Assembly (NCBI RefSeq): GCF_001730525.1
Contig: NZ_MDFN01000010.1
Location: 62,001 to 126,000 of the forward strand
DNA: 64,000 nt
Direction of reading: 5' to 3'
From: Arcticibacter eurypsychrophilus
GTDB lineage: Bacteria > Bacteroidota > Bacteroidia > Sphingobacteriales > Sphingobacteriaceae
In this document: positions 1-64,000 of the stretch, piece after piece
How the letters are laid out: every line of letters begins with the position of its first letter
Position numbering within the stretch: position 1 is the first letter of the stretch
The notes under the pieces: model-generated
Told to the model about the DNA's origin: nothing
The model's database searches: none
What the model saw: the letters and a program-made list of their open reading frames with translations, nothing else
Program-made: the position numbers and the translations under genes

Positions 1-408
1 GCTGCCAATTACAACGGACAAGAGATAATACCAGGGATCACCAATAGGATTACTAAAAACCAAGGTATAAAAGATGATAGCAATCAACGACAGCAACAAC
101 ATCAGTAAGATATTATAGATTATTTTGGATAAGATTACTGCCCTGGCACTCGTTATGGTATAATAATACAATTGCCTGCCTGAATTCTCCTGTGAAAAAC
201 TTTTTGAAATAGCATTTACCGAAGCAAACAACATAATGATCCAGAATAAAGCATTCCACGTTACCGGATTAATCTGCTTGAATGACAGGTAACATACAAA
301 TATGGTTGATACTACATATAACAGTATGCCATTCAATGCATATTTCGAACGCCATTCCAATACGATCTCTTTCCTGATAAGAAATCCCACATGTCCCAGT
401 AAATCCAT
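1..408 (-). CDS. ccmB: CcmB-like heme exporter ABC permease (partial, C-terminus outside window)
   Basis: The reading frame is open from an ATG at 408 down to base 1, so 136 residues are present and the C-terminus is cut off. The N-terminus begins MDLLGHVGFLIRKEI and continues with a Glu-Trp-Arg cytoplasmic segment and hydrophobic membrane helices, including one starting ILLYVVSTIFVCYL. This arrangement is typical of CcmB, the membrane subunit of the CcmAB transporter used in system I cytochrome c maturation. The gene is divergent from the DNA repair methyltransferase at 454, with only 45 bp between the two starts. CcmB is a family recognition; another small ABC-2 type permease is the main alternative. 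Confidence 0.75.
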   Translation of the reverse strand, partial: MDLLGHVGFLIRKEIVLEWRSKYALNGILLYVVSTIFVCYLSFKQINPVTWNALFWIIMLFASVNAISKSFSQENSGRQLYYYTITSARAVILSKIIYNILLMLLLSLIAIIFYTLVFSNPIGDPWYYLLSVVIGS

Positions 409-453
409 AACACAAAGATAACCTTCTTCCTTCTGAAATACTTATATTCGTGT

Positions 454-1248
454 ATGGAGCCACAGTTTTCATCCACAATAAAAAGTCCACTTGGAGATAT
501 CGCTATTTATGCTACAGAAACGGCTGTTTATGAAATTAAATTTTTAGAAGACAGGAAAATAATTCTTGAAAACAGCACTAAAATTGGTTCTCTTCAAAAC
601 GGTATAGCAGCACAAGAAAACAAAAAAGATGATGTAAATATTCTGGATAATAGTAAGGCAATACCTAAAAAGGCTACTGATGAAATTCGTTTTCTTGAAG
701 ATCATACAGGAGTAGCAGAACGTTCTACAAAAAGAATAGGTTCCATTGATGACAGGCAAGCAGGATCAAAAAACATCAATAATGAAATAAGTATCCTGGA
801 GGATAATAATCCAATACTTGAAATATTTAACAGTAAAGGTGGTGCATCAACGGATCGTAACCCAATTCCAGAAAACACCAATACAGTAATAGAACTTTGC
901 AAATCACAGTTAAACGCCTATTTCAATGGCGACAGCTTATCATTTGACTTTCCTATGTTACCTCAGGGCACTCCCTTTCAACAACGGGTTTGGACTAATC
1001 TTTGCGAGATACCTGCAGGAACTCCTATCAGCTATGCCCGACTATCAACACTCATGAAACAACCATTAGCCATCAGGGCGATAGCAAATGCAAATGCAAG
1101 GAATAAACTAGCTATAGTCATTCCTTGCCATCGTGTTATTGGAAGTTCAGGTGATCTTGTTGGTTATGCCGGTGGACTTTGGCGTAAGAAGTGGCTCCTT
1201 GAACATGAAGCTAAAGTCACCAAACAAGGACAAACTCTGTTATTTTAA
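454..1248 (+). CDS. ogt: Methylated-DNA--[protein]-cysteine S-methyltransferase with an internal repeat insertion
   Basis: Suicide repair protein that transfers the alkyl group from O6-alkylguanine in DNA to its own cysteine. The C-terminal half is canonical: FQQRVW, a GTPISYARL segment, the recognition-helix region RAIANANARN, the active-site PCHRVIG with the acceptor at Cys225, and GYAGGLWRKKWLLEHE. The N-terminal strand (SPLGDIAIYATE) is also present. Between them, residues about 33 to 143 form a hydrophilic insertion absent from usual 160-180 residue Ogt proteins. It contains three clear degenerate copies of a unit starting EI(K/R/S)-(F/I)-LED and often followed by an ST(K)-(R)IGS-like stretch. 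The gene overlaps the stop of the convergent membrane-protein gene by 4 bp. Function is well supported; the role of the insertion is unknown. Confidence 0.9.
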   Translation: MEPQFSSTIKSPLGDIAIYATETAVYEIKFLEDRKIILENSTKIGSLQNGIAAQENKKDDVNILDNSKAIPKKATDEIRFLEDHTGVAERSTKRIGSIDDRQAGSKNINNEISILEDNNPILEIFNSKGGASTDRNPIPENTNTVIELCKSQLNAYFNGDSLSFDFPMLPQGTPFQQRVWTNLCEIPAGTPISYARLSTLMKQPLAIRAIANANARNKLAIVIPCHRVIGSSGDLVGYAGGLWRKKWLLEHEAKVTKQGQTLLF

Positions 1249-1649
1249 ATTTTCTTCTTTCTTGATGAACCAGAGGCGATCATTACAACAGAACCGAGGG
1301 CTAATAGTGCCCATCCCAACCATTTATAATGAACAAGGCCTACGGCTACCCGGCTTAGGCTTTTAAGGGGAATAAAACTAAATGAGTCATTTACTTTAAA
1401 ATATACAGCGGAAAGGGTTAAAAGCACCAGAACCAATTCTGCCCAACCTGCAAACTTCAATAATCCATTACGCCCGGATAAAGAAGCAAATACCCCAATA
1501 GCCGCAATAATTAATACGACGGTTGCTAAACCAGAATGCAGATCCAGGTAATTCCAGTTACCTATTACTGGAATATGAACTAAAGGGCTCAATGCTCCTG
1601 CAATAACAAGGAATGAACCACAAAGACCGAAATAATTTTTAGATTTCAT
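1245..1649 (-). CDS. Small four-helix membrane protein, function unknown
   Basis: Codes for 134 residues with about four predicted membrane segments (near residues 7-27, 36-55, 65-84 and 108-127) and a positively charged C-terminal tail (SSRKKKI). No catalytic motif is visible. The second helix is preceded by GNWNYLDLHSG, which resembles small Bacteroidota inner-membrane proteins of unknown role. It lies 24 bp downstream of gldC on the same strand and could be co-transcribed with it. Its stop overlaps the stop of the convergent ogt gene by 4 bp. Confidence 0.6.
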   Translation of the reverse strand: MKSKNYFGLCGSFLVIAGALSPLVHIPVIGNWNYLDLHSGLATVVLIIAAIGVFASLSGRNGLLKFAGWAELVLVLLTLSAVYFKVNDSFSFIPLKSLSRVAVGLVHYKWLGWALLALGSVVMIASGSSRKKKI

Positions 1650-1673
1650 GATAACGTTTAAAACTCAACAAAC

Positions 1674-2003
1674 CTATTGTTTAATCTCCATTTTCTCTGC
1701 AAAATGTGCACAGTAATCCCGGAGATCTTCAACAATATTCGTCTCTCCTGTAGCCCTGAGAAAGCTATCGGCCATCGTCTGCAATGTCTCATAGAAAAAG
1801 CGTTTCATCTCATCTACGGGCATCTCTTTGGTCCATAAATCAATCCGCAATGCATTTTTGTAATTATGATCCCACAAGGAAAGCATCATCGCTTTTGCTG
1901 CTAACCGTTCCTGAGTTTCTGCATCTGTAGATTCCCAGGTTATATTTTCAGGCACATTATTGTCGTCTAACTCTACCGTGATTTTAATTTCTGCTTTTTT
2001 CAT
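1674..2003 (-). CDS. gldC: Gliding motility protein GldC
   Basis: Codes for 109 residues, matching the usual GldC length of about 110. Recognisable features are the N-terminal EIKITVELDDNNVPE, the AKAMMLSLWD segment, the strongly conserved LRIDLWTKEMPVDEMKRFF and the C-terminal DYCAHFAEKMEI. GldC is a small cytoplasmic protein linked to the Bacteroidota gliding / type IX secretion machinery, but it is also kept by non-gliding species, so its presence does not prove motility. The gene precedes the small membrane protein at 1245-1649 and follows that at 2053-2304 on the same strand. Confidence 0.9.
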   Translation of the reverse strand: MKKAEIKITVELDDNNVPENITWESTDAETQERLAAKAMMLSLWDHNYKNALRIDLWTKEMPVDEMKRFFYETLQTMADSFLRATGETNIVEDLRDYCAHFAEKMEIKQ

Positions 2004-2052
2004 CTCTATATTTTACATTACACTCAGGAGATCATATCCTGACTGCTTATCC

Positions 2053-2304
2053 TTAAATACGCTTTAACAAAAGCGTTAGTGCTGCAACCAGAACAACAAA
2101 AAGCAGTTCTATCAACCAAACACGTTTTAAATCTTTAATTGTTCCCCTAAAAAGAATATCGGAGCAGGTGCTGAGTAAAAAAAGACTGAACAGTAACCAG
2201 ATATTGATGCTGTATCCGGGATGATCAGCATCTAAAAAGGTGTATCCAATAGTCACCAGCAATGCAGAGGAAGTAATATTTAAAGGAGTTAACCTTATAG
2301 CCAT
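2053..2304 (-). CDS. Small membrane protein, hypothetical
   Basis: An 83-residue protein with two or three hydrophobic segments (about residues 10-22, 32-49 and 62-79). The first contains TSSALLVTIGYTFLD. No known family motif was recognised. Its ATG overlaps the stop codon of the upstream RNA helicase gene in a TAATG arrangement, indicating translational coupling and a shared transcript. The overlap and the sustained hydrophobic pattern are the main support that the gene is real. Confidence 0.55.
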   Translation of the reverse strand: MAIRLTPLNITSSALLVTIGYTFLDADHPGYSINIWLLFSLFLLSTCSDILFRGTIKDLKRVWLIELLFVVLVAALTLLLKRI

Positions 2305-3662
2305 TATCTTTTTTTACCCCCTCGCGAAGAGTGTTGCTTTGGTGACTTTCCTCCTGAACTTTTACCACCAGAACCGCCTCCCTGATAAGCTCTTGAAGCT
2401 TTTAGCTTAGCGGCTATAGCAAATTTCTTTTCATGAAAAGCACCCTTAAAATCAGGGTCATCTTTCCTTTTTTGTAAATCTATCTCCTTGGCAATATACT
2501 GCTTTTCCTCATACGGGGTCTCTTCAACAAAAACACCTTCAGGGATTTCCGCCTTAGGGATCTGCTGTCTGATTAGCTTTTCAATTTTCCGCACATAATA
2601 TTGCTCCGCTTCATTACAGAAGGTGATCGCATCTCCGGTACTCAATGCACGACCTGTACGACCAATCCGATGTACATAATCTTCGATAATGATCGGTACA
2701 TCAAAATTAATCACGTGACTCACATTAGTTACATCAATCCCTCTGGAGGCTACATCTGTTGCTACTAAAATCCTAATTTCACCTTCTTTGAAAGCGTTAA
2801 TGGAGTTAATCCGCGTATTCTGACCCTTATTGGCGTGAATAACTTTAACCTGATCTTCTCCATGTCTTCTCTTCAGGTAACTAAAGATATTATCGGCCAC
2901 CGTTTTGGTCTTACAAAAGATCATGATCTTATGAAAGTCCTCCACATTCTTAAGCAGATGTTGCAGTAAATTAATTTTTGTTTTTAAATTGGGTACATAA
3001 TAGATCAACTGTCTCACTGTTTCCGCTGGAGTAGCTGATTGATCAACCGCTACAATGGTAGGAAACTTCAAAAAGTCACCGGAGATCTTATGTACCAGTT
3101 CACTCATTGTTGCCGAGAACAAAAGGTTCTGACGTTTGCGGGGAACGACTTCTAGAATACGGTGAATGGATCCTATAAATCCCATATCCATCATTTTATC
3201 CGCTTCATCTATGACCAGAAACTGCAAAAACTTGGTAGAAATATGTCCTTCCAGGTATAAGTCAAGAAAACGACCGGGACTTGCTACCAAAATATCTAGT
3301 CCGGCAGCAATTTGCTCAATCTGAGTCTTTGGTCCCAATCCACCATAAATCACTACAGTACGCAGATCGGTATATTTCGCGAATTCTTTTATATTTTGTT
3401 CAATCTGCATTGCCAACTCACGGGTAGGAGCAAGTATCAAGGCGCGAGCATCTATTCCCTGGGCATATTTTAGCTTCATGAGAATAGGCAAAACATAGGC
3501 TGCCGTTTTACCGGTACCAGTTTGTGCAATACCCATAATATCCTGACCAGAAAGAATTGGCATGATTGCTTTCTGTTGTATTGGTGTTGGTTCCGTATAC
3601 CCAGCATCGGCAATTGCATTCAAAATTTGCCGGTTTAATTTAAAATCTTCGAAAGAAGGCAT
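2304..3662 (-). CDS. rhlE: DEAD-box ATP-dependent RNA helicase, RhlE type
   Basis: A 452-residue cytoplasmic RNA helicase. All core motifs can be read in order: the Q motif with PTPIQQKAI, motif I AQTGTGKT, Ia PTRELA, motif II DEAD, motif III SAT, then in the second RecA domain ATDVASRGID and motif VI HRIGRTGR. A basic Gly/Ser-rich tail (GGGSGGKSSGGKS and SSRGGKKR) follows the core, as in RhlE-type proteins thought to work in ribosome assembly and RNA turnover. The gene is divergent from dihydroorotase, with 81 bp between starts. DEAD-box identity is certain; the RhlE subgroup assignment is less so. Confidence 0.93.
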   Translation of the reverse strand: MPSFEDFKLNRQILNAIADAGYTEPTPIQQKAIMPILSGQDIMGIAQTGTGKTAAYVLPILMKLKYAQGIDARALILAPTRELAMQIEQNIKEFAKYTDLRTVVIYGGLGPKTQIEQIAAGLDILVASPGRFLDLYLEGHISTKFLQFLVIDEADKMMDMGFIGSIHRILEVVPRKRQNLLFSATMSELVHKISGDFLKFPTIVAVDQSATPAETVRQLIYYVPNLKTKINLLQHLLKNVEDFHKIMIFCKTKTVADNIFSYLKRRHGEDQVKVIHANKGQNTRINSINAFKEGEIRILVATDVASRGIDVTNVSHVINFDVPIIIEDYVHRIGRTGRALSTGDAITFCNEAEQYYVRKIEKLIRQQIPKAEIPEGVFVEETPYEEKQYIAKEIDLQKRKDDPDFKGAFHEKKFAIAAKLKASRAYQGGGSGGKSSGGKSPKQHSSRGGKKR

Positions 3663-3743
3663 TCAGTAAAGATACTATTTAGTTATGACCTATGCCCACC
3701 GATTGATAATTGCTTAACTTCGCTTTTGATAATCTTTCTAAAT

Positions 3744-5075
3744 ATGTCATCTATTCTCATCAAATCTGCTACCCTCGTCAATGAAGGTAAAACTTTTCAA
3801 GCCGATGTTTTTATCAAAGATGGATTCATTGAACAAATCAATGAAGGCATAGACCGAAAAGCAGATCTTGAAATTAATGCAGAGGGATTACATCTTTTAC
3901 CCGGTTGTATCGACGATCAGGTCCACTTTCGCGAACCAGGTTTAACACACAAAGCGACCATATACTCCGAAAGCAGGGCTGCTGTTGTAGGTGGCATCAC
4001 CTCCTTTATGGAAATGCCTAACACCGTACCAAACACCATTACCCAACAACTTCTAGCCGATAAATATGCCATTGGTGCAAAAAATTCCCTGGCAAACTAC
4101 TCCTTTTTTATGGGTGCCACCAATACGAACCTGGAAGAAGTGCTGATTACCAATGCGAAAGACGTATGCGGCATCAAAGTATTCATGGGTTCTTCTACAG
4201 GAAATATGCTCGTTGATAACGAAAAAACATTGGATGCCCTATTTTCTTCTACTCCTATGCTAATAGCAACACATTGCGAAGATGAAGGCACCATCCGAAA
4301 TAACCTTGAAATATTTAAAGCAAAGTACGGCGATCAGTTAAAACCATGGATGCATCCTTTAATCCGTAGTGCTGAAGCTTGTTACAAATCATCATCCTTT
4401 GCCGTAGCTCTTGCAAAAAAGCACAACTCCCGATTACATGTGCTGCACATCTCAACTGCAATCGAAACCAACCTTTTCGAGAATACCCTGCCGCTTCGCG
4501 AAAAGCGCATTACTGCAGAAGCTTGTATTCATCATCTCTGGTTTTCTGATCAGGATTACGCAGAAAAAGGAAACTGGATAAAATGGAACCCTGCTATTAA
4601 AACGATGACCGATCGGGATGCTATTCTGCAAGCGGTCCTTGATAATAGAATTGATATCATTGCTACTGACCATGCCCCGCATACTATTGAAGAAAAAAGC
4701 CAGTCTTACTCCCATGCACCATCAGGTGGCCCATTAGTACAACATGGTTTGACTGCAATGCTTGACTTATTTAAGGAAGGGAAAATACAGTTAGAAAAAG
4801 TTGTGGAGAAAATGGCCCATAATCCTGCCATTTGTTTTCATGTCGAAAAGAGAGGATTTATAAGGGAGGGCTATTGGGCCGATCTGGTACTCGTGGACCT
4901 GAATAAAAGCAATCAGGTAACAAAATCCAATCTCCTTTCTCAATGTCAGTGGAGTCCTTTTGAGGGACATACCTTTAATTCATCTGTCACTCATACTATT
5001 GTATCCGGACATTTAGCGTATGATCAGGGCAACTTCAAAGAACTAAAAATGGGCGAAAGACTGCTCTTTAATTAA
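3744..5075 (+). CDS. pyrC: Dihydroorotase (Bacteroidota type, amidohydrolase family)
   Basis: Catalyses the reversible cyclisation of N-carbamoyl-L-aspartate to dihydroorotate in pyrimidine synthesis. The start at 3744 (MSSILIKS) is preferred over the in-frame ATG at 3726 because family members begin with this beta strand. Seen motifs: PGCIDDQVHFREPG, MEMPNT, GIKVFMGSSTG carrying the lysine normally carboxylated to bridge the metals, the metal His in ATHCEDE, the metal His in LHVLHIST, and the catalytic Asp in ATDHAPHT. The first His of the usual HxH motif is Gln here (QVH); I recall this variant from Bacteroidota dihydroorotases. Allantoinase or another cyclic amidohydrolase is a less likely alternative. 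Confidence 0.87.
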   Translation: MSSILIKSATLVNEGKTFQADVFIKDGFIEQINEGIDRKADLEINAEGLHLLPGCIDDQVHFREPGLTHKATIYSESRAAVVGGITSFMEMPNTVPNTITQQLLADKYAIGAKNSLANYSFFMGATNTNLEEVLITNAKDVCGIKVFMGSSTGNMLVDNEKTLDALFSSTPMLIATHCEDEGTIRNNLEIFKAKYGDQLKPWMHPLIRSAEACYKSSSFAVALAKKHNSRLHVLHISTAIETNLFENTLPLREKRITAEACIHHLWFSDQDYAEKGNWIKWNPAIKTMTDRDAILQAVLDNRIDIIATDHAPHTIEEKSQSYSHAPSGGPLVQHGLTAMLDLFKEGKIQLEKVVEKMAHNPAICFHVEKRGFIREGYWADLVLVDLNKSNQVTKSNLLSQCQWSPFEGHTFNSSVTHTIVSGHLAYDQGNFKELKMGERLLFN

Positions 5076-5120
5076 ATCGAACCAAGCTATTAAGAAAACC
5101 CATACTATAAAACTGGGGAA

Positions 5121-6149
5121 TTAATGAATAATTTTGTAAACCAATTCCTTCATTAACTCTCCACTGTCTGTATTACCCGTAGAATCAACACCCTTGGTTT
5201 TCAAGTCGTATTCCCGTAATAAGCTAATGATATCAAATACTTTGCCCAACTCATAGTTTTTAGCCGCCATTTCAAAGTCTTTTACAAAATATGGGTTTAC
5301 ACTTAATACCTTAGCCACATTTTGCTGACTCTTATCCGTTATGTAATGAAACTTCAAAATCCGAGTAAACCAGGTATTTAATGCACCTATAATCAATTGT
5401 ATAGGGTTAGACTTTGGATTCGAAGCAAAATAAGTGATAATCTGACTGGCCTTAATTACATTCCTTTTTGCTAAAGCTGCCTGCAGTTCAAAAACATTAT
5501 ACTCCTTGCTAATCCCTATATTATCCTGTACGTCCTCAGCAGTAATTTCATTTCCCTTTGGAATATTGAGCATTAATTTATCCAGCTCATTGGATATCTT
5601 GGAAAGGTCAGTCCCCAAATACTCTGCAATCATCGCAGAAGCACGAGGATTCATTCTGTACGCCTTTTCCCTGACATAATCCTCTACCCAGCCCGGCACT
5701 TTATTGTCGTAGATGGAAGCCGATTCAAAAGCCACACCCGCCTTTTCAAAAGCTTTATAGGACTTGCGTCTCTTATCAAACTTATCGTGTTTATAACAAA
5801 ATACCAGAATCGTACTCGCAAGCGGACGTTCCAGATAAGCCAGGAGTGGATCCTGACTTTTCTTATCATCCGTATCTTTGCCCCATTTCATATCCTGTGC
5901 TTCTTTAATCAGCACAAGTTGAAATTCACTCATCATTGGATACCGCTTTGCAGAGTTTAATACTGTCATCATGTCGACATCCCTTCCATAAAAAACGGTC
6001 TGGTTAAACCCCTTTTCAGCGTCCGAAAGCAAGTTCTTTTCTATATAATCACTAAAAAGATCAATATAATATGCTTCTTCTCCATGGAAAAGATAAGCAG
6101 GCTTAAACTTACGCGCCTTAAGATCATTTATTAATGTGGAAGCCGTCAT
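5121..6149 (-). CDS. holA: DNA polymerase III subunit delta
   Basis: A 342-residue HolA protein, the clamp-loader subunit that opens the beta sliding clamp. Typical features are the N-terminal KPAYLFHGEEAYYID segment, the following beta-clamp interaction region around AEKGFNQTVFYGRDV and MMSEFQLVLIKEAQDMKW, and the helical C-terminal collar domain with a QLIIGALNTWF stretch. The length fits the family. The gene is divergent from the HsdR-N protein starting at 6218, an arrangement often found in Bacteroidota. Confidence 0.9.
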   Translation of the reverse strand: MTASTLINDLKARKFKPAYLFHGEEAYYIDLFSDYIEKNLLSDAEKGFNQTVFYGRDVDMMTVLNSAKRYPMMSEFQLVLIKEAQDMKWGKDTDDKKSQDPLLAYLERPLASTILVFCYKHDKFDKRRKSYKAFEKAGVAFESASIYDNKVPGWVEDYVREKAYRMNPRASAMIAEYLGTDLSKISNELDKLMLNIPKGNEITAEDVQDNIGISKEYNVFELQAALAKRNVIKASQIITYFASNPKSNPIQLIIGALNTWFTRILKFHYITDKSQQNVAKVLSVNPYFVKDFEMAAKNYELGKVFDIISLLREYDLKTKGVDSTGNTDSGELMKELVYKIIH

Positions 6150-6217
6150 AGAATAAGGCTAAGATACATCAGAATCCTCAAAGCTGAAAAATCATTTTTT
6201 TTTACCAATTTTGAAAC

Positions 6218-6682
6218 GTGCAATTTGATCCTGTTAAACTCAATCTCCCTTATTATCCGTTTAGAATAAAACAGATACAAGACACCAATTATATTTTCGA
6301 TGAGATAAGGAAAAAGTTCCTGGTATTAACTCCTGAAGAATGGGTAAGGCAACATATCGTTCAGTATATTATTCAAGAAAAAGGCTATCCAAAATCACTT
6401 ATTAAATTAGAAGGAGGGCTAAAACTTAATACGCTACAAAAAAGGACAGACCTTATTGCCTATAATTCATCGGGACAGAAAATACTTTTAATTGAATGCA
6501 AAGCTCCCGGAGTTAAAATAGATCAAAAGGTTTTTGATCAGATTGCGCGATATAACATTATACATCGCATACCACTATTAGCAGTAACCAACGGATTAAA
6601 CCATTACTATTGCCAAATCGACTTTGAGCTTAAGAGTTACATTTTCATAGAAAGCCTTCCTCACTATACAGATCTCGGTTAG
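6218..6682 (+). CDS. Type I restriction enzyme R protein N-terminal (HSDR_N_2) domain protein
   Basis: A stand-alone 154-residue protein resembling the nuclease-like N-terminal domain of HsdR. The core reads RTDLIAY followed by ILLIECKAPG, a PD-(D/E)xK-like Asp...Glu-x-Lys pattern. No helicase or specificity genes lie nearby, so this is not a restriction system; such single-domain proteins are common next to holA in Bacteroidota and their role is unknown. The frame opens immediately after a TGA at 6212, leaving GTG at 6218 as the only plausible start (the next in-frame Met is absent near the N-terminus). The stop overlaps the convergent lipoprotein gene by 4 bp. Confidence 0.75.
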   Translation: MQFDPVKLNLPYYPFRIKQIQDTNYIFDEIRKKFLVLTPEEWVRQHIVQYIIQEKGYPKSLIKLEGGLKLNTLQKRTDLIAYNSSGQKILLIECKAPGVKIDQKVFDQIARYNIIHRIPLLAVTNGLNHYYCQIDFELKSYIFIESLPHYTDLG

Positions 6683-7326
6683 CCTACATTTTTAACCCGT
6701 ATGTTAACCAAAGCAGGATCATATTTAGATAGCAAAATAGTAGAGGCCTTGATTAACCGGTCACCCATTAACTCTTTGTCTTTTATAGCAGAATCAGGTA
6801 ATGCTAACACTCCATTAAAACAGGGCAGATCACCTGAAAGGGACCCACTATCGAAATCCTTAATTCTCCCTCCGTGATCCCATCCGAAACCCCATAAAGA
6901 AAAGTCCTTTCCTCCGTTCAGTTTAACAAGTTCAGAAAGTGTTGTACCTATCTTGATACCATTTACAAAGTGATACACAGATGAAGGATGAGCAATCTCC
7001 AAAGCCTCAATGGTTGTATAAGGTGCTTTTTTTTCTTTCCAGTGCACAAGAATCTCTTTAGCACTACCCTTCCAAATGGAGGTAACCATCCCTTGGAAGC
7101 CCCCCTCTTCAAAAAGAGAATCCTGCTTTAAATTTTCCTCTCCAACTTTTTCAACCAGAAAAGCATAAGAGTCTTCAAGCTCAATTTCTCCAATTCCCCA
7201 ACACGTAATTTCCGAAGAATTTTTTAGGTCTGATTCACTCAATCCTGCAATGGTAGGCAACTTTTGAGTCGAATTATTGGTACATGAAAACAGAAACAAT
7301 AGCGGCAGGTATAACAATCGTTTCAT
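6679..7326 (-). CDS. Predicted lipoprotein, paralogue of the adjacent gene
   Basis: A 215-residue protein with a lipoprotein signal (MKRLLYLPLLFLFSC, lipidated Cys at 15). No known domain was recognised. The mature part contains CWGIGEIELEDSYAFLVEKVG, then a TSIWKGSAKE segment and VHWKEKKAPYTTIEALEI, and a late KLNGGKDFSLWGFGWDHGG stretch. The neighbouring protein at 7349-7996 has the same length and clearly matching segments (CEGVGEIKINYSYAEL, TTIWENTAKQ, YWKEKSQPFKTIKYLEV). They are separated by 22 bp and are probably a tandem duplication in one operon. The role is unknown; a periplasmic or outer-membrane location is expected. Confidence 0.7.
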   Translation of the reverse strand: MKRLLYLPLLFLFSCTNNSTQKLPTIAGLSESDLKNSSEITCWGIGEIELEDSYAFLVEKVGEENLKQDSLFEEGGFQGMVTSIWKGSAKEILVHWKEKKAPYTTIEALEIAHPSSVYHFVNGIKIGTTLSELVKLNGGKDFSLWGFGWDHGGRIKDFDSGSLSGDLPCFNGVLALPDSAIKDKELMGDRLIKASTILLSKYDPALVNIRVKNVG

Positions 7327-7348
7327 AAAATCTTTAAGTTAAAATTCA

Positions 7349-7996
7349 TTATTTATTTAACACTCTGATACTGCTCAGACGTACTTCAATATGATCCAGA
7401 ATCTTTTCGTATGATTCAACTATTTCCTGCTTTTTAAAAGCGTCATAATCTGCTTTATATACATTCTCCTGACTGGTCCATTCTAACACACCCGCTACAC
7501 AAGAATTATTTTTCTCTAGCGTTCCTCCATTAAAACTAGTTATAAGTCCGCTGTTTCCCTTCGCATAAAAGTTTCTGAAAGTCAATGGCATATTTCCATT
7601 CTTATTCACCAGACTGCGCAAGTCTAAACCAATCCGCAACGAGTCCTGCGTTTCATAAGGAGATTCCGGACTATTCACTTCTAAATATTTAATAGTTTTA
7701 AAAGGTTGGCTTTTTTCCTTCCAATACACATTTAACTGTTTAGCCGTATTCTCCCAGATCGTTGTATACTTTCCATAAATAGAATTTTCATGTTCCGTTA
7801 AGGCTTTGGCTCCCACTTTATTCTTAAGCTCAGCATAAGAATAATTGATCTTGATCTCCCCTACTCCCTCACAAGAAATAAGAAAAGCAGAATCCACAAC
7901 CACCTCTTTCACTTTCTTTTTTGTCTGTACATTTTTTCCCTGTTGCTGACAACCAAAAAGAAAAACCAATACGAATACATAAACGGAAAACTTCAT
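7349..7996 (-). CDS. Predicted lipoprotein, tandem paralogue
   Basis: A 215-residue protein with lipoprotein signal MKFSVYVFVLVFLFGC (lipidated Cys at 16). It aligns by eye over its whole length with the lipoprotein at 6679-7326, sharing a GEI-x(5)-Y-A start of the mature domain, a T-S/T-IW segment, a WKEK motif and a late asparagine-glycine turn followed by an aromatic-rich region. No enzymatic motif is visible. It starts 8 bp from the valS stop on the same strand, so valS and both lipoprotein genes may be transcribed together. Confidence 0.7.
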   Translation of the reverse strand: MKFSVYVFVLVFLFGCQQQGKNVQTKKKVKEVVVDSAFLISCEGVGEIKINYSYAELKNKVGAKALTEHENSIYGKYTTIWENTAKQLNVYWKEKSQPFKTIKYLEVNSPESPYETQDSLRIGLDLRSLVNKNGNMPLTFRNFYAKGNSGLITSFNGGTLEKNNSCVAGVLEWTSQENVYKADYDAFKKQEIVESYEKILDHIEVRLSSIRVLNK

Positions 7997-8003
7997 ATTC
8001 AGA

Positions 8004-10643
8004 TTAGATTAGCAGCGTTTTAATACTTTCACGTAAGATAGAAATTTTAGCCTCTGCATCCGCTTGTTTTGCTTGCTCATTCGCTACAATTTCAGGTTTT
8101 GCATTTTGAACAAACCGTTCATTAGAAAGTTTTTTATTCACTGCATCCAGGAAACCTTCCAGATAGACCAGTTCCTTAGACATCCGGTCAAATTCAACCA
8201 ATGGATCAACATTACCTTCCAGACTGATAAAAAACTCATCACGCCCAGTCATAAATGATGCCCCACCTTTAAGCTGATCATCAACAAAAACAATCTCACT
8301 TAAATTAGCCAGCTTATTTAAAACAAACAGGTAACTGGTATAATCAATCTCTGAATTCAATTTAATTGCTAAAGGCAATGGGTCCTTGGGAGAAATCTGT
8401 TTACTGTTCCGAATATTACGAATCTCAGAAACCACCTTTTTAATCATATCAAACTCCTTTAAAAGCTTGTCATCTGTCGCTGCTGTTTTAGGATATTCTG
8501 ATACAATACAACAATCCATTTCCTCACGCGCACCAAATATCTCGTCATGCCAAAGCTCCTCAGTAAGAAAAGGCATAAAAGGATGAAGCAGTTTCAATAT
8601 TTTCTCAAAGAAGAAGGTAGTAGCCGCCACCGTTTCACGGTCAGCAGGATGCTGATAAGGAGGTTTAACCATCTCCAGGTACCAGGAACAAAAATCATCC
8701 CACACCAATTTATATATAGCCATTAATGCTTCAGATAATCGATACTGAGCGAAATGACTTTCAATTTCTACAAGAGCCTCATTAAAACGACTATCAAACC
8801 AGGCTATAGCAACCTTATTTTCCGCATTCTCAATCGCTACTGTATTTTCAGACCAGCCTTTGAGCAATTTAAACGCATTCCAGATCTTATTGGCAAAATT
8901 ACGCCCCTGTTCACAATAAGAAACATCAAACATCAGGTCATTACCGGCAGGAGAGCAAAGAAGCATCCCTACGCGAACACCATCAGCACCGTACTGATTG
9001 ATAAGCTCAATCGGATCTGGAGAATTCCCTAACGACTTAGACATCTTTCTGCCCAGCTTATCCCGTACAATACCAGTCAGATATACATTTTCAAAAGGCG
9101 CTTTACCTCTAAACTCATGACCTGCAATGATCATTCGTGCAACCCAGAAAAATAAGATCTCAGGTGCTGTAACCAGGTCATTTGTGGGATAATAGTAATT
9201 GATATCAGCGTTACCCTCTTTTTCCGGATGTCCGCAAACCGATGGATCGAAAACAGACATGGGCCATAACCACGAAGAAAACCAGGTATCTACCACATCT
9301 TCATCCTGAACCAGGTTTTCACTGTCCTGACCAGCCTTATTGAAAGCCTCAATAGCATCTTCCTGTGTTGCAGCAACCACCCATTCCCCATTAGCATTAT
9401 ACCATGCCGGAATCCGTTGTCCCCACCAAAGCTGGCGACTAATACACCAGTCTTTCACATTTTCCATCCAATGACGGTAGGTATTACCAAACTTTTCCGG
9501 AATCAGCTTCACCTCACCATCCTCCACATAATCCAGTGCAGGTTTAGCCATATCGGCCATTTTGCAAAACCATTGCAAAGAAAGACGGGGCTCAATAACA
9601 GCATCGGTCCGTTCAGAAAAACCAACCTGCGATTTATAATCCTCCACCTTTTCCAATAAGCCCGCTTCATCAAGCAGCTTAGCAATTTTCTTACGTGCTA
9701 TAAAACGATCCTCACCAACCAGAATAACGGCCTTTTCATTTAAAGTACCATCATCATTTAAAATATCAATAACAGGAAGTTTATGTTTAACACCCAGCTC
9801 ATAGTCATTTAAGTCATGCGCCGGAGTCACCTTTAAACAACCTGTACCAAATTCCATTTCTACGTATTCATCCTCAATAACAGGAATTTCTCTATCTACA
9901 AGAGGAATAATAACCTTCTTACCTTTCAGATCGATATACCGTTCATCACGGGGGTTCACGCATATTGCACTATCCGCCATAATGGTTTCAGGTCGCGTAG
10001 TAGCAATAACAATAAAATCGTCAGTACCAACAACCGGGTATTTGATATAATAAAGCTTCTGATTGACTTCCTTACGGATCACCTCCTCGTCCGAAACCGC
10101 TGTTTTCCCTTGAGGATCCCAGTTAACCATCCGAATCCCGCGATATATTAATCCCTTATTATACAAATGAATAAACGTATCGGTAACCGCTACCGATAGA
10201 TCGGCATCCATCGTAAAACGGGTTCTTTCCCAATCACAGGAGGCACCCAGTTTCTCCAATTGCTTCAGGATAATACCACCATATTTTTCTTTCCACTCCC
10301 AGGCGTATTTCAAAAACTCTTCCCTGCTCAGATCTTTCTTGGCAATACCACGTTCTTTAAGCATGGCCACAACCTTAGCTTCAGTTGCTATAGAAGCATG
10401 GTCAGTACCCGGAACCCAGCATGCATTTTTCCCTTGCATCCTGGCCCTTCGTACCAGCACATCCTGAATGGTATTATTAAGCATATGCCCCATATGTAAA
10501 ACACCGGTAACATTCGGTGGAGGAATCACAATCGTGTAAGCTTCCCGGTCATCAGGTTCGGAATGAAAAAAACCTTTTCCTAACCAGTAGCTATACCACT
10601 TGTCTTCTGTTTCAATAGGACTATATGTTGTAGAGATATTCAT
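8004..10643 (-). CDS. valS: Valine--tRNA ligase
   Basis: A class I aminoacyl-tRNA synthetase that charges tRNA-Val. The start at 10643 (MNISTTYSPIETEDKWY, 879 residues) is chosen over an in-frame ATG 42 bp upstream because the family begins with this segment. Motifs seen are the HIGH equivalent in PNVTGVLHMGHMLN, ATTRPETIMAD of the CP1 editing domain, the WCISRQLWWGQRIPAWY segment, the KMSKS loop in GRKMSKSLGN, the helical anticodon-binding domain after about residue 610, and a C-terminal coiled coil. A possible promoter (TTGG then TAATTTCG) lies just upstream. Identity is clear. Confidence 0.96.
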   Translation of the reverse strand: MNISTTYSPIETEDKWYSYWLGKGFFHSEPDDREAYTIVIPPPNVTGVLHMGHMLNNTIQDVLVRRARMQGKNACWVPGTDHASIATEAKVVAMLKERGIAKKDLSREEFLKYAWEWKEKYGGIILKQLEKLGASCDWERTRFTMDADLSVAVTDTFIHLYNKGLIYRGIRMVNWDPQGKTAVSDEEVIRKEVNQKLYYIKYPVVGTDDFIVIATTRPETIMADSAICVNPRDERYIDLKGKKVIIPLVDREIPVIEDEYVEMEFGTGCLKVTPAHDLNDYELGVKHKLPVIDILNDDGTLNEKAVILVGEDRFIARKKIAKLLDEAGLLEKVEDYKSQVGFSERTDAVIEPRLSLQWFCKMADMAKPALDYVEDGEVKLIPEKFGNTYRHWMENVKDWCISRQLWWGQRIPAWYNANGEWVVAATQEDAIEAFNKAGQDSENLVQDEDVVDTWFSSWLWPMSVFDPSVCGHPEKEGNADINYYYPTNDLVTAPEILFFWVARMIIAGHEFRGKAPFENVYLTGIVRDKLGRKMSKSLGNSPDPIELINQYGADGVRVGMLLCSPAGNDLMFDVSYCEQGRNFANKIWNAFKLLKGWSENTVAIENAENKVAIAWFDSRFNEALVEIESHFAQYRLSEALMAIYKLVWDDFCSWYLEMVKPPYQHPADRETVAATTFFFEKILKLLHPFMPFLTEELWHDEIFGAREEMDCCIVSEYPKTAATDDKLLKEFDMIKKVVSEIRNIRNSKQISPKDPLPLAIKLNSEIDYTSYLFVLNKLANLSEIVFVDDQLKGGASFMTGRDEFFISLEGNVDPLVEFDRMSKELVYLEGFLDAVNKKLSNERFVQNAKPEIVANEQAKQADAEAKISILRESIKTLLI

Positions 10644-10721
10644 TTTAAAGAAATTAAAAGGGAAGTCGAAATTAAGTTTTTGCAAAAATAACCAATTTGC
10701 GGCATAAAAAACGGAAATGAC

Positions 10722-11555
10722 TTAAAGTGGCAGATGTTTTGACTCTATCCCATAACCTACTCCATGGCCTAAGAAAATGGCAGCCTTTTCATTGAAGTCG
10801 CCTACGGCACCCGTAGTATAGAAATTACGACGCGTTCCTAAAGAACATGATTCCTTCAGCAACGTATGCCTTTCGAGATAATCTTCCAAACTTTCTGCTA
10901 CAAGTTTACCCTGGGAAACCAATCGGATTCCAACAGGTAAAAACTTGCTGATCGAATCAACAAGCAATGGATAATGCGTACAAGCCAATACCACGGTATC
11001 AATATCCGGAGATTGCTTAAACAGGTTATTTAAATTCTTTTCAATAAAATAATCAGCACCCGGCGTGTTGAACTCATTGCTTTCTACCAGAGGAACCCAT
11101 AAAGGACAGGCCTCCTGAAAGATTTTTATATCAGGAAAAAACTTATTAATTTCAATCACATACGAATTTGAACTGACCGTACCTTGTGTAGCTAAAATAC
11201 CGATCTTCCCAGTTTTAGTATAGGTACCCACAACCTCTGCCGTTGGCCTGATTACACCTAAAACCCTTTTATCAACGTCAAACGAAGGAAGATCATTTTG
11301 CTGGATAGACCGCAAGGCCTTTGCTGATGCTGTATTACAGGCAAGAACTACCAGATTGCAATCCATAGCAAACAAATGCTGCACACATTCCCAGGTATAC
11401 TGATATACCGTTTCAAACGATCGCGTACCATAGGGTACACGTGCATTATCACCCAAATAAACAAAATCATATTGAGGCAGACGGCTTTCAATTTCTTTAA
11501 ATACCGTCAATCCTCCGTATCCTGAATCAAATATTCCTATAGGTCCCTTTTTCAT
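10722..11555 (-). CDS. murI: Glutamate racemase
   Basis: Converts L-glutamate to D-glutamate for peptidoglycan. Motifs seen are GIFDSGYGGLTV at the N-terminus, YLGDNARVPYG, the first catalytic cysteine in LACNTASA and the second in VLACTHYPLL. Length 277 is normal. Its ATG overlaps the stop of the DUF1634 gene by one base (TAATG), so it is translationally coupled to the TauE/DUF1634 pair, an unusual partner set for a cell-wall enzyme. Identity is certain. Confidence 0.95.
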   Translation of the reverse strand: MKKGPIGIFDSGYGGLTVFKEIESRLPQYDFVYLGDNARVPYGTRSFETVYQYTWECVQHLFAMDCNLVVLACNTASAKALRSIQQNDLPSFDVDKRVLGVIRPTAEVVGTYTKTGKIGILATQGTVSSNSYVIEINKFFPDIKIFQEACPLWVPLVESNEFNTPGADYFIEKNLNNLFKQSPDIDTVVLACTHYPLLVDSISKFLPVGIRLVSQGKLVAESLEDYLERHTLLKESCSLGTRRNFYTTGAVGDFNEKAAIFLGHGVGYGIESKHLPL

Positions 11556-11941
11556 TATCCTCCTAGCCCCCCAAACATACCAATAGCAATGATGGATAGA
11601 ACAATTAAAGTAATGATTACATACAGATAATCCTTTTCAATCGCAAAGGCTATTGCTGAAAGCAACACCCTCAATATTGGAGTGGCAATCAACACCAATA
11701 CGCCTGTCTGAATAATTGCCTGGGCATCAAATACCAGCAGACCAGCTATAATTCCATTGATATGTCGCAGATTTTCCGGCGCACCTATAAATTCGGTATA
11801 ATGCGGCCTATCTGCACCATGGGCCATCAAGTAAATAACTCCCCCAATCAAAGCAATTACACTGGACGTGACTACACCTGCCCGTAATAGCTGACCTAAT
11901 ACTGATGCAACATCTTTATCGGTTCGAAATAAACTCTTCAT
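11555..11941 (-). CDS. DUF1634 membrane protein
   Basis: A 128-residue protein with three membrane helices (about residues 20-41, 75-96 and 104-125). The first helix is preceded by LGQLLRAGVVTS, and a GVLVLIATPILRVLLS segment precedes the last helix, both typical of DUF1634. This family is usually encoded beside a TauE/SafE-type transporter, as here, and is presumed to be an accessory subunit. The start overlaps the transporter stop by 4 bp (ATGA) and the stop overlaps murI by 1 bp. Confidence 0.85.
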   Translation of the reverse strand: MKSLFRTDKDVASVLGQLLRAGVVTSSVIALIGGVIYLMAHGADRPHYTEFIGAPENLRHINGIIAGLLVFDAQAIIQTGVLVLIATPILRVLLSAIAFAIEKDYLYVIITLIVLSIIAIGMFGGLGG

Positions 11942-12774
11942 AACTTACCCATTAAACCGTTATATATCATTTCCAACGCAAGGAAGCCAATTACCACACT
12001 AAAAAGCAATCTTAACTTTTTCACATCTGCCTTGACCAGAATTCTGGAGCCTGCAAAAGACCCGATTAAAACCCCGATAACAACCGGCATAGCCAAACCT
12101 GGATCAATATACCCCCTTTGCAAATATACCACCGCGCTAGCTGCAGCAGTTACCCCAATCATGAAATTACTCGTTGTAGTACTCACTTTAAACGGAATCC
12201 GCATGACGGTATCCATTGCAAGAACCTTTAAAGCGCCTGACCCAATCCCCAGCAAACCTGATGTAATCCCTGCAATCGTCATCAGGGAATATCCCCCAAT
12301 CACCCGGCTTACCTTATAGGCCACAATTCCATTTGTCGTAGGATACGTTCCATTAAGCTTTAACTTTTGAGCCAGAATACTTTTATCCTCCGTATCCGCA
12401 TCCTCATTTTTCTTTCGTAAGGCCATGAGTGCCGAAAATAACAGCACCACACCAAAAATCACAGCAACCACATTTGTAGAGGTATAAACCGCAATAAGCG
12501 CCCCGATAATTGCCCCTGTAGTAGTTGCAATTTCAAGAAACATACCAATCCTGATATTCGTAATCCCTTCTTTAATATAGGCAGCAGCCGAACCTGAAGA
12601 TGTCGCTATGGAAGATACTAAAGCACAGCCTACAGCATACCGTATGTCTACATTAAAGATCAGCGTAAGAAGAGGAATCAGGATTACTCCCCCTCCCAGT
12701 CCGGTTAAAGAGCCCAAAAGCCCTGCTGCAAAAGCCCCAACGAAAAGAATTAACGTAAAAAGTAGTACAGTCAT
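11938..12774 (-). CDS. TauE/SafE family sulfite/organosulfur anion permease
   Basis: A 278-residue inner-membrane protein with about eight helices and the two-fold repeat of the TauE/SafE family. The first half carries GLLGSLTGLGGGVILIPLL and the second half the related GITSGLLGIGSGALKVLAM. The family exports or imports sulfite, sulfoacetate and related anions; the substrate cannot be read from sequence. It is the first gene of a tightly overlapped tauE-DUF1634-murI run. Confidence 0.87.
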   Translation of the reverse strand: MTVLLFTLILFVGAFAAGLLGSLTGLGGGVILIPLLTLIFNVDIRYAVGCALVSSIATSSGSAAAYIKEGITNIRIGMFLEIATTTGAIIGALIAVYTSTNVVAVIFGVVLLFSALMALRKKNEDADTEDKSILAQKLKLNGTYPTTNGIVAYKVSRVIGGYSLMTIAGITSGLLGIGSGALKVLAMDTVMRIPFKVSTTTSNFMIGVTAAASAVVYLQRGYIDPGLAMPVVIGVLIGSFAGSRILVKADVKKLRLLFSVVIGFLALEMIYNGLMGKL

Positions 12775-12805
12775 ATTTATATATGTCCAAAAATAGACAT
12801 ACCAA

Positions 12806-13687
12806 CTAGGCTTTTAAATATTTATCTATTAAAACCTGAATAATACCATCTGCCATACCTACTTTAGGCACATAAATCTGTTTAATAGATGCCCATTTCA
12901 TGACAGTAAGATAAATTTCCGAGGCAGGAATAATTACATCCGCACGGTCATGATTTAAGCCTAGTACACCGATTCGCTCTTTTAGTGAGTACGCATTTAA
13001 CTGCGAATAGATCTCATTTAATTTGGAAATACTAAGTGGCTTACCCTCTTTTTCATCCGATAAGCGGAATAACTTATTGATGTTTCCCCCGGTACCAATA
13101 CCAACCAGGTTTTTATAAATGCGGGTGTGGTTTTTAATCCAGGTATGCATCTCATCCCAGGTTTCCGGAATATCCGCATTATCAAGCATCCGCACCGTTC
13201 CTATAGGAAAGGACTTTGAATCTTCTACTTTGCCCTGTACAAAGATAGAAAGCTCAGTACTACCTCCACCTACATCAATATACAGATAATTTTTGTTGAA
13301 GTCTAAACGCTCCGCAATATGTGTAGAATAGATAATATTGGCTTCCTCCGTTCCTTCCACAATTTTAAGGTCAAGGTTGCCCTCCGCTTTAATCCGCTTG
13401 ATGAGCTCTCCACCATTTCCTGCTTCGCGCATCGCTGATGTAGCACAAGCCATATATTCTTTAACCTTATACACATCCATTAATAATTTGAATGCAGTCA
13501 TGGTTCTAATTAAATCCTCAGACTTCTTTTCCCCAATCCTTTTATCCAGGAAAGCATCGTCTCCGAGGCGCAATGGCACACGTATAAATGTATTTTTTTT
13601 AAAAGTTATTTCTGTTCCGTTTTCTATTATGTCTGCAATGAGCAAACGAACGGCGTTTGATCCAACATCAATGGCTGCATATCTCAC
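12806..13687 (-). CDS. ppx: Ppx/GppA phosphatase family protein (exopolyphosphatase)
   Basis: A 293-residue member of the ASKHA fold phosphatases. It has the N-terminal phosphate-1 motif AAIDVGSNAVRLLIAD, ATSAMREAGNG, the phosphate-2 motif YIDVGGGSTELSIF and a GIGTGGNINKLFRL adenosine-type motif. It lacks the C-terminal HD domain of long Ppx proteins, so it is the short form. It overlaps ppk1 by 4 bp, making it the hydrolytic partner of the polyphosphate kinase; pppGpp phosphohydrolase activity is also possible for this family. Confidence 0.88.
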   Translation of the reverse strand: MRYAAIDVGSNAVRLLIADIIENGTEITFKKNTFIRVPLRLGDDAFLDKRIGEKKSEDLIRTMTAFKLLMDVYKVKEYMACATSAMREAGNGGELIKRIKAEGNLDLKIVEGTEEANIIYSTHIAERLDFNKNYLYIDVGGGSTELSIFVQGKVEDSKSFPIGTVRMLDNADIPETWDEMHTWIKNHTRIYKNLVGIGTGGNINKLFRLSDEKEGKPLSISKLNEIYSQLNAYSLKERIGVLGLNHDRADVIIPASEIYLTVMKWASIKQIYVPKVGMADGIIQVLIDKYLKA

Positions 13688-15747
13688 GATAATGATTTGT
13701 TTTTTAAATATGTATATATATCAATCTGGGCTCGGTGTTTTACCTCCTCGTCCGTCCGGTGATAACGATTTGTATTTGAGGCATTGATCTCTCTGGCCTT
13801 CGTATTGTCCAGCAACTGGATGTGAATAATATCCAGCAACTCCTTCTTAATTTCAGCATCTAATATTGGGAAGCCTACTTCCACACGCTGATCCAGATTA
13901 CGGGTCATAAAATCGGCTGACGATAAAAAGACCTTTTCATTGCCCCCATTACCGAATACCCACACCCGGGCATGTTCCAGGTACTTATCTACAATACTGA
14001 TCACTTCAATATTTTTACTCATTCCCGCGATTCCAGGAATCAGGCAACACATGCCCCGAACAATCAACTGTATTTTGACCCCAGCATTACTGGCTTCATA
14101 CAACTTCCCTATCATCGCCTCGTCGGCCAGACTATTCATCTTCAAGATAATAAAAGCAGGTTTGCCTTGTGCCTGATTTTTTATTTCATCAGCAATAAGC
14201 GCATAGACCTTAGTTCGGGTTTCCAGTGGTGATACCACCAGAAATTTATAATCATCATAGAACACCTTTTTATCCAAACCTTTGAACAGGCGCTTTAACT
14301 CATTTCCTATACCCTGATGTGTCGTAAAAATGCTATGATCAGCATACAACTTAGCCGTTTTCTCATTGAAGTTGCCAGTGGCCAGACTAGCGTAATAAAC
14401 TGGCTTGCCCTTTTCCATTCGGGTAACCAAACAGATTTTGGAGTGTACCTTATAATCCTGCAGACCATAACTCACATTGACACCCTCCTCTTCAAGTTTA
14501 TTCATCCAGTAAATATTATTCTGTTCATCAAAGCGAGCCTTTAATTCGACCAGACAATTTACCTTTTTACCATTTTTTGCCGCATTGATCAAAGCATTAA
14601 TGACTCTTGAATTAGCAGCAAGACGGTATACCGTGATATTGATTTCCGTAACCTTAGGGTCTATGGCAGCCTCCCTAAGAAAGTGAATAATGTAATCAAA
14701 AGACTGATAAGGTAAATTAATCAGATAATCCCGTTTAGCAATCTGACTAAAAATGCTTTTACCAAGGTCAAGGTTCTTAACTGGGAGAGGTGCATCTTTA
14801 TGATATTCTAATTCAGCCCGTCCAACATTAGGGAAACTAATAAAGTTCCTGAAATTATGGTACCGGTTCCCTGGAATTAAACCATCTGCCGTAAGATCAA
14901 GTTTGGCAACAAGATAGTTTAACATCGCCAGGGGCATATTATTATCATACAACAAACGCATGGGCTTGCCCTTTTTCCTTTTCTGCAAGCTCTTTGTTAA
15001 GGTATCAATAAACTTCTCGCTGATACTCGTATCCAGCGTCAACTCCGCATCACGCGTTAACTGTATGGAATAGGCCTCTATGGCTGAATATTCAAAAATA
15101 AAATAGATATCGTCCAGACAATAACGGATAATATCATCCAGGAGGATGATATACTTCAGATTATTCGTTTCCGGCAATACAATAAATCGCTCCAGGCTCT
15201 TAAGCGGAATTTCAATTAAACTATATTGCGATTTTTCTTTTTTATCCTTTTTACTGAGGCGCACGAAAAAATAAATAGCCCTGTCCCTCAACTCCGGAAA
15301 AGGTTTATTTTCGTTCAGCATAATCGGAACAAGCGTAGACAACAGCTTTTCTCTAAAGTAGCTTCTTAAAAACTCGCCTCTCTTTACATTCAGCTGCCGC
15401 TCATTGATAATAAAGATCCGTTCTTCTTCCAGTTCTTTTATAATGCCATTCTCATACAGATCGTCAAAGCGACGCTCCTGATTAACAACAATCTCTTTAA
15501 TCTCTTTAATTATTTTTTTAGGATTATAACCCAAAAGTTCCTTAGCCTTTTCATTTATATTGGCCAACTTAATTAATGTCGGCACTCTAACCCGGTAAAA
15601 CTCATCCAGGTTAGAGGAAAAGATTGCCAGAAAACGAATTCTTTCTATTAAAGGAACCGAGATATCTGCAGCTTCCTGCAACACACGCTCATTGAAGTAT
15701 AACCAACTGATTTCCCGATTAGTAAGCTGAATCTTTACCTTAGCCAT
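13684..15747 (-). CDS. ppk1: Polyphosphate kinase 1
   Basis: Reversibly transfers the terminal phosphate of ATP to inorganic polyphosphate. The 687-residue protein shows the four-domain PPK1 layout. The N-terminal domain starts NREISWLYFNERVLQEA. The tunnel domains carry EINITVYRLA, LVELKARFDEQNNI, the phosphohistidine in YKVHSKICLV and YASLATGNFNEKTAKLYADH. The C-terminal domain has ARVWVFGNG and SSADFMTRNLDQRVEVGFP. It is the first gene of a two-gene operon with ppx. Identity is certain. Confidence 0.95.
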   Translation of the reverse strand: MAKVKIQLTNREISWLYFNERVLQEAADISVPLIERIRFLAIFSSNLDEFYRVRVPTLIKLANINEKAKELLGYNPKKIIKEIKEIVVNQERRFDDLYENGIIKELEEERIFIINERQLNVKRGEFLRSYFREKLLSTLVPIMLNENKPFPELRDRAIYFFVRLSKKDKKEKSQYSLIEIPLKSLERFIVLPETNNLKYIILLDDIIRYCLDDIYFIFEYSAIEAYSIQLTRDAELTLDTSISEKFIDTLTKSLQKRKKGKPMRLLYDNNMPLAMLNYLVAKLDLTADGLIPGNRYHNFRNFISFPNVGRAELEYHKDAPLPVKNLDLGKSIFSQIAKRDYLINLPYQSFDYIIHFLREAAIDPKVTEINITVYRLAANSRVINALINAAKNGKKVNCLVELKARFDEQNNIYWMNKLEEEGVNVSYGLQDYKVHSKICLVTRMEKGKPVYYASLATGNFNEKTAKLYADHSIFTTHQGIGNELKRLFKGLDKKVFYDDYKFLVVSPLETRTKVYALIADEIKNQAQGKPAFIILKMNSLADEAMIGKLYEASNAGVKIQLIVRGMCCLIPGIAGMSKNIEVISIVDKYLEHARVWVFGNGGNEKVFLSSADFMTRNLDQRVEVGFPILDAEIKKELLDIIHIQLLDNTKAREINASNTNRYHRTDEEVKHRAQIDIYTYLKNKSLS

Positions 15748-16072
15748 TTATATAAATAAGATTCCGGTATTGCTACCGAATGACGCAAATCTGCGCATAT
15801 TAGTGTTAATTTAATATTAAATAATTGCCTTATATGTTATCAGGCATCTTAATGTTAAGCATAAAAGAGTGTTCTGTGTTTTAATGTATTCGTAAAATAT
15901 GCTTCGTAGTGAATTGCAATTAATATAATTCAATAATAAAAAACCTAATACTTTGTATACTGTTCAGTTGCTAACTCATGGTCTTTCCACATAACATCGC
16001 TGACAATTAATCTCTCACAAACTAATAATTGAGCTTTAAATCTGTAATTTCGTCTTTTAAAACCACATTAAT
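15748..16072. other. Divergent intergenic region between ppk1 and the YajQ gene
   Basis: A 325-bp AT-rich gap with no open frame worth calling. It must hold the promoters of the leftward ppk1-ppx operon and the rightward YajQ gene. A TAATTTCG sequence about 16050 is a one-mismatch -7 box for the YajQ gene, but I could not pair it with a -33 element at the right spacing. Confidence 0.4.
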
Positions 16073-16564
16073 ATGCCTTCATTTGATATTGTAAGTAAGA
16101 TAGATGCTCAAACTCTTGATAATGCGATTAATACCGCAAAAAAAGAGATCTTAAACAGATTTGACTTTAATGATTCAAAGAGCACAGTGAATCTGGATAA
16201 GAAGACCAATGAAATTACAGTAGTGACCGAGAATGATATGCGCCTCAAAGCCATTCTGGACTCCATTATCTCAAGAATGGTTAAACAAGGACTAGACCCC
16301 AATGCTCTGGAAACCGGAAAAGAACAATACGCATCCGGCAATATGATCAGGAAAGAGATCAAAATTAAAGAAGGCATTGATAAGGAAACCTCCAAAAAAA
16401 TTATCAAAAAAATAAAAGACAGCGGACTAAAAGTTCAAGCTTCCATCATGGACGAACAAGTTAGAGTTCAGGCTAAAAAGATTGATGACCTGCAGGCTGT
16501 CATCACCTTATGCCGTACGGAAGACTTTGGCCAACCTCTTCAATATATCAATATGAGGAATTAA
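16073..16564 (+). CDS. yajQ: YajQ family nucleotide/cyclic di-GMP-binding protein
   Basis: A 163-residue cytoplasmic protein beginning MPSFDIVSKID, with EILNRFDFNDSK, an ITVVTENDMRLKAILD stretch and a C-terminal CRTEDFGQPLQYINMRN ending, all hallmarks of the YajQ/DUF520 family. Members are two-domain RNA-recognition-like folds; in Xanthomonas and Pseudomonas relatives they bind cyclic di-GMP and modulate transcription. Whether that role holds in Bacteroidota is not shown. It is a single-gene unit, followed by a 238-bp gap. Confidence 0.93.
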   Translation: MPSFDIVSKIDAQTLDNAINTAKKEILNRFDFNDSKSTVNLDKKTNEITVVTENDMRLKAILDSIISRMVKQGLDPNALETGKEQYASGNMIRKEIKIKEGIDKETSKKIIKKIKDSGLKVQASIMDEQVRVQAKKIDDLQAVITLCRTEDFGQPLQYINMRN

Positions 16565-16802
16565 AAACCAACATACATGTCCAGCGGAATAACTTATTAT
16601 ACTAAATCTTTCTGCCGAACACCTAAAATGCTTCTTTGAGAACGAATAATTGGAATCAATCTTCCTAACTCTTCTCTCTTAAAGGAGCATTTTGTTTAAC
16701 TTAAGCGATTCTAACGACTTATATTACCTTATTTAGTAATCATTATCATTTTTTCTTCAATGTAACCTGTCTAACTTTACATCAACAAAAACCCCGAAGA
16801 TT

Positions 16803-17636
16803 ATGAAAACTATAATCGTAGCCACCGACCTCTCTAAAGATGCAAACAATGCGCTTGAATATGCAGCTGCTCTTGCCAGATGCACAAATGCTAAGTTAGT
16901 TTTATATAATTCCTTTGTTATTCCCCCGCATGCTGCAAACACGTTATTGCCTGCATCAGAAATTGAAAAAATTATCGCATCAAACAAAGCATCATTAGAA
17001 TACATTGCTTTGAAAACAAAATGCACATACGATGTACCAGTTGAATGTGTAAGTAAACTATCTGAAATCCAGTCTGAATTAGATCGCTTAGTTGTTGAAT
17101 ACGACGCCGACCTGGTTGTAATGGGAATGAGAGGAGAAACATTAGACCAAAGATTATTTGGTAATACCACCACATCAATCATCCATCATGCCAAATATCC
17201 CGTACTGGTAGTACCTATCGACGCAAAATTTAAAGGCATGAGTAAAATACTATTTGCTTGTGATGATAACTGTCACTCAGCCAGCAAAACATTAGTTAAA
17301 CTAAAAGAGATTGCCGCTGAAATGAGCGCAGAAGTACAGGTTCTTCATGTACAAAAATTAATGAAAAAAGCTGATCTTGCACTTGTTGAAGAACTAGCCG
17401 GCCTACATCCGCACGATGAAAGCTTTAGCGGATTAAATCATACCTACAGAGATATTGATGGCTGTAGCATCATTGAAGGGATTGAAAAAGGCATGAAAGA
17501 GTACAATGCAGACTTGCTTGTGATGGTACCACAAAAACATGGCTTATGGGATTCCCTGCTTCACAGAAGCAAAACCTGTGCAATGGCCTCACGTAGTAAA
17601 GTTCCTTTATTATCTATTCCATTTGGAAAGAACTAA
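16803..17636 (+). CDS. Universal stress protein with two tandem Usp domains
   Basis: A 277-residue cytoplasmic protein. The first Usp domain (about 1-140) starts MKTIIVATDLSKDANNAL and ends with the ATP-loop-like GMRGETLDQRLFGNTTTSIIHHAKYPVLVVP. The second (about 147-277) starts KILFACDDN and ends with a degenerate loop (VPQKHGLWDSLLHRSKTCAMASRSKVPLLSIP). The second loop lacks the G-x2-G-x9-G(S/T) pattern, so only the first half is a good nucleotide-binding candidate. It stands alone between a 238-bp gap and a terminator. Confidence 0.9.
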   Translation: MKTIIVATDLSKDANNALEYAAALARCTNAKLVLYNSFVIPPHAANTLLPASEIEKIIASNKASLEYIALKTKCTYDVPVECVSKLSEIQSELDRLVVEYDADLVVMGMRGETLDQRLFGNTTTSIIHHAKYPVLVVPIDAKFKGMSKILFACDDNCHSASKTLVKLKEIAAEMSAEVQVLHVQKLMKKADLALVEELAGLHPHDESFSGLNHTYRDIDGCSIIEGIEKGMKEYNADLLVMVPQKHGLWDSLLHRSKTCAMASRSKVPLLSIPFGKN

Positions 17637-17694
17637 ATTATAATGCAGAATCCCTCTGCATAAAAGAACCAAGGGGTTGGAGTTTAAGTAGCGG

Positions 17695-17726
17695 AAGACC
17701 GGCGAATGCCGGTCTTTGCTTTTTAA
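17695..17726 (+). terminator. Rho-independent terminator after the universal stress gene
   Basis: The stem AAGACCGGC / GCCGGTCTT (9 bp, perfect) with loop GAAT is followed by TGCTTTTT. It lies 58 bp after the stop codon. A second smaller hairpin (ATGCAGA/TCTGCAT) sits at 17643-17661, directly after the stop. Confidence 0.85.
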
Positions 17727-17872
17727 AAGCAGTTTTCTATAAAACTCAGCCCTCTTAAAGAACTTACAAAATCAAAAGCTAACATAGGTATACTTATTTA
17801 TCCGGAGTCATCCCCTACACTATATACCTGAAATTCTAGCAATTACGACTTTTCTTTAAATAAAAAATTGGA

Positions 17873-17901
17873 CAAAAAATAAGCTCCCGATGGGCGGAAG
17901 C
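17873..17901 (-). terminator. Terminator of the first tRNA-like RNA gene
   Basis: On the minus strand the stem GCTTCCG / CGGGAGC with loop CCCAT is followed by TTATTTTTTG. The same loop and layout, with compensatory stem changes, is found in the second unit at 18202-18231, so the hairpin is conserved as structure. Confidence 0.8.
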
Positions 17902-17940
17902 TCAAACTAACCAATTATAAACCTAAATTATTGAAAGGAG

Positions 17941-18050
17941 CTGTAGGGGAAGGAATCGAACCTCCAAGAAGTAGTTAGACCGTTTCCGGTTTTCCCATAA
18001 TCTCCACCACCGAGACAAGGAGGTGTGTCTGCCAGTTTCACCACCCTACA
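17941..18050 (-). tRNA. Aberrant class II tRNA-like RNA, copy 1 (about 110 nt; GTC at the anticodon position)
   Basis: Read on the minus strand, the RNA has a perfect 7-bp acceptor stem (TGTAGGG/CCCTACA), a Leu-type D arm (GTG...CAC with the loop GG), a T arm with loop TTCGATT, and an unpaired G after the acceptor. An eighth pair (C18051-G17941) is possible. By alignment with tRNA-Leu the anticodon stem is CCTCC/GGTGG with a central U-U mismatch, and the loop TTGTCTC puts GTC at 34-36. The loop has a pyrimidine at position 37, which is atypical of decoding tRNAs. The variable region is 41 nt against the usual 10-20 and includes an ACCG-GAAA-CGGT hairpin. No CCA is encoded. A tRNA-Leu or tRNA-Asp label would be unsafe. 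Confidence 0.6.
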
Positions 18051-18084
18051 GTATAATTAACAAACTGATAACCGTTTGTTGACT

Positions 18085-18116
18085 CAAAGATAATAACATA
18101 ACCTATACGTTGCAAA
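18085..18116 (-). promoter_or_regulatory. Bacteroidota-type promoter for tRNA-like copy 1
   Basis: On the minus strand TTTG, 20 bp, then TATCTTTG, a full match to the TTTG / TAnnTTTG consensus. The predicted start is near 18080, giving a leader of about 30 nt before the acceptor stem. The equivalent position of copy 2 carries the same ATTTGCAA start. Confidence 0.7.
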
Positions 18117-18201
18117 TATTTTAAAATAAAATATTAATAAATGTAAATAAAGTAATAGGGGATTAGCTTTTATGAAAATTATATAAACCAGAATTTTAGG
18201 C

Positions 18202-18231
18202 AAAAAAATAAGCTCTCGATGGGCGAGAGCT
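18202..18231 (-). terminator. Terminator of the second tRNA-like RNA gene
   Basis: On the minus strand a perfect 8-bp stem AGCTCTCG / CGAGAGCT with loop CCCAT runs into TATTTTTTTG. The roughly 40-nt trailer between the RNA and this hairpin is almost identical to that of copy 1. Confidence 0.85.
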
Positions 18232-18269
18232 CAAACTAACCAATTATAAACCTAAATTATTGAAAGGAG

Positions 18270-18378
18270 CTGTAAGGGAAGGAATCGAACCTTCAAAGAG
18301 TGGTTAACCGTTTCCGGATTTCCCATAATCTCCGCCACCGGGACAAGGAGGAGTGTCTGCCAATTTCACCACCCTACA
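18270..18378 (-). tRNA. Aberrant class II tRNA-like RNA, copy 2 (about 109 nt; GTC at the anticodon position)
   Basis: A diverged duplicate of the RNA at 17941-18050, with the same D arm, a T arm with a perfect 5-bp stem (GAAGG/CCTTC) and an acceptor stem TGTAGGG/CCTTACA with one G-U pair. The anticodon-position stem CCTCC/GGTGG, including its U-U mismatch, is unchanged, and the loop is TTGTCCC, again with GTC at 34-36 and a pyrimidine at 37. The variable region is 40 nt and keeps the GGAGATTATGGGAAA block and a CCG-GAAA-CGG hairpin. Conservation of the odd features in both copies argues against random decay. The type is uncertain: it could be a non-decoding regulatory RNA. Confidence 0.6.
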
Positions 18379-18409
18379 GTATTTTAAAAGCCCTAAAAAC
18401 TTGTTGATA

Positions 18410-18440
18410 CAAATATCGTTAAATTATTAATAATTGCAAA
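18410..18440 (-). promoter_or_regulatory. Bacteroidota-type promoter for tRNA-like copy 2
   Basis: On the minus strand TTTG, 19 bp, then GATATTTG, one mismatch from TAnnTTTG. It sits about 30 bp upstream of the acceptor stem, the same distance as in copy 1. Confidence 0.6.
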
Positions 18441-18773
18441 TACTTTAACACATTTTAACATTTATTATCAATTTAATAGCTTTAAAGGCAATTCTATGAC
18501 AAATTCAAAAACCAACAGAAGTAATTTCTTTTAATACCAGGTATCATTGCCCTTTTAAAAACACTATTATAGTAACGTAATATAAAAACCCATAGTACTT
18601 TATTTGAATGAATAAGTAAAATCAAATTTCCTACAGTTTTAAATGACAATATATTGAAAAACAAATTACATATTTGATGCTTTAGTAAAACATACAAATA
18701 CTTATAATATTGATGATGTGAATAATACTTCACAATACTGTATGCAGGCGAATCAATAAACTTAATATAGCAA

Positions 18774-19880
18774 ATGAGTAGTTTAATCAGTGCAATAGGA
18801 ATTGCCAATCCGGAAAATCGGCTTTCGCAGCAAAACATATACACTTTCATGGTGAATGCTTTTGCTCTTAGTCCGGACCATGCTGCCCGGCTAAAAACAA
18901 TTTATGATAATTCCGGTATTGATTACCGCTACTCTGTGATTAATGATTTCGACGCTCAACCGGTTGATTTTACATTTTTTGAACCCTCTGCTGATCTGGA
19001 ACCATTTGTTACTACCCACAAGCGACTTCAAATCTATCAGGAAAAAGCTATCAAGATAGCTTTGCAAGCATCCCAAAATTGTCTTTCCCATTTTAATGAT
19101 CAAATAACAGAGCAAATAACCCATTTGATTACGGTTAGTTGTACCGGAATGTATGCGCCGGGAATTGATGTTGACCTAGTGGAACAGCTGGGACTTAAAC
19201 GTACCACCGAACGCACTTGTATTAATTTCATGGGTTGCTATGGTGCGATTAACGGATTGAAAGCTGCCGATTATATTTGCAGAGCTGATCCTAAGGCAAA
19301 GGTATTGCTGGTTTCTGTTGAGCTATGCACTCTTCATTTTCAAAAGACGAACACCTTAGATAACTGGGTTGCTAATTCACTTTTTTCTGATGGATCAGCT
19401 GCTGTCCTCATTGAGCATTCTACTAATAAATCAGGTAACGGAACAGGTCTCATAATTGAAAACTTTTACTCGGAGTTTTTACCCGAAAGTCGTAATGAAA
19501 TGGGCTGGTTTGTTGGCAACACTGGTTTCGAAATGAAACTTACTTCTAAAGTATCCAAGCAGATCAGGAAAAATATAAAAGGTGTTACTGACCGCTTACT
19601 TCAAAAGGCTGGTCTCACAAAAGAGCAAATTGAATTGTATGCCATTCATCCGGGAGGTAAAAAGATCCTGGAAGCTGTTGAGGAATCTTTGGAACTGCCT
19701 GAAGAAAGCAACACTTTTGCTTATGAGGTTTTGCGGAAATATGGTAATATGTCATCGGCAACCATTTTATTTGTGCTGCAAAAGATTTTAAATGCCGGAA
19801 TGTTATCCAATCAACGTGTTTTAAGCTTTGCATTTGGGCCAGGTTTAACGGTTGAGGGTATGGTTCTTAAGGTTTGTTAA
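18774..19880 (+). CDS. Type III polyketide synthase (chalcone/stilbene synthase family)
   Basis: A 368-residue homodimeric-type ketosynthase that extends an acyl-CoA starter with malonyl-CoA. The catalytic Cys155 lies in NFMGCYGAINGL, His292 in AIHPGGKK and Asn325 in KYGNMSSAT, and the C-terminal FGPGLTVEGMVL is the family signature. The substrate cannot be read with certainty. It is the first gene of a three-gene run with an FAD oxidoreductase and a methyltransferase, the same enzyme set as the Streptomyces srsABC phenolic-lipid pathway. An alkylresorcinol or alkylpyrone product is therefore inferred. No promoter was resolved in the AT-rich 395 bp upstream of the start. Confidence 0.9.
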   Translation: MSSLISAIGIANPENRLSQQNIYTFMVNAFALSPDHAARLKTIYDNSGIDYRYSVINDFDAQPVDFTFFEPSADLEPFVTTHKRLQIYQEKAIKIALQASQNCLSHFNDQITEQITHLITVSCTGMYAPGIDVDLVEQLGLKRTTERTCINFMGCYGAINGLKAADYICRADPKAKVLLVSVELCTLHFQKTNTLDNWVANSLFSDGSAAVLIEHSTNKSGNGTGLIIENFYSEFLPESRNEMGWFVGNTGFEMKLTSKVSKQIRKNIKGVTDRLLQKAGLTKEQIELYAIHPGGKKILEAVEESLELPEESNTFAYEVLRKYGNMSSATILFVLQKILNAGMLSNQRVLSFAFGPGLTVEGMVLKVC

Positions 19881-19884
19881 AACG

Positions 19885-21021
19885 ATGTGCGACGTAATTA
19901 TTGTAGGTGGAGGACTAGCAGGATTATTTAATGCGCTATTACTGAACGAAGCTGGATTACAAGTTACCGTTATAGAAAAAAAGTCGTATCCCTTCCATAG
20001 GGTTTGTGGTGAGTACATTTCAAATGAAGTCCTCCCCTTTCTTAAGGAACTTGATATTGATGTCACTGCTCTCCATGCATCACATATTACACGACTCGAA
20101 GTAACCTCCACTTCAGGAGCAAAATTTGCACAACAACTTGATTTGGGTGGTTTTGGACTAAGTCGATATACCTTTGATCATTATCTTTATCAAAGGTGCA
20201 AGGCGAAGGGTGTAACCTTTATGCTGGATACACGTGTGGAAGATATTCAGTTTAAGCAAAACAGTTTTGAGGTTACATTGCCTGATCAAATCCTTAAAGC
20301 CCCCCTGGTTATCGGCTCATTCGGCAAACGGTCTAACTTGGATAGCAAGCTAAACCGAAGCTTTTTTCACCATCGCAGTCCTTATATCGGCATAAAGATC
20401 CATGCTAAAATTGATTTTCCCGATGATTTAATTCAGCTGAATAGTTTTAAAAATGGCTATTGTGGGGTATCAAAAATTGAGGATGACCGCTATTGCATCT
20501 GCTCATTGGCTCATCGCGATGATTTACGGCAGTATGGCAACCTGCAAGATTTGCAAGAAGGATTGATAAACAAAAACCCTTACCAGAAGGCTTTATTTAA
20601 AAACGCAGAGATGCTAATGGATAAACCCGAGGTGATTAACGAAATATCTTTTGAGAAAAAGCAACCGGTAGAGCAACATATTTTGATGAGTGGCGATACA
20701 GCCGGAATGATTGCCCCTTTATGTGGCAACGGCATGACGATGGCCATTCATTCAGCTAAAATCCTGTCTGAGATAATTGTCCGATGCTATAAAAATGGAG
20801 CTCCATTTTCTTTAGAGCAACGAAATAAATTAGAACAAATTTACATTGAGGCTTGGAATAAGCAATTTGCAAAGCGTTTATGGACCGGACGCAAATTGCA
20901 ATTTATATTTGGAAACAACACCTTGATGAACCTGGCTATCCATCTGCTGAATGGTTCGCCAGCGATGGCAGGCTACTTAATAAAACGCACTCATGGTAAA
21001 CCTTTGGGACTCTTAAAATAA
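19885..21021 (+). CDS. FAD-dependent oxidoreductase of the polyketide operon
   Basis: A 378-residue flavoprotein of the geranylgeranyl reductase / aromatic hydroxylase type. The start at 19885 (MCDVIIVGGGLAGL) is chosen because it opens directly with the dinucleotide-binding fold and follows the PKS stop by 4 bp; an earlier in-frame ATG would overlap the PKS. A second FAD motif, MSGDTAGMIAPLCGNGM, lies near residue 270, and the C-terminal part is helical. By analogy with SrsC it may hydroxylate the phenolic ring to a quinone, but a lipid double-bond reductase role is also possible. Confidence 0.85.
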   Translation: MCDVIIVGGGLAGLFNALLLNEAGLQVTVIEKKSYPFHRVCGEYISNEVLPFLKELDIDVTALHASHITRLEVTSTSGAKFAQQLDLGGFGLSRYTFDHYLYQRCKAKGVTFMLDTRVEDIQFKQNSFEVTLPDQILKAPLVIGSFGKRSNLDSKLNRSFFHHRSPYIGIKIHAKIDFPDDLIQLNSFKNGYCGVSKIEDDRYCICSLAHRDDLRQYGNLQDLQEGLINKNPYQKALFKNAEMLMDKPEVINEISFEKKQPVEQHILMSGDTAGMIAPLCGNGMTMAIHSAKILSEIIVRCYKNGAPFSLEQRNKLEQIYIEAWNKQFAKRLWTGRKLQFIFGNNTLMNLAIHLLNGSPAMAGYLIKRTHGKPLGLLK

Positions 21022-21027
21022 AAACAT

Positions 21028-21729
21028 ATGGTTGATTTCAGCAAGCGTATTCGTGGTGTTGACGAAATTATGGATGACTTTGATTTACCGAAAACTGAGC
21101 TGGAACCCGTACTTAAAGGTTTGGGTAATTTAAATGCCTGGTTTGGCGGTCATGCTAGTTTAATTAAAGCACTAGAGCACTTTCCGGTACAATCAGGAAA
21201 TCATATTAGTGACTGGGGATGCGGAGGTGGAGATGCTTTAAAGGCAATAGCTGACTGGGCGAAAAAAAGGAAAATCCCTATAAAGTTAACCGGAGTGGAT
21301 GCCTCTTCGGGGGTTCTATCTTTTGCGCAGAAAGAAACCAACGGTTATTTGAACATCAAATACATACAAACTGAAGTGATGAGTGATAATCTAAAGGAAA
21401 ATCAATTTGATATCATCTTATCAAGTCTGTTTACACATCATTTTGAAGATGATGCCTGGGTTCAACTGATTAAAAAAATGGCAAAAACTGCTAAACGAGG
21501 AGTCATAGTCACTGATTTACACCGTCACTGGCTGTTATACTATTCACTAATTGCTATTTTTACTGTTGTGATCCCCAATAAAATGATGCGCAACGATGGC
21601 CCTTTATCGGTAAGACGTAGTTTTAAAAAAGATGAACTAAAGTCGTTATTGGCAAAAGCAGGGGTAAACAAATATAAAATTGAATGGAAATGGGCGTTCA
21701 GATGGCAGGTTGTTATTTATAATTCCTGA
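21028..21729 (+). CDS. Class I SAM-dependent methyltransferase of the polyketide operon
   Basis: A 233-residue methyltransferase. Motif I reads SDWGCGGGDAL, followed by an acidic LTGVDASSG and the post-II region FDIILSSLFTHHF. It starts 6 bp after the flavoprotein stop, so the three genes form one operon. In srs-type pathways the methyltransferase methylates the phenol oxygen of the polyketide; that is the likely role here, inferred from context. Its stop is 27 bp from the convergent ribE stop. Confidence 0.85.
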   Translation: MVDFSKRIRGVDEIMDDFDLPKTELEPVLKGLGNLNAWFGGHASLIKALEHFPVQSGNHISDWGCGGGDALKAIADWAKKRKIPIKLTGVDASSGVLSFAQKETNGYLNIKYIQTEVMSDNLKENQFDIILSSLFTHHFEDDAWVQLIKKMAKTAKRGVIVTDLHRHWLLYYSLIAIFTVVIPNKMMRNDGPLSVRRSFKKDELKSLLAKAGVNKYKIEWKWAFRWQVVIYNS

Positions 21730-21756
21730 ATAAATCAGCCAAAGGCTTTCATTGCA

Positions 21757-22341
21757 TTATTTATTTAACAATCTGGCAACGTACTTCCCTATAATATCAA
21801 ATTCCAAATTAACAGTATCACCCCGCTTTAGTTGTTTGAAGTTGGTATGCTCATGCGTATACGGGATGATAGCAATAGAAAAACGATTTGCTTCTGAATT
21901 AACAACAGTAAGACTCACACCATTTACGCAAATTGAACCTTTTTCTACGGTTATGTTTCCGATTGAGGAATCATATTCAAAAATATAAAACCAGCTCCCT
22001 TCTAATTCATTGACAGCTACACAAATTGCAGTTTGATCAACATGCCCCTGTACTATATGTCCGTCAAGCCTGCCATTCATCTGCATACACCTTTCCAGAT
22101 TAATAAAATCGCCTATAGCCAGAGCTCTCAGATTAGATTTTTGTAAGGTCTCTTCTACTGCTGTCACAGTATGTGCGTGTTCATCTAATGCGACAATAGT
22201 TAGACAAACCCCATTATGGGCAACTGACTGGTCAATTTTAAGCTCAGCAGAAAAAGGAGAAGAAGCTGTAATATTCAAATTCCCTTTATCTTCTTGTAAG
22301 GCAATAACCTGACCTGTGAATTCAACAATACCTGTAAACAT
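21757..22341 (-). CDS. ribE: Riboflavin synthase, alpha subunit
   Basis: Dismutates two 6,7-dimethyl-8-ribityllumazine molecules to riboflavin. The protein has the usual two lumazine-binding repeats: MFTGIVEFTGQV with SVAHNGVCLTIV in the first, and GHIVQGHVDQTA with GSICVNGVSLTVV in the second. The length of 194 is close to the usual 200-210. A promoter ends about four bases before the ATG, which would give a leaderless message. Confidence 0.94.
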   Translation of the reverse strand: MFTGIVEFTGQVIALQEDKGNLNITASSPFSAELKIDQSVAHNGVCLTIVALDEHAHTVTAVEETLQKSNLRALAIGDFINLERCMQMNGRLDGHIVQGHVDQTAICVAVNELEGSWFYIFEYDSSIGNITVEKGSICVNGVSLTVVNSEANRFSIAIIPYTHEHTNFKQLKRGDTVNLEFDIIGKYVARLLNK

Positions 22342-22345
22342 GTTG

Positions 22346-22376
22346 TAAAGATAAACAAAAGCTGATTCTGCTCAAA
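22346..22376 (-). promoter_or_regulatory. Predicted ribE promoter
   Basis: Minus strand TTTG, 19 bp, TATCTTTA (one mismatch from TAnnTTTG). The box ends at 22346 and the ATG is at 22341, so transcription would begin at or next to the start codon. No FMN riboswitch can fit in this gap. Confidence 0.5.
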
Positions 22377-22453
22377 TTGCGAATTGTCTTCGTATATTTA
22401 AAATCAAAATTATTTATGATTTAAATTAAATATGTAATTTTGGCACACTATTT

Positions 22454-23926
22454 ATGTTAAGACAAAACCTACAACAGAAACTACTTCAAAAGCTATCTCC
22501 TCAACAGATCCAGTTCATCAAGCTATTACAGGTGCCAACTGTATCTTTGGATGCTCGTATCAAAGAAGAGTTGGAAGAAAACCCTGCGTTGGAAGATTTA
22601 AGTCTTGCGAATCAGAATGATCCTGTTGAAGAATATCCGGATAAAGACCCGGATGATACGTTCGACCATGAAGAGAAATCGGAAGATTATGATGAATTCA
22701 ACATCGACGACTACCTTCAGGAAGATAACTTAAACGACTTCAGTTCTAAATACGATAAAAATAGTGACGATGAAGAGGATAAAAAAGAAATTCCTTTTGC
22801 TGTTCAAAGCTCTTTTTATGAAAACCTTCAGGAACAGCTTGATCTTATCCCTTTATCAGATAAGGACTTCCAGATAGGCCAACAACTTATAGGAAGTCTG
22901 GATGACGATGGTTACCTGAGACGTTCAGTGACCTCTCTTATTGACGACCTGGCCTTTTCGCAAAATATATTTGCAGAAGAGGAGGAAGTTGAAGAAATGC
23001 TCAAAGTGATCCAGAACTTTGAACCTCCTGGCATTGGTGCCCGCGATTTGCAAGAGTGTTTACTTATTCAGCTCCGAAAAAAGGATCAGCAAAATCTCAT
23101 CATATTAAAAGCAATCCGAATAGTAGAAGACTATCTGGACGAGTTTACACGAAAACATTACGATAAATTGGAGAAGTCGCTGAATGTAAATTCAAGTGAG
23201 CTCAAAGAAATTATAGCTGAAATTTTAAAACTTAACCCTAAACCGGGTGATTCTGAAGCAGTAACTACCAAACAGCTTCAGATTATCCCCGATTTCCATA
23301 TCAGTAATAAAGAAGGTTTCCTCGTTTTAACATTAAACTCTCAAAATGCACCTGAGCTTAAAGTAAGCCGCTCCTACCAGGAGATGTTTCAACATTATGA
23401 TAAGTCTGCACAAAAAGATAAAAAATTAAAAGAAGCAGTACAGTTCGTCAAACAAAAGTTAGATTCGGCAAAATGGTTTATTGACGCAATTAAACAACGC
23501 CAGCAAACCTTATTGAAAACCATGAATGCGATTATGCATTATCAGTATGACTATTTCCTTACCGGTGCTGACAGGAACCTCAGACCAATGATCCTGAAAG
23601 ATATCGCCGACCGCATTGGAATGGATATTTCAACCGTATCCAGGGTGGCTAACTCTAAGTATGTACAAACAGAATTCGGCACTTTTTTACTTAAATCGTT
23701 CTTTTCTGAAGCTATTCAAACTGAAAGTGGAGAGGAAGTATCCAATAAAGAAGTGAAAAGCATTTTAGAAGAGTGCATTGGAAATGAAAACAAAAGACAT
23801 CCTTTAGCTGATGAAAAGCTTGCGGAAATACTGAAAGAAAAGGGGTATAATATCGCACGCCGTACCGTAGCAAAGTACAGGGAAGCTATGAATATCCCGG
23901 TAGCACGATTAAGAAAAGAACTTTAA
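22454..23926 (+). CDS. rpoN: RNA polymerase sigma-54 factor
   Basis: A 490-residue sigma-54. The N-terminal activator-interaction region is glutamine and leucine rich (LSPQQIQFIKLLQVPT). It is followed by an acidic linker, the core-binding domain, the helix-turn-helix region (DIADRIGMDISTVSRVANSKYVQT), and the RpoN box near the C-terminus, here ARRTVAKYREAMNIP. Sigma-54 transcription needs an AAA+ activator; none is encoded in the window. A TAATTTTG box at 22435-22442 may be its -7 element, but a -33 match is lacking. Confidence 0.95.
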   Translation: MLRQNLQQKLLQKLSPQQIQFIKLLQVPTVSLDARIKEELEENPALEDLSLANQNDPVEEYPDKDPDDTFDHEEKSEDYDEFNIDDYLQEDNLNDFSSKYDKNSDDEEDKKEIPFAVQSSFYENLQEQLDLIPLSDKDFQIGQQLIGSLDDDGYLRRSVTSLIDDLAFSQNIFAEEEEVEEMLKVIQNFEPPGIGARDLQECLLIQLRKKDQQNLIILKAIRIVEDYLDEFTRKHYDKLEKSLNVNSSELKEIIAEILKLNPKPGDSEAVTTKQLQIIPDFHISNKEGFLVLTLNSQNAPELKVSRSYQEMFQHYDKSAQKDKKLKEAVQFVKQKLDSAKWFIDAIKQRQQTLLKTMNAIMHYQYDYFLTGADRNLRPMILKDIADRIGMDISTVSRVANSKYVQTEFGTFLLKSFFSEAIQTESGEEVSNKEVKSILEECIGNENKRHPLADEKLAEILKEKGYNIARRTVAKYREAMNIPVARLRKEL

Positions 23927-24015
23927 AATTAAATTCCTCTACATTATTTTGACAATTAAAGGATTATTTATCAGATAAATAGTTATATCTTGCGCCTTTA
24001 TAAAAATTCAATATA

Positions 24016-24207
24016 ATGAACGAAGGAACAGTAAAATTTTTCAATGAAACTAAAGGTTTCGGATTCATCGTACCAGCTAGTGGTGAACCTGATATTTTTG
24101 TTCATTCAACAGGACTTGTAGACGAAATTCGTGAGAATGATCGTGTAAAGTATGAAGTTGAAAAAGGCAAAAAAGGCCTTAATGCGGTGAATGTAGAAGT
24201 TATTTAA
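24016..24207 (+). CDS. Cold-shock domain protein, CspA family
   Basis: A 63-residue single OB-fold RNA/DNA-binding protein starting MNEGTVKFFNETKGFGFI, with RNP1-like KGFGFI and RNP2-like IFVHSTG, and ending in KGLNAVNVEVI. It acts as an RNA chaperone, and expression is often controlled through its 5' leader; only 89 bp separate it from rpoN, so no long thermoregulatory leader is present. A strong terminator follows 23 bp after the stop. Confidence 0.93.
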   Translation: MNEGTVKFFNETKGFGFIVPASGEPDIFVHSTGLVDEIRENDRVKYEVEKGKKGLNAVNVEVI

Positions 24208-24229
24208 TAACACATAGATCATTGTACAA

Positions 24230-24260
24230 GCATCTGCCAAATGGTAGATGCTTTTTTTTT
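24230..24260 (+). terminator. Rho-independent terminator after the cold-shock gene
   Basis: The stem GCATCTGCC / GGTAGATGC (9 pairs, one G-T) with loop AAAT is followed by a run of nine or more T on the plus strand only. It separates the cold-shock gene from the convergent MATE gene. Confidence 0.88.
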
Positions 24261-24266
24261 GCCCTA

Positions 24267-25601
24267 TTATTGAGCTACAAGATTCCTTTTAGACATCTTC
24301 AGGAATCGGATAACAAGAAATACGGAAGCGAGCGTAAGTCCGGTAATTAAACCTAACCACATACCTGAAGCACCCATCTTAAATTGAAATGCCAGAACAT
24401 AACCAACAGGCAAGCCGATTACCCAATACGAAATAGCCACTAGAATAGTAGGCACCTTTACATCCTTTATACCCCTTAACAACCCTGCTCCTATCGCCTG
24501 TGTACTATCAGAGATCTGAAAGACGGCAGCAAATAACAGCAAGGTAGACGCTAATTCAAGTACCTCTTTATTGGTATTGAAAAATTTAGGTAACTGAAAC
24601 CTGAATACGGTAAAGGCAACCGCACAGAATATCCCATAAAACAGAGCCGTAATCAGTGTGGTATTTCCAATCTTAGATATCATTTTGAAATCCATACGAC
24701 CGAAGGCATTACTCACACGAATGGAACCGGCTTGAGCAAGCCCCATTGACGCCATAAAAGTAAAGGATGCACAACTCAATGCAATTTGATGAGATGCTTG
24801 AGAAACAGCTCCCAAGGTCCCGATAATGATACCTGACACGGCAAACGCTCCTGCTTCCATTCCCATTTGCAGACTACTGGGAATACCAATATGTAACAGT
24901 TCTTTTAGTGTTTGGCCTTTGATTTTCCACTGACTTTTAGCTACCATCACATATCTTTTAAATGTGGTATGTTTTAATATAACCAATCCCAGAATAATGA
25001 AGATTAACGTACGTGTAATCAATGTAGCCCAACCTGCACCTAACAGTTCCAGTCTTGGAAACCCCAAATTTCCATAAATCAGCACCCAATTAAGAAATAT
25101 ATTGATTGGCAAACCAATTAAGGAGAGCATCATGGCTGTACGGGTAAATTCCAGTCCATCGGTAAACTGCTTTAAGGTCATGAATAGCAACATGGGAATG
25201 ATCGACAGTCCCATCAGTTTCATAAAAGGCAATGCCAATACAACCACTTCAGGATCTTGCCCTAAGTGATACAGTACATTGCGGCCGAACACTAACAATA
25301 AGGAGATTAAAATAGCAGAAACCGCACACAGGCAAAATCCATTAAAGAAGTAATGCGAGACGAGCTGGCCATCTCTTCTTCCGTGAGCCATAGAAACCAT
25401 TTGCGAAACAGAGATCGTAATTCCTATTCCAAATACAAAAGGTATGTTTAGGGTGTTCAATACTAAAGCCGCTGCGGCAAGTTGTTTATAGCTTATCGCT
25501 CCAACCATAGCCGCATCAATAAGATGAAGTGACATCTGAGCCAATTCGCCTATGATGATGGGCAGTGCTAATCGTATTGTTTTTGTTGCTTCAGACCTCA
25601 T
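24267..25601 (-). CDS. norM: MATE family multidrug efflux transporter
   Basis: A 444-residue inner-membrane protein with about 12 helices in two halves. It starts with a cytoplasmic MRSEATKTIRLALPIIIGELAQM and ends in a basic tail (KMSKRNLVAQ). Features typical of NorM-type MATE proteins include LIDAAMVGAISYKQLAAAAL and PINIFLNWVLIYG in the first half and QASHQIALSCASFTFM in the second. It exports cationic drugs using an ion gradient; the substrate cannot be read. An 18-bp perfect palindrome lies between its promoter box and start codon. Confidence 0.9.
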   Translation of the reverse strand: MRSEATKTIRLALPIIIGELAQMSLHLIDAAMVGAISYKQLAAAALVLNTLNIPFVFGIGITISVSQMVSMAHGRRDGQLVSHYFFNGFCLCAVSAILISLLLVFGRNVLYHLGQDPEVVVLALPFMKLMGLSIIPMLLFMTLKQFTDGLEFTRTAMMLSLIGLPINIFLNWVLIYGNLGFPRLELLGAGWATLITRTLIFIILGLVILKHTTFKRYVMVAKSQWKIKGQTLKELLHIGIPSSLQMGMEAGAFAVSGIIIGTLGAVSQASHQIALSCASFTFMASMGLAQAGSIRVSNAFGRMDFKMISKIGNTTLITALFYGIFCAVAFTVFRFQLPKFFNTNKEVLELASTLLLFAAVFQISDSTQAIGAGLLRGIKDVKVPTILVAISYWVIGLPVGYVLAFQFKMGASGMWLGLITGLTLASVFLVIRFLKMSKRNLVAQ

Positions 25602-25606
25602 ATTTC

Positions 25607-25633
25607 AACCCTTTTAAAAGGGTTGCAAAGGTA
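25607..25633 (-). promoter_or_regulatory. Promoter -7 box and 18-bp palindrome upstream of the MATE gene
   Basis: On the minus strand TACCTTTG (full TAnnTTTG match, 25626-25633) is followed within two bases by the perfect palindrome AACCCTTTTAAAAGGGTT at 25607-25624 and then the ATG at 25601. The site would sit at about the transcription start, so it is a candidate operator or 5' hairpin. No good -33 TTTG was found. Confidence 0.45.
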
Positions 25634-25854
25634 AGTAAGATTTATAAAAATAGTTTATCTCTTGTTAAACTGTACATCTATTTATAATTAATCAAACATT
25701 ATCGGCTTAAAATAATTAACATAATGATAATATTAAATTAAGGTATTATTCATGTATTATTGTATATCATTTAAAATTAAATCATTGCCTTATATTCATC
25801 CCCCAAAAAGTATCAATAACAAACATGATGCTCATTTTTATAAATATTAAATTC

Positions 25855-26304
25855 ATGAAAAAAGATAAACAAAAATCACTTGTAAAAAAAGCAAGAAAGA
25901 CAATTAGTAAGTCAATTGAAGAACAGTTAACAGCTGAGATTACTAAAAGTATTATTAGTCAGGGAAAAGATCCCAAAAAAGTAACTAAGGAAGTTAAACA
26001 AGCAGCTTCCCTTATTGCTAAGAAGTTAGCTAAAAAAGAAGGTATTTCTAAAGCGGAACTTACTGAAACCGTTCAAGCTGATGCAGAAGCAATTAAAGAC
26101 GAGGTTAATTCTTTTGAAGTATCCCCTGCAGAAAAAAAGACACCAACCTCAAGAAAGCCTAGAACTCCTTCAAAAAGCAAATTAGCTACAGTTGAAGTTG
26201 CCGCAGCTCCTATTGTTCGTAAACGTGCACCAAGAAAGACCGTAGCTAAAACTACTAAACCAGCCAACGAACTATCAACTGTTGCTGAAACAGAAAATAG
26301 TTAA
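25855..26304 (+). CDS. Lysine/alanine-rich basic protein, histone H1-like
   Basis: A 149-residue, strongly basic protein. The start at 25855 (MKKDKQKSLVKKARKT) is preferred over an ATG 30 bp upstream, which would add a hydrophobic stretch. The first half looks helical (ITKSIISQGKDPKKVTKEV and the KKLAKKEGISKAEL segment). The C-terminal half is low-complexity, rich in Lys, Arg, Pro, Ala and Thr (TSRKPRTPSKSK, RKRAPRKTVAKTTKPA). The tail resembles histone H1-like nucleoid proteins of other bacteria. The function is not proven; an RNA- or ribosome-associated role is also possible. A long bidirectional terminator follows. Confidence 0.65.
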   Translation: MKKDKQKSLVKKARKTISKSIEEQLTAEITKSIISQGKDPKKVTKEVKQAASLIAKKLAKKEGISKAELTETVQADAEAIKDEVNSFEVSPAEKKTPTSRKPRTPSKSKLATVEVAAAPIVRKRAPRKTVAKTTKPANELSTVAETENS

Positions 26305-26371
26305 TCAGTTATTTGAATAAAAAACTGTATTTGATTCAATTGAACTACTAATAAAGAACAGTTCATTAGTA

Positions 26372-26420
26372 TAGATCATAAAAAAGAGGCTAAATGATTT
26401 AGCCTCTTTTTTATGATCTA
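26372..26420. terminator. Bidirectional terminator, perfect 23-bp inverted repeat
   Basis: Arms 26372-26394 and 26398-26420 are perfectly complementary with a 3-nt loop TGA. The stem is GAGGCTAAA / TTTAGCCTC flanked by A6 and T6 runs, so it terminates both the rightward basic-protein gene and the leftward permease gene, whose stop is at 26425. Confidence 0.9.
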
Positions 26421-26424
26421 TTTT

Positions 26425-27933
26425 TTATGCCTCGCTATCCTTATTATTTTTTCTAACTACAGAGTGCTTGATACTATAGCCAAAATAGATCACAAAGCCG
26501 ATCAGCATCCATACGATTAAACGTTCCCAATTATGTTTTCCTAAACCAATCATCATTAAAATACAGGCCAATGCTCCTATTATAGGAAGTACAGGCATCC
26601 ATGGAGTTCTGAAAGGACGTGATGCATCCGGATCACTCTTCCGCATTACAATAACACCAATACAAACAAGAACGAACGCAAACAAGGTACCGATACTCGT
26701 CATATCACCCACTACATCTCCAGGTACAAAGGCAGCAAACAAACCAACAAATACTAAAAATATAAGGTTGGATTTATATGGCGTTTGAAATTTAGGATGC
26801 ACTTCAGAAAACACTTTCGGTACAAGACCATCTTTTGACATGGAAAAGAATACGCGAGACTGTCCAAGAAGCATAACTAAAATAACCGAAGAGAATCCGG
26901 CAAGAATAGCTACAGTAATTAAGATAGAAAGCCAACCGTATCCATGCATATACGTTTCAATGGCATAAGCCACGGAAGCTTCTTTCCCTGCTGTTGAAAA
27001 TTCATGATAATTGGCAACGCCAGTCAATACATGACTAAACAATACGTATAATACAGTGCAGACCAACAGAGATACAAGGATCCCGATAGGCATATCTCTT
27101 TTTGGATTTTTCGCCTCCTGTGCAGCAGTAGAAACAGCATCAAAACCAATGAAAGCAAAGAAAACTACACCTGCTCCACTGACAATTCCGCTCATTCCAA
27201 ACTTGCCAAAGTCATTCTCAAAGTAATCCCAAAAGCCTTTTTTTCCGGTTATAAAATCTTGTTCACCAATATTTACAGGAATGTAAGGAGTATGATTGAC
27301 AGGGTTCATGTATGACCAGCCAATTACAATAAACACGACCACAATAGCCACTTTAAGGATCACAATAATGCCATTAATATTAGCTGATTCTTTAGTACCT
27401 CTGATCAACACCAAAGAAAGCACCACAACAATAAACAAGGCAGGCAAGTTAATAATCCCGTTAATTCCATCCGGAGACACCTGAAAAGGCGAATGACAGA
27501 GGGCATAGGGTATCGAGACACCAAACGTCTCTAAGAGCTTATTCAGATATTCAGACCAGGCAATAGAGACCGTAGCAGCTCCTACAGCATATTCAAGCAC
27601 TAAATCCCAACCAATAACCCAAGCAACAACCTCACCCATGGTGGCATAAGAATAGGTATAAGCAGATCCTGCGATTGGAATCATAGAGGCAAATTCTGCA
27701 TAACACAAACCAGCCAATCCGCAACCTACTGCAGCCAGTATAAACGATAAGGTTACTGATGGACCAGCATGATCAGCTGCAGCTGCAGCTGTCCGTACAA
27801 AAAGGCCTGCACCTATAATAGCTCCTACACCTAATGCAACTAAGTTACCCGCACTTAATGTACGCTTAAGAGTTCCTTCTCCAGTTTCTGATGCTTCCTT
27901 CAATAGTGAATCAAGAGGTTTTCTAAATTTCAT
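26425..27933 (-). CDS. APC-superfamily amino acid permease
   Basis: A 502-residue inner-membrane protein with about 12-13 helices. The N-terminal cytoplasmic stretch (KRTLSAGNLVALGVGAIIGAG) contains the G-x-G substrate-binding turn of helix 1 typical of the APC fold. Helix 6 carries FFAFIGFDAVSTAAQEAKNPKRDMP, a signature shared with cationic amino acid transporters. The substrate is unassigned. It is a single-gene unit whose terminator overlaps that of the convergent gene; the 516-bp upstream region holds its promoter and a long inverted repeat. Confidence 0.9.
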   Translation of the reverse strand: MKFRKPLDSLLKEASETGEGTLKRTLSAGNLVALGVGAIIGAGLFVRTAAAAADHAGPSVTLSFILAAVGCGLAGLCYAEFASMIPIAGSAYTYSYATMGEVVAWVIGWDLVLEYAVGAATVSIAWSEYLNKLLETFGVSIPYALCHSPFQVSPDGINGIINLPALFIVVVLSLVLIRGTKESANINGIIVILKVAIVVVFIVIGWSYMNPVNHTPYIPVNIGEQDFITGKKGFWDYFENDFGKFGMSGIVSGAGVVFFAFIGFDAVSTAAQEAKNPKRDMPIGILVSLLVCTVLYVLFSHVLTGVANYHEFSTAGKEASVAYAIETYMHGYGWLSILITVAILAGFSSVILVMLLGQSRVFFSMSKDGLVPKVFSEVHPKFQTPYKSNLIFLVFVGLFAAFVPGDVVGDMTSIGTLFAFVLVCIGVIVMRKSDPDASRPFRTPWMPVLPIIGALACILMMIGLGKHNWERLIVWMLIGFVIYFGYSIKHSVVRKNNKDSEA

Positions 27934-28083
27934 TTTGTGTGTTAAGGTTTCTCAATATTTATAAATAATAAATTAGATGATGCAAAAAAGATTATCCTAA
28001 TGTAAACCTTTTCATTTATTAAAATAAAAAGATTACAAAAAATAAACAAATGCACAAAGCAACAAATTTACTGCTTATAATGC

Positions 28084-28163
28084 TAAAACATTGAGTTATT
28101 TACACCTTAATTAGTTATAATTTACAATTTATCTAATTAAGGTGTAAATAACTCAATGTTTTA
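28084..28163. repeat. Perfect 31-bp inverted repeat with 18-nt loop
   Basis: Arms 28084-28114 and 28133-28163 are exact reverse complements (start TAAAACATTGAG, end TTAATTAG). It lies in the 516-bp gap between the permease and GH106 genes (27934-28449), with no coding frame. It may be the terminator of the leftward GH106 operon or the remnant of a small mobile unit; no target-site duplication was identified. Confidence 0.75.
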
Positions 28164-28407
28164 TTCAAAAAAACCAAAAAACAAAACTATTTTATTGATT
28201 TATATAAAATAAAAACATTAAAAATACACTTGAAGCAAAATCTTATGAAACTTGGACCAATAAGCCATACATGTGGTATTTTAAATTTAATTTCCTCTAC
28301 AAATCACCAATTTTGATCACATTTCTCTTATAAAAGAAAATATTGATCGGTCTGGAGACTAAGATAAGAAAAAGGTAGATTTCTTTAGGTAGACAAGGAG
28401 ATGTGTA

Positions 28408-28444
28408 AATCAGGATACCAATGCGCAACAAAGGCATCCTGATT
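28408..28444. terminator. Inverted repeat just after the GH106 gene
   Basis: The arms AATCAGGAT / ATCCTGATT (9 bp) extend by CC/GG after one mismatch, with a 13-nt loop. It starts 6 bp after the stop. No T-run follows on the transcribed strand, so it may be a processing or stabilising hairpin rather than a true terminator. Confidence 0.5.
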
Positions 28445-28449
28445 GCTTA

Positions 28450-31227
28450 TTATTTATAAGGTGTGATTGTAACCGGACCATCCAAACCAGAAGGCTGTAC
28501 TTTCCAATTTGAAGCATCCATTGGTTTATAATTAATGTCCACGATATTAATGTCTTTGAAAATTTTCCATTCAATTCCCTTTCTATCCATATATCTAACC
28601 CGGTTTGACATCAGGTTAGCTACTTCTATTTTGATTGTATTCTTACCTGGATGCAATAATTGACCTATCCTCATTTGATAAGGAATGCTCCACAAAATAC
28701 CAGCATCCTTTCCATTGACCCATACTCGTGCACTTTCATGAACAGAACCTAAATCAAGCAGATATTCAGTTGCTTCCGTACGTGGCATTTTAAAAGAGAC
28801 CGTATACTCCGCTCTACCTGAGAAATAAGATGCGGCACTATCGGATAAAGAAGTCCATAACTGTGCTTGTTTTAACTTGCGATCAGCCGGAATAGAAGGC
28901 CCCCCTTCAACAAAATGAAGCTTCCATTTACCTTTTACCTCAATGGGATTTAAAGCCTGATTCAGGTAAACCCATTTCTTCTCGTCCGCTTTGGCTGTTG
29001 CTGCTGTTCTTAAAATCAATGCCTCTCCGGGTAATAGTTCCACCTGAACGGATACACCCATATCATTTGGAGCAATAGCAGCAGTTCCTGAATTTCCGCT
29101 TTGCGGATCCATAATTAAAACGGAGCCTGCTTTTACGTTCAGCGGGATCTTTTCGTGAATTGCCTTATCCGTATGATTAACCAGATAATAATATTTATCT
29201 GCACCATCCTGTCTGCGGATAAATTTAAGACCAGTATCCGTTAATTTTTCCCTATTGAAGCCAGCAAATCTTAGCGCTTTCTGCACATCATCTGCTAAAA
29301 TAACCCTGCCTGATCCCATTTTCATTACCTTGATTCCATTTGCAGTATCAGAAAACGCTAAACCATCGCACAGGGTCTTCAGTTGCTGCCTTTTAGCATC
29401 CAGATCTCCAAGACCGGGTACATCTAAAGGGAGGTTCTGGATAATAACTGTTGCTCCACTTTCTGCCAGTTGCAAAACTTTTTGAAATGTTTCTACAGGA
29501 ATTAACTCTGATTTAGGCAGAACCAATACTTTATAAGGTGATGCTCCAGGATTAGTCTTGATTTGACCATTTTCAGCGGTCGCATTTTTAAGCAACAGAT
29601 CAGATATAAAGTCTAGTCCGTAACCCGCAGTTTGCAATTCAGTTACATCTTTATAAAAAGGTGCAGGGTGAAGCCATTTATCGATATCATGCACCTTTAA
29701 GGCCATATCTCTTCCTTCAGACTTATTCCACACATCATATACCGGCCAGTAAATCAAAACTTCATTATCCGATTTCCCTGATTGAAGCACCGATTGTACA
29801 CGGGTTATATAGGTATTAAGTCCCGGCAAATGCTGCCAGAAACTATTAGCAGGCGTAAAATCAACTGATGCATAAAATAACCATCCCGGCCATGAGGCCT
29901 TTTTCGGAGAGAAAGGAGCGCCATGGAAAAACACATGGTTGATACCAGACAAAAACACCTGTTCAACTTCCGGTTTACATTGAGATAAAGAAGTCTTAAA
30001 ATGCTCGGTAAGCCAGGTAAAGGTTTCACTGGATACCAGGTTATGCCCCGCAACATGCGCTGCCGATGAGGCAAACTTCAACATTACAGGATCAGGATCT
30101 ACATTTCTGATATCCGCACTATCCCTGCGTAAACCCGGAATAGGAAAATAACTGGATCCAAAGGTTTCGCATTCCGGAATATCAACAGCAGCATACAGAT
30201 CAAGTAAGTTACCGGGAGAGCCATGCGCCTGGTTACGTGTAATTCCTTTATACTGACGCGCCCACTCAGTCCATGGACGGGTAAAGTTAGTGAGTAACAT
30301 ATCAGACATGGTTTCCCGATAGTCTGACTTCAACCTTGCCACATGTTCTGAAGACTCTTTGCTTACAAATTCTTTAATATATGGCCTAAAATCGTACCCA
30401 CGATTTGCTTTAAATAGAGCCAAAAAATTCTCTGACCAGTCTGCATCGTACACTTCATAACTATCATTATAAAAAGCCCTTACACCTGGCGATTTATGAT
30501 CAAAAGCCTGATCAAACCGTTTAAGGTAAGTCGATAGCGCATCTTTAGAAAAATGATTCAGGGTATATCCCTCTCCTCCCGGAGATGACCGTTTCACCAT
30601 TTGACGGGTTTTACCATCAAAGGCCGCATACAATTCCCAGTTTCCTGATACAGGCGACCAGTTTAAAGTTCCGTCAGCAGCCACCTTATCAGATAGATCC
30701 AAGACCTCATTCCGATCACTATAAGCAGTAAGAAACTGAAACGTTGCAGCATCTTGTTTAGGATCCTTTACCAGAATCTTCTCCTTAAGCTTGCTTTTAG
30801 CACTAAGCGTGTACGTTTGAACGATTAATTTGGATGCAGCATCCTTAGATGTAATCTGTGGACCACCAAAAGGCCAGCCTGTACCATTCGTAAGATCCAC
30901 ACCCATGTTAAATTCACCTGCTTGTTTGACAGTATACCGAAGCATCTCCATCCATTTGGGTGACAAATAAGAAATGTATTCATTTTCTGCACCTTTAACC
31001 CCATATATAGGAGCGATCTCCACTCCGCCTATTCCGGCTTCATGGAAGGTTTGCAATGAGGCTCCAAGCTCCTGCTGATTAACTGCATTTCCCATCCACC
31101 ACCAACGCACCCAGGGTTGCATTTCTTTCTTTACTTCAGGCCAAGCAGAAGTCTGGGCAAAAACACTACTAAAAACAGTTGTTCCCGTTAGAAGCAGGAG
31201 TATAATAACCTTTTTTTTAAATCTCAT
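28450..31227 (-). CDS. Glycoside hydrolase family 106 protein (alpha-L-rhamnosidase type)
   Basis: A 925-residue secreted enzyme with a Sec signal ending in SSVFAQ. The catalytic part begins with the family 106 pattern PWVRWWWMGNAVNQQEL, followed by GIGGVEIAPIYG and VDLTNGTGWPFGG. A C-terminal galactose-binding-like domain (ESARVWVNGKDAGILWSIPY and NTIKIEVANLMSNRVRYMD) follows after about residue 780. GH106 enzymes remove alpha-L-rhamnose from pectic glycans. It follows a rhamnogalacturonan acetylesterase gene by 79 bp on the same strand, so the pair is suited to rhamnogalacturonan. The exact linkage cannot be read. Confidence 0.85.
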   Translation of the reverse strand: MRFKKKVIILLLLTGTTVFSSVFAQTSAWPEVKKEMQPWVRWWWMGNAVNQQELGASLQTFHEAGIGGVEIAPIYGVKGAENEYISYLSPKWMEMLRYTVKQAGEFNMGVDLTNGTGWPFGGPQITSKDAASKLIVQTYTLSAKSKLKEKILVKDPKQDAATFQFLTAYSDRNEVLDLSDKVAADGTLNWSPVSGNWELYAAFDGKTRQMVKRSSPGGEGYTLNHFSKDALSTYLKRFDQAFDHKSPGVRAFYNDSYEVYDADWSENFLALFKANRGYDFRPYIKEFVSKESSEHVARLKSDYRETMSDMLLTNFTRPWTEWARQYKGITRNQAHGSPGNLLDLYAAVDIPECETFGSSYFPIPGLRRDSADIRNVDPDPVMLKFASSAAHVAGHNLVSSETFTWLTEHFKTSLSQCKPEVEQVFLSGINHVFFHGAPFSPKKASWPGWLFYASVDFTPANSFWQHLPGLNTYITRVQSVLQSGKSDNEVLIYWPVYDVWNKSEGRDMALKVHDIDKWLHPAPFYKDVTELQTAGYGLDFISDLLLKNATAENGQIKTNPGASPYKVLVLPKSELIPVETFQKVLQLAESGATVIIQNLPLDVPGLGDLDAKRQQLKTLCDGLAFSDTANGIKVMKMGSGRVILADDVQKALRFAGFNREKLTDTGLKFIRRQDGADKYYYLVNHTDKAIHEKIPLNVKAGSVLIMDPQSGNSGTAAIAPNDMGVSVQVELLPGEALILRTAATAKADEKKWVYLNQALNPIEVKGKWKLHFVEGGPSIPADRKLKQAQLWTSLSDSAASYFSGRAEYTVSFKMPRTEATEYLLDLGSVHESARVWVNGKDAGILWSIPYQMRIGQLLHPGKNTIKIEVANLMSNRVRYMDRKGIEWKIFKDINIVDINYKPMDASNWKVQPSGLDGPVTITPYK

Positions 31228-31306
31228 TGAATAATTAAACTTAAGAATTTATTAAATACCATCTATAACATGCTACAGATTAGCTCTCCTTTACTGGTTA
31301 TATCCG

Positions 31307-32098
31307 CTATTTAATCAGGTATTGATTCAATGCTAAATCCTGGATTGTTTTCATCCCTTCTACAACAGAGGCCCCGTTGATTTCTGCGCCTTCCCTATTT
31401 GTATGCGTGTGATCTGAAGGGAACATCGTGCTTACTTTTGCTTCACCCAGTACATCATATTTATCAGCGGTTAAGGTATTGAGATCAATAAAATAAGCTC
31501 CAGTAGATAAAGCAGTTTCCCTGGCCCATTTCCCATAATCACCCTCTCCTCTTTTCACTTTACCATCTTTCCAGTCACTTCGCGGAACAAGAGAGCATAT
31601 TATAGGAATTGCACCCTTATCTTTCGCTTCCTTAACGATCTTTGCTAAATACCATCCATAGGTATGGACCACTTCCTGTTGCTTGGTAATGGGATTATAG
31701 ATCTCTTTAAACTCATCACCCGTTCCTTTAATGGTTCCACGTGCACGGGCAGAATCATCTAAAGGACTTCCATCGTTATGTCCGAATTGCATAATAACAA
31801 AATCACCAGGTTTGATCTTTTCCAATACAGAATCCCAAAGACCTCTTGTTCTGAACGTTCTGCTGCTGGTGCCTCCAAGTGCATCATTTTCTATATTGAT
31901 CTTTGTTGTATCAAAACGCTCGTTTATAAAACTACCCCATCCCCATAACGCGCCATCTCCTTTTCCCTTTCCATTTTTTACGGTGGAATCACCAATTAAG
32001 AAAAGTGTCGGTTTTTCTTTGGGTTTTAACAGAATAAAAGAGGATAGTAGTACTATTGCGGACAATAAACTGATTCTGAATAACAAATTCTTTTTCAA
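31307..32098 (-). CDS. Rhamnogalacturonan acetylesterase-like SGNH hydrolase (CE12)
   Basis: A 263-residue secreted or periplasmic esterase. The N-terminus is a hydrophobic signal segment. Block I is IGDSTVKNGKG with the catalytic serine, the oxyanion glycine is in GGTSSRTF, the asparagine in QFGHNDG, and the Asp-His pair in FPSDHTHTN. Together with its length this matches carbohydrate esterase family 12, which deacetylates pectic polymers. It is the first gene of the CE12-GH106 pair. Confidence 0.88.
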   Translation of the reverse strand: MKKNLLFRISLLSAIVLLSSFILLKPKEKPTLFLIGDSTVKNGKGKGDGALWGWGSFINERFDTTKINIENDALGGTSSRTFRTRGLWDSVLEKIKPGDFVIMQFGHNDGSPLDDSARARGTIKGTGDEFKEIYNPITKQQEVVHTYGWYLAKIVKEAKDKGAIPIICSLVPRSDWKDGKVKRGEGDYGKWARETALSTGAYFIDLNTLTADKYDVLGEAKVSTMFPSDHTHTNREGAEINGASVVEGMKTIQDLALNQYLIK

Positions 32099-33227
32099 AG
32101 CTTTATTTTTTATTTAATTAGTGTTTTTTTATTTATATCTGGCAATAATAGGATCATGTTCACTAAAATACTGAATATGCTTCTCTGTTGAAATTCATAT
32201 TCTTTATAAAAGGAACGTGACTGGCAAAGCTAATAAACGATCCTTTATCTTTCGTGTAACAAGATCTTTTCATATAATTTACCGGGAAACCCGCTCTCTA
32301 TGAAAAAACGAACTACTCTTCAAGTGAATAGATTCGAATTTTCCTTTTCATGAATAGAAGTAATCGCTTAATAATTAAAGATTTACTTAATAACTAGTAA
32401 AAACTTAAGATCCTTTGTAGTTTAAAAATGATTCTTTATACGATTCTACGGTCTTATATTCATTTCTGCAACCTGTAGCATCCTGTACGTTTTAAGAATC
32501 GATAACAAAAATAGGCTTCCTTCTATACCGTTTGATTATGATTTGGATGATTTTAAAAACATACTGAACGCTTCACGTTTATGATCAAAAATCATCAAAT
32601 GAAGGCTATAAATGCTAAATAATAGTTAATGATTCTAATAAGAATGCAATAAGAATCCAGAATGAGTCCAACTTTAGCTAGTTTAAGTCGGACTTAGACC
32701 GGAATTTTACTAGCTTATTTTTGCTTTGAATTATAATCAGTACAGCTACTATGTTGCTTTATTTTGATTTGAAATTTTGGCTAAAGCAAATCATAACGCA
32801 ATCTCATTGACGATTGGCTAACAGCTCAGTTACTTTAAAATAGCATTTGACATGTTACGCCAGCTGATTACATTGTAATTCGTTCTCTTTTCAGTTTCTG
32901 TTCCTCCGTAAATGAGTGTCCTTTCTACCTTTTAATCTACCTTACATAAAGCGGGTAAAAATTCATTCCAGGTAGAAAAGTATACAGACAATTACAAGTT
33001 ACATAAAGCGAAATGACAATATATATCTCTTTTTCATATAGAATTAGCGTACTCAATCGGAAATAGCCGGCAGTAAAAGAGGTAGATTTATCTTCATAAA
33101 TAAACGGCAATTGTTAAACCAATTGAATCATGCCTACCTATGTAAATGAAAAACGTGACAAGATTGGGTAAATAAATTGGCAAAGTAATGATAACTTCGC
33201 TAAACACAGATCATCGAAACACTTACA
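32099..33227. other. 1.1-kb intergenic region without a convincing gene
   Basis: An AT-rich stretch between the divergent CE12 and rhodanese genes. Frequent stops in every frame exclude any gene over about 60 codons, and no tRNA, CRISPR or transposase remnant is visible. A short direct repeat TTACATAAAGCG occurs at about 32941 and 33000. It may hold promoters for both flanking genes and decayed sequence. Confidence 0.4.
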
Positions 33228-33704
33228 ATGAAAACAGCTACACTAACATCTTTCATTATTACTCTTTTACTCATCCTTTCTTGCCCTGCTTTACAAGCTC
33301 AATCTGTACCCGGAGCAGGAAATCCTTCCTGGAAAACTAATGAGCCCTGGAAGAATAACCAATTGATGCAACCTTCTACTCTGGCAGCAATACTGAATAA
33401 TCCTAAAGCAAAAAAGCCTCTGATCTTTAACATAGGGGTAGTGGAAAATATAAAAGGTGCGCGGAATATTGGTGCTGCAAGTGTACAGAAAAACCTTATT
33501 GCATTTAAAACCGCAGTTCGGGGAGTTCCTAAAAATGCAGCTATCGTTGTATACTGCGGATGTTGCCCATTTAATAAATGTCCCAATATTCGTCCCGCTA
33601 TCATCGCTTTGAATGAACTGGGTTATAGCAATGCAAAGCTTTTAAACCTGGCAACAAACATCAAAGTGGACTGGATCAACAAGGGTTATCCACTATCAAA
33701 ATAG
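33228..33704 (+). CDS. Secreted rhodanese-like protein with a CxCC motif
   Basis: A 158-residue protein with a clear Sec signal (MKTATLTSFIITLLLILSC... cleaved near ALQAQS). The mature part has a rhodanese-like fold pattern ending AAIVVYCGCCPFNKCPNIRPAI, where the active-site loop begins with Cys-Gly-Cys-Cys and a fourth Cys follows. This cysteine-rich loop differs from the single-Cys loop of classical sulfurtransferases, so metal binding or thiol chemistry in the periplasm is possible. It converges with the GH26 gene, the stops being 10 bp apart. Confidence 0.75.
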   Translation: MKTATLTSFIITLLLILSCPALQAQSVPGAGNPSWKTNEPWKNNQLMQPSTLAAILNNPKAKKPLIFNIGVVENIKGARNIGAASVQKNLIAFKTAVRGVPKNAAIVVYCGCCPFNKCPNIRPAIIALNELGYSNAKLLNLATNIKVDWINKGYPLSK

Positions 33705-33714
33705 GTCGTCTGAA

Positions 33715-34845
33715 CTACTTATACAAATTAAGCTTGCTGGCTTCTTTCTGAAAAATAGTCTGCGGAAGATTATAATAGCTAATAAAATCGGGAGCTGATG
33801 CATGTCCTTTAAAGGGAACATAATATTCAGTTGTTTGATCACCCGGTTTGTATCCGGCATTTCTCCAGAAAAGTGTATACGCAAAATGATGCCCGGTGAA
33901 TGCTTTAGCTACTGCTTCTGTGAACCATTTAGAATAGGGAATCTTTGAAAAGCCCATTTCTGCAACAGCAGGGATTTTATTCTTCTCCTTTGCTACAGCT
34001 TCTATGATAGTCAGGTGACGGTCGAGATCATTGATGAAGGCAGTGTCGATTTCTGCTTTACCACCTTGATACGTATCAAAAGATACTACATCAATCAGAT
34101 CATCCCCAGGGTACCGTTCAAGAAACTGTTCTGCGTTATTAAACTCTCCTCCGGTATTGTATACGTACAGCAGGTTATGAACCTCTTTTACATCACGCAG
34201 ATATTTTACGGTATACTGAAATAACGTTTTAAACTCGTCTACCGAAGAACTCTTTGCTCCCCACCAGAACCAGCCACCTGTTAACTCATGTAAGGGTCTG
34301 AATAATACTGGAATTAGCTCGCCTTTTGAACCTTTCAGACTCAAAAGAAAGTCTGCAATTTTATCCAGCTGCGCTTGATAAACGTCATGCTTTTCTGCAC
34401 CTGGAAGAATAGCTGCAACTGATCCTGGAGTTGGATCCCATGCCGTTTTGCCTGTATAGGGGTTAGTACCATGCCAGCTGATCGTAATTACACCACCCCG
34501 GCGATATCCATCCTCTATGTAATGCCTCATCTTATCAAATGGAACGCTGTCTAAATTCATTTTGGCACCAAGCTCTATCCCGCCAAGTTCCCAACCATAT
34601 AAGGCCGGATAATCACCTGTTACATCTTTGATATCACTCCTACCTGGTTCATATTTCCAGTTCACCCCATATGCCAGGGCATCCTGATGGCCAACCAGAT
34701 ACCCCTTTTTCATTACATTTTTTAGATTAGCATAAAGACTAACGGTCTCTTTAGTAGCTTTTAAATCGGTAGGTTTTGCCTGTTGAGCCTCACTATTAAC
34801 GTAGCATAACAGGAACGAAAGAAAAAATAATACACTGCTTTTCAT
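33715..34845 (-). CDS. Glycoside hydrolase family 26 beta-mannanase
   Basis: A 376-residue secreted (beta/alpha)8-barrel enzyme with signal MKSSVLFFLSFLLCYVNSEAQ. The acid/base Glu is in FRPLHELTGGWFWWG and the nucleophile Glu in AVAEMGFSK, both characteristic of GH26. YLVGHQDALAYG near the N-terminus and SWHGTNPYTG are also family features. It hydrolyses beta-1,4-mannan internally. No other mannan gene is adjacent. Confidence 0.9.
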   Translation of the reverse strand: MKSSVLFFLSFLLCYVNSEAQQAKPTDLKATKETVSLYANLKNVMKKGYLVGHQDALAYGVNWKYEPGRSDIKDVTGDYPALYGWELGGIELGAKMNLDSVPFDKMRHYIEDGYRRGGVITISWHGTNPYTGKTAWDPTPGSVAAILPGAEKHDVYQAQLDKIADFLLSLKGSKGELIPVLFRPLHELTGGWFWWGAKSSSVDEFKTLFQYTVKYLRDVKEVHNLLYVYNTGGEFNNAEQFLERYPGDDLIDVVSFDTYQGGKAEIDTAFINDLDRHLTIIEAVAKEKNKIPAVAEMGFSKIPYSKWFTEAVAKAFTGHHFAYTLFWRNAGYKPGDQTTEYYVPFKGHASAPDFISYYNLPQTIFQKEASKLNLYK

Positions 34846-35105
34846 TATCTAAATGGATCAAATGGTCTGAATAATATAAGATACAGGCATTGGCATTTCA
34901 ATTTTTATACTTATAAATTGATTTAAGCCTACACTGGTCTATTGCTTAGTATTACAAACTTACAATTATGTACCTCATTAACATGATAGTTTTATATCCG
35001 ATCATGCAACTATCTTAACCTAAATATGCATTGCCATTTAAAACGAGTTTAATTTAAACAAACTCGCAAAGTCTTGAGCTTGCTACACTTTATTAGTATA
35101 CATCA

Positions 35106-35285
35106 GAATTGAACTAAACTAAATAAGGTATTATGATACTAGTTAGCTTACCTATATGTACAAGCTTAAAAGAATTGAACTAAACGGATTAGAATACGAT
35201 GATAACAACTAGCTTACCTACATGTACAAGCTTGAACGAATTAAGCTAAACGGATTAGAATACTTGAAGATTGAACTAAACTGGT
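35106..35285. repeat. 66-bp imperfect tandem repeat, about 2.6 copies
   Basis: Units start with GAATTGAACTAAAC at 35106 and 35172 and GAATTAAGCTAAAC at 35238, a constant 66-bp period; each of the first two contains AGCTTACCT(A)-(T/C)ATGTACAAGCTT. A partial start recurs at about 35270. No coding potential was seen. Confidence 0.75.
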
Positions 35286-35663
35286 GAATGTATTCAGTTC
35301 CGAAACATAACACTTGATCTGTTAATTTTATCTTTCCTATAAGAATGATTTACCTGATTACAAAGCCAAGTGTTTGGAATTTCACCATATATCCCAATTC
35401 TCATAAACCTTTTTTCATTAAAACAAAGTATTCATAACACTAATCTATAATAAAGACATAAATAAAAAGATTAAAAGCAATAACTATCAAATATTATTCA
35501 TTTAAATATCGAAAAACTAATCTTTAAGCAGTATTAATTATATAAAATTGACTATAAATCATATTTTGTCTCATTAAATAAAATAATCACTAAATATTAG
35601 TCGAATTGTATCATATTTGATGTTTAAATTCATATAATTGCTAATAAATACTAAAATAATATA

Positions 35664-35676
35664 TCATAAATAGCAT
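35664..35676 (-). promoter_or_regulatory. Candidate operator half-site upstream of nirB
   Basis: The minus strand reads ATGCTATTTATGA, sharing the ten bases TGCTATTTAT with the perfect palindrome upstream of narK (41577-41592). It lies 43 bp before the nirB start. Binding is not shown. Confidence 0.35.
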
Positions 35677-35718
35677 ATTTGTACAATATTTAGTTTTAAT
35701 GCTTTAAAAACAGAACAT

Positions 35719-38223
35719 ATGACAACAACAAAGCCCGCTGTAGTTATTATTGGAAATGGAATGGTGAGTTACAAGTTTTGTGAGAAGCTTATTGCTAAAA
35801 CTTCCAATTTTGAAATTATTGTATTTGGAGAAGAGTCCCGCCCTGCTTATGACAGGGTTCATTTGAGTGAATATTTTAATGGAAAATCAGCCGAAGATCT
35901 TTCGATGTCACCATTAACCTGGTATGCAGAAAATGGCATACATCTTCATCTCAATGATCCTGTAAAGGAAATCAACAGGGAAGAGAAAACCGTACATACA
36001 TTAAAGGGGATCAATCAGCATTACGATTACCTCATACTAGCAACGGGCTCATCTGCTTTTGTTCCCGACATCCCGGGAATTGAAAAGCAAGGTGTATTTG
36101 TTTATAGAACCATTGAAGATCTCGACTTGATATTAGCTTATGCGGCAAATGCAAAGGAGGCTGCTGTAATAGGTGGTGGACTCTTAGGACTTGAAGCAGC
36201 CAAGGCACTAATCGATCTGGGAATAAAAGAACCTCATGTGATTGAGTTTGCGCCACGTTTAATGCCCAGACAAATTGATCAGGCTGGAAGCAAAATGTTG
36301 CAAATGAAGTTGAATGAATTAGGGCTAAAGATTCATTTAAACAAAAGCACATCACGCATTGGTGGAGAGGATAAAATAGATGCATTACATTTTGCAGACG
36401 ACACACAAATCCCCGTAGATATGCTGATAATCTCTGCAGGGATTCGTCCCAGAGATGAACTAGCACAACTATCCGGATTAAAAATAGGTACACGAGGTGG
36501 CGTAGTCGTAAATGACTACATGCAAACCAGTGATGAAAGCATTTTTGCAATAGGAGAATGCGCCCTGCACGAAGGAATGATTTATGGTCTTGTTGCTCCA
36601 GGTTACGAAATGGCCGATGTTGCTGTTAATACGTTATGTAATAGCGAAAAAAGCTTCAGCGGTTACGACATGAGCACGAAACTAAAACTTATCGGTATCG
36701 ATGTAGCCAGTTTCGGAGATCCTTTTATTGCTGAACCTGATTGCCGTTCAATCGTAATGGACGATAGCCATAAAGGTGTTTATAAACGAATCAACATTAG
36801 CAATGACGGCAAGCATCTTCTGGGAGGGATCTTGGTTGGTGATGCTACGTCATACAATATGCTGCTACAAACGGTTAAAAACCACATCATATTGCCACCT
36901 AACCCCGAAGATTTAATTTTAGGATCAAGAGGCGAATCAACAAATGAAGGCTCAGGTGCGATGTCACTTCCTGATGATGCTTTAATTTGTTCTTGCGAAT
37001 CAGTCAGCAAGGGAGCTATTCTTCATGCGGTTAAGGAAGATCACATTACTACGCTGGATGGCATTAAGAAATGCACTAAAGCAGGAACATGCTGTGGCGG
37101 TTGCGTCCCTATGGTGAAAGATCTAATTGCCGGCTCCTTAAAAGAAAGCGGGATCTATGTAAAAAATGTGATCTGTGAACATTTCAACTATTCCCGCCAG
37201 GAACTACTTGATGTCATCAAAATAAATAATGTAAAGATTTATGACGAGGCATTGGATCATTTTGGAAAAGGTGATGGATGCGAAACGTGTAAACCTGTTG
37301 TAGCAAGCATTCTCTCCAGTTTATGGAATGATGTCATTGTAAAACAAGGCACTACTCAGGATAGCAATGACCGCTACCTGGCCAATATTCAAAAAGGAGG
37401 TACATATTCTGTGGTTCCCCGCATTCCGGGTGGCGAAATCACTCCTGATAAACTTATTATATTAGGTCAGATTGCTAAAAAATACGCCCTATACACCAAG
37501 ATCACAGGTGGACAACGTATTGATATGTTCGGCGCGCATGTAAATGACCTGCCTGATATATGGGAAGAATTAATTGATGCTGGTTTTGAAAGCGGACATG
37601 CCTATGGGAAAGCATTACGTACTGTAAAAAGCTGCGTAGGAAGTACCTGGTGCCGTTTCGGTTTGCATGACAGTGTATCCTTTGCTATTGAAATAGAAGA
37701 ACGTTACCGTGGAATCAGAGCTCCTCACAAAATAAAAGGAGGCGTTAGCGGATGTGTCAGAGAATGTGCAGAAGCACAGTCCAAGGACTTCGGCATCATT
37801 GCTACCGAAAAAGGATGGAATTTATATATCTGCGGAAATGGTGGTTCAAAGCCTCAGCATGCTCAGCTTTTAGCGAGTGATATTGATAAAGAAACCTGCA
37901 TTAAATATATTGATCGCTTCCTGATGTTTTATATCAAAACAGCAGACCCGCTTACCCGTACTGCCACCTGGTTGAATAAGATGGAGGGTGGGCTACCTTA
38001 TTTGAAAAATGTGATTCTGAATGACAGTATTGAAATATGCGGACAATTAGAATCAGAGATGCAAGGCCTGGTTGACAGTTTCCATTGCGAATGGAAGGAA
38101 GTAGTAAACAATCCAGAACTAAGAAAACGTTTCGTACACTTTGTCAATGCCCCTGAAAAGAAAGACCCAACAGTAGAATTTGACAGCTTCAGAACTCAGA
38201 TAAAAGCTAAAGACTGGTTATAG
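35719..38223 (+). CDS. nirB: NADH-dependent assimilatory nitrite reductase, large subunit
   Basis: An 834-residue cytoplasmic enzyme that reduces nitrite to ammonium with NADH. An FAD/NAD-binding domain (1-300, with AVVIIGNGMVS and VIGGGLLGLEAAK) is followed by a BFD-like [2Fe-2S] segment (LICSCESVSK... GTCCGGCVPM) and a second cysteine pair (CETCKPVV). The C-terminal siroheme domain has the cluster cysteines C-x5-C at 639 and 645 and C-x3-C at 679 and 683. It is the first gene of nirB-nirD-moaCB-moeA. All expected redox motifs are present. Confidence 0.95.
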   Translation: MTTTKPAVVIIGNGMVSYKFCEKLIAKTSNFEIIVFGEESRPAYDRVHLSEYFNGKSAEDLSMSPLTWYAENGIHLHLNDPVKEINREEKTVHTLKGINQHYDYLILATGSSAFVPDIPGIEKQGVFVYRTIEDLDLILAYAANAKEAAVIGGGLLGLEAAKALIDLGIKEPHVIEFAPRLMPRQIDQAGSKMLQMKLNELGLKIHLNKSTSRIGGEDKIDALHFADDTQIPVDMLIISAGIRPRDELAQLSGLKIGTRGGVVVNDYMQTSDESIFAIGECALHEGMIYGLVAPGYEMADVAVNTLCNSEKSFSGYDMSTKLKLIGIDVASFGDPFIAEPDCRSIVMDDSHKGVYKRINISNDGKHLLGGILVGDATSYNMLLQTVKNHIILPPNPEDLILGSRGESTNEGSGAMSLPDDALICSCESVSKGAILHAVKEDHITTLDGIKKCTKAGTCCGGCVPMVKDLIAGSLKESGIYVKNVICEHFNYSRQELLDVIKINNVKIYDEALDHFGKGDGCETCKPVVASILSSLWNDVIVKQGTTQDSNDRYLANIQKGGTYSVVPRIPGGEITPDKLIILGQIAKKYALYTKITGGQRIDMFGAHVNDLPDIWEELIDAGFESGHAYGKALRTVKSCVGSTWCRFGLHDSVSFAIEIEERYRGIRAPHKIKGGVSGCVRECAEAQSKDFGIIATEKGWNLYICGNGGSKPQHAQLLASDIDKETCIKYIDRFLMFYIKTADPLTRTATWLNKMEGGLPYLKNVILNDSIEICGQLESEMQGLVDSFHCEWKEVVNNPELRKRFVHFVNAPEKKDPTVEFDSFRTQIKAKDWL

Positions 38224-38248
38224 ATCCACCCACATTAATTAAAAAGTC

Positions 38249-38623
38249 ATGATGATAAATACGGATACAGAATTACAAGCTGAGGCTTCAATCCAATGGA
38301 TTTTGGCCTGTAAAGAGGAAGATGTACCCGAAAATGGAGGTGCGTGCATAAATTACAAGGGCGAACAAATTGCCATCTTTAATTTTACACGCCGCAAGGA
38401 ATGGTACGCCACACAGAATCTTTGTCCCCATAAACAGCAAATGGCCTTGGCAAGGGGCATGATTGGTAGTGCGGGAGAAAGCTGTGAGCCGAAAGTTGCC
38501 TGTCCATTTCATAAAAAGACATTCTCACTTTTGAGCGGAGAATGCACTTCAGGAGAAGATTATACGATAAAAACATATCCGGTAAAACTTTCCGCGGGTC
38601 AAGTGTTTATTGGGATACAATAA
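38249..38623 (+). CDS. nirD: Nitrite reductase small subunit (Rieske-type)
   Basis: A 124-residue protein starting 25 bp after nirB. The Rieske-like ligands are visible as CPHKQQMAL and, later, CPFHKKTFSL. The [2Fe-2S] protein partners NirB in NADH-dependent nitrite reduction. It could in principle belong to another Rieske subgroup, but the operon position makes NirD secure. The gene ends 29 bp before moaCB. Confidence 0.93.
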   Translation: MMINTDTELQAEASIQWILACKEEDVPENGGACINYKGEQIAIFNFTRRKEWYATQNLCPHKQQMALARGMIGSAGESCEPKVACPFHKKTFSLLSGECTSGEDYTIKTYPVKLSAGQVFIGIQ

Positions 38624-38652
38624 CCCTGATAAATTTTACCAATATTTGTTCC

Positions 38653-39603
38653 ATGCGCGATATAACCGGCAAGCAGATTACATTAAGAACAGCAAGGGCT
38701 GTAGCTGTTATTTTCTGTTCAGCTGAAACCACCGAACTTATTAAAAATAATCAGTTGCCCAAAGGCAATTTGTTTGACGTTGCCCGCGCTGCCGGTTTCA
38801 TTGGAGCAAAACTTACACCACAACTTCTGCCCCACTGCCATCCTGTTTCCATTGATGGCATGGATATTTCATTTAGCTTTTTATCCGAAAAAGAACATCA
38901 GGAATATTTTGAGCCTGCAACATTGCAACAGCAAGGAATTGTCATTTTAGGTGAGGCAAAATCTATTGGCCGTACGGGCATAGAAATGGAGATGCTTACC
39001 GCAGTTTCTGTTGCTGCACTTGAAATTTACGACATGTTAAAACCGGTAGATACTGCCCTGGAAATAGGTCACATCAAACTTCTGAAAAAACGTGGGGGTA
39101 AAAGCGACCGGAAGCTTTTTTTTAAAACTTCTTCCACCTGCGCTATTCTGGTTTGTTCAGACTCTACAGCAGCAGGTAAACGGGAAGATAAAAGTGGTAA
39201 GTTAATTCAAAAAAAACTCGAACTAATCAACGCACAAGTTGTAGATTATAAAATAGTTGCTGATAATAAGGATGAGATCCAGAAGCAAATAAAAGAATGG
39301 GTGACCGATGATGTGCACTTTATATTCACTACCGGAGGAACAGGATTAGGTCCCCGTGATCATACTGTTGAAGCTGTAAAAGAAATTTTAGAACGCGATG
39401 CCGATGGAATAACAGAAGCGATGCGTACCTACGGACAAATGCGCACCCCCTTAGCTATGCTGAGCCGAGCAGTAGCCGGTTCAATTGCTCAAACTTTAAT
39501 TATCACCCTTCCGGGAAGCAGTAATGGAGCTTCGGAATCGTTAGAAGCCATTTTACCTGCTGTATTTCATGCCCGTAAGATGATGAAAGGCGGAGGACAC
39601 TAG
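38653..39603 (+). CDS. moaCB: Bifunctional molybdenum cofactor protein MoaC/MoaB
   Basis: The start at 38653 (MRDITGKQI) is the family-typical N-terminus; an upstream in-frame ATG would run into nirD. Residues about 1-150 are MoaC (LLPHCHP, GIEMEMLTA and SVAALEIYDMLK, with the Asp and Lys residues of the active site), which converts the MoaA product to cyclic pyranopterin phosphate. Residues about 155-316 are a MoaB/MogA-type domain (TTGGTGLGPRDHT, LPGSSNGASESL) that adenylylates molybdopterin. This fusion is characteristic of Bacteroidota. It is 3 bp from moeA. Confidence 0.93.
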   Translation: MRDITGKQITLRTARAVAVIFCSAETTELIKNNQLPKGNLFDVARAAGFIGAKLTPQLLPHCHPVSIDGMDISFSFLSEKEHQEYFEPATLQQQGIVILGEAKSIGRTGIEMEMLTAVSVAALEIYDMLKPVDTALEIGHIKLLKKRGGKSDRKLFFKTSSTCAILVCSDSTAAGKREDKSGKLIQKKLELINAQVVDYKIVADNKDEIQKQIKEWVTDDVHFIFTTGGTGLGPRDHTVEAVKEILERDADGITEAMRTYGQMRTPLAMLSRAVAGSIAQTLIITLPGSSNGASESLEAILPAVFHARKMMKGGGH

Positions 39604-39606
39604 ATT

Positions 39607-40803
39607 ATGAAAAACTTTCAGGAAGCCTTAGCCTCTATTAATTCCCTTGCAAAACCTTTTGATAAAGAATTCTGTCCACTTGAAGATGCAGATGGAAGGA
39701 TCTTAGCGGACGACTGTTTTGCCGACCGCAACTACCCTCCCTTTAACAGGGCAGCCATGGATGGATTTGCAATCATGCACAGCGACTGGGAAAACGGGTT
39801 AAGAGAATATAAAATCATAGAAGTAATCTATGCAGGTCAGGCATCGGAACAACCCTTACACTCCGGTTATTGCTACAAAATCATGACTGGTGCAGCTACA
39901 CCTCCTTTAGCCACCGTAGTTATCAGGCGGGAAGATTCCATAGAGCAGGATAACGTAGTAATACTGAACGGTGAATCTCTAAAACCCTATCAGAATATAG
40001 CAAAGGAAGGAGAAGATGCAAAAGCTGGGATCCTGATCCTTGAAGCACCCTTACGCTGCGACCCTCAAATTATTAGCCTGCTCACTTCCATAGGAAAAAC
40101 AAAGGTGTCTGTTTATAAACTACCAACAGTTGCTGTAATTACCACAGGAAATGAAGTAGTTAAGCCAGATGAACCGATCGCCGCATTTCAAATACGAAAC
40201 AGCAATCAATACCTGCTCCGCTCCCTGCTGAGGAAATGGAATATTAACAAACCAGTTTGTATCCATGTTAAGGATAATAAAGACGCTTTAAGAGAGACCC
40301 TTCAGCAAGCTATCTTATCCGATGTCACGATCATCAACGGAGGCGTTTCAGCTGGAGATGCAGATTACGTTCCACAGATCTTACATGAACTGGGGGTGAA
40401 AGAGATCTTTCATCAAGTGGCCATGCGGCCGGGTAAGCCTATATGGACCGGACAATCTCCATCAGGGGGTATGGTCTTTGCTCTTCCAGGAAACCCACTT
40501 TCCTGTCTTTGTACCTTCACTCTTTTTGTTGAATCCTACCTCTATAAAAGCTTTGGGTTTAAAGAAAGAATACCCTACAAACTCCCTCTCCTTGAAAACA
40601 GAAGTAAAAAGAACAAGCTAACTGAGTTTTTCCCAGTACGAATAACTACTGAACAATTTGGACTTCATCTTGCAAAATACAATGGCTCTGGAGATATCAC
40701 TGCTGGATTACATGCAAACGGACTAGCAGTACACCTTGCTGAAAAAGAACACATACTAATGGGAGAGGTTATCGAATTTTATCCTTTCAATAACTATTTA
40801 TAA
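39607..40803 (+). CDS. moeA: Molybdopterin molybdenumtransferase
   Basis: A 398-residue MoeA that inserts molybdate into adenylylated molybdopterin. Motifs: FNRAAMDGFAI near the N-terminus, KIMTGAATP, the VAVITTGNEVV domain-III start, NGGVSAGDADYV and the ALPGNPLSC signature. It is the last gene of the nirB operon. The stop is followed by a 940-bp non-coding region. Confidence 0.94.
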   Translation: MKNFQEALASINSLAKPFDKEFCPLEDADGRILADDCFADRNYPPFNRAAMDGFAIMHSDWENGLREYKIIEVIYAGQASEQPLHSGYCYKIMTGAATPPLATVVIRREDSIEQDNVVILNGESLKPYQNIAKEGEDAKAGILILEAPLRCDPQIISLLTSIGKTKVSVYKLPTVAVITTGNEVVKPDEPIAAFQIRNSNQYLLRSLLRKWNINKPVCIHVKDNKDALRETLQQAILSDVTIINGGVSAGDADYVPQILHELGVKEIFHQVAMRPGKPIWTGQSPSGGMVFALPGNPLSCLCTFTLFVESYLYKSFGFKERIPYKLPLLENRSKKNKLTEFFPVRITTEQFGLHLAKYNGSGDITAGLHANGLAVHLAEKEHILMGEVIEFYPFNNYL

Positions 40804-40922
40804 AGCCCTTTCACTGTAATGTTAATAAAAAGGATAAATCTTAACCTCTCCTATGTTAATAACTTGATAGGTTTCAGGGATTGTAGATTTGTTATACCTG
40901 AATAGTTACAAAGGATAATTGA

Positions 40923-41023
40923 ATCATTTTAAATACCCAGAAATAAATGGATCCCCAAACACCCTTCAGCCTATATTTAAATTGATCAACTGATCATTTT
41001 AAATATCCAGAAATAAATGAATT
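40923..41023. repeat. 70-bp direct repeat in the moeA-narK gap
   Basis: AATCATTTTAAATACCCAG at 40923 recurs as GATCATTTTAAATATCCAG at 40993; both are followed by AAATAAATG. The period is 70 bp and similarity is limited to about 30 bp of each unit. There is no coding frame. Confidence 0.55.
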
Positions 41024-41184
41024 TCAAAACATGTCCCTCTCTATAATTAAACTAAGCATAGTGTCAGAATAACTTACACCGCTTGTTTTAGACCGTTGGA
41101 AAGACAAATGCAGGTGTTGCTGAGAAGTAACATAATTACTCAGGCTATTTATAACTATTATGCGATCCTTCTGTATGTTGCAAA

Positions 41185-41213
41185 TTGCAAATCTCTTGTA
41201 ACGAGATTTGCAA
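41185..41213. repeat. Perfect 11-bp inverted repeat
   Basis: TTGCAAATCTC / GAGATTTGCAA with loop TTGTAAC. No T-run follows, so it is more likely a regulatory or RNA structure than an intrinsic terminator. Confidence 0.55.
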
Positions 41214-41576
41214 AATAACTCACAATCAATAATCTATTACTTCTTACCTGTTTTCATATACCCCCAAACCACCCAATCAGTTCTATTATATTACACACCA
41301 CCATGATCTAACTTCTTCAACCTTAACCACACCTTATCTTACTAAACATTTTAATCCTTTGCCTAAACCTGAAGGCAAAAAATCAAATAAGGGCTAATAA
41401 TTAAGAAAATCTATATTCACATAGTCTAATAATCAGATATTTTGAATTATAATTCAATTAAAACAAACAAAATTCAACTAAATCAAATAAAAATATAAAT
41501 ATAACTTCTTATTAAATCAATAAAATCAATTAAAATTAAAACATAAGGCTATTAACATCATATAAATTATATTTTA

Positions 41577-41592
41577 TTGCTATTTATAGCAA
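41577..41592. promoter_or_regulatory. Perfect palindrome upstream of narK, candidate operator
   Basis: TTGCTAT-TT-ATAGCAA has perfect 7-bp arms. A further half-site ATTTATAGCAT lies at 41624-41634, and the core TGCTATTTAT also occurs upstream of nirB (minus strand, 35666-35675). A dimeric regulator is a reasonable guess; the identity is unknown. Confidence 0.4.
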
Positions 41593-41743
41593 ATTATTAC
41601 TTTTATACCATCATTTATCTTATATTTATAGCATTACAAAGCAATATCATTAAGATTTAGATACAATTACGTACTCATAAATAATATTAACAAAAAAAAG
41701 CGTAACAAATCCAACTATATAGTTCAAGAAAATTTAAATCAAC

Positions 41744-43054
41744 ATGATAACTAAAAACTTCAAACCCTTAAACAAACTAAATGTCTTTTCCGCCAAGGGC
41801 ATTCAAATGCGAACGTTCCACATTACATGGATCACTTTCTTTTTCTGCTTCTTTGGATGGTTTGGAGTAGCCCCACTGATGCCATTAATTCGCGAACAGC
41901 TTCACTTAAGCAAAGATCAGATTGGAAACATCATCATTGCATCCGTTTCAGCCACAATTATAGCCCGTTTAATTATTGGCAAACTTTGCGACACATTGGG
42001 TCCCCGCTTATCTTACACCATTCTTCTTGTAATTGGAGCTATTCCAGTGATGTGTATTGGCCTCAGTAACAGCTACGAAAGCTTCTTATTATTCCGTTTT
42101 GTTATCGGTATTATTGGAGCATCATTTGTTATCACCCAATTTCATACTTCCATGATGTTTGCCCCCTCTGTAGTAGGTACTGCCAATGCAGTTACCGGTG
42201 GCTGGGGAAACCTTGGTGGAGGAGTTACCAACTTAGTCATGCCTTTAATTGCTGCCGGATTTGCAGGACTAGGCTTGGTAAGTCATGCTGACTCATGGCG
42301 CTTAGCTATGGTTGTTCCCGGAGTGATCCTCTTAGTTATGGCTGTCATTTATTATAAATACACGAAGGATACACCACAAGGAAACTTTAGTGAGCTAGAT
42401 AAAACTGCCAAAAAAGAAAAGAAAGGCACCTTTTTACTGGCCATGAAAGACTACCGTACCTGGATCCTGGCTCTGGCATATGGCGCTTGTTTCGGTATAG
42501 AGATTACGGTAGACAATGTAGCAGCAACGTTTTTTATGGATCGGTTTGGTACTACCATGATTGTTGCAGGTGCATTAGCCAGCATATTTGGTGGCATGAA
42601 CATTTTTGCAAGAGCATTAGGAGGATATGTGAGCGATAAAGTGGGACGGTCTTACGGATTAAAGGGAAAAGGACTTTTACTAGGTTGTATGCTTATCCTT
42701 GAAGGGATTGGCATCACGCTCTTTGCACAATCTCAAAGTTTAGGAATAGCAATCGCCTGTATGTTACTCTTCGCCTTATTCTTAAAAATGGCTAATGGAA
42801 GCACCTATGGCATTGTCCCTTTTATCAATAAAGATGCCATCGGATCTGTCAGCGGAATTGTAGGCGCAGGTGGAAATCTTGGCGCTATGCTGGTAGGATT
42901 TCTATTCAAATCGGCCAGTCTGACCTATGCGGATGCCTTTCACTATATCGGCATTGGCGTGTTAGTTATAGGAATAATCGTATTTATTACAAAGTTTCAC
43001 AGAAGACATACATCCGACACAAATGTCTTGCATCCGGCACTTCAAGAGGTCTGA
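41744..43054 (+). CDS. narK: NarK/NasA family nitrate/nitrite transporter
   Basis: A 436-residue major facilitator protein with 12 helices that imports nitrate (or exchanges nitrite). It contains the family nitrate signature GGWGNLGGGV in helix 5 and its counterpart GAGGNLGAMLVGF in helix 11, with Arg residues in helices 2 and 8 (IIARLIIGKLCD and GGMNIFARALGG) that normally bind the anion. It opens the operon encoding nitrate reductase and Moco genes. Confidence 0.93.
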   Translation: MITKNFKPLNKLNVFSAKGIQMRTFHITWITFFFCFFGWFGVAPLMPLIREQLHLSKDQIGNIIIASVSATIIARLIIGKLCDTLGPRLSYTILLVIGAIPVMCIGLSNSYESFLLFRFVIGIIGASFVITQFHTSMMFAPSVVGTANAVTGGWGNLGGGVTNLVMPLIAAGFAGLGLVSHADSWRLAMVVPGVILLVMAVIYYKYTKDTPQGNFSELDKTAKKEKKGTFLLAMKDYRTWILALAYGACFGIEITVDNVAATFFMDRFGTTMIVAGALASIFGGMNIFARALGGYVSDKVGRSYGLKGKGLLLGCMLILEGIGITLFAQSQSLGIAIACMLLFALFLKMANGSTYGIVPFINKDAIGSVSGIVGAGGNLGAMLVGFLFKSASLTYADAFHYIGIGVLVIGIIVFITKFHRRHTSDTNVLHPALQEV

Positions 43055-43075
43055 TTTAAACGAATTAGAAGCTAA

Positions 43076-46000
43076 ATGTATATGTCGGTGGATAAAGATA
43101 AAATATTTAAAAGTACTTGTTGTTACTGTGGCGTAGGTTGCGGAGTAGACATTACCGTTAGTAAAAACAATACAGTTACTGTGGTTGGCGACAAAGATCA
43201 CCCTGTAAACCGTGGCATGTTGTGCAGTAAAGGAATGAACCTCCAATACACGGTAAATGATGTAAGTGACCGGCTCCTTTATCCTCAAATGCGTTATAAT
43301 AAAAACCTGCCCTTACAAAGGGTGAGCTGGGATGATGCATTAAATCGTACTGCAGCAGTATTTAAAACTTTTATTGATAAATATGGACCAGACTCGGTTG
43401 CTTTTTATGCATCCGGACAGTGTTTAACTGAAGAGTATTATGTAATTAACAAGCTTATCAAAGGATTCATCGGTAGCAATAATATCGACACTAACTCGCG
43501 TTTATGTATGAGTAGTGCAGTTACTGCTTATAAAATGGCATTGGGTGAAGATAGTGTCCCGGTTTGTTATGATGATATTGAGTTAGCCGACTGCCTATTT
43601 GTTACCGGGGCTAACCCGGCTTGGTGTCATCCTATATTATGGCGACGGGTGGAAGCGCATAAAGCAGCTCATCCGGAAGTGAAAATTATCATTATTGATC
43701 CCCGTGTAACGGATACCTGCGGAATTGCTGATTTGCATTTACAACTCAATCCGGGTACTGATATTACCCTAAACCATGCTATTGGAAGAGTCTTAATAGA
43801 AAATGGAGCCATTGACCTTGAATTTATAACCCAACATGCGGAAGGCTTTGACCGATACCGGGAGCTTGTATTTGAACGTACGCTTGCTGAATCTGCATTA
43901 ATTTGTGGCGTTAAACAGGAAGATATCCAATTAGCCGCTACTTATATAGGAGCGGCAAAAGGCTTTTTAACCATGTGGACTATGGGGCTTAATCAAAGTT
44001 CTGTTGGTGTAAATAAAAACCTAAGTCTGATTAACCTGAACCTAATTACCGGACATATTGGTAAACCAGGATCAGGACCATTCTCTTTAACCGGACAACC
44101 TAATGCCATGGGAGGTCGGGAAGTTGGCGGTTTAGCTAATCTGCTTCCGGCACATCGTGACCTGGCGAATGAAGAACACCGTAAAGAAGTGCAAAAATTT
44201 TGGGGAGGCACAACAATATCTGATAAAGCAGGACTTACAGCAACAGAAATGTTTGAAGCTTTACATGACGGCAGACTGAAAGCAATATGGATCCTTTGTA
44301 CCAATCCAATAACTAGTCTTCCCAATTCGCGTTTTGTTGAAGAAGCGCTGAAAAAAGCAAAGTTTGTAGTCGTTCAGGAAGTGAGCAATACAGTAGAATC
44401 CTTACAATATGCAGATGTTATTTTACCTGCAGCTGCCTGGACAGAGAAGGAAGGCACCATGACTAATTCTGAAAGGCGCATTAGTCATTTAAACAAAATC
44501 ATAGATGCTCCGGGAGAAGCACTACCAGATGCTGAAATAATTTGTCGGTTTGCCACTAAAATGGGGTATAAAGGTTTTGACTATGCCAACATGGAGGAGA
44601 TCTTTAAGGAACATGCAAAACTAACCTCTAAAACCAATATCAATATTAACGGACTGGATTACAAGTTAATAAAGAAGCACAACACACTACAATGGCCTTT
44701 TAATAAAAAGACAGAGACTGGAACAAAGCGTTTATTTACCAATCAATTATTTTATACTCCCAGTAAAAAAGCGGTTATACATAGCCCTTCCGATCAACTG
44801 AACAGTGAAATGCCCGATCAGAATTTTCCTTTTGTTCTGACTACCGGCCGCGTTCGTGATCATTGGCATACCATGACCAAGACAGGAAAAGTAAGTAAGC
44901 TGAAGCAACATACGAAAGAAGCTTTTCTTGAAATTCATCCTGAAGATGCGGAAGTAATCGGAATTGAAGACAACCAGATTGTGATTGTACGTTCCCGACG
45001 TGGTGAAGTGCAAGTAAGGGCAAAGGTAACCACAACAATTAAAAAAGGGGTAGTTTTTCTGCCCATGCATTGGGGAAAAATCCTGGGTAATGACCTCAAC
45101 CGTGCCAACAATATTACCAGCAACCTCATCGATCCGCTCTCCAAAGAACCTGATTTTAAGTTCTGTGCGGTACAAGTAGAAAAGTTTATAAAACCCTTCC
45201 AAAAGATTGTCATCATTGGTGCTGGTGCAGGTGCATTTGGCTTTGTCAAATCCTGCAGAGAGATTAATAAAGAAGATCAAATAACTATCTTCAGCAAGGA
45301 AAACTTTCCTTTTTACAACCGGGTGATGCTTCCTGACTACATTAGCGGGGAGCAGACCTGGGGACAACTGGTAAAAATGAAAGATGAAGAAGAGCCGAAG
45401 TATAACATCCGTCTTTTAAGAGGGGTAAGTGTCGAAAGCATCAACAGAACGGCTAAATATATAATTGACTCCAGGGGACAAAAAGCTGAGTATGATGTAT
45501 TGATCATGGCGACTGGTAGTCGGGCAGCATTACCCAAAAACGTTCCCTCTTTACCTGGCATCTTCACTATGCGTAGCCGTGTGGATGCAGACAACTTCAA
45601 AAAGCACACACCGAAAAATGCACACGTCCTTATTGTAGGGGGTGGGTTACTAGGCTTAGAAATGGCAGCATCTTTAAGGGAAACCGGTGTAAAAATCACC
45701 ATCGTACAACGTGTATCCCGATTCCTTAACCGGCAATTGGATCCTCTGGGAAGTCAGCTTTTACATGAAGAAATGGTAGACCAGGGATGCGATATTTATT
45801 ACAATGATGAAGTGCAACTTTATTATGGCCGCTCCAAACTAACTGGAATAGGACTTAAAAGCGGACGCAAGATCAACTGTGATGCCATGATTATTGCCAT
45901 TGGCACTACGCCCAATATTGAACTGGCAAGAGCATGTGGATTGGAATGCAAACGTGGTGTGGTTGTAAATGAACGACTGCAAACCAGCGATCCGGCAATC

Positions 46001-46597
46001 TATGCCATCGGAGAGATTGCCGAATTTCAGGGTACCTTATACGGAATAACAGCAGCAGCAGAGCAGCAGGCAGATATCGTAGCGAAATATATGAATGGAG
46101 ATATTAGCAGCTTTTACAAGGGCAGCCTTTTTATGAACATCATTAAAATCCATGGATTTGACCTCTGTAGCATTGGTTTGCCCGAGTGTCCTGATGATAA
46201 AAATTACGAAGAAATAGTCCTTATTGATAAAGCCAAGCGGTACTATAAAAAGTGTATCATTCATCAGGATCGTTTAGTAGGCACTATCCTGATTGGCGAC
46301 AAGAGTGAATTCCAGGAATTCAGATCACTCATTGCCAACAAAACAGAGTTAAGCGACAAGCGGCTGCTTTTATTAAGAAGCGGACAAACAACAGAACCCG
46401 TTTTAGGAAAATTGGTATGCAGCTGCAACAGTGTAGGTTTTGGAAACTTACAAATGAAGATCACAAACGGTTGCCATGACTTTACAGAGCTGTGTACTTC
46501 AACAGGTGCCGGAACAGGGTGTGGATCATGCCGTCCGGAAGTTAAACGCATACTAGAAGACGCTTTGAAAGAAGAACTTCTTGAAAATATAGGCTAG
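43076..46597 (+). CDS. nasA: Single-chain assimilatory nitrate reductase: molybdopterin, FAD and BFD domains fused
   Basis: A 1173-residue cytoplasmic protein without a signal peptide; starts at 43076 or 43082 are equally possible. Residues 1-700 are a NasA-type molybdenum subunit, with the [4Fe-4S] motif CCYCGVGCGVD...MLCSKG, the TGANPAWCHP segment and GLNQSSVGVNKNLSLINL. Residues about 708-1090 are an NAD(P)/FAD oxidoreductase (VIIGAGAGAFGF, LIVGGGLLGLEMA, a flavin motif DPAIYAIGEIAE). Residues from about 1112 are a BFD-like [2Fe-2S] domain (VCSCNSV...GCGSCRPEV). The NADH-oxidising half replaces the separate NasB/NasC electron donor, so one chain should carry NADH electrons to nitrate. Confidence 0.93.
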   Translation: MYMSVDKDKIFKSTCCYCGVGCGVDITVSKNNTVTVVGDKDHPVNRGMLCSKGMNLQYTVNDVSDRLLYPQMRYNKNLPLQRVSWDDALNRTAAVFKTFIDKYGPDSVAFYASGQCLTEEYYVINKLIKGFIGSNNIDTNSRLCMSSAVTAYKMALGEDSVPVCYDDIELADCLFVTGANPAWCHPILWRRVEAHKAAHPEVKIIIIDPRVTDTCGIADLHLQLNPGTDITLNHAIGRVLIENGAIDLEFITQHAEGFDRYRELVFERTLAESALICGVKQEDIQLAATYIGAAKGFLTMWTMGLNQSSVGVNKNLSLINLNLITGHIGKPGSGPFSLTGQPNAMGGREVGGLANLLPAHRDLANEEHRKEVQKFWGGTTISDKAGLTATEMFEALHDGRLKAIWILCTNPITSLPNSRFVEEALKKAKFVVVQEVSNTVESLQYADVILPAAAWTEKEGTMTNSERRISHLNKIIDAPGEALPDAEIICRFATKMGYKGFDYANMEEIFKEHAKLTSKTNININGLDYKLIKKHNTLQWPFNKKTETGTKRLFTNQLFYTPSKKAVIHSPSDQLNSEMPDQNFPFVLTTGRVRDHWHTMTKTGKVSKLKQHTKEAFLEIHPEDAEVIGIEDNQIVIVRSRRGEVQVRAKVTTTIKKGVVFLPMHWGKILGNDLNRANNITSNLIDPLSKEPDFKFCAVQVEKFIKPFQKIVIIGAGAGAFGFVKSCREINKEDQITIFSKENFPFYNRVMLPDYISGEQTWGQLVKMKDEEEPKYNIRLLRGVSVESINRTAKYIIDSRGQKAEYDVLIMATGSRAALPKNVPSLPGIFTMRSRVDADNFKKHTPKNAHVLIVGGGLLGLEMAASLRETGVKITIVQRVSRFLNRQLDPLGSQLLHEEMVDQGCDIYYNDEVQLYYGRSKLTGIGLKSGRKINCDAMIIAIGTTPNIELARACGLECKRGVVVNERLQTSDPAIYAIGEIAEFQGTLYGITAAAEQQADIVAKYMNGDISSFYKGSLFMNIIKIHGFDLCSIGLPECPDDKNYEEIVLIDKAKRYYKKCIIHQDRLVGTILIGDKSEFQEFRSLIANKTELSDKRLLLLRSGQTTEPVLGKLVCSCNSVGFGNLQMKITNGCHDFTELCTSTGAGTGCGSCRPEVKRILEDALKEELLENIG

Positions 46598-46598
46598 C

Positions 46599-48092
46599 AT
46601 GGCAGTGAAAGAAACGACGATATATACTATAAAGGTTAATCTTCCGGGAGGAATTGTATCTGTAGGAGATTTTTATGAAATCCTTAAGGCTGCTGAAAAA
46701 GCAGGCATTGATACGGTTAGATTTGGAAACAGGCAACAACTTTACCTTCAAGTCAACCCTGAAACGCTGGAGGACCTGGAGCATGATTTCTTTATTTCAG
46801 ACACTGAATATGAGATCAATACAGATGAATATCCGAATATTATTAGCTCTTATGTAGCCGAAGATATCTTTGATAGTTCAACCTGGTTACGTGAAGGCGT
46901 ATATAAAGATATTTTAGATGCCTTTAATTACAAACCGGGGCTCAAGATTAATCTGGTAGACAGCACACAAACCTTTGTACCTTTCTTTACCGGAAACCTC
47001 AATTTCATTTCCTCAGATGTCAGCAATTACTGGCACCTGTATATTCGTTTCCCTAAAACAAATCAAATCTATTGCTGGTCTTCACTCATTTATTCAGAAG
47101 ATATCAGTTCACTAAGCAAGCAGGTTGAAAGTTCGATTCTTCTGGATAGTGATCTGTTTTATGACCAGGAAAACATTGATGGGCAGTTATTGGAAACCAA
47201 AGTCAATTCAGCAGAACACTTCTTTCTTCAACCCATCTCTGTTCCGCTGAAACATCCTGATTTCCAGTTGCCCTATTACGAAGGATTCAACAAGTACAAT
47301 GACAAACACTGGCTGGGCATCTATCGGAGGAATGAACTATTTTCGGTAGCCTTTTTAAAGGACATCTGTACCATTTGCATGAAAACCAGGATTGCTCAAA
47401 TTCACACCACTACCTGGAAATCTGTCATTATTAAAGGAGTGGAAGCAATTGACAGAAGGTTATGGAATGTCATATTAGGGAAACATCGAATCAATGTGCG
47501 GCATGCCTCAAATGAATTAAACTGGCAAAGTGAAGATCTTTGTAACTATGCGTTGGACTTAAAACTAGAGTTGATCAAAGAGTTTGACAAAGTAGATCTC
47601 CGAACATTCAACCTTTGTTTTGCCATCAAAATCAATCCAAAGACGGGATTATTCGGATCAGTCATCATCCGTAAACATCCTTTCGAAAAGGATTCAACGA
47701 ATTCTAAAACAGATCAGTTCGATTTGCTGCATACTGTAGACTTCAACCCTAATTCTAAAAATTATATTCCTTATAAAGAAAATATTTCACGAGATTTACT
47801 TAGCAAGGTTTTAATTGAACTATCCGATTACTATTATCAGCAACAAGCGATTACAGACACGAACACGGGGGATACTTATTTTGAAGAGGATACGTTCATT
47901 ACAGAAGAAGCACAGGTATTTGTTTATCAATGCACACATTGCCTGAGTATCTATGATGAAACAGTTGGTGATGCATACCAAAACATAGAGCCCAACACTC
48001 TTTTTAAGGATTTGGATCCTACATATTGTTGTCCGGTTTGTGATTATGGAAAGAACGATTTTATGGCGATTGACAAAACAATCCTTGCATAG
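46599..48092 (+). CDS. Rubredoxin-tailed protein with a nitrite/sulfite reductase-like N-terminus
   Basis: A 497-residue protein starting 1 bp after the nitrate reductase gene. The C-terminus is a rubredoxin domain: YQCTHCLSIYDETVGD with Cys445 and Cys448, and YCCPVCDYGKNDF with Cys478 and Cys481, the four Fe ligands. The first 70 residues resemble the ferredoxin-like half domain of nitrite/sulfite reductases (VNLPGGIVSVGDFYEIL and DTVRFGNRQQLYLQV). The middle has none of the C-x5-C / C-x3-C ligands needed for siroheme and a [4Fe-4S] cluster, so it should not be a nitrite reductase. A rubredoxin-type electron carrier or assembly partner of the nitrate enzymes is inferred. Confidence 0.75.
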   Translation: MAVKETTIYTIKVNLPGGIVSVGDFYEILKAAEKAGIDTVRFGNRQQLYLQVNPETLEDLEHDFFISDTEYEINTDEYPNIISSYVAEDIFDSSTWLREGVYKDILDAFNYKPGLKINLVDSTQTFVPFFTGNLNFISSDVSNYWHLYIRFPKTNQIYCWSSLIYSEDISSLSKQVESSILLDSDLFYDQENIDGQLLETKVNSAEHFFLQPISVPLKHPDFQLPYYEGFNKYNDKHWLGIYRRNELFSVAFLKDICTICMKTRIAQIHTTTWKSVIIKGVEAIDRRLWNVILGKHRINVRHASNELNWQSEDLCNYALDLKLELIKEFDKVDLRTFNLCFAIKINPKTGLFGSVIIRKHPFEKDSTNSKTDQFDLLHTVDFNPNSKNYIPYKENISRDLLSKVLIELSDYYYQQQAITDTNTGDTYFEEDTFITEEAQVFVYQCTHCLSIYDETVGDAYQNIEPNTLFKDLDPTYCCPVCDYGKNDFMAIDKTILA

Positions 48093-48137
48093 ACCCTGTT
48101 AAACGCAATGCAGCAGGCAAACTAATATTTTTATGTG

Positions 48138-49100
48138 ATGGTTGAAATCAGAGATGAATTGGGCAGGTCTTTCAAAACACTCCGGATAAGTTTGCTTAAT
48201 ACCTGCAACCTTGCCTGTGTGTATTGTAGCTGTGGGAATGAAGACAGCAAGCAAAATCATCTTCTTGCAAAAGATAAATCTTTAAGCGCATGGGAGCTTT
48301 TGGCACTTGTTAAACGGCTTCATGAACAGTTAAACCTGAGTACAGTGCGCTTTACTGGTGGTGAGCCTCTATTATATAAAAACCTTGCTACCTTTGTTGA
48401 AGGTGTCCATGACCTGGGAATAAATGATCTTAAATTAACTACAAACGCATTATTACTCGAACGTCTCAGCCCTTCACTTAAAGCTGCAGGGTTAAAGTCC
48501 ATCAATGTATCGCTGGATGCCATTGATCCATTGGTATTTTTCCAAATGAGCAGACGCCATGACTTAACCCGCACATTAAGAGGAATAGATTCCGCACTGC
48601 AACAAGGAATTGAAGTAAAGATCAATTCCGTTATTATGAAAGGGCTCAACGACAATCAGATCATACCCCTCTTAAACTTTGCCTTTGAAAGAGGGCTGAC
48701 TATACGATTCCTTGAAATCATGGCAATGGGACATCTCTTTGGGAATTCTGATAAACATTTCTTTTCGCAGGAAGATATGCTGCAGCTAATTGGTACGCAT
48801 CATTCCTTTATGCCCCTGCTGCGTACCACGTCTTCTACCGCCAACTACTGGCAAACAACAAATGGAAATCGTTTTGGAATAGTAGCCAATGAAAGTCAGC
48901 CTTTTTGTTTGGACTGCAATCGTTTAAGACTGGATACTTTCGGAAATATTTATGGCTGTTTAAGCAGCAACCATCCGGTACCTATTAAAGAAGCCCTTAA
49001 CCCGTTAGAGCTGGAAGGGAAAATCAAAGAAGCTCTGGCACAAAAACAAGCTCTAAAATTTACAGGAAGTACACTAAGTATGCTTCATATCGGAGGATAA
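48138..49100 (+). CDS. moaA: GTP 3',8-cyclase
   Basis: A 320-residue radical SAM enzyme that starts Moco synthesis from GTP. The first cluster is CNLACVYC (Cys23, 27, 30), the second is held by FCLDCNRLRLDTFG...GCLS, and the GG pair at the C-terminus (HIGG) needed for activity is present. The start at ATG 48138 is preferred to the GTG three bases upstream. Spacing of 4 bp to moaD and the operon run support co-transcription with narK and nasA. Confidence 0.94.
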   Translation: MVEIRDELGRSFKTLRISLLNTCNLACVYCSCGNEDSKQNHLLAKDKSLSAWELLALVKRLHEQLNLSTVRFTGGEPLLYKNLATFVEGVHDLGINDLKLTTNALLLERLSPSLKAAGLKSINVSLDAIDPLVFFQMSRRHDLTRTLRGIDSALQQGIEVKINSVIMKGLNDNQIIPLLNFAFERGLTIRFLEIMAMGHLFGNSDKHFFSQEDMLQLIGTHHSFMPLLRTTSSTANYWQTTNGNRFGIVANESQPFCLDCNRLRLDTFGNIYGCLSSNHPVPIKEALNPLELEGKIKEALAQKQALKFTGSTLSMLHIGG

Positions 49101-49104
49101 ACCC

Positions 49105-49338
49105 ATGAAAATAGAAGTATTCGCAGTTTTAAAAGACTATTTTAAGAAAGAATTTGAAATTGCAGATAAACTTGATACCATTGCTGACTTAAAACAATAC
49201 TTAATTACGCTTAATCCCTCTTCCGTAGAGGTACTATCAAGATGTCGTTTCGCTGTTGCGGATGATTTTGTAGTAGATAATTATAAGATAACAGGGGACG
49301 ATAACATCATGATCATTCCCCCAAGCAGTGGAGGCTAA
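49105..49338 (+). CDS. moaD: Molybdopterin synthase sulfur carrier subunit
   Basis: A 77-residue ubiquitin-fold protein ending in SGG; the terminal GG is thiocarboxylated and donates sulfur to cyclic pyranopterin phosphate. It lies between moaA and moaE, whose start is one base after its stop. The activating adenylyltransferase (MoeB) is not in the window. Confidence 0.92.
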   Translation: MKIEVFAVLKDYFKKEFEIADKLDTIADLKQYLITLNPSSVEVLSRCRFAVADDFVVDNYKITGDDNIMIIPPSSGG

Positions 49339-49339
49339 T

Positions 49340-49807
49340 ATGAAATATATTACAGAAGAACCTATTGATTTAGTAGGTATGCTGCAAGAGGCACACCATC
49401 CTGCAGCAGGAGCAATTGTATTATTCAGTGGTGAAGTCAGAGATCATAACGGGGGGAAATCTGTTGCCTACCTGGAGTATGAATCGCAAATCACTATGGC
49501 TTCCAAAATGATAGCCCTTATTTTAAAAGAAGCCAAAAGCCGCTGGAACTTAACAATTGCTACAGCACAACATCGCATCGGAAAAGTAAAGGTTTGTGAG
49601 TCGGCCGTAGTAGTGATAACCGCCTCTCCGCACCGTACTGAAGCATATGCCAGCAACAGGTATATTATCGACCGCATCAAACATGAAGTCCCGATCTGGA
49701 AATGTGAGTACTTTTCTGATGGGACAAAAGAGTGGGGAGGAAATTGTAATTGTCAAAAAGAGACTGGTGATCCGAATAAACACATTTATGAATCAGCAGA
49801 TCAATAG
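49340..49807 (+). CDS. moaE: Molybdopterin synthase catalytic subunit
   Basis: A 155-residue protein; the start at 49340 (MKYITEEPIDL) is preferred to an in-frame ATG at 49328 that overlaps moaD. Typical motifs are LFSGEVRDHNGG, LEYESQITMA, HRIGKVKVCESAVVV and HRTEAYASNRYIIDRIKHEVPIWKCE, with the lysines of the active site. It partners MoaD. The gene end overlaps mobA by 20 bp. Confidence 0.93.
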   Translation: MKYITEEPIDLVGMLQEAHHPAAGAIVLFSGEVRDHNGGKSVAYLEYESQITMASKMIALILKEAKSRWNLTIATAQHRIGKVKVCESAVVVITASPHRTEAYASNRYIIDRIKHEVPIWKCEYFSDGTKEWGGNCNCQKETGDPNKHIYESADQ

Positions 49808-50405
49808 CATTGAAAACAGTTTAGATAACAACATCCTCGGAGTAGTTTTATGTGGAGGCGAGAGCAAAAGAATGGGAAGCGATAAAGGGCTTCTTTTAGT
49901 ACCTGGGACATCCCGAACATGGGCACAACAAGTAGCGGACCTGCTTTTTACCTGCAATCTTCCCTTCGTCATTTCGATCAATGAAACCCAGCTTTCGTCT
50001 TATAGCCCCCTGTTCCCTCCAGAACAACTCGTTCTTGATCAGATAAACGTAAGAGGTCCCTTAAACGGTTTACTCAGTGTATACCACGCGCATCCCGGAA
50101 AAGATTTATTGCTAATTGGTTGCGATATGATCCAAATGGATCAGGCCACAGTAAACCATTTAATAGCTATTTATCAAGCAGATACCAGGTTTGATTATTA
50201 CGTTTATGGGCAGGATGAATTTCTTGAACCTTTATGTGCAATCTATACCTCTAAGGCATTAGATGAGATTATGAATAAATTAAATGCAAACGAGTTAACC
50301 TCTTTTGCCTTACATAAGGTGATCTCTTCCTCTAATTACAAAAGCATACCCGTTATTGATAAAAAAGCGTTTTCTAATCACAATACAACGAATCTCGCTT
50401 CGTGA
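49788..50405 (+). CDS. mobA: Molybdenum cofactor guanylyltransferase
   Basis: A 205-residue nucleotidyltransferase starting at 49788 (MNQQINSIENS), overlapping the moaE end. The GTP-binding start is LGVVLCGGESKRMGSDKGLLLV, followed by a DQINVRGPLNGLLSVY segment and a metal-binding LLIGCDMIQMD. It links GMP to molybdopterin to form the guanine dinucleotide cofactor that NasA-type enzymes use. Its presence supports a bis-MGD nitrate reductase. Confidence 0.9.
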   Translation: MNQQINSIENSLDNNILGVVLCGGESKRMGSDKGLLLVPGTSRTWAQQVADLLFTCNLPFVISINETQLSSYSPLFPPEQLVLDQINVRGPLNGLLSVYHAHPGKDLLLIGCDMIQMDQATVNHLIAIYQADTRFDYYVYGQDEFLEPLCAIYTSKALDEIMNKLNANELTSFALHKVISSSNYKSIPVIDKKAFSNHNTTNLAS

Positions 50406-50430
50406 ACGATCTATTTGCTTACTCCATAAA

Positions 50431-50547
50431 AGAGTTTAGTGTTTAAAACAATCCTCTTAACATTCTACTTTATAGACTCTATTTGTTTTTAACTTATAAA
50501 GTTTAGTAATTAGAACTAATCCCCTTAATGTTTGACTTTATAAAATT
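50431..50547. repeat. 67-bp imperfect direct repeat ending inside the sugar transporter remnant
   Basis: GTTTAGTGTTTAAAACAAT at 50434 and GTTTAGTAATTAGAACTAAT at 50501, each followed by CC(T/C)CTTAA and ACTTTATA. The second copy runs into the last codons of the transporter pseudogene (stop at 50525). Confidence 0.55.
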
Positions 50548-51773
50548 TGGCACCAAACGCAAAGATTACCAAGTAACAAATAATCGGTAGGTAATACGCA
50601 TGCGCTATTCCTACATTATCGGCCACCTTACCCATAATTAGCGGAAACAACGCTCCCCCCACTACACCCATTGAAATAAAGGAAGATGCCTGTTGAGTAT
50701 GTTTTCCCAGGTTCTTAATCCCCAAGCTAAAAATAGTGGGGAACATGATACTGAAGAAAAAGTTAATTGCCAGTAAAGCGATAAAAGAAGGCCAGCCCCA
50801 GCCTTGAGCTACGATAATACACATCACAATATTGGCTAATGCAAAACCAGCCAATAAGGTAGGAGGTGCAATAATCCGCATCAGGAATGTACCGATAAAC
50901 CGTCCCGCTAACATAATTGCCATAAACAAAACCAGGTAAGTACCAGCAGTTACTTCACTGAAACCCATTTGCTCATGACCATAGTTGATAAAGAATGCCC
51001 AGGTACCGCTTTGTGCAGCCACGTTAAAAAACTGTGCGGCCACTGCCCATCTGAAATGCACATGCTCAAACAACTTTTTACCTGGTGTTAAATCCACGTT
51101 CACAGCATCTCCATTTGACACTACGGCATGTGGATCCGTTAATGGCGGAACTTTTACAAAAGAAAAGGCTATCGCGATCAGGGCAATCACACTCCCGATC
51201 ACGAGATACAATATTTTGACAGATGTAAGGTCTGTACTTCCGGCCACATTATGTCGCAATAAAAAGTACGAACCAATAGCAGGACCTAAAATAGCACCCA
51301 GTGCATTAAAAGACTGTGCAAAATTAACCCGCTGGTCACTAAAGAGAAGCCACAAAAGGATGTGCCACCGTTTCCAGGGTTGATAAACCGCAACCTAGAA
51401 TAAACAAGGCCACACCAAAGAAACCAAACGAGGCTGTATTGGCTGCCGGCACAAACAGGAAGGCTCCTGTTGCAAACAAGGATAAACCTAGGAGTACCCC
51501 ATTTTTATAACCAAACCGCTTCATGAACAATCCGGCAGGGATGCCCATTACAAAATAAGCCCCAAAGATAGCGAACTGAACAAAGGCAGACTGCGTTCTG
51601 CTCAGACTCAATACATGCTGAAAATGTTTATTTAAAACATCTCCCATCGTGATTGCAACTCCCCACAACATAAATAAGGAGGTAACAAAGATCATGGTGG
51701 TAACGAATTTCCTATCTGTAAAAGCAGGCTTTGCGGCTACAGGCTGCTCGACTGAGTTAATACTGTCTTTCAT
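50525..51773 (-). pseudogene. Frameshifted FucP-type sugar MFS transporter
   Basis: Two adjacent frames encode the halves of one 12-helix L-fucose/glucose-galactose permease-like protein. The N-terminal part (51339-51773, starting MKDSINSVEQ) ends ETVAHPFVASL-stop, and the C-terminal part (from about 51345) resumes in another frame with SDQRVNFAQSFNALGAILGPAIGSYF. In intact relatives a glycine and a DQRTSDQR-like segment join these blocks. Here only a T lies between the codons for L and SDQR, where 15 nt are expected, so 14 nt are missing and the frame shifts. Both halves are otherwise well conserved, which suggests recent damage or an assembly error. Confidence 0.8.
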
Positions 51774-52059
51774 TAAGTGGTTTATTTATTTTATTGGTAT
51801 TCAAAAGTACAAAGGCAAAATGAAATGAGCTAATTTCTTTATGTATTACCTTCAAATACATGAATACCAAGGTCATTTGAATAACAAAACGGATTTAACA
51901 CCCGACAAAATTTATCACTTAGGTTAACCGAAAAGGGTTCCCTTATTATCAGCAGATAACCCAGAGAATGGTACCCATAACATCGATCTTGAAAATAATT
52001 ATCTTAAATCTGTAATAAAATAGCCCTTGCCTTTACTAAGGAGTTAAAACAACAAAAAA

Positions 52060-52953
52060 ATGAAAAAGCTAATAGTATTATTTCAGCCAATGGTACTCAT
52101 TTTTGGCATCTTAATGCACACTAACCTATCGGCACAAACTGCGGATACAAGCCCTTTCCATGTAACCGTAACAGGTAAAGGCCAGCCCAAGTTATTCATT
52201 CCCGGAGCAACCTGTAGTGGAGAAGTCTGGAAAGAAACCGTTGCACGTTACAGCAAGACACATGAGTGCCATGTTTTTACCCTTGCGGGATATGCAGGTG
52301 AAAAAGCCATCAATCAAACGCCCTATCTGGATGCTTACGAAAAGGGAATCATAACATACATCAAGAATAAAAAACTTGAGAAGGTAATCTTGGTGGGACA
52401 TTCTATTGGAGGTTTTCTTTCTTTGTGTATTGCTTCAAAAATGAAAGAGCACTTAGATCGGGTGATCCTGGTGGATGCGCTTCCTTTTTATGCAGGTATT
52501 TTTAATCCGGCAGCAAAAGGCGGCTTCAATGAAGTTCAGGCGCAACAACTACTCAATGCGTATAACCAAATGAATTATACCGCATTAGAAGCAAGTCAGC
52601 TTGCCGTAGCCCAAACACTGTGCGCTGATTCTACTAAATGGGAAAGGATAGCCCGTTGGGGCGCAGCTTCCGATCGAAAGACAATGGCCTATTCGATGGT
52701 GGAAATGCTCGGTCACGATATGCGTCAGGATATTGCTTCCATACAGGTTCCTGTATTAGTTCTGGCCGCCTTTGCACCTGTAGCACAGTATCCACAATTT
52801 ACCAAAGAAAACGTACTGAACAGCTATCGCCAACAATATCAGGCATGTAAAACCTGCATAGTAAAAGTTGCCCCTTTATCTAAGCACTTTATTATGTATG
52901 ATGCACCTGATTGGTTTTACCAGGAAATGAATACATTTATTCAAGCTGATTAA
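52060..52953 (+). CDS. Alpha/beta hydrolase with signal peptide
   Basis: A 297-residue secreted or periplasmic hydrolase. The signal ends near NLSAQTA. The nucleophile elbow is VGHSIGGFLSL, with an FIPGATCSGEVW oxyanion-type segment before it, a VLVDALPFYAG strand and a late VAPLSKHFIMYDAP carrying the catalytic His. The substrate is unknown. It sits 14 bp upstream of an ECF sigma factor, which may be a coincidence of co-transcription. Confidence 0.85.
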   Translation: MKKLIVLFQPMVLIFGILMHTNLSAQTADTSPFHVTVTGKGQPKLFIPGATCSGEVWKETVARYSKTHECHVFTLAGYAGEKAINQTPYLDAYEKGIITYIKNKKLEKVILVGHSIGGFLSLCIASKMKEHLDRVILVDALPFYAGIFNPAAKGGFNEVQAQQLLNAYNQMNYTALEASQLAVAQTLCADSTKWERIARWGAASDRKTMAYSMVEMLGHDMRQDIASIQVPVLVLAAFAPVAQYPQFTKENVLNSYRQQYQACKTCIVKVAPLSKHFIMYDAPDWFYQEMNTFIQAD

Positions 52954-52967
52954 TCTGCAATCGGGTT

Positions 52968-53483
52968 ATGCAAAATCAACAGGAAGAATTATTTAATGCG
53001 CTGATTAAAGAAAATCATGCCAGTATTTACAGGATATGCAGAGCATATATCTATGATGCTTTTCTTGCCGATGACTTGTACCAGGAGATTATATTTCAGA
53101 TCTGGAAAAGCATCACCACTTTCAAAGGAAAAGCAAGAGTAAGTACCTGGATCTATCGTATTGCCATAAACACCGCAATTAACTTCAATTTAAAGAACAA
53201 ACAACATCAGCATATATCCCTACCCGATTTTATGCAGCTGCCTTACGAGGATACCCTTTTAAGAAAACAGGAAGAAGAACAACAACTGGATCATCTCAGG
53301 TATTGCGTCAGTCAGCTGGAGTCGCCAGACAGACTTATTATCTCCCTGGTTCTTGAGGATAGAAGTTACAAAGACATTGCGGAAATAACAGGAAGTAATA
53401 TTAACCATGTGGGTGTCAGGATCAACCGTATAAAAGCGCGTTTACTTAAACTCATGTCAACCGAGAAAGAAAATGAATTTTGA
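52968..53483 (+). CDS. ECF-type RNA polymerase sigma factor
   Basis: A 171-residue group 4 sigma factor. Region 2 contains DAFLADDLYQEIIFQIWKSI and STWIYRIAINTAIN; region 4 has LEDRSYKDIAEITGSNINHVGVRINRIKARL. The first helix is preceded by HASIYRICRAYIYD. It overlaps the next gene by 11 bp, the usual arrangement with an anti-sigma factor, but that neighbour has no recognisable zinc or FecR anti-sigma domain. Targets are unknown. Confidence 0.88.
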   Translation: MQNQQEELFNALIKENHASIYRICRAYIYDAFLADDLYQEIIFQIWKSITTFKGKARVSTWIYRIAINTAINFNLKNKQHQHISLPDFMQLPYEDTLLRKQEEEQQLDHLRYCVSQLESPDRLIISLVLEDRSYKDIAEITGSNINHVGVRINRIKARLLKLMSTEKENEF

Positions 53484-54078
53484 TGATTTAAAGATGAGCT
53501 GGCAGACACAAACCACTCATACCACTACAAAAACTGCTGTTTCGAAGGATGAATTGAAGAGCAAATGGCAAAAACACCAGCAAGCAGTACTCAAGATGAA
53601 CATCTGCATGAGCCTTGGGTTCCTGGCAGCCATGATTGAAATTGGCTGGGTTTATCTAACCTATCATAATGAGTACGGCTGGCCGTTTAAAGTAAGCATT
53701 GCTACTATTTATAGTCTAATGATTGTATTTTCCTTAGTGGGCTGGAGAAATTACGCCTTCAAGAAAGAAAATTTTGATAATTCCAGTGCTGATTATATTG
53801 CTTATCAGCTCAAAAAGCTAAGTTGGCAGCGTCAGTTGATTACTGTTTATATTTGGATTTATACGGTCTTGTTATGGTTGGCACTGGTAATGTACATCTG
53901 GGAAATCACAACTGGAGCAACTGCATTATTTAGATATTCAGCCTTGGGTATAATCACATTGTATGTTGTTGGCATAACTGTATGGACCCGCTTAACAAAG
54001 CAAAAGAAACAGCTGATATTAATTGAAAGCATGACTGCTGACTTGGAAGATCTAAAGAAAAAATTAATTACGGATTGA
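53473..54078 (+). CDS. Membrane protein co-encoded with the sigma factor, possible anti-sigma factor
   Basis: A 201-residue protein with four membrane segments (about 42-62, 73-90, 120-138 and 150-168) flanked by a soluble N-terminus (about 1-40) and a C-terminal helix (TADLEDLKKKLITD). No named domain is recognised. Its start codon lies inside the sigma-factor gene, and sigma/anti-sigma pairs are usually arranged like this, so an anti-sigma role is inferred. A plain membrane sensor is an alternative. Stops converge with the response-regulator gene at 54088. Confidence 0.6.
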   Translation: MNFDDLKMSWQTQTTHTTTKTAVSKDELKSKWQKHQQAVLKMNICMSLGFLAAMIEIGWVYLTYHNEYGWPFKVSIATIYSLMIVFSLVGWRNYAFKKENFDNSSADYIAYQLKKLSWQRQLITVYIWIYTVLLWLALVMYIWEITTGATALFRYSALGIITLYVVGITVWTRLTKQKKQLILIESMTADLEDLKKKLITD

Positions 54079-54087
54079 ATCTACATT

Positions 54088-54807
54088 TCAATTCATCATT
54101 TTAAAAAGATGCTGTTTATACAACTTGCCAACCGGAATCTGTATTTTCTCAATTTCTATAACATCAGAGCTGAATGATGTCACCTTGTTTATAGCTACAA
54201 TATAAGAACGGTGTGCACGTACGAACGCATTTTCAGGCAGCATTACCTCTAAAGCTGTGATGGAATACCTTGTAATCACCACCCCTTTCTCCGTAAATAT
54301 CTTCACATAATCCTTTAAACTTTCAATATATTGGATGTCCTTAATCAACACCTTAACCATCTTGCGGTCGGCTCTAAAATATAGGAAAGTCTGATTTGGT
54401 ATCGATACATCCATTTTATCCTCCTCCTGATAAGGAGTTACATCTTTTGGAAGAACCTTCATTATCGCTTTTAAGAAACGATCAAACTGGATTGGCTTCA
54501 TCAGATAATCCGATACGTTAAGCTCAAAAGCCTGCAGCGCATAATGCTCAAAAGCAGTAGTGAGGATCACAACTGGAGGCTCTTTTAACGATTTGATAAG
54601 CTCAATACCACTTATCTGCGGCATTTGCACGTCCAGAAAAAGCAAATCTATTGCTTTCGTTTGCAAAACTGCCAACGCCTGAAGTGCATTGCTGCAATCA
54701 TCTGCCAATGTCAACATAGGCACTTGTTGAATATACCGCTTTAAGATCTCTCTTGCCCTCGGTTCATCATCTACGATCAGGCAACTGAATGTTTTTTCTG
54801 CTTTCAT
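54088..54807 (-). CDS. LytR/AlgR-type response regulator (LytTR DNA-binding domain)
   Basis: A 239-residue two-component regulator. The receiver domain (about 8-125) has the acidic pair VDDEPRAREIL, the phosphoacceptor Asp in LLFLDVQMPQISG and the Thr and Lys of LTTAFEHYA and YLMKPI. The LytTR domain (about 140-239) has FLYFRADRKMVKVL, IQYIESLKDYVKIF and FVRAHRSYIVAINKV. It is co-transcribed with the sensor kinase gene upstream. Confidence 0.92.
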   Translation of the reverse strand: MKAEKTFSCLIVDDEPRAREILKRYIQQVPMLTLADDCSNALQALAVLQTKAIDLLFLDVQMPQISGIELIKSLKEPPVVILTTAFEHYALQAFELNVSDYLMKPIQFDRFLKAIMKVLPKDVTPYQEEDKMDVSIPNQTFLYFRADRKMVKVLIKDIQYIESLKDYVKIFTEKGVVITRYSITALEVMLPENAFVRAHRSYIVAINKVTSFSSDVIEIEKIQIPVGKLYKQHLFKMMN

Positions 54808-54901
54808 TGAAATAATTTATAGGTTTTAAAGGTAGTTCAGGACTAACATGATCAAGCCAAATCTTTAAATTCACAATGTACATGTCCTCTTCATCCAAGG
54901 C

Positions 54902-55960
54902 TTAGAATTCATATTTACCGGCATAAATTAAATCAAGCCGCTTTTGTGTATTCGCAGTACCAATTCCTGAAGATGACGCCTTTAAGCCGGGTACTTTACC
55001 ATTAACCAGTTTCATTACCAATACCGTCTCATCTAGCGTCAGCTCAATACTGATCCAGGGATCACGGATCATCTTACTGGCACCATGTTTAAAGCAATTT
55101 TCTACTAAGGGAAGTAATAATAAAGGTGCGATGCGGAGTGTTCCTGATGATTCGGGCATATTGACAGAAAGATCAAGATGTGCATCATACCTAACTTTTT
55201 CCAGCGCAATGTAGTCCCCGATCATCTTTATCTCTTTATCTAATGGAACAAATGGCTGATTACATTCATACAGCATATAACGTAGTAATTCTGATAAACC
55301 GAAGATCATATTGGAGGCTACCACCGATACATCCTGCGTATAACTATAAATATTATTTAAGGTATTAAATAAAAAGTGTGGATGCAGTTGCGCCTTCAAC
55401 ATCTGCAGTTCGGCATTTACCTTATCCTTCTCCATATTTAAAGCCGCTTGTTCTTTTTCGTAAAAACACTTCATGAGTTTGATGGCTGCTGCTAATCCGC
55501 CAATGGTAATAGCGCCCCTTAAGCCGGCCAGCATCGCCCCTCCCAGAGGAACATACAACGGTTGGTAATGAACGATCTTTTTATCAGGTAAAAATTGATG
55601 ACTCCGGAAATTCCTTAAATAATCGATGATCGTGATAGATAACATTCCCGAAATTAAAGCAGCAATCACAAATATGAAAGTGGTCAATACCAAAGCACTT
55701 CCATATTTCCCGGTAATCACAAAACGTGGTATGACAATGTACATGAGCGAATACGCCAAAAACATATGAGGAACCAGATAAATCAGACTCTCTGGTGCGG
55801 TCAAGCTAATCCGTACCAGGAAAGATTTTTGCTGCAATGCAGGTGAGGGTGAGAATGAGTATAGAAATGCCTGAAAAATGAACCAAGAGAACCAAAATAC
55901 CACATGACGCAGTACCCGCCATTTAGGTTGGTTCGAAAAAACGAATGGTAATGAATCCAT
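54902..55960 (-). CDS. LytS-type sensor histidine kinase, interrupted by an in-frame stop near its end
   Basis: A 352-residue membrane kinase of the His_kinase family with four helices in the N-terminal half and the phosphoacceptor motif AQLHPHFLFNTLNN. The HATPase domain carries PLLLLPLVENCFKHGAS and GIGTANTQKRL. The frame ends at TAA (54902-54904) just after YAGKYEF, yet the same frame continues with EEDMYIVNLKI and further codons to about 54780, overlapping the response-regulator start. Family members normally end with this kind of strand, so the stop looks premature. Either the last strand is missing, or readthrough or a sequence error is involved. Confidence 0.8.
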   Translation of the reverse strand: MDSLPFVFSNQPKWRVLRHVVFWFSWFIFQAFLYSFSPSPALQQKSFLVRISLTAPESLIYLVPHMFLAYSLMYIVIPRFVITGKYGSALVLTTFIFVIAALISGMLSITIIDYLRNFRSHQFLPDKKIVHYQPLYVPLGGAMLAGLRGAITIGGLAAAIKLMKCFYEKEQAALNMEKDKVNAELQMLKAQLHPHFLFNTLNNIYSYTQDVSVVASNMIFGLSELLRYMLYECNQPFVPLDKEIKMIGDYIALEKVRYDAHLDLSVNMPESSGTLRIAPLLLLPLVENCFKHGASKMIRDPWISIELTLDETVLVMKLVNGKVPGLKASSSGIGTANTQKRLDLIYAGKYEF

Positions 55961-56199
55961 AACCAGCTGCTTTAATTAAAGATACGATTCTCTGTATAAA
56001 AAGCTTCACAACTTGATGGTTATTAGACTAATGCATCTAAAAAGAGCACCAAATGCTTAGGTCGTCGATGAAATGATTTAATACAACATAGTTGACTATA
56101 TAACAACTGCAAATTCCTGCTGGTCTACTTTCTAAAAAACTGATTTACAAGCATGTTACATTTGAATCAACATTAAATCAAACAACAAAATTAACCATC

Positions 56200-56532
56200 A
56201 TGAAAAATCTATTTATTACTACCGGTATCGTCATCATCACTCTACTATTCGCTTCAACAGGAAGTGCACAAAGCCGAACTGCATGCATCCCCAAAACAGG
56301 ATATTGGGTTTTAGTTTCCAATATCCATGTAAAAAAGGCGACTACTGTTCAGTTCTATACCGATGCACACCAATTGATTTACGAGGAACAGGTTAAAGAT
56401 CAAAAACTTAATTTAAACCGTTTAAAAACGCTTCGCTGTCTGCGAAAGGGTCTGGACTCTGCACTTATAGCCTGGAATCAGCAAAAGAAAGCGGTTTATA
56501 ATAAGAATTGTATTGCTGCCAATCTGAAATGA
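56200..56532 (+). CDS. Small secreted protein, unknown
   Basis: A 110-residue protein with a Sec signal (MKNLFITTGIVIITLLFAS... cleaved near GSAQS). The mature part contains four Cys/aromatic-rich stretches (TACIPKTGYWVLVSNIH, LRCLRKG, NKNCIAANLK) and many Lys/Gln. No family is recognised. It is divergent from the kinase gene with 239 bp between starts and could be a target of that two-component pair. Confidence 0.55.
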   Translation: MKNLFITTGIVIITLLFASTGSAQSRTACIPKTGYWVLVSNIHVKKATTVQFYTDAHQLIYEEQVKDQKLNLNRLKTLRCLRKGLDSALIAWNQQKKAVYNKNCIAANLK

Positions 56533-56543
56533 TTAAAAACTCC

Positions 56544-56592
56544 GCCTTCTTTAATCAGACAAAAAACGTAAACTGATCTGATCGAAGAAGGC
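56544..56592. terminator. Inverted repeat between convergent genes
   Basis: GCCTTCTTTAATCAGA / TCTGATCGAAGAAGGC, 14 of 16 positions paired, with a 17-nt loop. It starts 12 bp after the stop of the secreted-protein gene. There is no T-run, so its use as a terminator is uncertain. Confidence 0.45.
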
Positions 56593-56709
56593 TGAGTCTT
56601 GCAATGTGAGAGACAATATTTAGATAGCAATAGCACAATTTTGCAAAAGCAATTCAAAGATCCATGCTACTTAAGAATAGCTATTGACTAAACATCAATT
56701 CATGAATAA

Positions 56710-58848
56710 TTATTTATACTTTTTCACTTTCTGTGATCCACTAACAAAAGGCATAATACTCACAGCAGCTCCCCCTCCTTTTGCTAAGTTAAGTCTCAAT
56801 TTAGTAGCACTTGTAACTATATATTGATAAATAGCATACGCTTCAGGATTCTCCTGCCAGTCAGCTTGCTCGGCATCCGCATAGATCGTTGCGACATACT
56901 TTCTGTTCCTATCTAAAAAGTTGAGTTCTACAGTTGTCTTACGTGCATTTTCATCAGTAATTGCACCTAAAAACCAATTGCCTTTCCCCTTTTCTTTCCT
57001 TGCAATCGTAACAAAGTCTCCCGGCTCAGCTTCAAGTATCTTTGTGTCGTCCCAATCAACTGGCACGTCTTTAATAAACTGATAGGCATCCATATGTGTT
57101 TCGTAGTTTTCCACCTGATCTGCTACCATTTGAACCGGACTATACATAGTCACATAAAGTGCCAGTTGTTTCGCTAAAGTAGTGTGTACCTGTCTTCCTT
57201 TAACGTCAGAGTAACCCTTTATCTTAAATATTCCAGGAGTGTAATCCATAGGCCCACCCATTAGACGGGTAAAAGGTAAAATAGTTTCATGTTCAGGCGG
57301 ATTCCCATCACTGAAAGCATTGTATTCATTGCCCCTTCCTGCCTCTGAAGCTATGAAATTAGGATAAGTTCGATGTAGTCCTGTGGGCCTTACAGCCTCA
57401 TGCACATCTACCATTACCTGATGTTCTGCTGCCTTTTCCAAAACCCGGATATAATGATTTATCATCCACTGCCCATCATGATGCTCCCCCCTTGGAATTA
57501 TTTTTCCAACGTAGCCCGTCTTTACAGCAGGAAATCCAAATTTATTCATAAATCGGTAGGCTGTATCCAGCTGACGCTCGTAGTCTGTAGCCGCCCCCGA
57601 TGTTTCATTATGCATAATCATTTTCACCCCTTTTGAAGCAGCATATGCTGTTATTTCATTTACATCATAATCCGGATAGGCTTTCACAAAATCAAACACC
57701 TTCTCCTTCCAATTACCAAACCAATCTTCCCAGCCTACATTCCATCCCTCCACTAAAACCCCTTGCACACCATGAGTAGCAGCGAAATCGATATAGCGTT
57801 TAACATTTGCCGTATTTGCGCCATGTGTTCCATTTGGTATCAGCTGACCTTGAGCATTTAAAGTATCTGACCGGTTCGCATAACTCCAGGTGCTCTTTCC
57901 CGTTTGCATTTCCCACCAAACACCCACAAATTTCATCGGCTTAATCCAACTGGTATTTTCGATAACAGAGGGCTCATTTAAATTCAATATGGTTTTAGAG
58001 GCTAACAAATCGGCAGCATGATCACTGACCAGAATGGTGCGCCATGGCGTTTTACAAGGTGCATACAAATACGCCATATTGCCTACCGCATCAGGCACCA
58101 GACGTACAGTCAGATTATACGTATTCTTATCCACATGTAACTGCATAGCAGAATAATCCTGAAGTGCCGCTTCATGAATATTAATATAAAGACCATCTAC
58201 CGATTTCATCATCATTGGAGTTTGTACTCCCTGCTGATCTGGTGCCACTCTAACCGCAATATCAGTTGCCGCTTTAGTTACTTTCCAGGAGTCCACTTCA
58301 CTTAATTTACTGGTCGTATACTTATATTCATTTGTGTCGTAATCAGCAGGAATCCAGAATGCTTTATGATTACCAGTCAGGTGAAATTCAGTCCGTTCAT
58401 TACTTACAATAAAGTATTTCAAACCAGGCTGTTTGGGAAATTCATACCTGAAAGCCAGACCATCTTCGAATACACGGAAAATGATATTCATTAAGCGGTT
58501 CGGACTATTCTTTTGTCTCAGTTGAACTACCAGCTGCTCATATTTATTTCTGATGCTGCTCACCTCTCCCCAAACTGGATGCCACAGCTCATTTACCTGT
58601 GTGGTTTCCGTCTTGATAATTTCTAACTGCTGATCAAAAGCTGGATCATTCAAGAGATCAATACCGAGAAGCGATTTCTCAACAACCGCTTTACCAGAGA
58701 ACGAAACTGCATAACATGCCCTTCCTTCCTGATCGAGCATGAATTTAAGTTTTACCTTATTCATGCTGGCCTCAACCATTTTATTTTGCTGCGCAACCAC
58801 ATTACCGGAAACGGTAACGATCCATAAAAAAATAAGTAGTTTCTTCAT
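56710..58848 (-). CDS. Glycoside hydrolase family 97 (alpha-glucosidase, SusB-like)
   Basis: A 712-residue secreted enzyme with signal MKKLLIFLWIVTVSGNVVAQ. It has the GH97 catalytic barrel with GVQGVLVEGWNVGWEDWFGNW, KTGYVGKIIPRGEHHDGQWM and VDVHEAVRPTGLHRTYPNF, followed by HETILPFTRLMGGPMDYTPGIF. The KTGYVG version, without an Asp nucleophile, matches the inverting SusB-type branch rather than the retaining galactosidase branch; this is a family inference. It is the last gene of the susCD locus, so it should hydrolyse alpha-glucan oligosaccharides in the periplasm. Confidence 0.9.
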   Translation of the reverse strand: MKKLLIFLWIVTVSGNVVAQQNKMVEASMNKVKLKFMLDQEGRACYAVSFSGKAVVEKSLLGIDLLNDPAFDQQLEIIKTETTQVNELWHPVWGEVSSIRNKYEQLVVQLRQKNSPNRLMNIIFRVFEDGLAFRYEFPKQPGLKYFIVSNERTEFHLTGNHKAFWIPADYDTNEYKYTTSKLSEVDSWKVTKAATDIAVRVAPDQQGVQTPMMMKSVDGLYINIHEAALQDYSAMQLHVDKNTYNLTVRLVPDAVGNMAYLYAPCKTPWRTILVSDHAADLLASKTILNLNEPSVIENTSWIKPMKFVGVWWEMQTGKSTWSYANRSDTLNAQGQLIPNGTHGANTANVKRYIDFAATHGVQGVLVEGWNVGWEDWFGNWKEKVFDFVKAYPDYDVNEITAYAASKGVKMIMHNETSGAATDYERQLDTAYRFMNKFGFPAVKTGYVGKIIPRGEHHDGQWMINHYIRVLEKAAEHQVMVDVHEAVRPTGLHRTYPNFIASEAGRGNEYNAFSDGNPPEHETILPFTRLMGGPMDYTPGIFKIKGYSDVKGRQVHTTLAKQLALYVTMYSPVQMVADQVENYETHMDAYQFIKDVPVDWDDTKILEAEPGDFVTIARKEKGKGNWFLGAITDENARKTTVELNFLDRNRKYVATIYADAEQADWQENPEAYAIYQYIVTSATKLRLNLAKGGGAAVSIMPFVSGSQKVKKYK

Positions 58849-58885
58849 TAAATGGAGTTTTTAATCCGTTCTTTTAAAATTAGTT

Positions 58886-60496
58886 TCATTTGTTTTCCTC
58901 GTAAAAATCAAGATTATACTCCGAAGAATATAGGGGCTTAAAGCCTTTATAAAGATCCATATAGAAAGTCTTGAATTCACTGCTGTAGGTGTACGTAATG
59001 CGGTCAGACCGATAAGGCTTATCGGTGATCCCCTCAGGAGTTAAAAACTGAAGCACCGAATGGTGGTCCCTTAATACGCTTACTTTCACGTTGCCGGTTT
59101 TCATTGGAAATCTAAAAACCGATAATCCACTCTTCCCCTTTTTCAACTGACCATTCAAGCTGATTTCCGCAGGACCTTTAAGCAACGTTAACACTTCTAT
59201 CGAATCTTCCCATTCCGCTGGTATGACTTCTTGCTGAAAAGGGACCACTGGAATATTGAAAGGCTTTGGTTGTATCAAATGATTGTACTTTTTAAAAAAA
59301 ACAATAGCCACATCTCTATTTTCATAAGGTGAAGCCATGCCCTTCCAGAGGCTTTTATAATAATTGAGCAAAATAGAAAAACCCTCATTATGATTCACTT
59401 CAGGTGCAAGGTGATGCCCTTCAGGATAATCATTCCAGGTAATCATATTAAATAGAGAAGCATCCTGTTCAATCCCAAACTCCATTAACTTTCTAAAGTT
59501 ATAGGACAATCCCGTAGTAATATACTTTCGTTCTACATTTTCAATACCCGCCTGTACGGCATCTTCTACATGGTGATACATATCCCATGTTCCCTTTTTT
59601 AGAAGCTTTGACGTATAAAAGTCATTGAATACAGAAGCAGTGAAAGTCCGTTGTCTCCGTTTACATTCAGCAGCGATCATATAACCGATATAGTTCTTAC
59701 CGGAAAAGGGAAGCGTCCAGACCCATGTAGCTGGAAAATAATCCAAAAAGTAATTCAACTCCTTTTTACTGATCTGTTTGTTGATAGTAAATACGCAAGC
59801 AAAACGCTCATGTACAGCATCTGCAAGTCGCTTATACGCTCTGGCCATGTAAAACTGATCAGGTAAGCGCTTTTCGCCAGAAGGGATATCTGCAAGTGAC
59901 TCTCCATCCCAAAGGTAGATGATCAGCCTGCCGTCTGGAGTACGGAGCCAATGGGGATTACTCCTCCCTGCCACATCAAGAATATGATTCATTCTAAACG
60001 CAAATTCCCCAATTTTTAATGCCTCAGTTTTACCTTTAGGATGCGATATGCAGAAAGTAAATTTGAACTTAATATTCTTTTTTTGAGCTACCCTAAAATA
60101 AGCCAGAATGATGGCATCGTCGTTAGTACCACCTAAAGTATAGTAAAACTGGAAGCCATCAATACCAGATCGCAATGCAGCACGCATTTCAAACTCCACA
60201 GACTCATCAAGCGATGCATTTGCCATCAAGCTATCAACCATTACTTTTACCTGTGTCAATCCGCCTAAAGGCGCTGAACTGTTGCCTGTTGATTTATAAT
60301 AATCCGGATTACTGCTATCTTCTAAAGGGTGCCCTTTATAGCGGATAATGTTGGTCATACAATGTGCAATAACCAACTTTTCAGAAGTTATCGGCAAACT
60401 CAATTCGGATAAGTTTTTTAAAGAGTCTTGTCCAAATAAGAAGTTACTATACAACAAACACAAAACATAAAAAAAACGTAAGCTTAAACTCCTCAT
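58886..60496 (-). CDS. Glycoside hydrolase family 71-like alpha-1,3-glucanase
   Basis: A 536-residue protein with a signal segment (MRSLSLRFFYVLCLLYSNFLFG). The start at 60496 is chosen over an ATG at 60523 because the latter lies inside a hairpin of the susD end. The GH71 pattern is seen in KLVIAHCMTN, GIDGFQFYYTLGG and MITWNDYPEGHHLAPEVNHN, the last matching the catalytic TWND-x-(x)-E region. GH71 enzymes are known mostly as fungal alpha-1,3-glucanases. Catalytic residues and specificity are inferred. A C-terminal domain of about 120 residues is unassigned. Confidence 0.72.
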   Translation of the reverse strand: MRSLSLRFFYVLCLLYSNFLFGQDSLKNLSELSLPITSEKLVIAHCMTNIIRYKGHPLEDSSNPDYYKSTGNSSAPLGGLTQVKVMVDSLMANASLDESVEFEMRAALRSGIDGFQFYYTLGGTNDDAIILAYFRVAQKKNIKFKFTFCISHPKGKTEALKIGEFAFRMNHILDVAGRSNPHWLRTPDGRLIIYLWDGESLADIPSGEKRLPDQFYMARAYKRLADAVHERFACVFTINKQISKKELNYFLDYFPATWVWTLPFSGKNYIGYMIAAECKRRQRTFTASVFNDFYTSKLLKKGTWDMYHHVEDAVQAGIENVERKYITTGLSYNFRKLMEFGIEQDASLFNMITWNDYPEGHHLAPEVNHNEGFSILLNYYKSLWKGMASPYENRDVAIVFFKKYNHLIQPKPFNIPVVPFQQEVIPAEWEDSIEVLTLLKGPAEISLNGQLKKGKSGLSVFRFPMKTGNVKVSVLRDHHSVLQFLTPEGITDKPYRSDRITYTYSSEFKTFYMDLYKGFKPLYSSEYNLDFYEENK

Positions 60497-60521
60497 TGCA
60501 TACTGATTGTTAGTTTGAAAC

Positions 60522-60554
60522 AAGAGCAGGAAACATTCAGATGTCCCTGCTCTT
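60522..60554 (-). terminator. Hairpin between susD and the GH71 gene (possible attenuator)
   Basis: The arms AAGAGCAGG / CCTGCTCTT (9 bp, perfect) are separated by 15 nt and followed by GTTTC, not a T-run. Such hairpins after susD often reduce expression of downstream enzyme genes relative to susCD; here that is inference. Confidence 0.5.
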
Positions 60555-60562
60555 TCTTATTT

Positions 60563-62383
60563 CTAGTATCCTGAATTTTGCTGACCAGCAATCTTTTCAT
60601 TGGCATTAAACTCTGTTAAAGGAATTGGCCAGGAGTAACTTTTAGACTCATTAAAAGTTAAAGGAGTAGACAAATTTCTGGCTTTTCCATAGAATGCTGC
60701 TTCCTGAGGACCTAAGTGCCAACGGCAGATATCAAACCACCACAGACCTTCATGGAAAAACTCAGCCCAGCGTTCATAGCGAAGCGGATTTGCTCCAAGC
60801 ACCGGATCATTAATAGCCGGAGTAGCGGCTGTTAGAGAGGTGTAATCCCTTGCCGATGCGGTATTGATTGGCAAATCGTAAGCTCTGCGCCTAACCTTAT
60901 TTATAAATTCAAGTCCTGTTGCTGCATCACCCGCACCAATATTAGCTTCCGCATATAAAAGATAGACATCAGCCATACGGAGAAAATACCAATTCCACTT
61001 GTCATAGTTCACGTTATTGATGTGGTAATCAATAGCTGCATATTTCCGGAATCCCCAACCATAAGTATTCGGTTCTCCTGCTAAATAATCAGGCTTGGAA
61101 ACAGGAACATTCTTTCTTGCTCCACCATTCCAATCAATATTCAGCACATCAATCCAGGGTTGCACCAGGTTCACATACAATCTAGGATCGGCAGTTTTAT
61201 TCGCACGTACCGCTTCTGCCTGAGCCCGGTAAACAGGGTTCATAATTTGTACGGGATTATCCGGACTTGCCGGCAACTGACTGTTGTAAGCCGGATTTGC
61301 CACAAGCGTATAATACCCTAATGGGTAACCAAAACGAGTTACGTTTTTATCATGCACACCAAGATTACCACCATAACCTAATGGTCTGGAACCCGTTTCT
61401 GTACCCGTTTCACTCAATATATAAGGCGACCAAATCACTCCATTTAATGTTGAGGCGTTCGGATTACCTCCCCATGGACCATAATTACCGTTATTATTCG
61501 CATCCACGTTTAATTCAAACAAGGACTCTTCGTTAAATTCATTCGCTGTATTTCCGTTGAAAGCGTCTTTATATTTCGCAAAAGGCATTAAGGTTTTGCC
61601 ACTGTTATTTATGACATCCAGTAAAGTTGTTTTTGCATTAGCCCAATCCTCTGTAAATACATACGCTTTTCCAAGCAGTGCTTTAGCCGACCATTTTGTC
61701 ACTCTTCCAATCTCAGTTGCCGGCCAAACTGTATTTTGGAGTAAGACAGCCGATTCTTGCAGATCACTAATAATGAAATTCCAAACATCACGTGCAGATG
61801 CACGCCCTTGTTGTGTAGCTTCCAAGTTCTTAGGCACCTCAGTATACAAAGGAACTCCCATTTTAGCATCATTAGCTCCACCGGCTTTCAAATAGGCTTC
61901 CCCAAATAAGGTTTCTAACTGAAAGTAGTAGAAAGCACGCATGAATTTGGCTTGTCCACGTATCGCATCTATATCCGTCTTTTGCGCTGCTGTAGCAGAA
62001 TTTGCTTCAAAGAAGTCTGCAGCTTCAAGTGTTACGTTGCAGGTAGTCACTCCGGCATATAATGCAGTCCATGCATCCTGAGATCTACTATTTGTAACGC
62101 TCAGGTTATTTGCAGTCATTTCATTCCAGGCCTGATCACCATTGTAGTTCGCATCCCCTGCATGTACCGCATTTTCTAAAGCTTTAGGCATCAGGTTAAA
62201 GCCATATAGACCCACACTTTTTAAGTTTCCATATGCGGGGTTCAAAATCGCATTTAAATCCGCAAGTGTCGTCGGAAAAGATGAAGTTGAGAGCTTGTCT
62301 GTAGGTACTACTAAATCAGGATCCTTTTTACATCCCCCTATACAAACCAGCACCAGGAGTATTATATATATCTTTTTATACAT
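60563..62383 (-). CDS. susD: SusD/RagB outer-membrane nutrient-binding lipoprotein
   Basis: A 606-residue surface lipoprotein with lipobox CIGGC (Cys18). It has the SusD layout: an N-terminal LNPAYGNLKSVG region, TPR-like helices (ARDVWNFIISDLQESAVLL and ALLGKAYVFTEDWANAKTTL), and the C-terminal RMADVYLLYAEANIGAGD and INKVRRRAYDLP motifs, ending LTEFNANEKIAGQQNSGY. It binds glycan together with SusC. The gene is 21 bp from susC. Confidence 0.95.
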   Translation of the reverse strand: MYKKIYIILLVLVCIGGCKKDPDLVVPTDKLSTSSFPTTLADLNAILNPAYGNLKSVGLYGFNLMPKALENAVHAGDANYNGDQAWNEMTANNLSVTNSRSQDAWTALYAGVTTCNVTLEAADFFEANSATAAQKTDIDAIRGQAKFMRAFYYFQLETLFGEAYLKAGGANDAKMGVPLYTEVPKNLEATQQGRASARDVWNFIISDLQESAVLLQNTVWPATEIGRVTKWSAKALLGKAYVFTEDWANAKTTLLDVINNSGKTLMPFAKYKDAFNGNTANEFNEESLFELNVDANNNGNYGPWGGNPNASTLNGVIWSPYILSETGTETGSRPLGYGGNLGVHDKNVTRFGYPLGYYTLVANPAYNSQLPASPDNPVQIMNPVYRAQAEAVRANKTADPRLYVNLVQPWIDVLNIDWNGGARKNVPVSKPDYLAGEPNTYGWGFRKYAAIDYHINNVNYDKWNWYFLRMADVYLLYAEANIGAGDAATGLEFINKVRRRAYDLPINTASARDYTSLTAATPAINDPVLGANPLRYERWAEFFHEGLWWFDICRWHLGPQEAAFYGKARNLSTPLTFNESKSYSWPIPLTEFNANEKIAGQQNSGY

Positions 62384-62404
62384 CTTATTAATTTTTAGGT
62401 TGTG

Positions 62405-64000
62405 TTAGAAATTTACATCAATACCAACAGAATAAATGCGTGTTTGAGGATATTGGCTCACTACATCTATACCTCTGGCCGTTACACCGGAGTAACCTGA
62501 TGGCGAAAAAGACGCTCCTAATTCAGGATCCAATCCACTATACTTTGTAATGGTAAATAAGTTGTTGCCCATTACAAATATTCGTGCACTTCGCATTTTT
62601 ACTTTAGTTAGCAGGGTGCTGGAAAAGGTATAGCCAATCTGAAGATTCTTAAGTTTCAGGTAATCGCCCTTTTCAACAAAGTAACTGTTCACAGTAGAAT
62701 AATTTCCATTTGGATCTAATTGAAAGGAGCCATCTGGGTTCACTACCCCTAATCTTGGCTGACTGGTAAGTTCATTCCCACTTAAAAAAGAGGCGCCCCA
62801 CACTCTAGGTGAGGTATTGCCATCAGAAAACGGACGCATTTCATACGCCTTCACCCCATTGAAAAGATCTACTCCAGCTACTCCGCTAAATAACAGTGCT
62901 GCATCAAATCCTTTAAAGTTTAAACGGATATTTGCTCCATATACTAATTTAGGATTTGGATTACCGATGACCTGCCGATCCTGATCATTGATGGTACCAT
63001 CATTATTTATATCTTCGAAATGAAGATCTCCCGCATGTGCAGCAATACCTCCAACTAACTGACTGGAAGCTTCAGCATCCGTTTGAAAGACCCCTAACGA
63101 TTTATATCCGTAAAATGAACCAAAGGGTAATCCTTTTCGGGTTACCGTAATCGTCTGGTTAGGCATAATCTGAAAGGCCACATCTCCATTATTATAATAG
63201 TTGTACCCGTCATTTAGTTCAGAGGTAGTTTGAGTTGAAAGTTTTGTTACTTCATTCTTATTGCGGGCCCCTGTAAAATTAATATCAAAACCGAGTTTAC
63301 TTACTTTTGACCGGTAACCTACCATAAGCTCTACTCCCTTATTACTTACAGAACCTATATTGGTTAAATAAGCACCGGATATTCCAGCACTAGGTGCCAT
63401 AGGTAAGGCATAGAGCATATCGTCCGTCACCTTATTATAGTAATCTGCAGAGAAGTAGAGTTTACTACTAAAGAATTCACCATCTAAACCCAGGTTAGAT
63501 TCTTTAACAGTTTCCCAATGCAGATCCGAATTTGGAATAGCACTGTATGTGGTTCCTGGTATGATAGTTCCGTTTGGTGAAAAGTTGGCACCTCCTGCAC
63601 TACCATTTCCAAAACTTGCAAATGGCTGGTAAACAGAAAGGAATGAGTAGGCTGTAATATTGCTATTTCCCAATTCACCGTAACTTGCTCTGATCTTCAG
63701 ATTATTTACTGCCGGTAGTATTGATTTCAAAAATGGTTCCTCAGAAATATTCCAAGCTGCCGATACTGCCGGAAATACACCCCTTTGTTTGTTGGGACCA
63801 AAAACAGTGAAGTTAGCATCCTGCCTGACAGAGCCAGAAAGATAATATCTACTGTTATAGTTATAATTTAAACGAGCAAAAAGCGATTTAACTAAGCCAT
63901 TGTCATCTTTTTGGCCGGTATAAAAATAAGTGGTGCTTGCAGTCGGAATGAAAGAATATTGTTCGGCAGCATCCGCTGAAACACTGCTTGCTGTTACATT
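62405..64000 (-). CDS. susC: SusC/RagA TonB-linked outer-membrane transporter (partial, N-terminus outside window)
   Basis: The frame is open from the stop at 62405 to base 64000, giving the last 532 residues of a beta-barrel receptor. Typical late-barrel segments are LRASYGELGNSN-like (KIRASYGELGNSN), GYRSKVSKLGFDINF, PNPKLVYGANIRLNFKGFD and the C-terminal LQIGYTFSSTLL and RIYSVGIDVNF. The plug and TonB-box are outside. Co-encoded with SusD, it imports the glycan that GH71 and GH97 process. Confidence 0.93.
   Translation of the reverse strand, partial: NVTASSVSADAAEQYSFIPTASTTYFYTGQKDDNGLVKSLFARLNYNYNSRYYLSGSVRQDANFTVFGPNKQRGVFPAVSAAWNISEEPFLKSILPAVNNLKIRASYGELGNSNITAYSFLSVYQPFASFGNGSAGGANFSPNGTIIPGTTYSAIPNSDLHWETVKESNLGLDGEFFSSKLYFSADYYNKVTDDMLYALPMAPSAGISGAYLTNIGSVSNKGVELMVGYRSKVSKLGFDINFTGARNKNEVTKLSTQTTSELNDGYNYYNNGDVAFQIMPNQTITVTRKGLPFGSFYGYKSLGVFQTDAEASSQLVGGIAAHAGDLHFEDINNDGTINDQDRQVIGNPNPKLVYGANIRLNFKGFDAALLFSGVAGVDLFNGVKAYEMRPFSDGNTSPRVWGASFLSGNELTSQPRLGVVNPDGSFQLDPNGNYSTVNSYFVEKGDYLKLKNLQIGYTFSSTLLTKVKMRSARIFVMGNNLFTITKYSGLDPELGASFSPSGYSGVTARGIDVVSQYPQTRIYSVGIDVNF

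Follow-up and report, generated by a model that had tools for sequence, protein, structure and literature searches.

The AspRS identity set has been established from the E. coli enzyme and consists of G34, U35, C36 and C38 together with G73. Ordinary tRNA-Asp(GUC) is a class I tRNA with a short variable loop and A37, and the Y RNAs, such as YrlA, are noncoding RNAs which mimic tRNAs and are found in bacteria and phages. A further group outside the normal tRNA set is formed by the allo-tRNAs and the selC* tRNA-Cys, which are non-canonical and have a long variable arm; some allo-tRNAs are encoded in polycistrons and cannot be used in translation (PMC7609411).

The window analyzed here, the whole stretch of 64,000 nucleotides from Arcticibacter eurypsychrophilus, contains two RNA genes which, judged by sequence comparison alone, are members of a separate family of class-II-like tRNA paralogs in Bacteroidota and their phages. 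By structure the RNA is a tRNA, with deviations in the variable arm and at positions 33 and 37. Its core has an L-shape like that of tRNA-Leu, and the family resembles this tRNA in the sequence of its D-arm and D-loop, in two bases left unpaired behind the variable arm, in A15-U48 and G18G19, and in the T-arm; however, it has G73 instead of A73, a GUC anticodon combined with a base other than A at position 37, and 20 to 100 additional structured bases in the variable arm. G34, U35, C36, C38, G73 and G2-C71 are common to the family and to tRNA-Asp(GUC), which differs in its class, its short variable loop and its A37, and of which the genome encodes a separate, ordinary copy. The family shares its non-canonical character, long variable arm and position outside the normal tRNA set with the allo-tRNAs and selC* tRNA-Cys, but it occurs in another phylum, has another anticodon and possesses a 7/5 acceptor/T branch in all parsed members, so that the allo-tRNA criterion of a 12-bp branch (8/4 or 9/3) is not fulfilled. 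An assignment as tRNA-Sec was rejected, as no UCA anticodon was found and GUC is present nearly throughout, and so was tmRNA, since the anticodon arm is present and covaries and no tmRNA was called in the window. YrlA differs in that the transcript ends of the family form an acceptor stem with G73-C74, and no Ro60 partner is available.

Organization of the Two Loci

On the minus strand, two complete transcription units are located between the genes for a universal stress protein (UspA) and a type III polyketide synthase (Table 1). A first-pass annotation of the sequence had placed two tandem tRNA-like genes here, and a search with the tRNA covariance model under permissive filters recovered both of them (C1:79941-80050 and C1:80270-80378), with scores of 33.2 bits for copy A and 31.8 bits for copy B against a cut-off of 29. 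The sequence directly shows the previously described lengths (110 and 109 nt), the U-U of the anticodon stem, the GTC in positions 34-36 and the pyrimidine in position 37. Each unit starts with a box, TTAAA[A/G]TATTTGCAA, which is followed after approximately 18 bases by a -7 box of the TAnnTTTG type and a leader of about 30 nt. The bodies begin with TGTAGGG, end with CTTACAG or CCTACAG, and continue into an identical trailer and a CCCAT-loop terminator. Individual promoters had been proposed from their TTTG/TAnnTTTG spacing and are indeed present at both copies, where they are of the Bacteroidota type, except that the -7 box of copy B deviates by one base. The proposed compensatory changes in the terminator stems around the same five-base loop were likewise borne out by the sequence and a terminator scan (AGCUUCC/GGGAGCU versus AGCUCUC/GAGAGCU).

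Table 1. Features of the two tRNA-like transcription units, in window coordinates.
Feature	Position	Strand	Basis
Copy A body, U1 to G73, 110 nt, loop UUGUCUC	17941..18050	(-)	tRNA covariance model match with exact ends; model R1, 126.5 bits; template parse
Copy B body, U1 to G73, 109 nt, loop UUGUCCC	18270..18378	(-)	tRNA covariance model match; model R1, 119.4 bits; template parse
Copy A promoter region: TTAAAATATTTGCAA box (contains -33 TTTG) and -7 box TATCTTTG	18085..18124	(-)	sequence
Copy B promoter region: TTAAAGTATTTGCAA box and -7 box GATATTTG	18410..18448	(-)	sequence
Copy A trailer CTCCTTTCAATAATTTAGGTTTATAATTGGTTAGTT	17905..17940	(-)	alignment of copies A-D; occurs elsewhere without tRNA-like body
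Copy B trailer	18234..18269	(-)	same basis as copy A trailer
Copy A intrinsic terminator, CCCAT loop	17880..17904	(-)	terminator scan
Copy B intrinsic terminator, CCCAT loop, stem changes compensatory versus copy A	18209..18233	(-)	terminator scan

Among the genomes checked, the UspA and polyketide synthase neighbors are retained in the closest sibling genome only and are therefore uninformative. A third full copy is encoded on contig C26 of the same genome beside an Lrp/AsnC gene. According to alignment and sequence comparison, the promoter box is common to copies A-D and to other families, the trailer sequence is identical across copies A-D, and copy-specific features are retained in the sibling species. 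Directly behind the C26 copy lies a partial tandem duplicate comprising the 3' part only (L006:2450-2645). On contig C6, a remnant lacks the middle of the RNA and retains promoter, acceptor ends, T arm, trailer and terminator (L007:2430-2555), and a similar unit was seen in another genome of the same genus (L039).

Comparative Support for the Cloverleaf and the Variable Arm

A template parse, which fitted all of the first 52 members, yields a cloverleaf with a 7-bp acceptor stem, a 3-bp D stem, a 5-bp anticodon stem with a 7-nt loop, the variable arm and a 5-bp T arm. In 83 distinct rows, 98.5% of the cells are paired and 21 of the 24 pairs change on both sides; none of 500 shuffles and no slid version of the alignment approaches the observed pairing. 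These rows include five non-member or partial matches and the alignment had been fitted to the structure; an unfitted seed alignment is concordant with the covariation. Folding of single sequences did not recover the cloverleaf (z about 0), so that the structural evidence is comparative. The RNA structure is under strong selection, and the earlier inference that non-standard tRNAs or tRNA-derived RNAs form a duplicated family under selection is supported by homology, covariation and conserved gene order, which carry it well past the two window copies.

The anticodon stem covaries in relatives (CCCTC/GGGGG, CCGCC/GGCGG, CCACC/GGTGG, CCGTC/GACGG), and its central U-U is the state of the Sphingobacteriaceae, other groups having C-G, G-C, A-U or U-A. 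It had been suggested that GGUGG might instead pair with the variable region and leave CCUCC free; this pairing is not supported and was rejected, because the sequence changes with compensation in relatives. The variable region has conserved helices of its own. In view of the compensated changes, CCUCC resembles the 16S 3' end only locally and without conservation, and a role of ACCTCCTT in the anticodon arm as an anti-Shine-Dalgarno mimic was rejected.

The base of the variable arm consists of a covarying 4-bp helix, a 5' bulge and a covarying 3-bp helix, and this base helix is paired in 210 of 239 members, with a shuffle maximum of 151. The internal loop has UAA on its 3' side in 228/239 and mostly GAN on its 5' side, and presumably resembles the UAA/GAN motif of rRNA. 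The length of the terminal hairpin varies between a few and more than 80 bases, and a long form with the element TTGACCA occurs in 60 of the 240 members. The variable arm of one viral relative (L260:1290-1393) is a plain hairpin like that of ordinary class II tRNAs, a possible intermediate. Another relative of 76 nt (L287:1839-1914; 64 bits, anticodon AUC) has lost the long variable arm.

Distribution and Detection of the Family

Altogether, 240 distinct members were collected, from most Sphingobacteriaceae, further families of the class, one family of another class and phages. Blastn matches, a count which includes matches to the trailer alone, were obtained in 89 of 150 related genomes, among which the majority of the genera in the family and some further families are represented. 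Across 392 genomes of the phylum, a covariance model derived from 19 diverse sequences of the family splits members (at least 74 bits and at least 107 nt) from ordinary tRNAs, its next best matches (mostly 55-60 bits and 83-87 nt); an 86-nt match of the ordinary kind (45.5 bits) was called tRNA-Leu by ARAGORN. In this sample, members occur in seven families (f1, f15, f36, f49, f52, f54, f91) and none were found in the large family f51. All ten genomes tried of f91, which belongs to another class, carry the RNA. Among the matches listed, genomes with the pattern include Pedobacter, Mucilaginibacter, Chitinophaga, Cyclobacterium, Algoriphagus, Saprospiraceae and others; the whole-genome searches were confined to the phylum Bacteroidota. 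The RNA also occurs in multi-copy tandem arrays. Furthermore, the pattern is present on 21 viral contigs, several of which carry a phage terminase gene. A 636-kb phage encodes a member plus an ordinary tRNA-Asp(GUC), and the contigs behind L257, L261, L265 and L290 contain the RNA among ordinary phage tRNA genes. No match was found on plasmids.

At default settings, tRNA finders miss the family, though it is present in most Sphingobacteriaceae, in other Bacteroidota families and in phages. ARAGORN detected none of the 240 members and default Rfam scanning (cmscan) named none of the members examined, the window copies included in both cases. With introns allowed, ARAGORN called 79 of the 240, with mixed and inconsistent identities which were judged meaningless. 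Rfam holds no family for these RNAs, and a literature search found no description, its coverage being incomplete with most subscription journals outside it. The family thus appears to have been unlabeled so far, with the reservation that the NCBI tRNAscan-based annotation of the loci was not seen. Its breadth, its place in phage tRNA arrays, the aspartate-type identity set, the divergent Lrp/AsnC gene and the separate trailer RNA had all escaped the first-pass annotation.

Identity Elements

The consensus of the anticodon loop is YUGUCNC. The pattern used for collection required GTC and C38 and left base 37 free; in the 240 members found with it, base 37 is U in 177, C in 41, G in 22 and never A, U33 is present in 220 and replaced in 20, and G73 is invariant. 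For removal of this bias, a model-only search over 59 loci was performed, which gave 85 members: the anticodon is GUC in 81 of them, UUC, CUC (two) and AUC in the remaining four, while C38 and G73 occur in all 85 and A37 in none. The AspRS identity bases G34, U35, C36, C38 and G73 are accordingly present (GUC with C38 in 81/85, G73 in 85/85), and since GUC, C38 and G73 are kept and A37 is absent, the bases read by AspRS are held and those favored by the ribosome at positions 33 and 37 are not. The elongator criterion of a purine at 37 plus U33 is not satisfied by the family; the ordinary tRNA-Asp(GUC) of the genome has the loop CUGUCAC and G73. Strict aspartate identity is not universal, because a few members have Glu-type anticodons (UUC, CUC), which were observed in the same scaffold at L104, L108 and L112. 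C74 is encoded after G73 in 240/240 members, and the 34 species of ordinary tRNA recorded for the genome agree in this, which suggests tRNA-type 3' maturation.

Association with an Lrp/AsnC Regulator

At 105 of the 139 chromosomal loci, the RNA has a gene of the Lrp/AsnC family as its divergent neighbor, mostly at a distance of 130-280 nt, and no locus showed this gene in co-directional or convergent orientation. Its products are 49-82% identical to the neighbor protein on C26, which has the AsnC-type HTH and ligand-binding domains of Lrp/AsnC regulators. The conserved gene order, with the divergent Lrp/AsnC gene at the founding locus of the family, spans families and two classes, and close Lrp homologs (about 165 bits and more) largely coincide with RNA-positive genomes. 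To our knowledge, no Lrp/AsnC member has been tied to a divergently transcribed tRNA-like gene. In f51 genomes, the nearest Lrp homolog (50% identity) has no adjacent RNA, and a similar coding sequence lies upstream in L275, L277 and L278. Apart from the Lrp gene, neighbors recur only as far as kinship explains, and the loci lacking Lrp have none in common. Beside the RNA gene, the regulator but no enzyme that uses an Asp-RNA was found, and no toxin or modification gene recurs near the RNA.

No Lrp gene adjoins the window copies; their promoter box recurs at Lrp-linked copies from several families, which makes control in trans by an Lrp/AsnC protein likely without proving it. The box may also be no more than a strong promoter.

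Possible Functions

The reading which we prefer, at somewhat less than even confidence and in the absence of transcript, charging or protein-binding data, is that of a tRNA-like RNA which accepts aspartate, is regulated and serves some purpose other than bulk decoding. The RNA would be transcribed from the box-containing promoter and, by inference, trimmed at both ends like a tRNA; CCA addition and aspartylation by the ordinary AspRS, whose identity set was not tested here, might then yield Asp-RNA. Base 37 could keep the RNA poor at decoding, and the charged form may be a dedicated aspartate donor or a signal of aspartate status, with the variable arm as putative docking site for a partner. 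The Lrp/AsnC protein would sense an amino acid, adjust the supply of the RNA accordingly and act in trans on dispersed copies such as the window pair. That the RNA is not a decoding workhorse is deduced from the constant absence of A37, the drift of U33 and the presence of an ordinary tRNA-Asp(GUC). Slightly more doubtful is the wider proposal of phylum-level, phage-shared RNAs which are charged with an acidic amino acid, act off the ribosome and constitute, together with Lrp/AsnC, an unknown aminoacyl-RNA pathway or amino-acid-status signal.

Two other explanations, each unlikely when taken singly, have not been ruled out and fall only a little short of the preferred one in likelihood. The RNA could be a specialized elongator tRNA-Asp, which is charged by AspRS and decodes GAC/GAU, perhaps in a particular growth state or on particular transcripts, its arm being tolerated as in class II tRNAs. 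The intact tRNA core with GUC in a normal 7-nt loop, the tRNA model score above the cut-off and the position of members beside ordinary tRNAs in phage arrays, which could equally mean translational use, agree with this, whereas a base 37 that is never A and mostly a pyrimidine, the 20 members without U33, and the ordinary tRNA-Asp(GUC) both in the genome and in the member-carrying 636-kb phage do not. Alternatively, a regulatory or decoy RNA might titrate or signal via a tRNA-binding protein (AspRS, a tRNA-modifying enzyme or a tRNA-cleaving toxin), with charging incidental or absent; in phages, such an RNA would blunt a tRNA-directed defense. G73 and C74 in every member would be unneeded by a pure loop decoy and no toxin or modification gene recurs nearby, but the large structured variable arm with its conserved internal loop, the tandem arrays, phage carriage and linkage to a regulator rather than an enzyme fit this explanation.

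A functionless tRNA-derived attachment site, a selfish repeat amplified by duplication or a pair of pseudogenes is very improbable: the partial duplicate and the deleted remnant in the same genome and the tandem spread of copies would suit it, but compensatory changes in every helix largely refute it, and the copy-specific features retained in the sibling species and a gene order conserved across families and two classes also speak against it. A bacterial Y RNA of the YrlA type working with Ro60 can be practically discounted. Y RNAs likewise mimic tRNA and occur in bacteria and phages; however, Ro60/TROVE (PF05731) is present in only 4 of 100 relatives and absent from the genome itself, which refutes this idea for this genome, and no Rfam Y-RNA match was obtained.

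The family represents a concrete candidate for a tRNA turned to another task and may explain part of the purpose of phage tRNA arrays. As a defined regulator gene adjoins the RNA, its function is open to genetic attack at once.

The Trailer Element

This genome contains five exact copies of the trailer, and relatives have as many as 19. In 100 genomes searched, matches were confined to the same family, and a reversed control gave none. Together with the terminator, the trailer AGGTTTATAATTGGTTAG forms a separate small-RNA 3' module, observed behind both window copies and at L038, L040, L042-L048 and L270-L272. Three genomes of Sphingobacteriaceae lack the tRNA-like RNA, and in them the Lrp gene still faces a promoter-like stretch that leads straight into the trailer and terminator.
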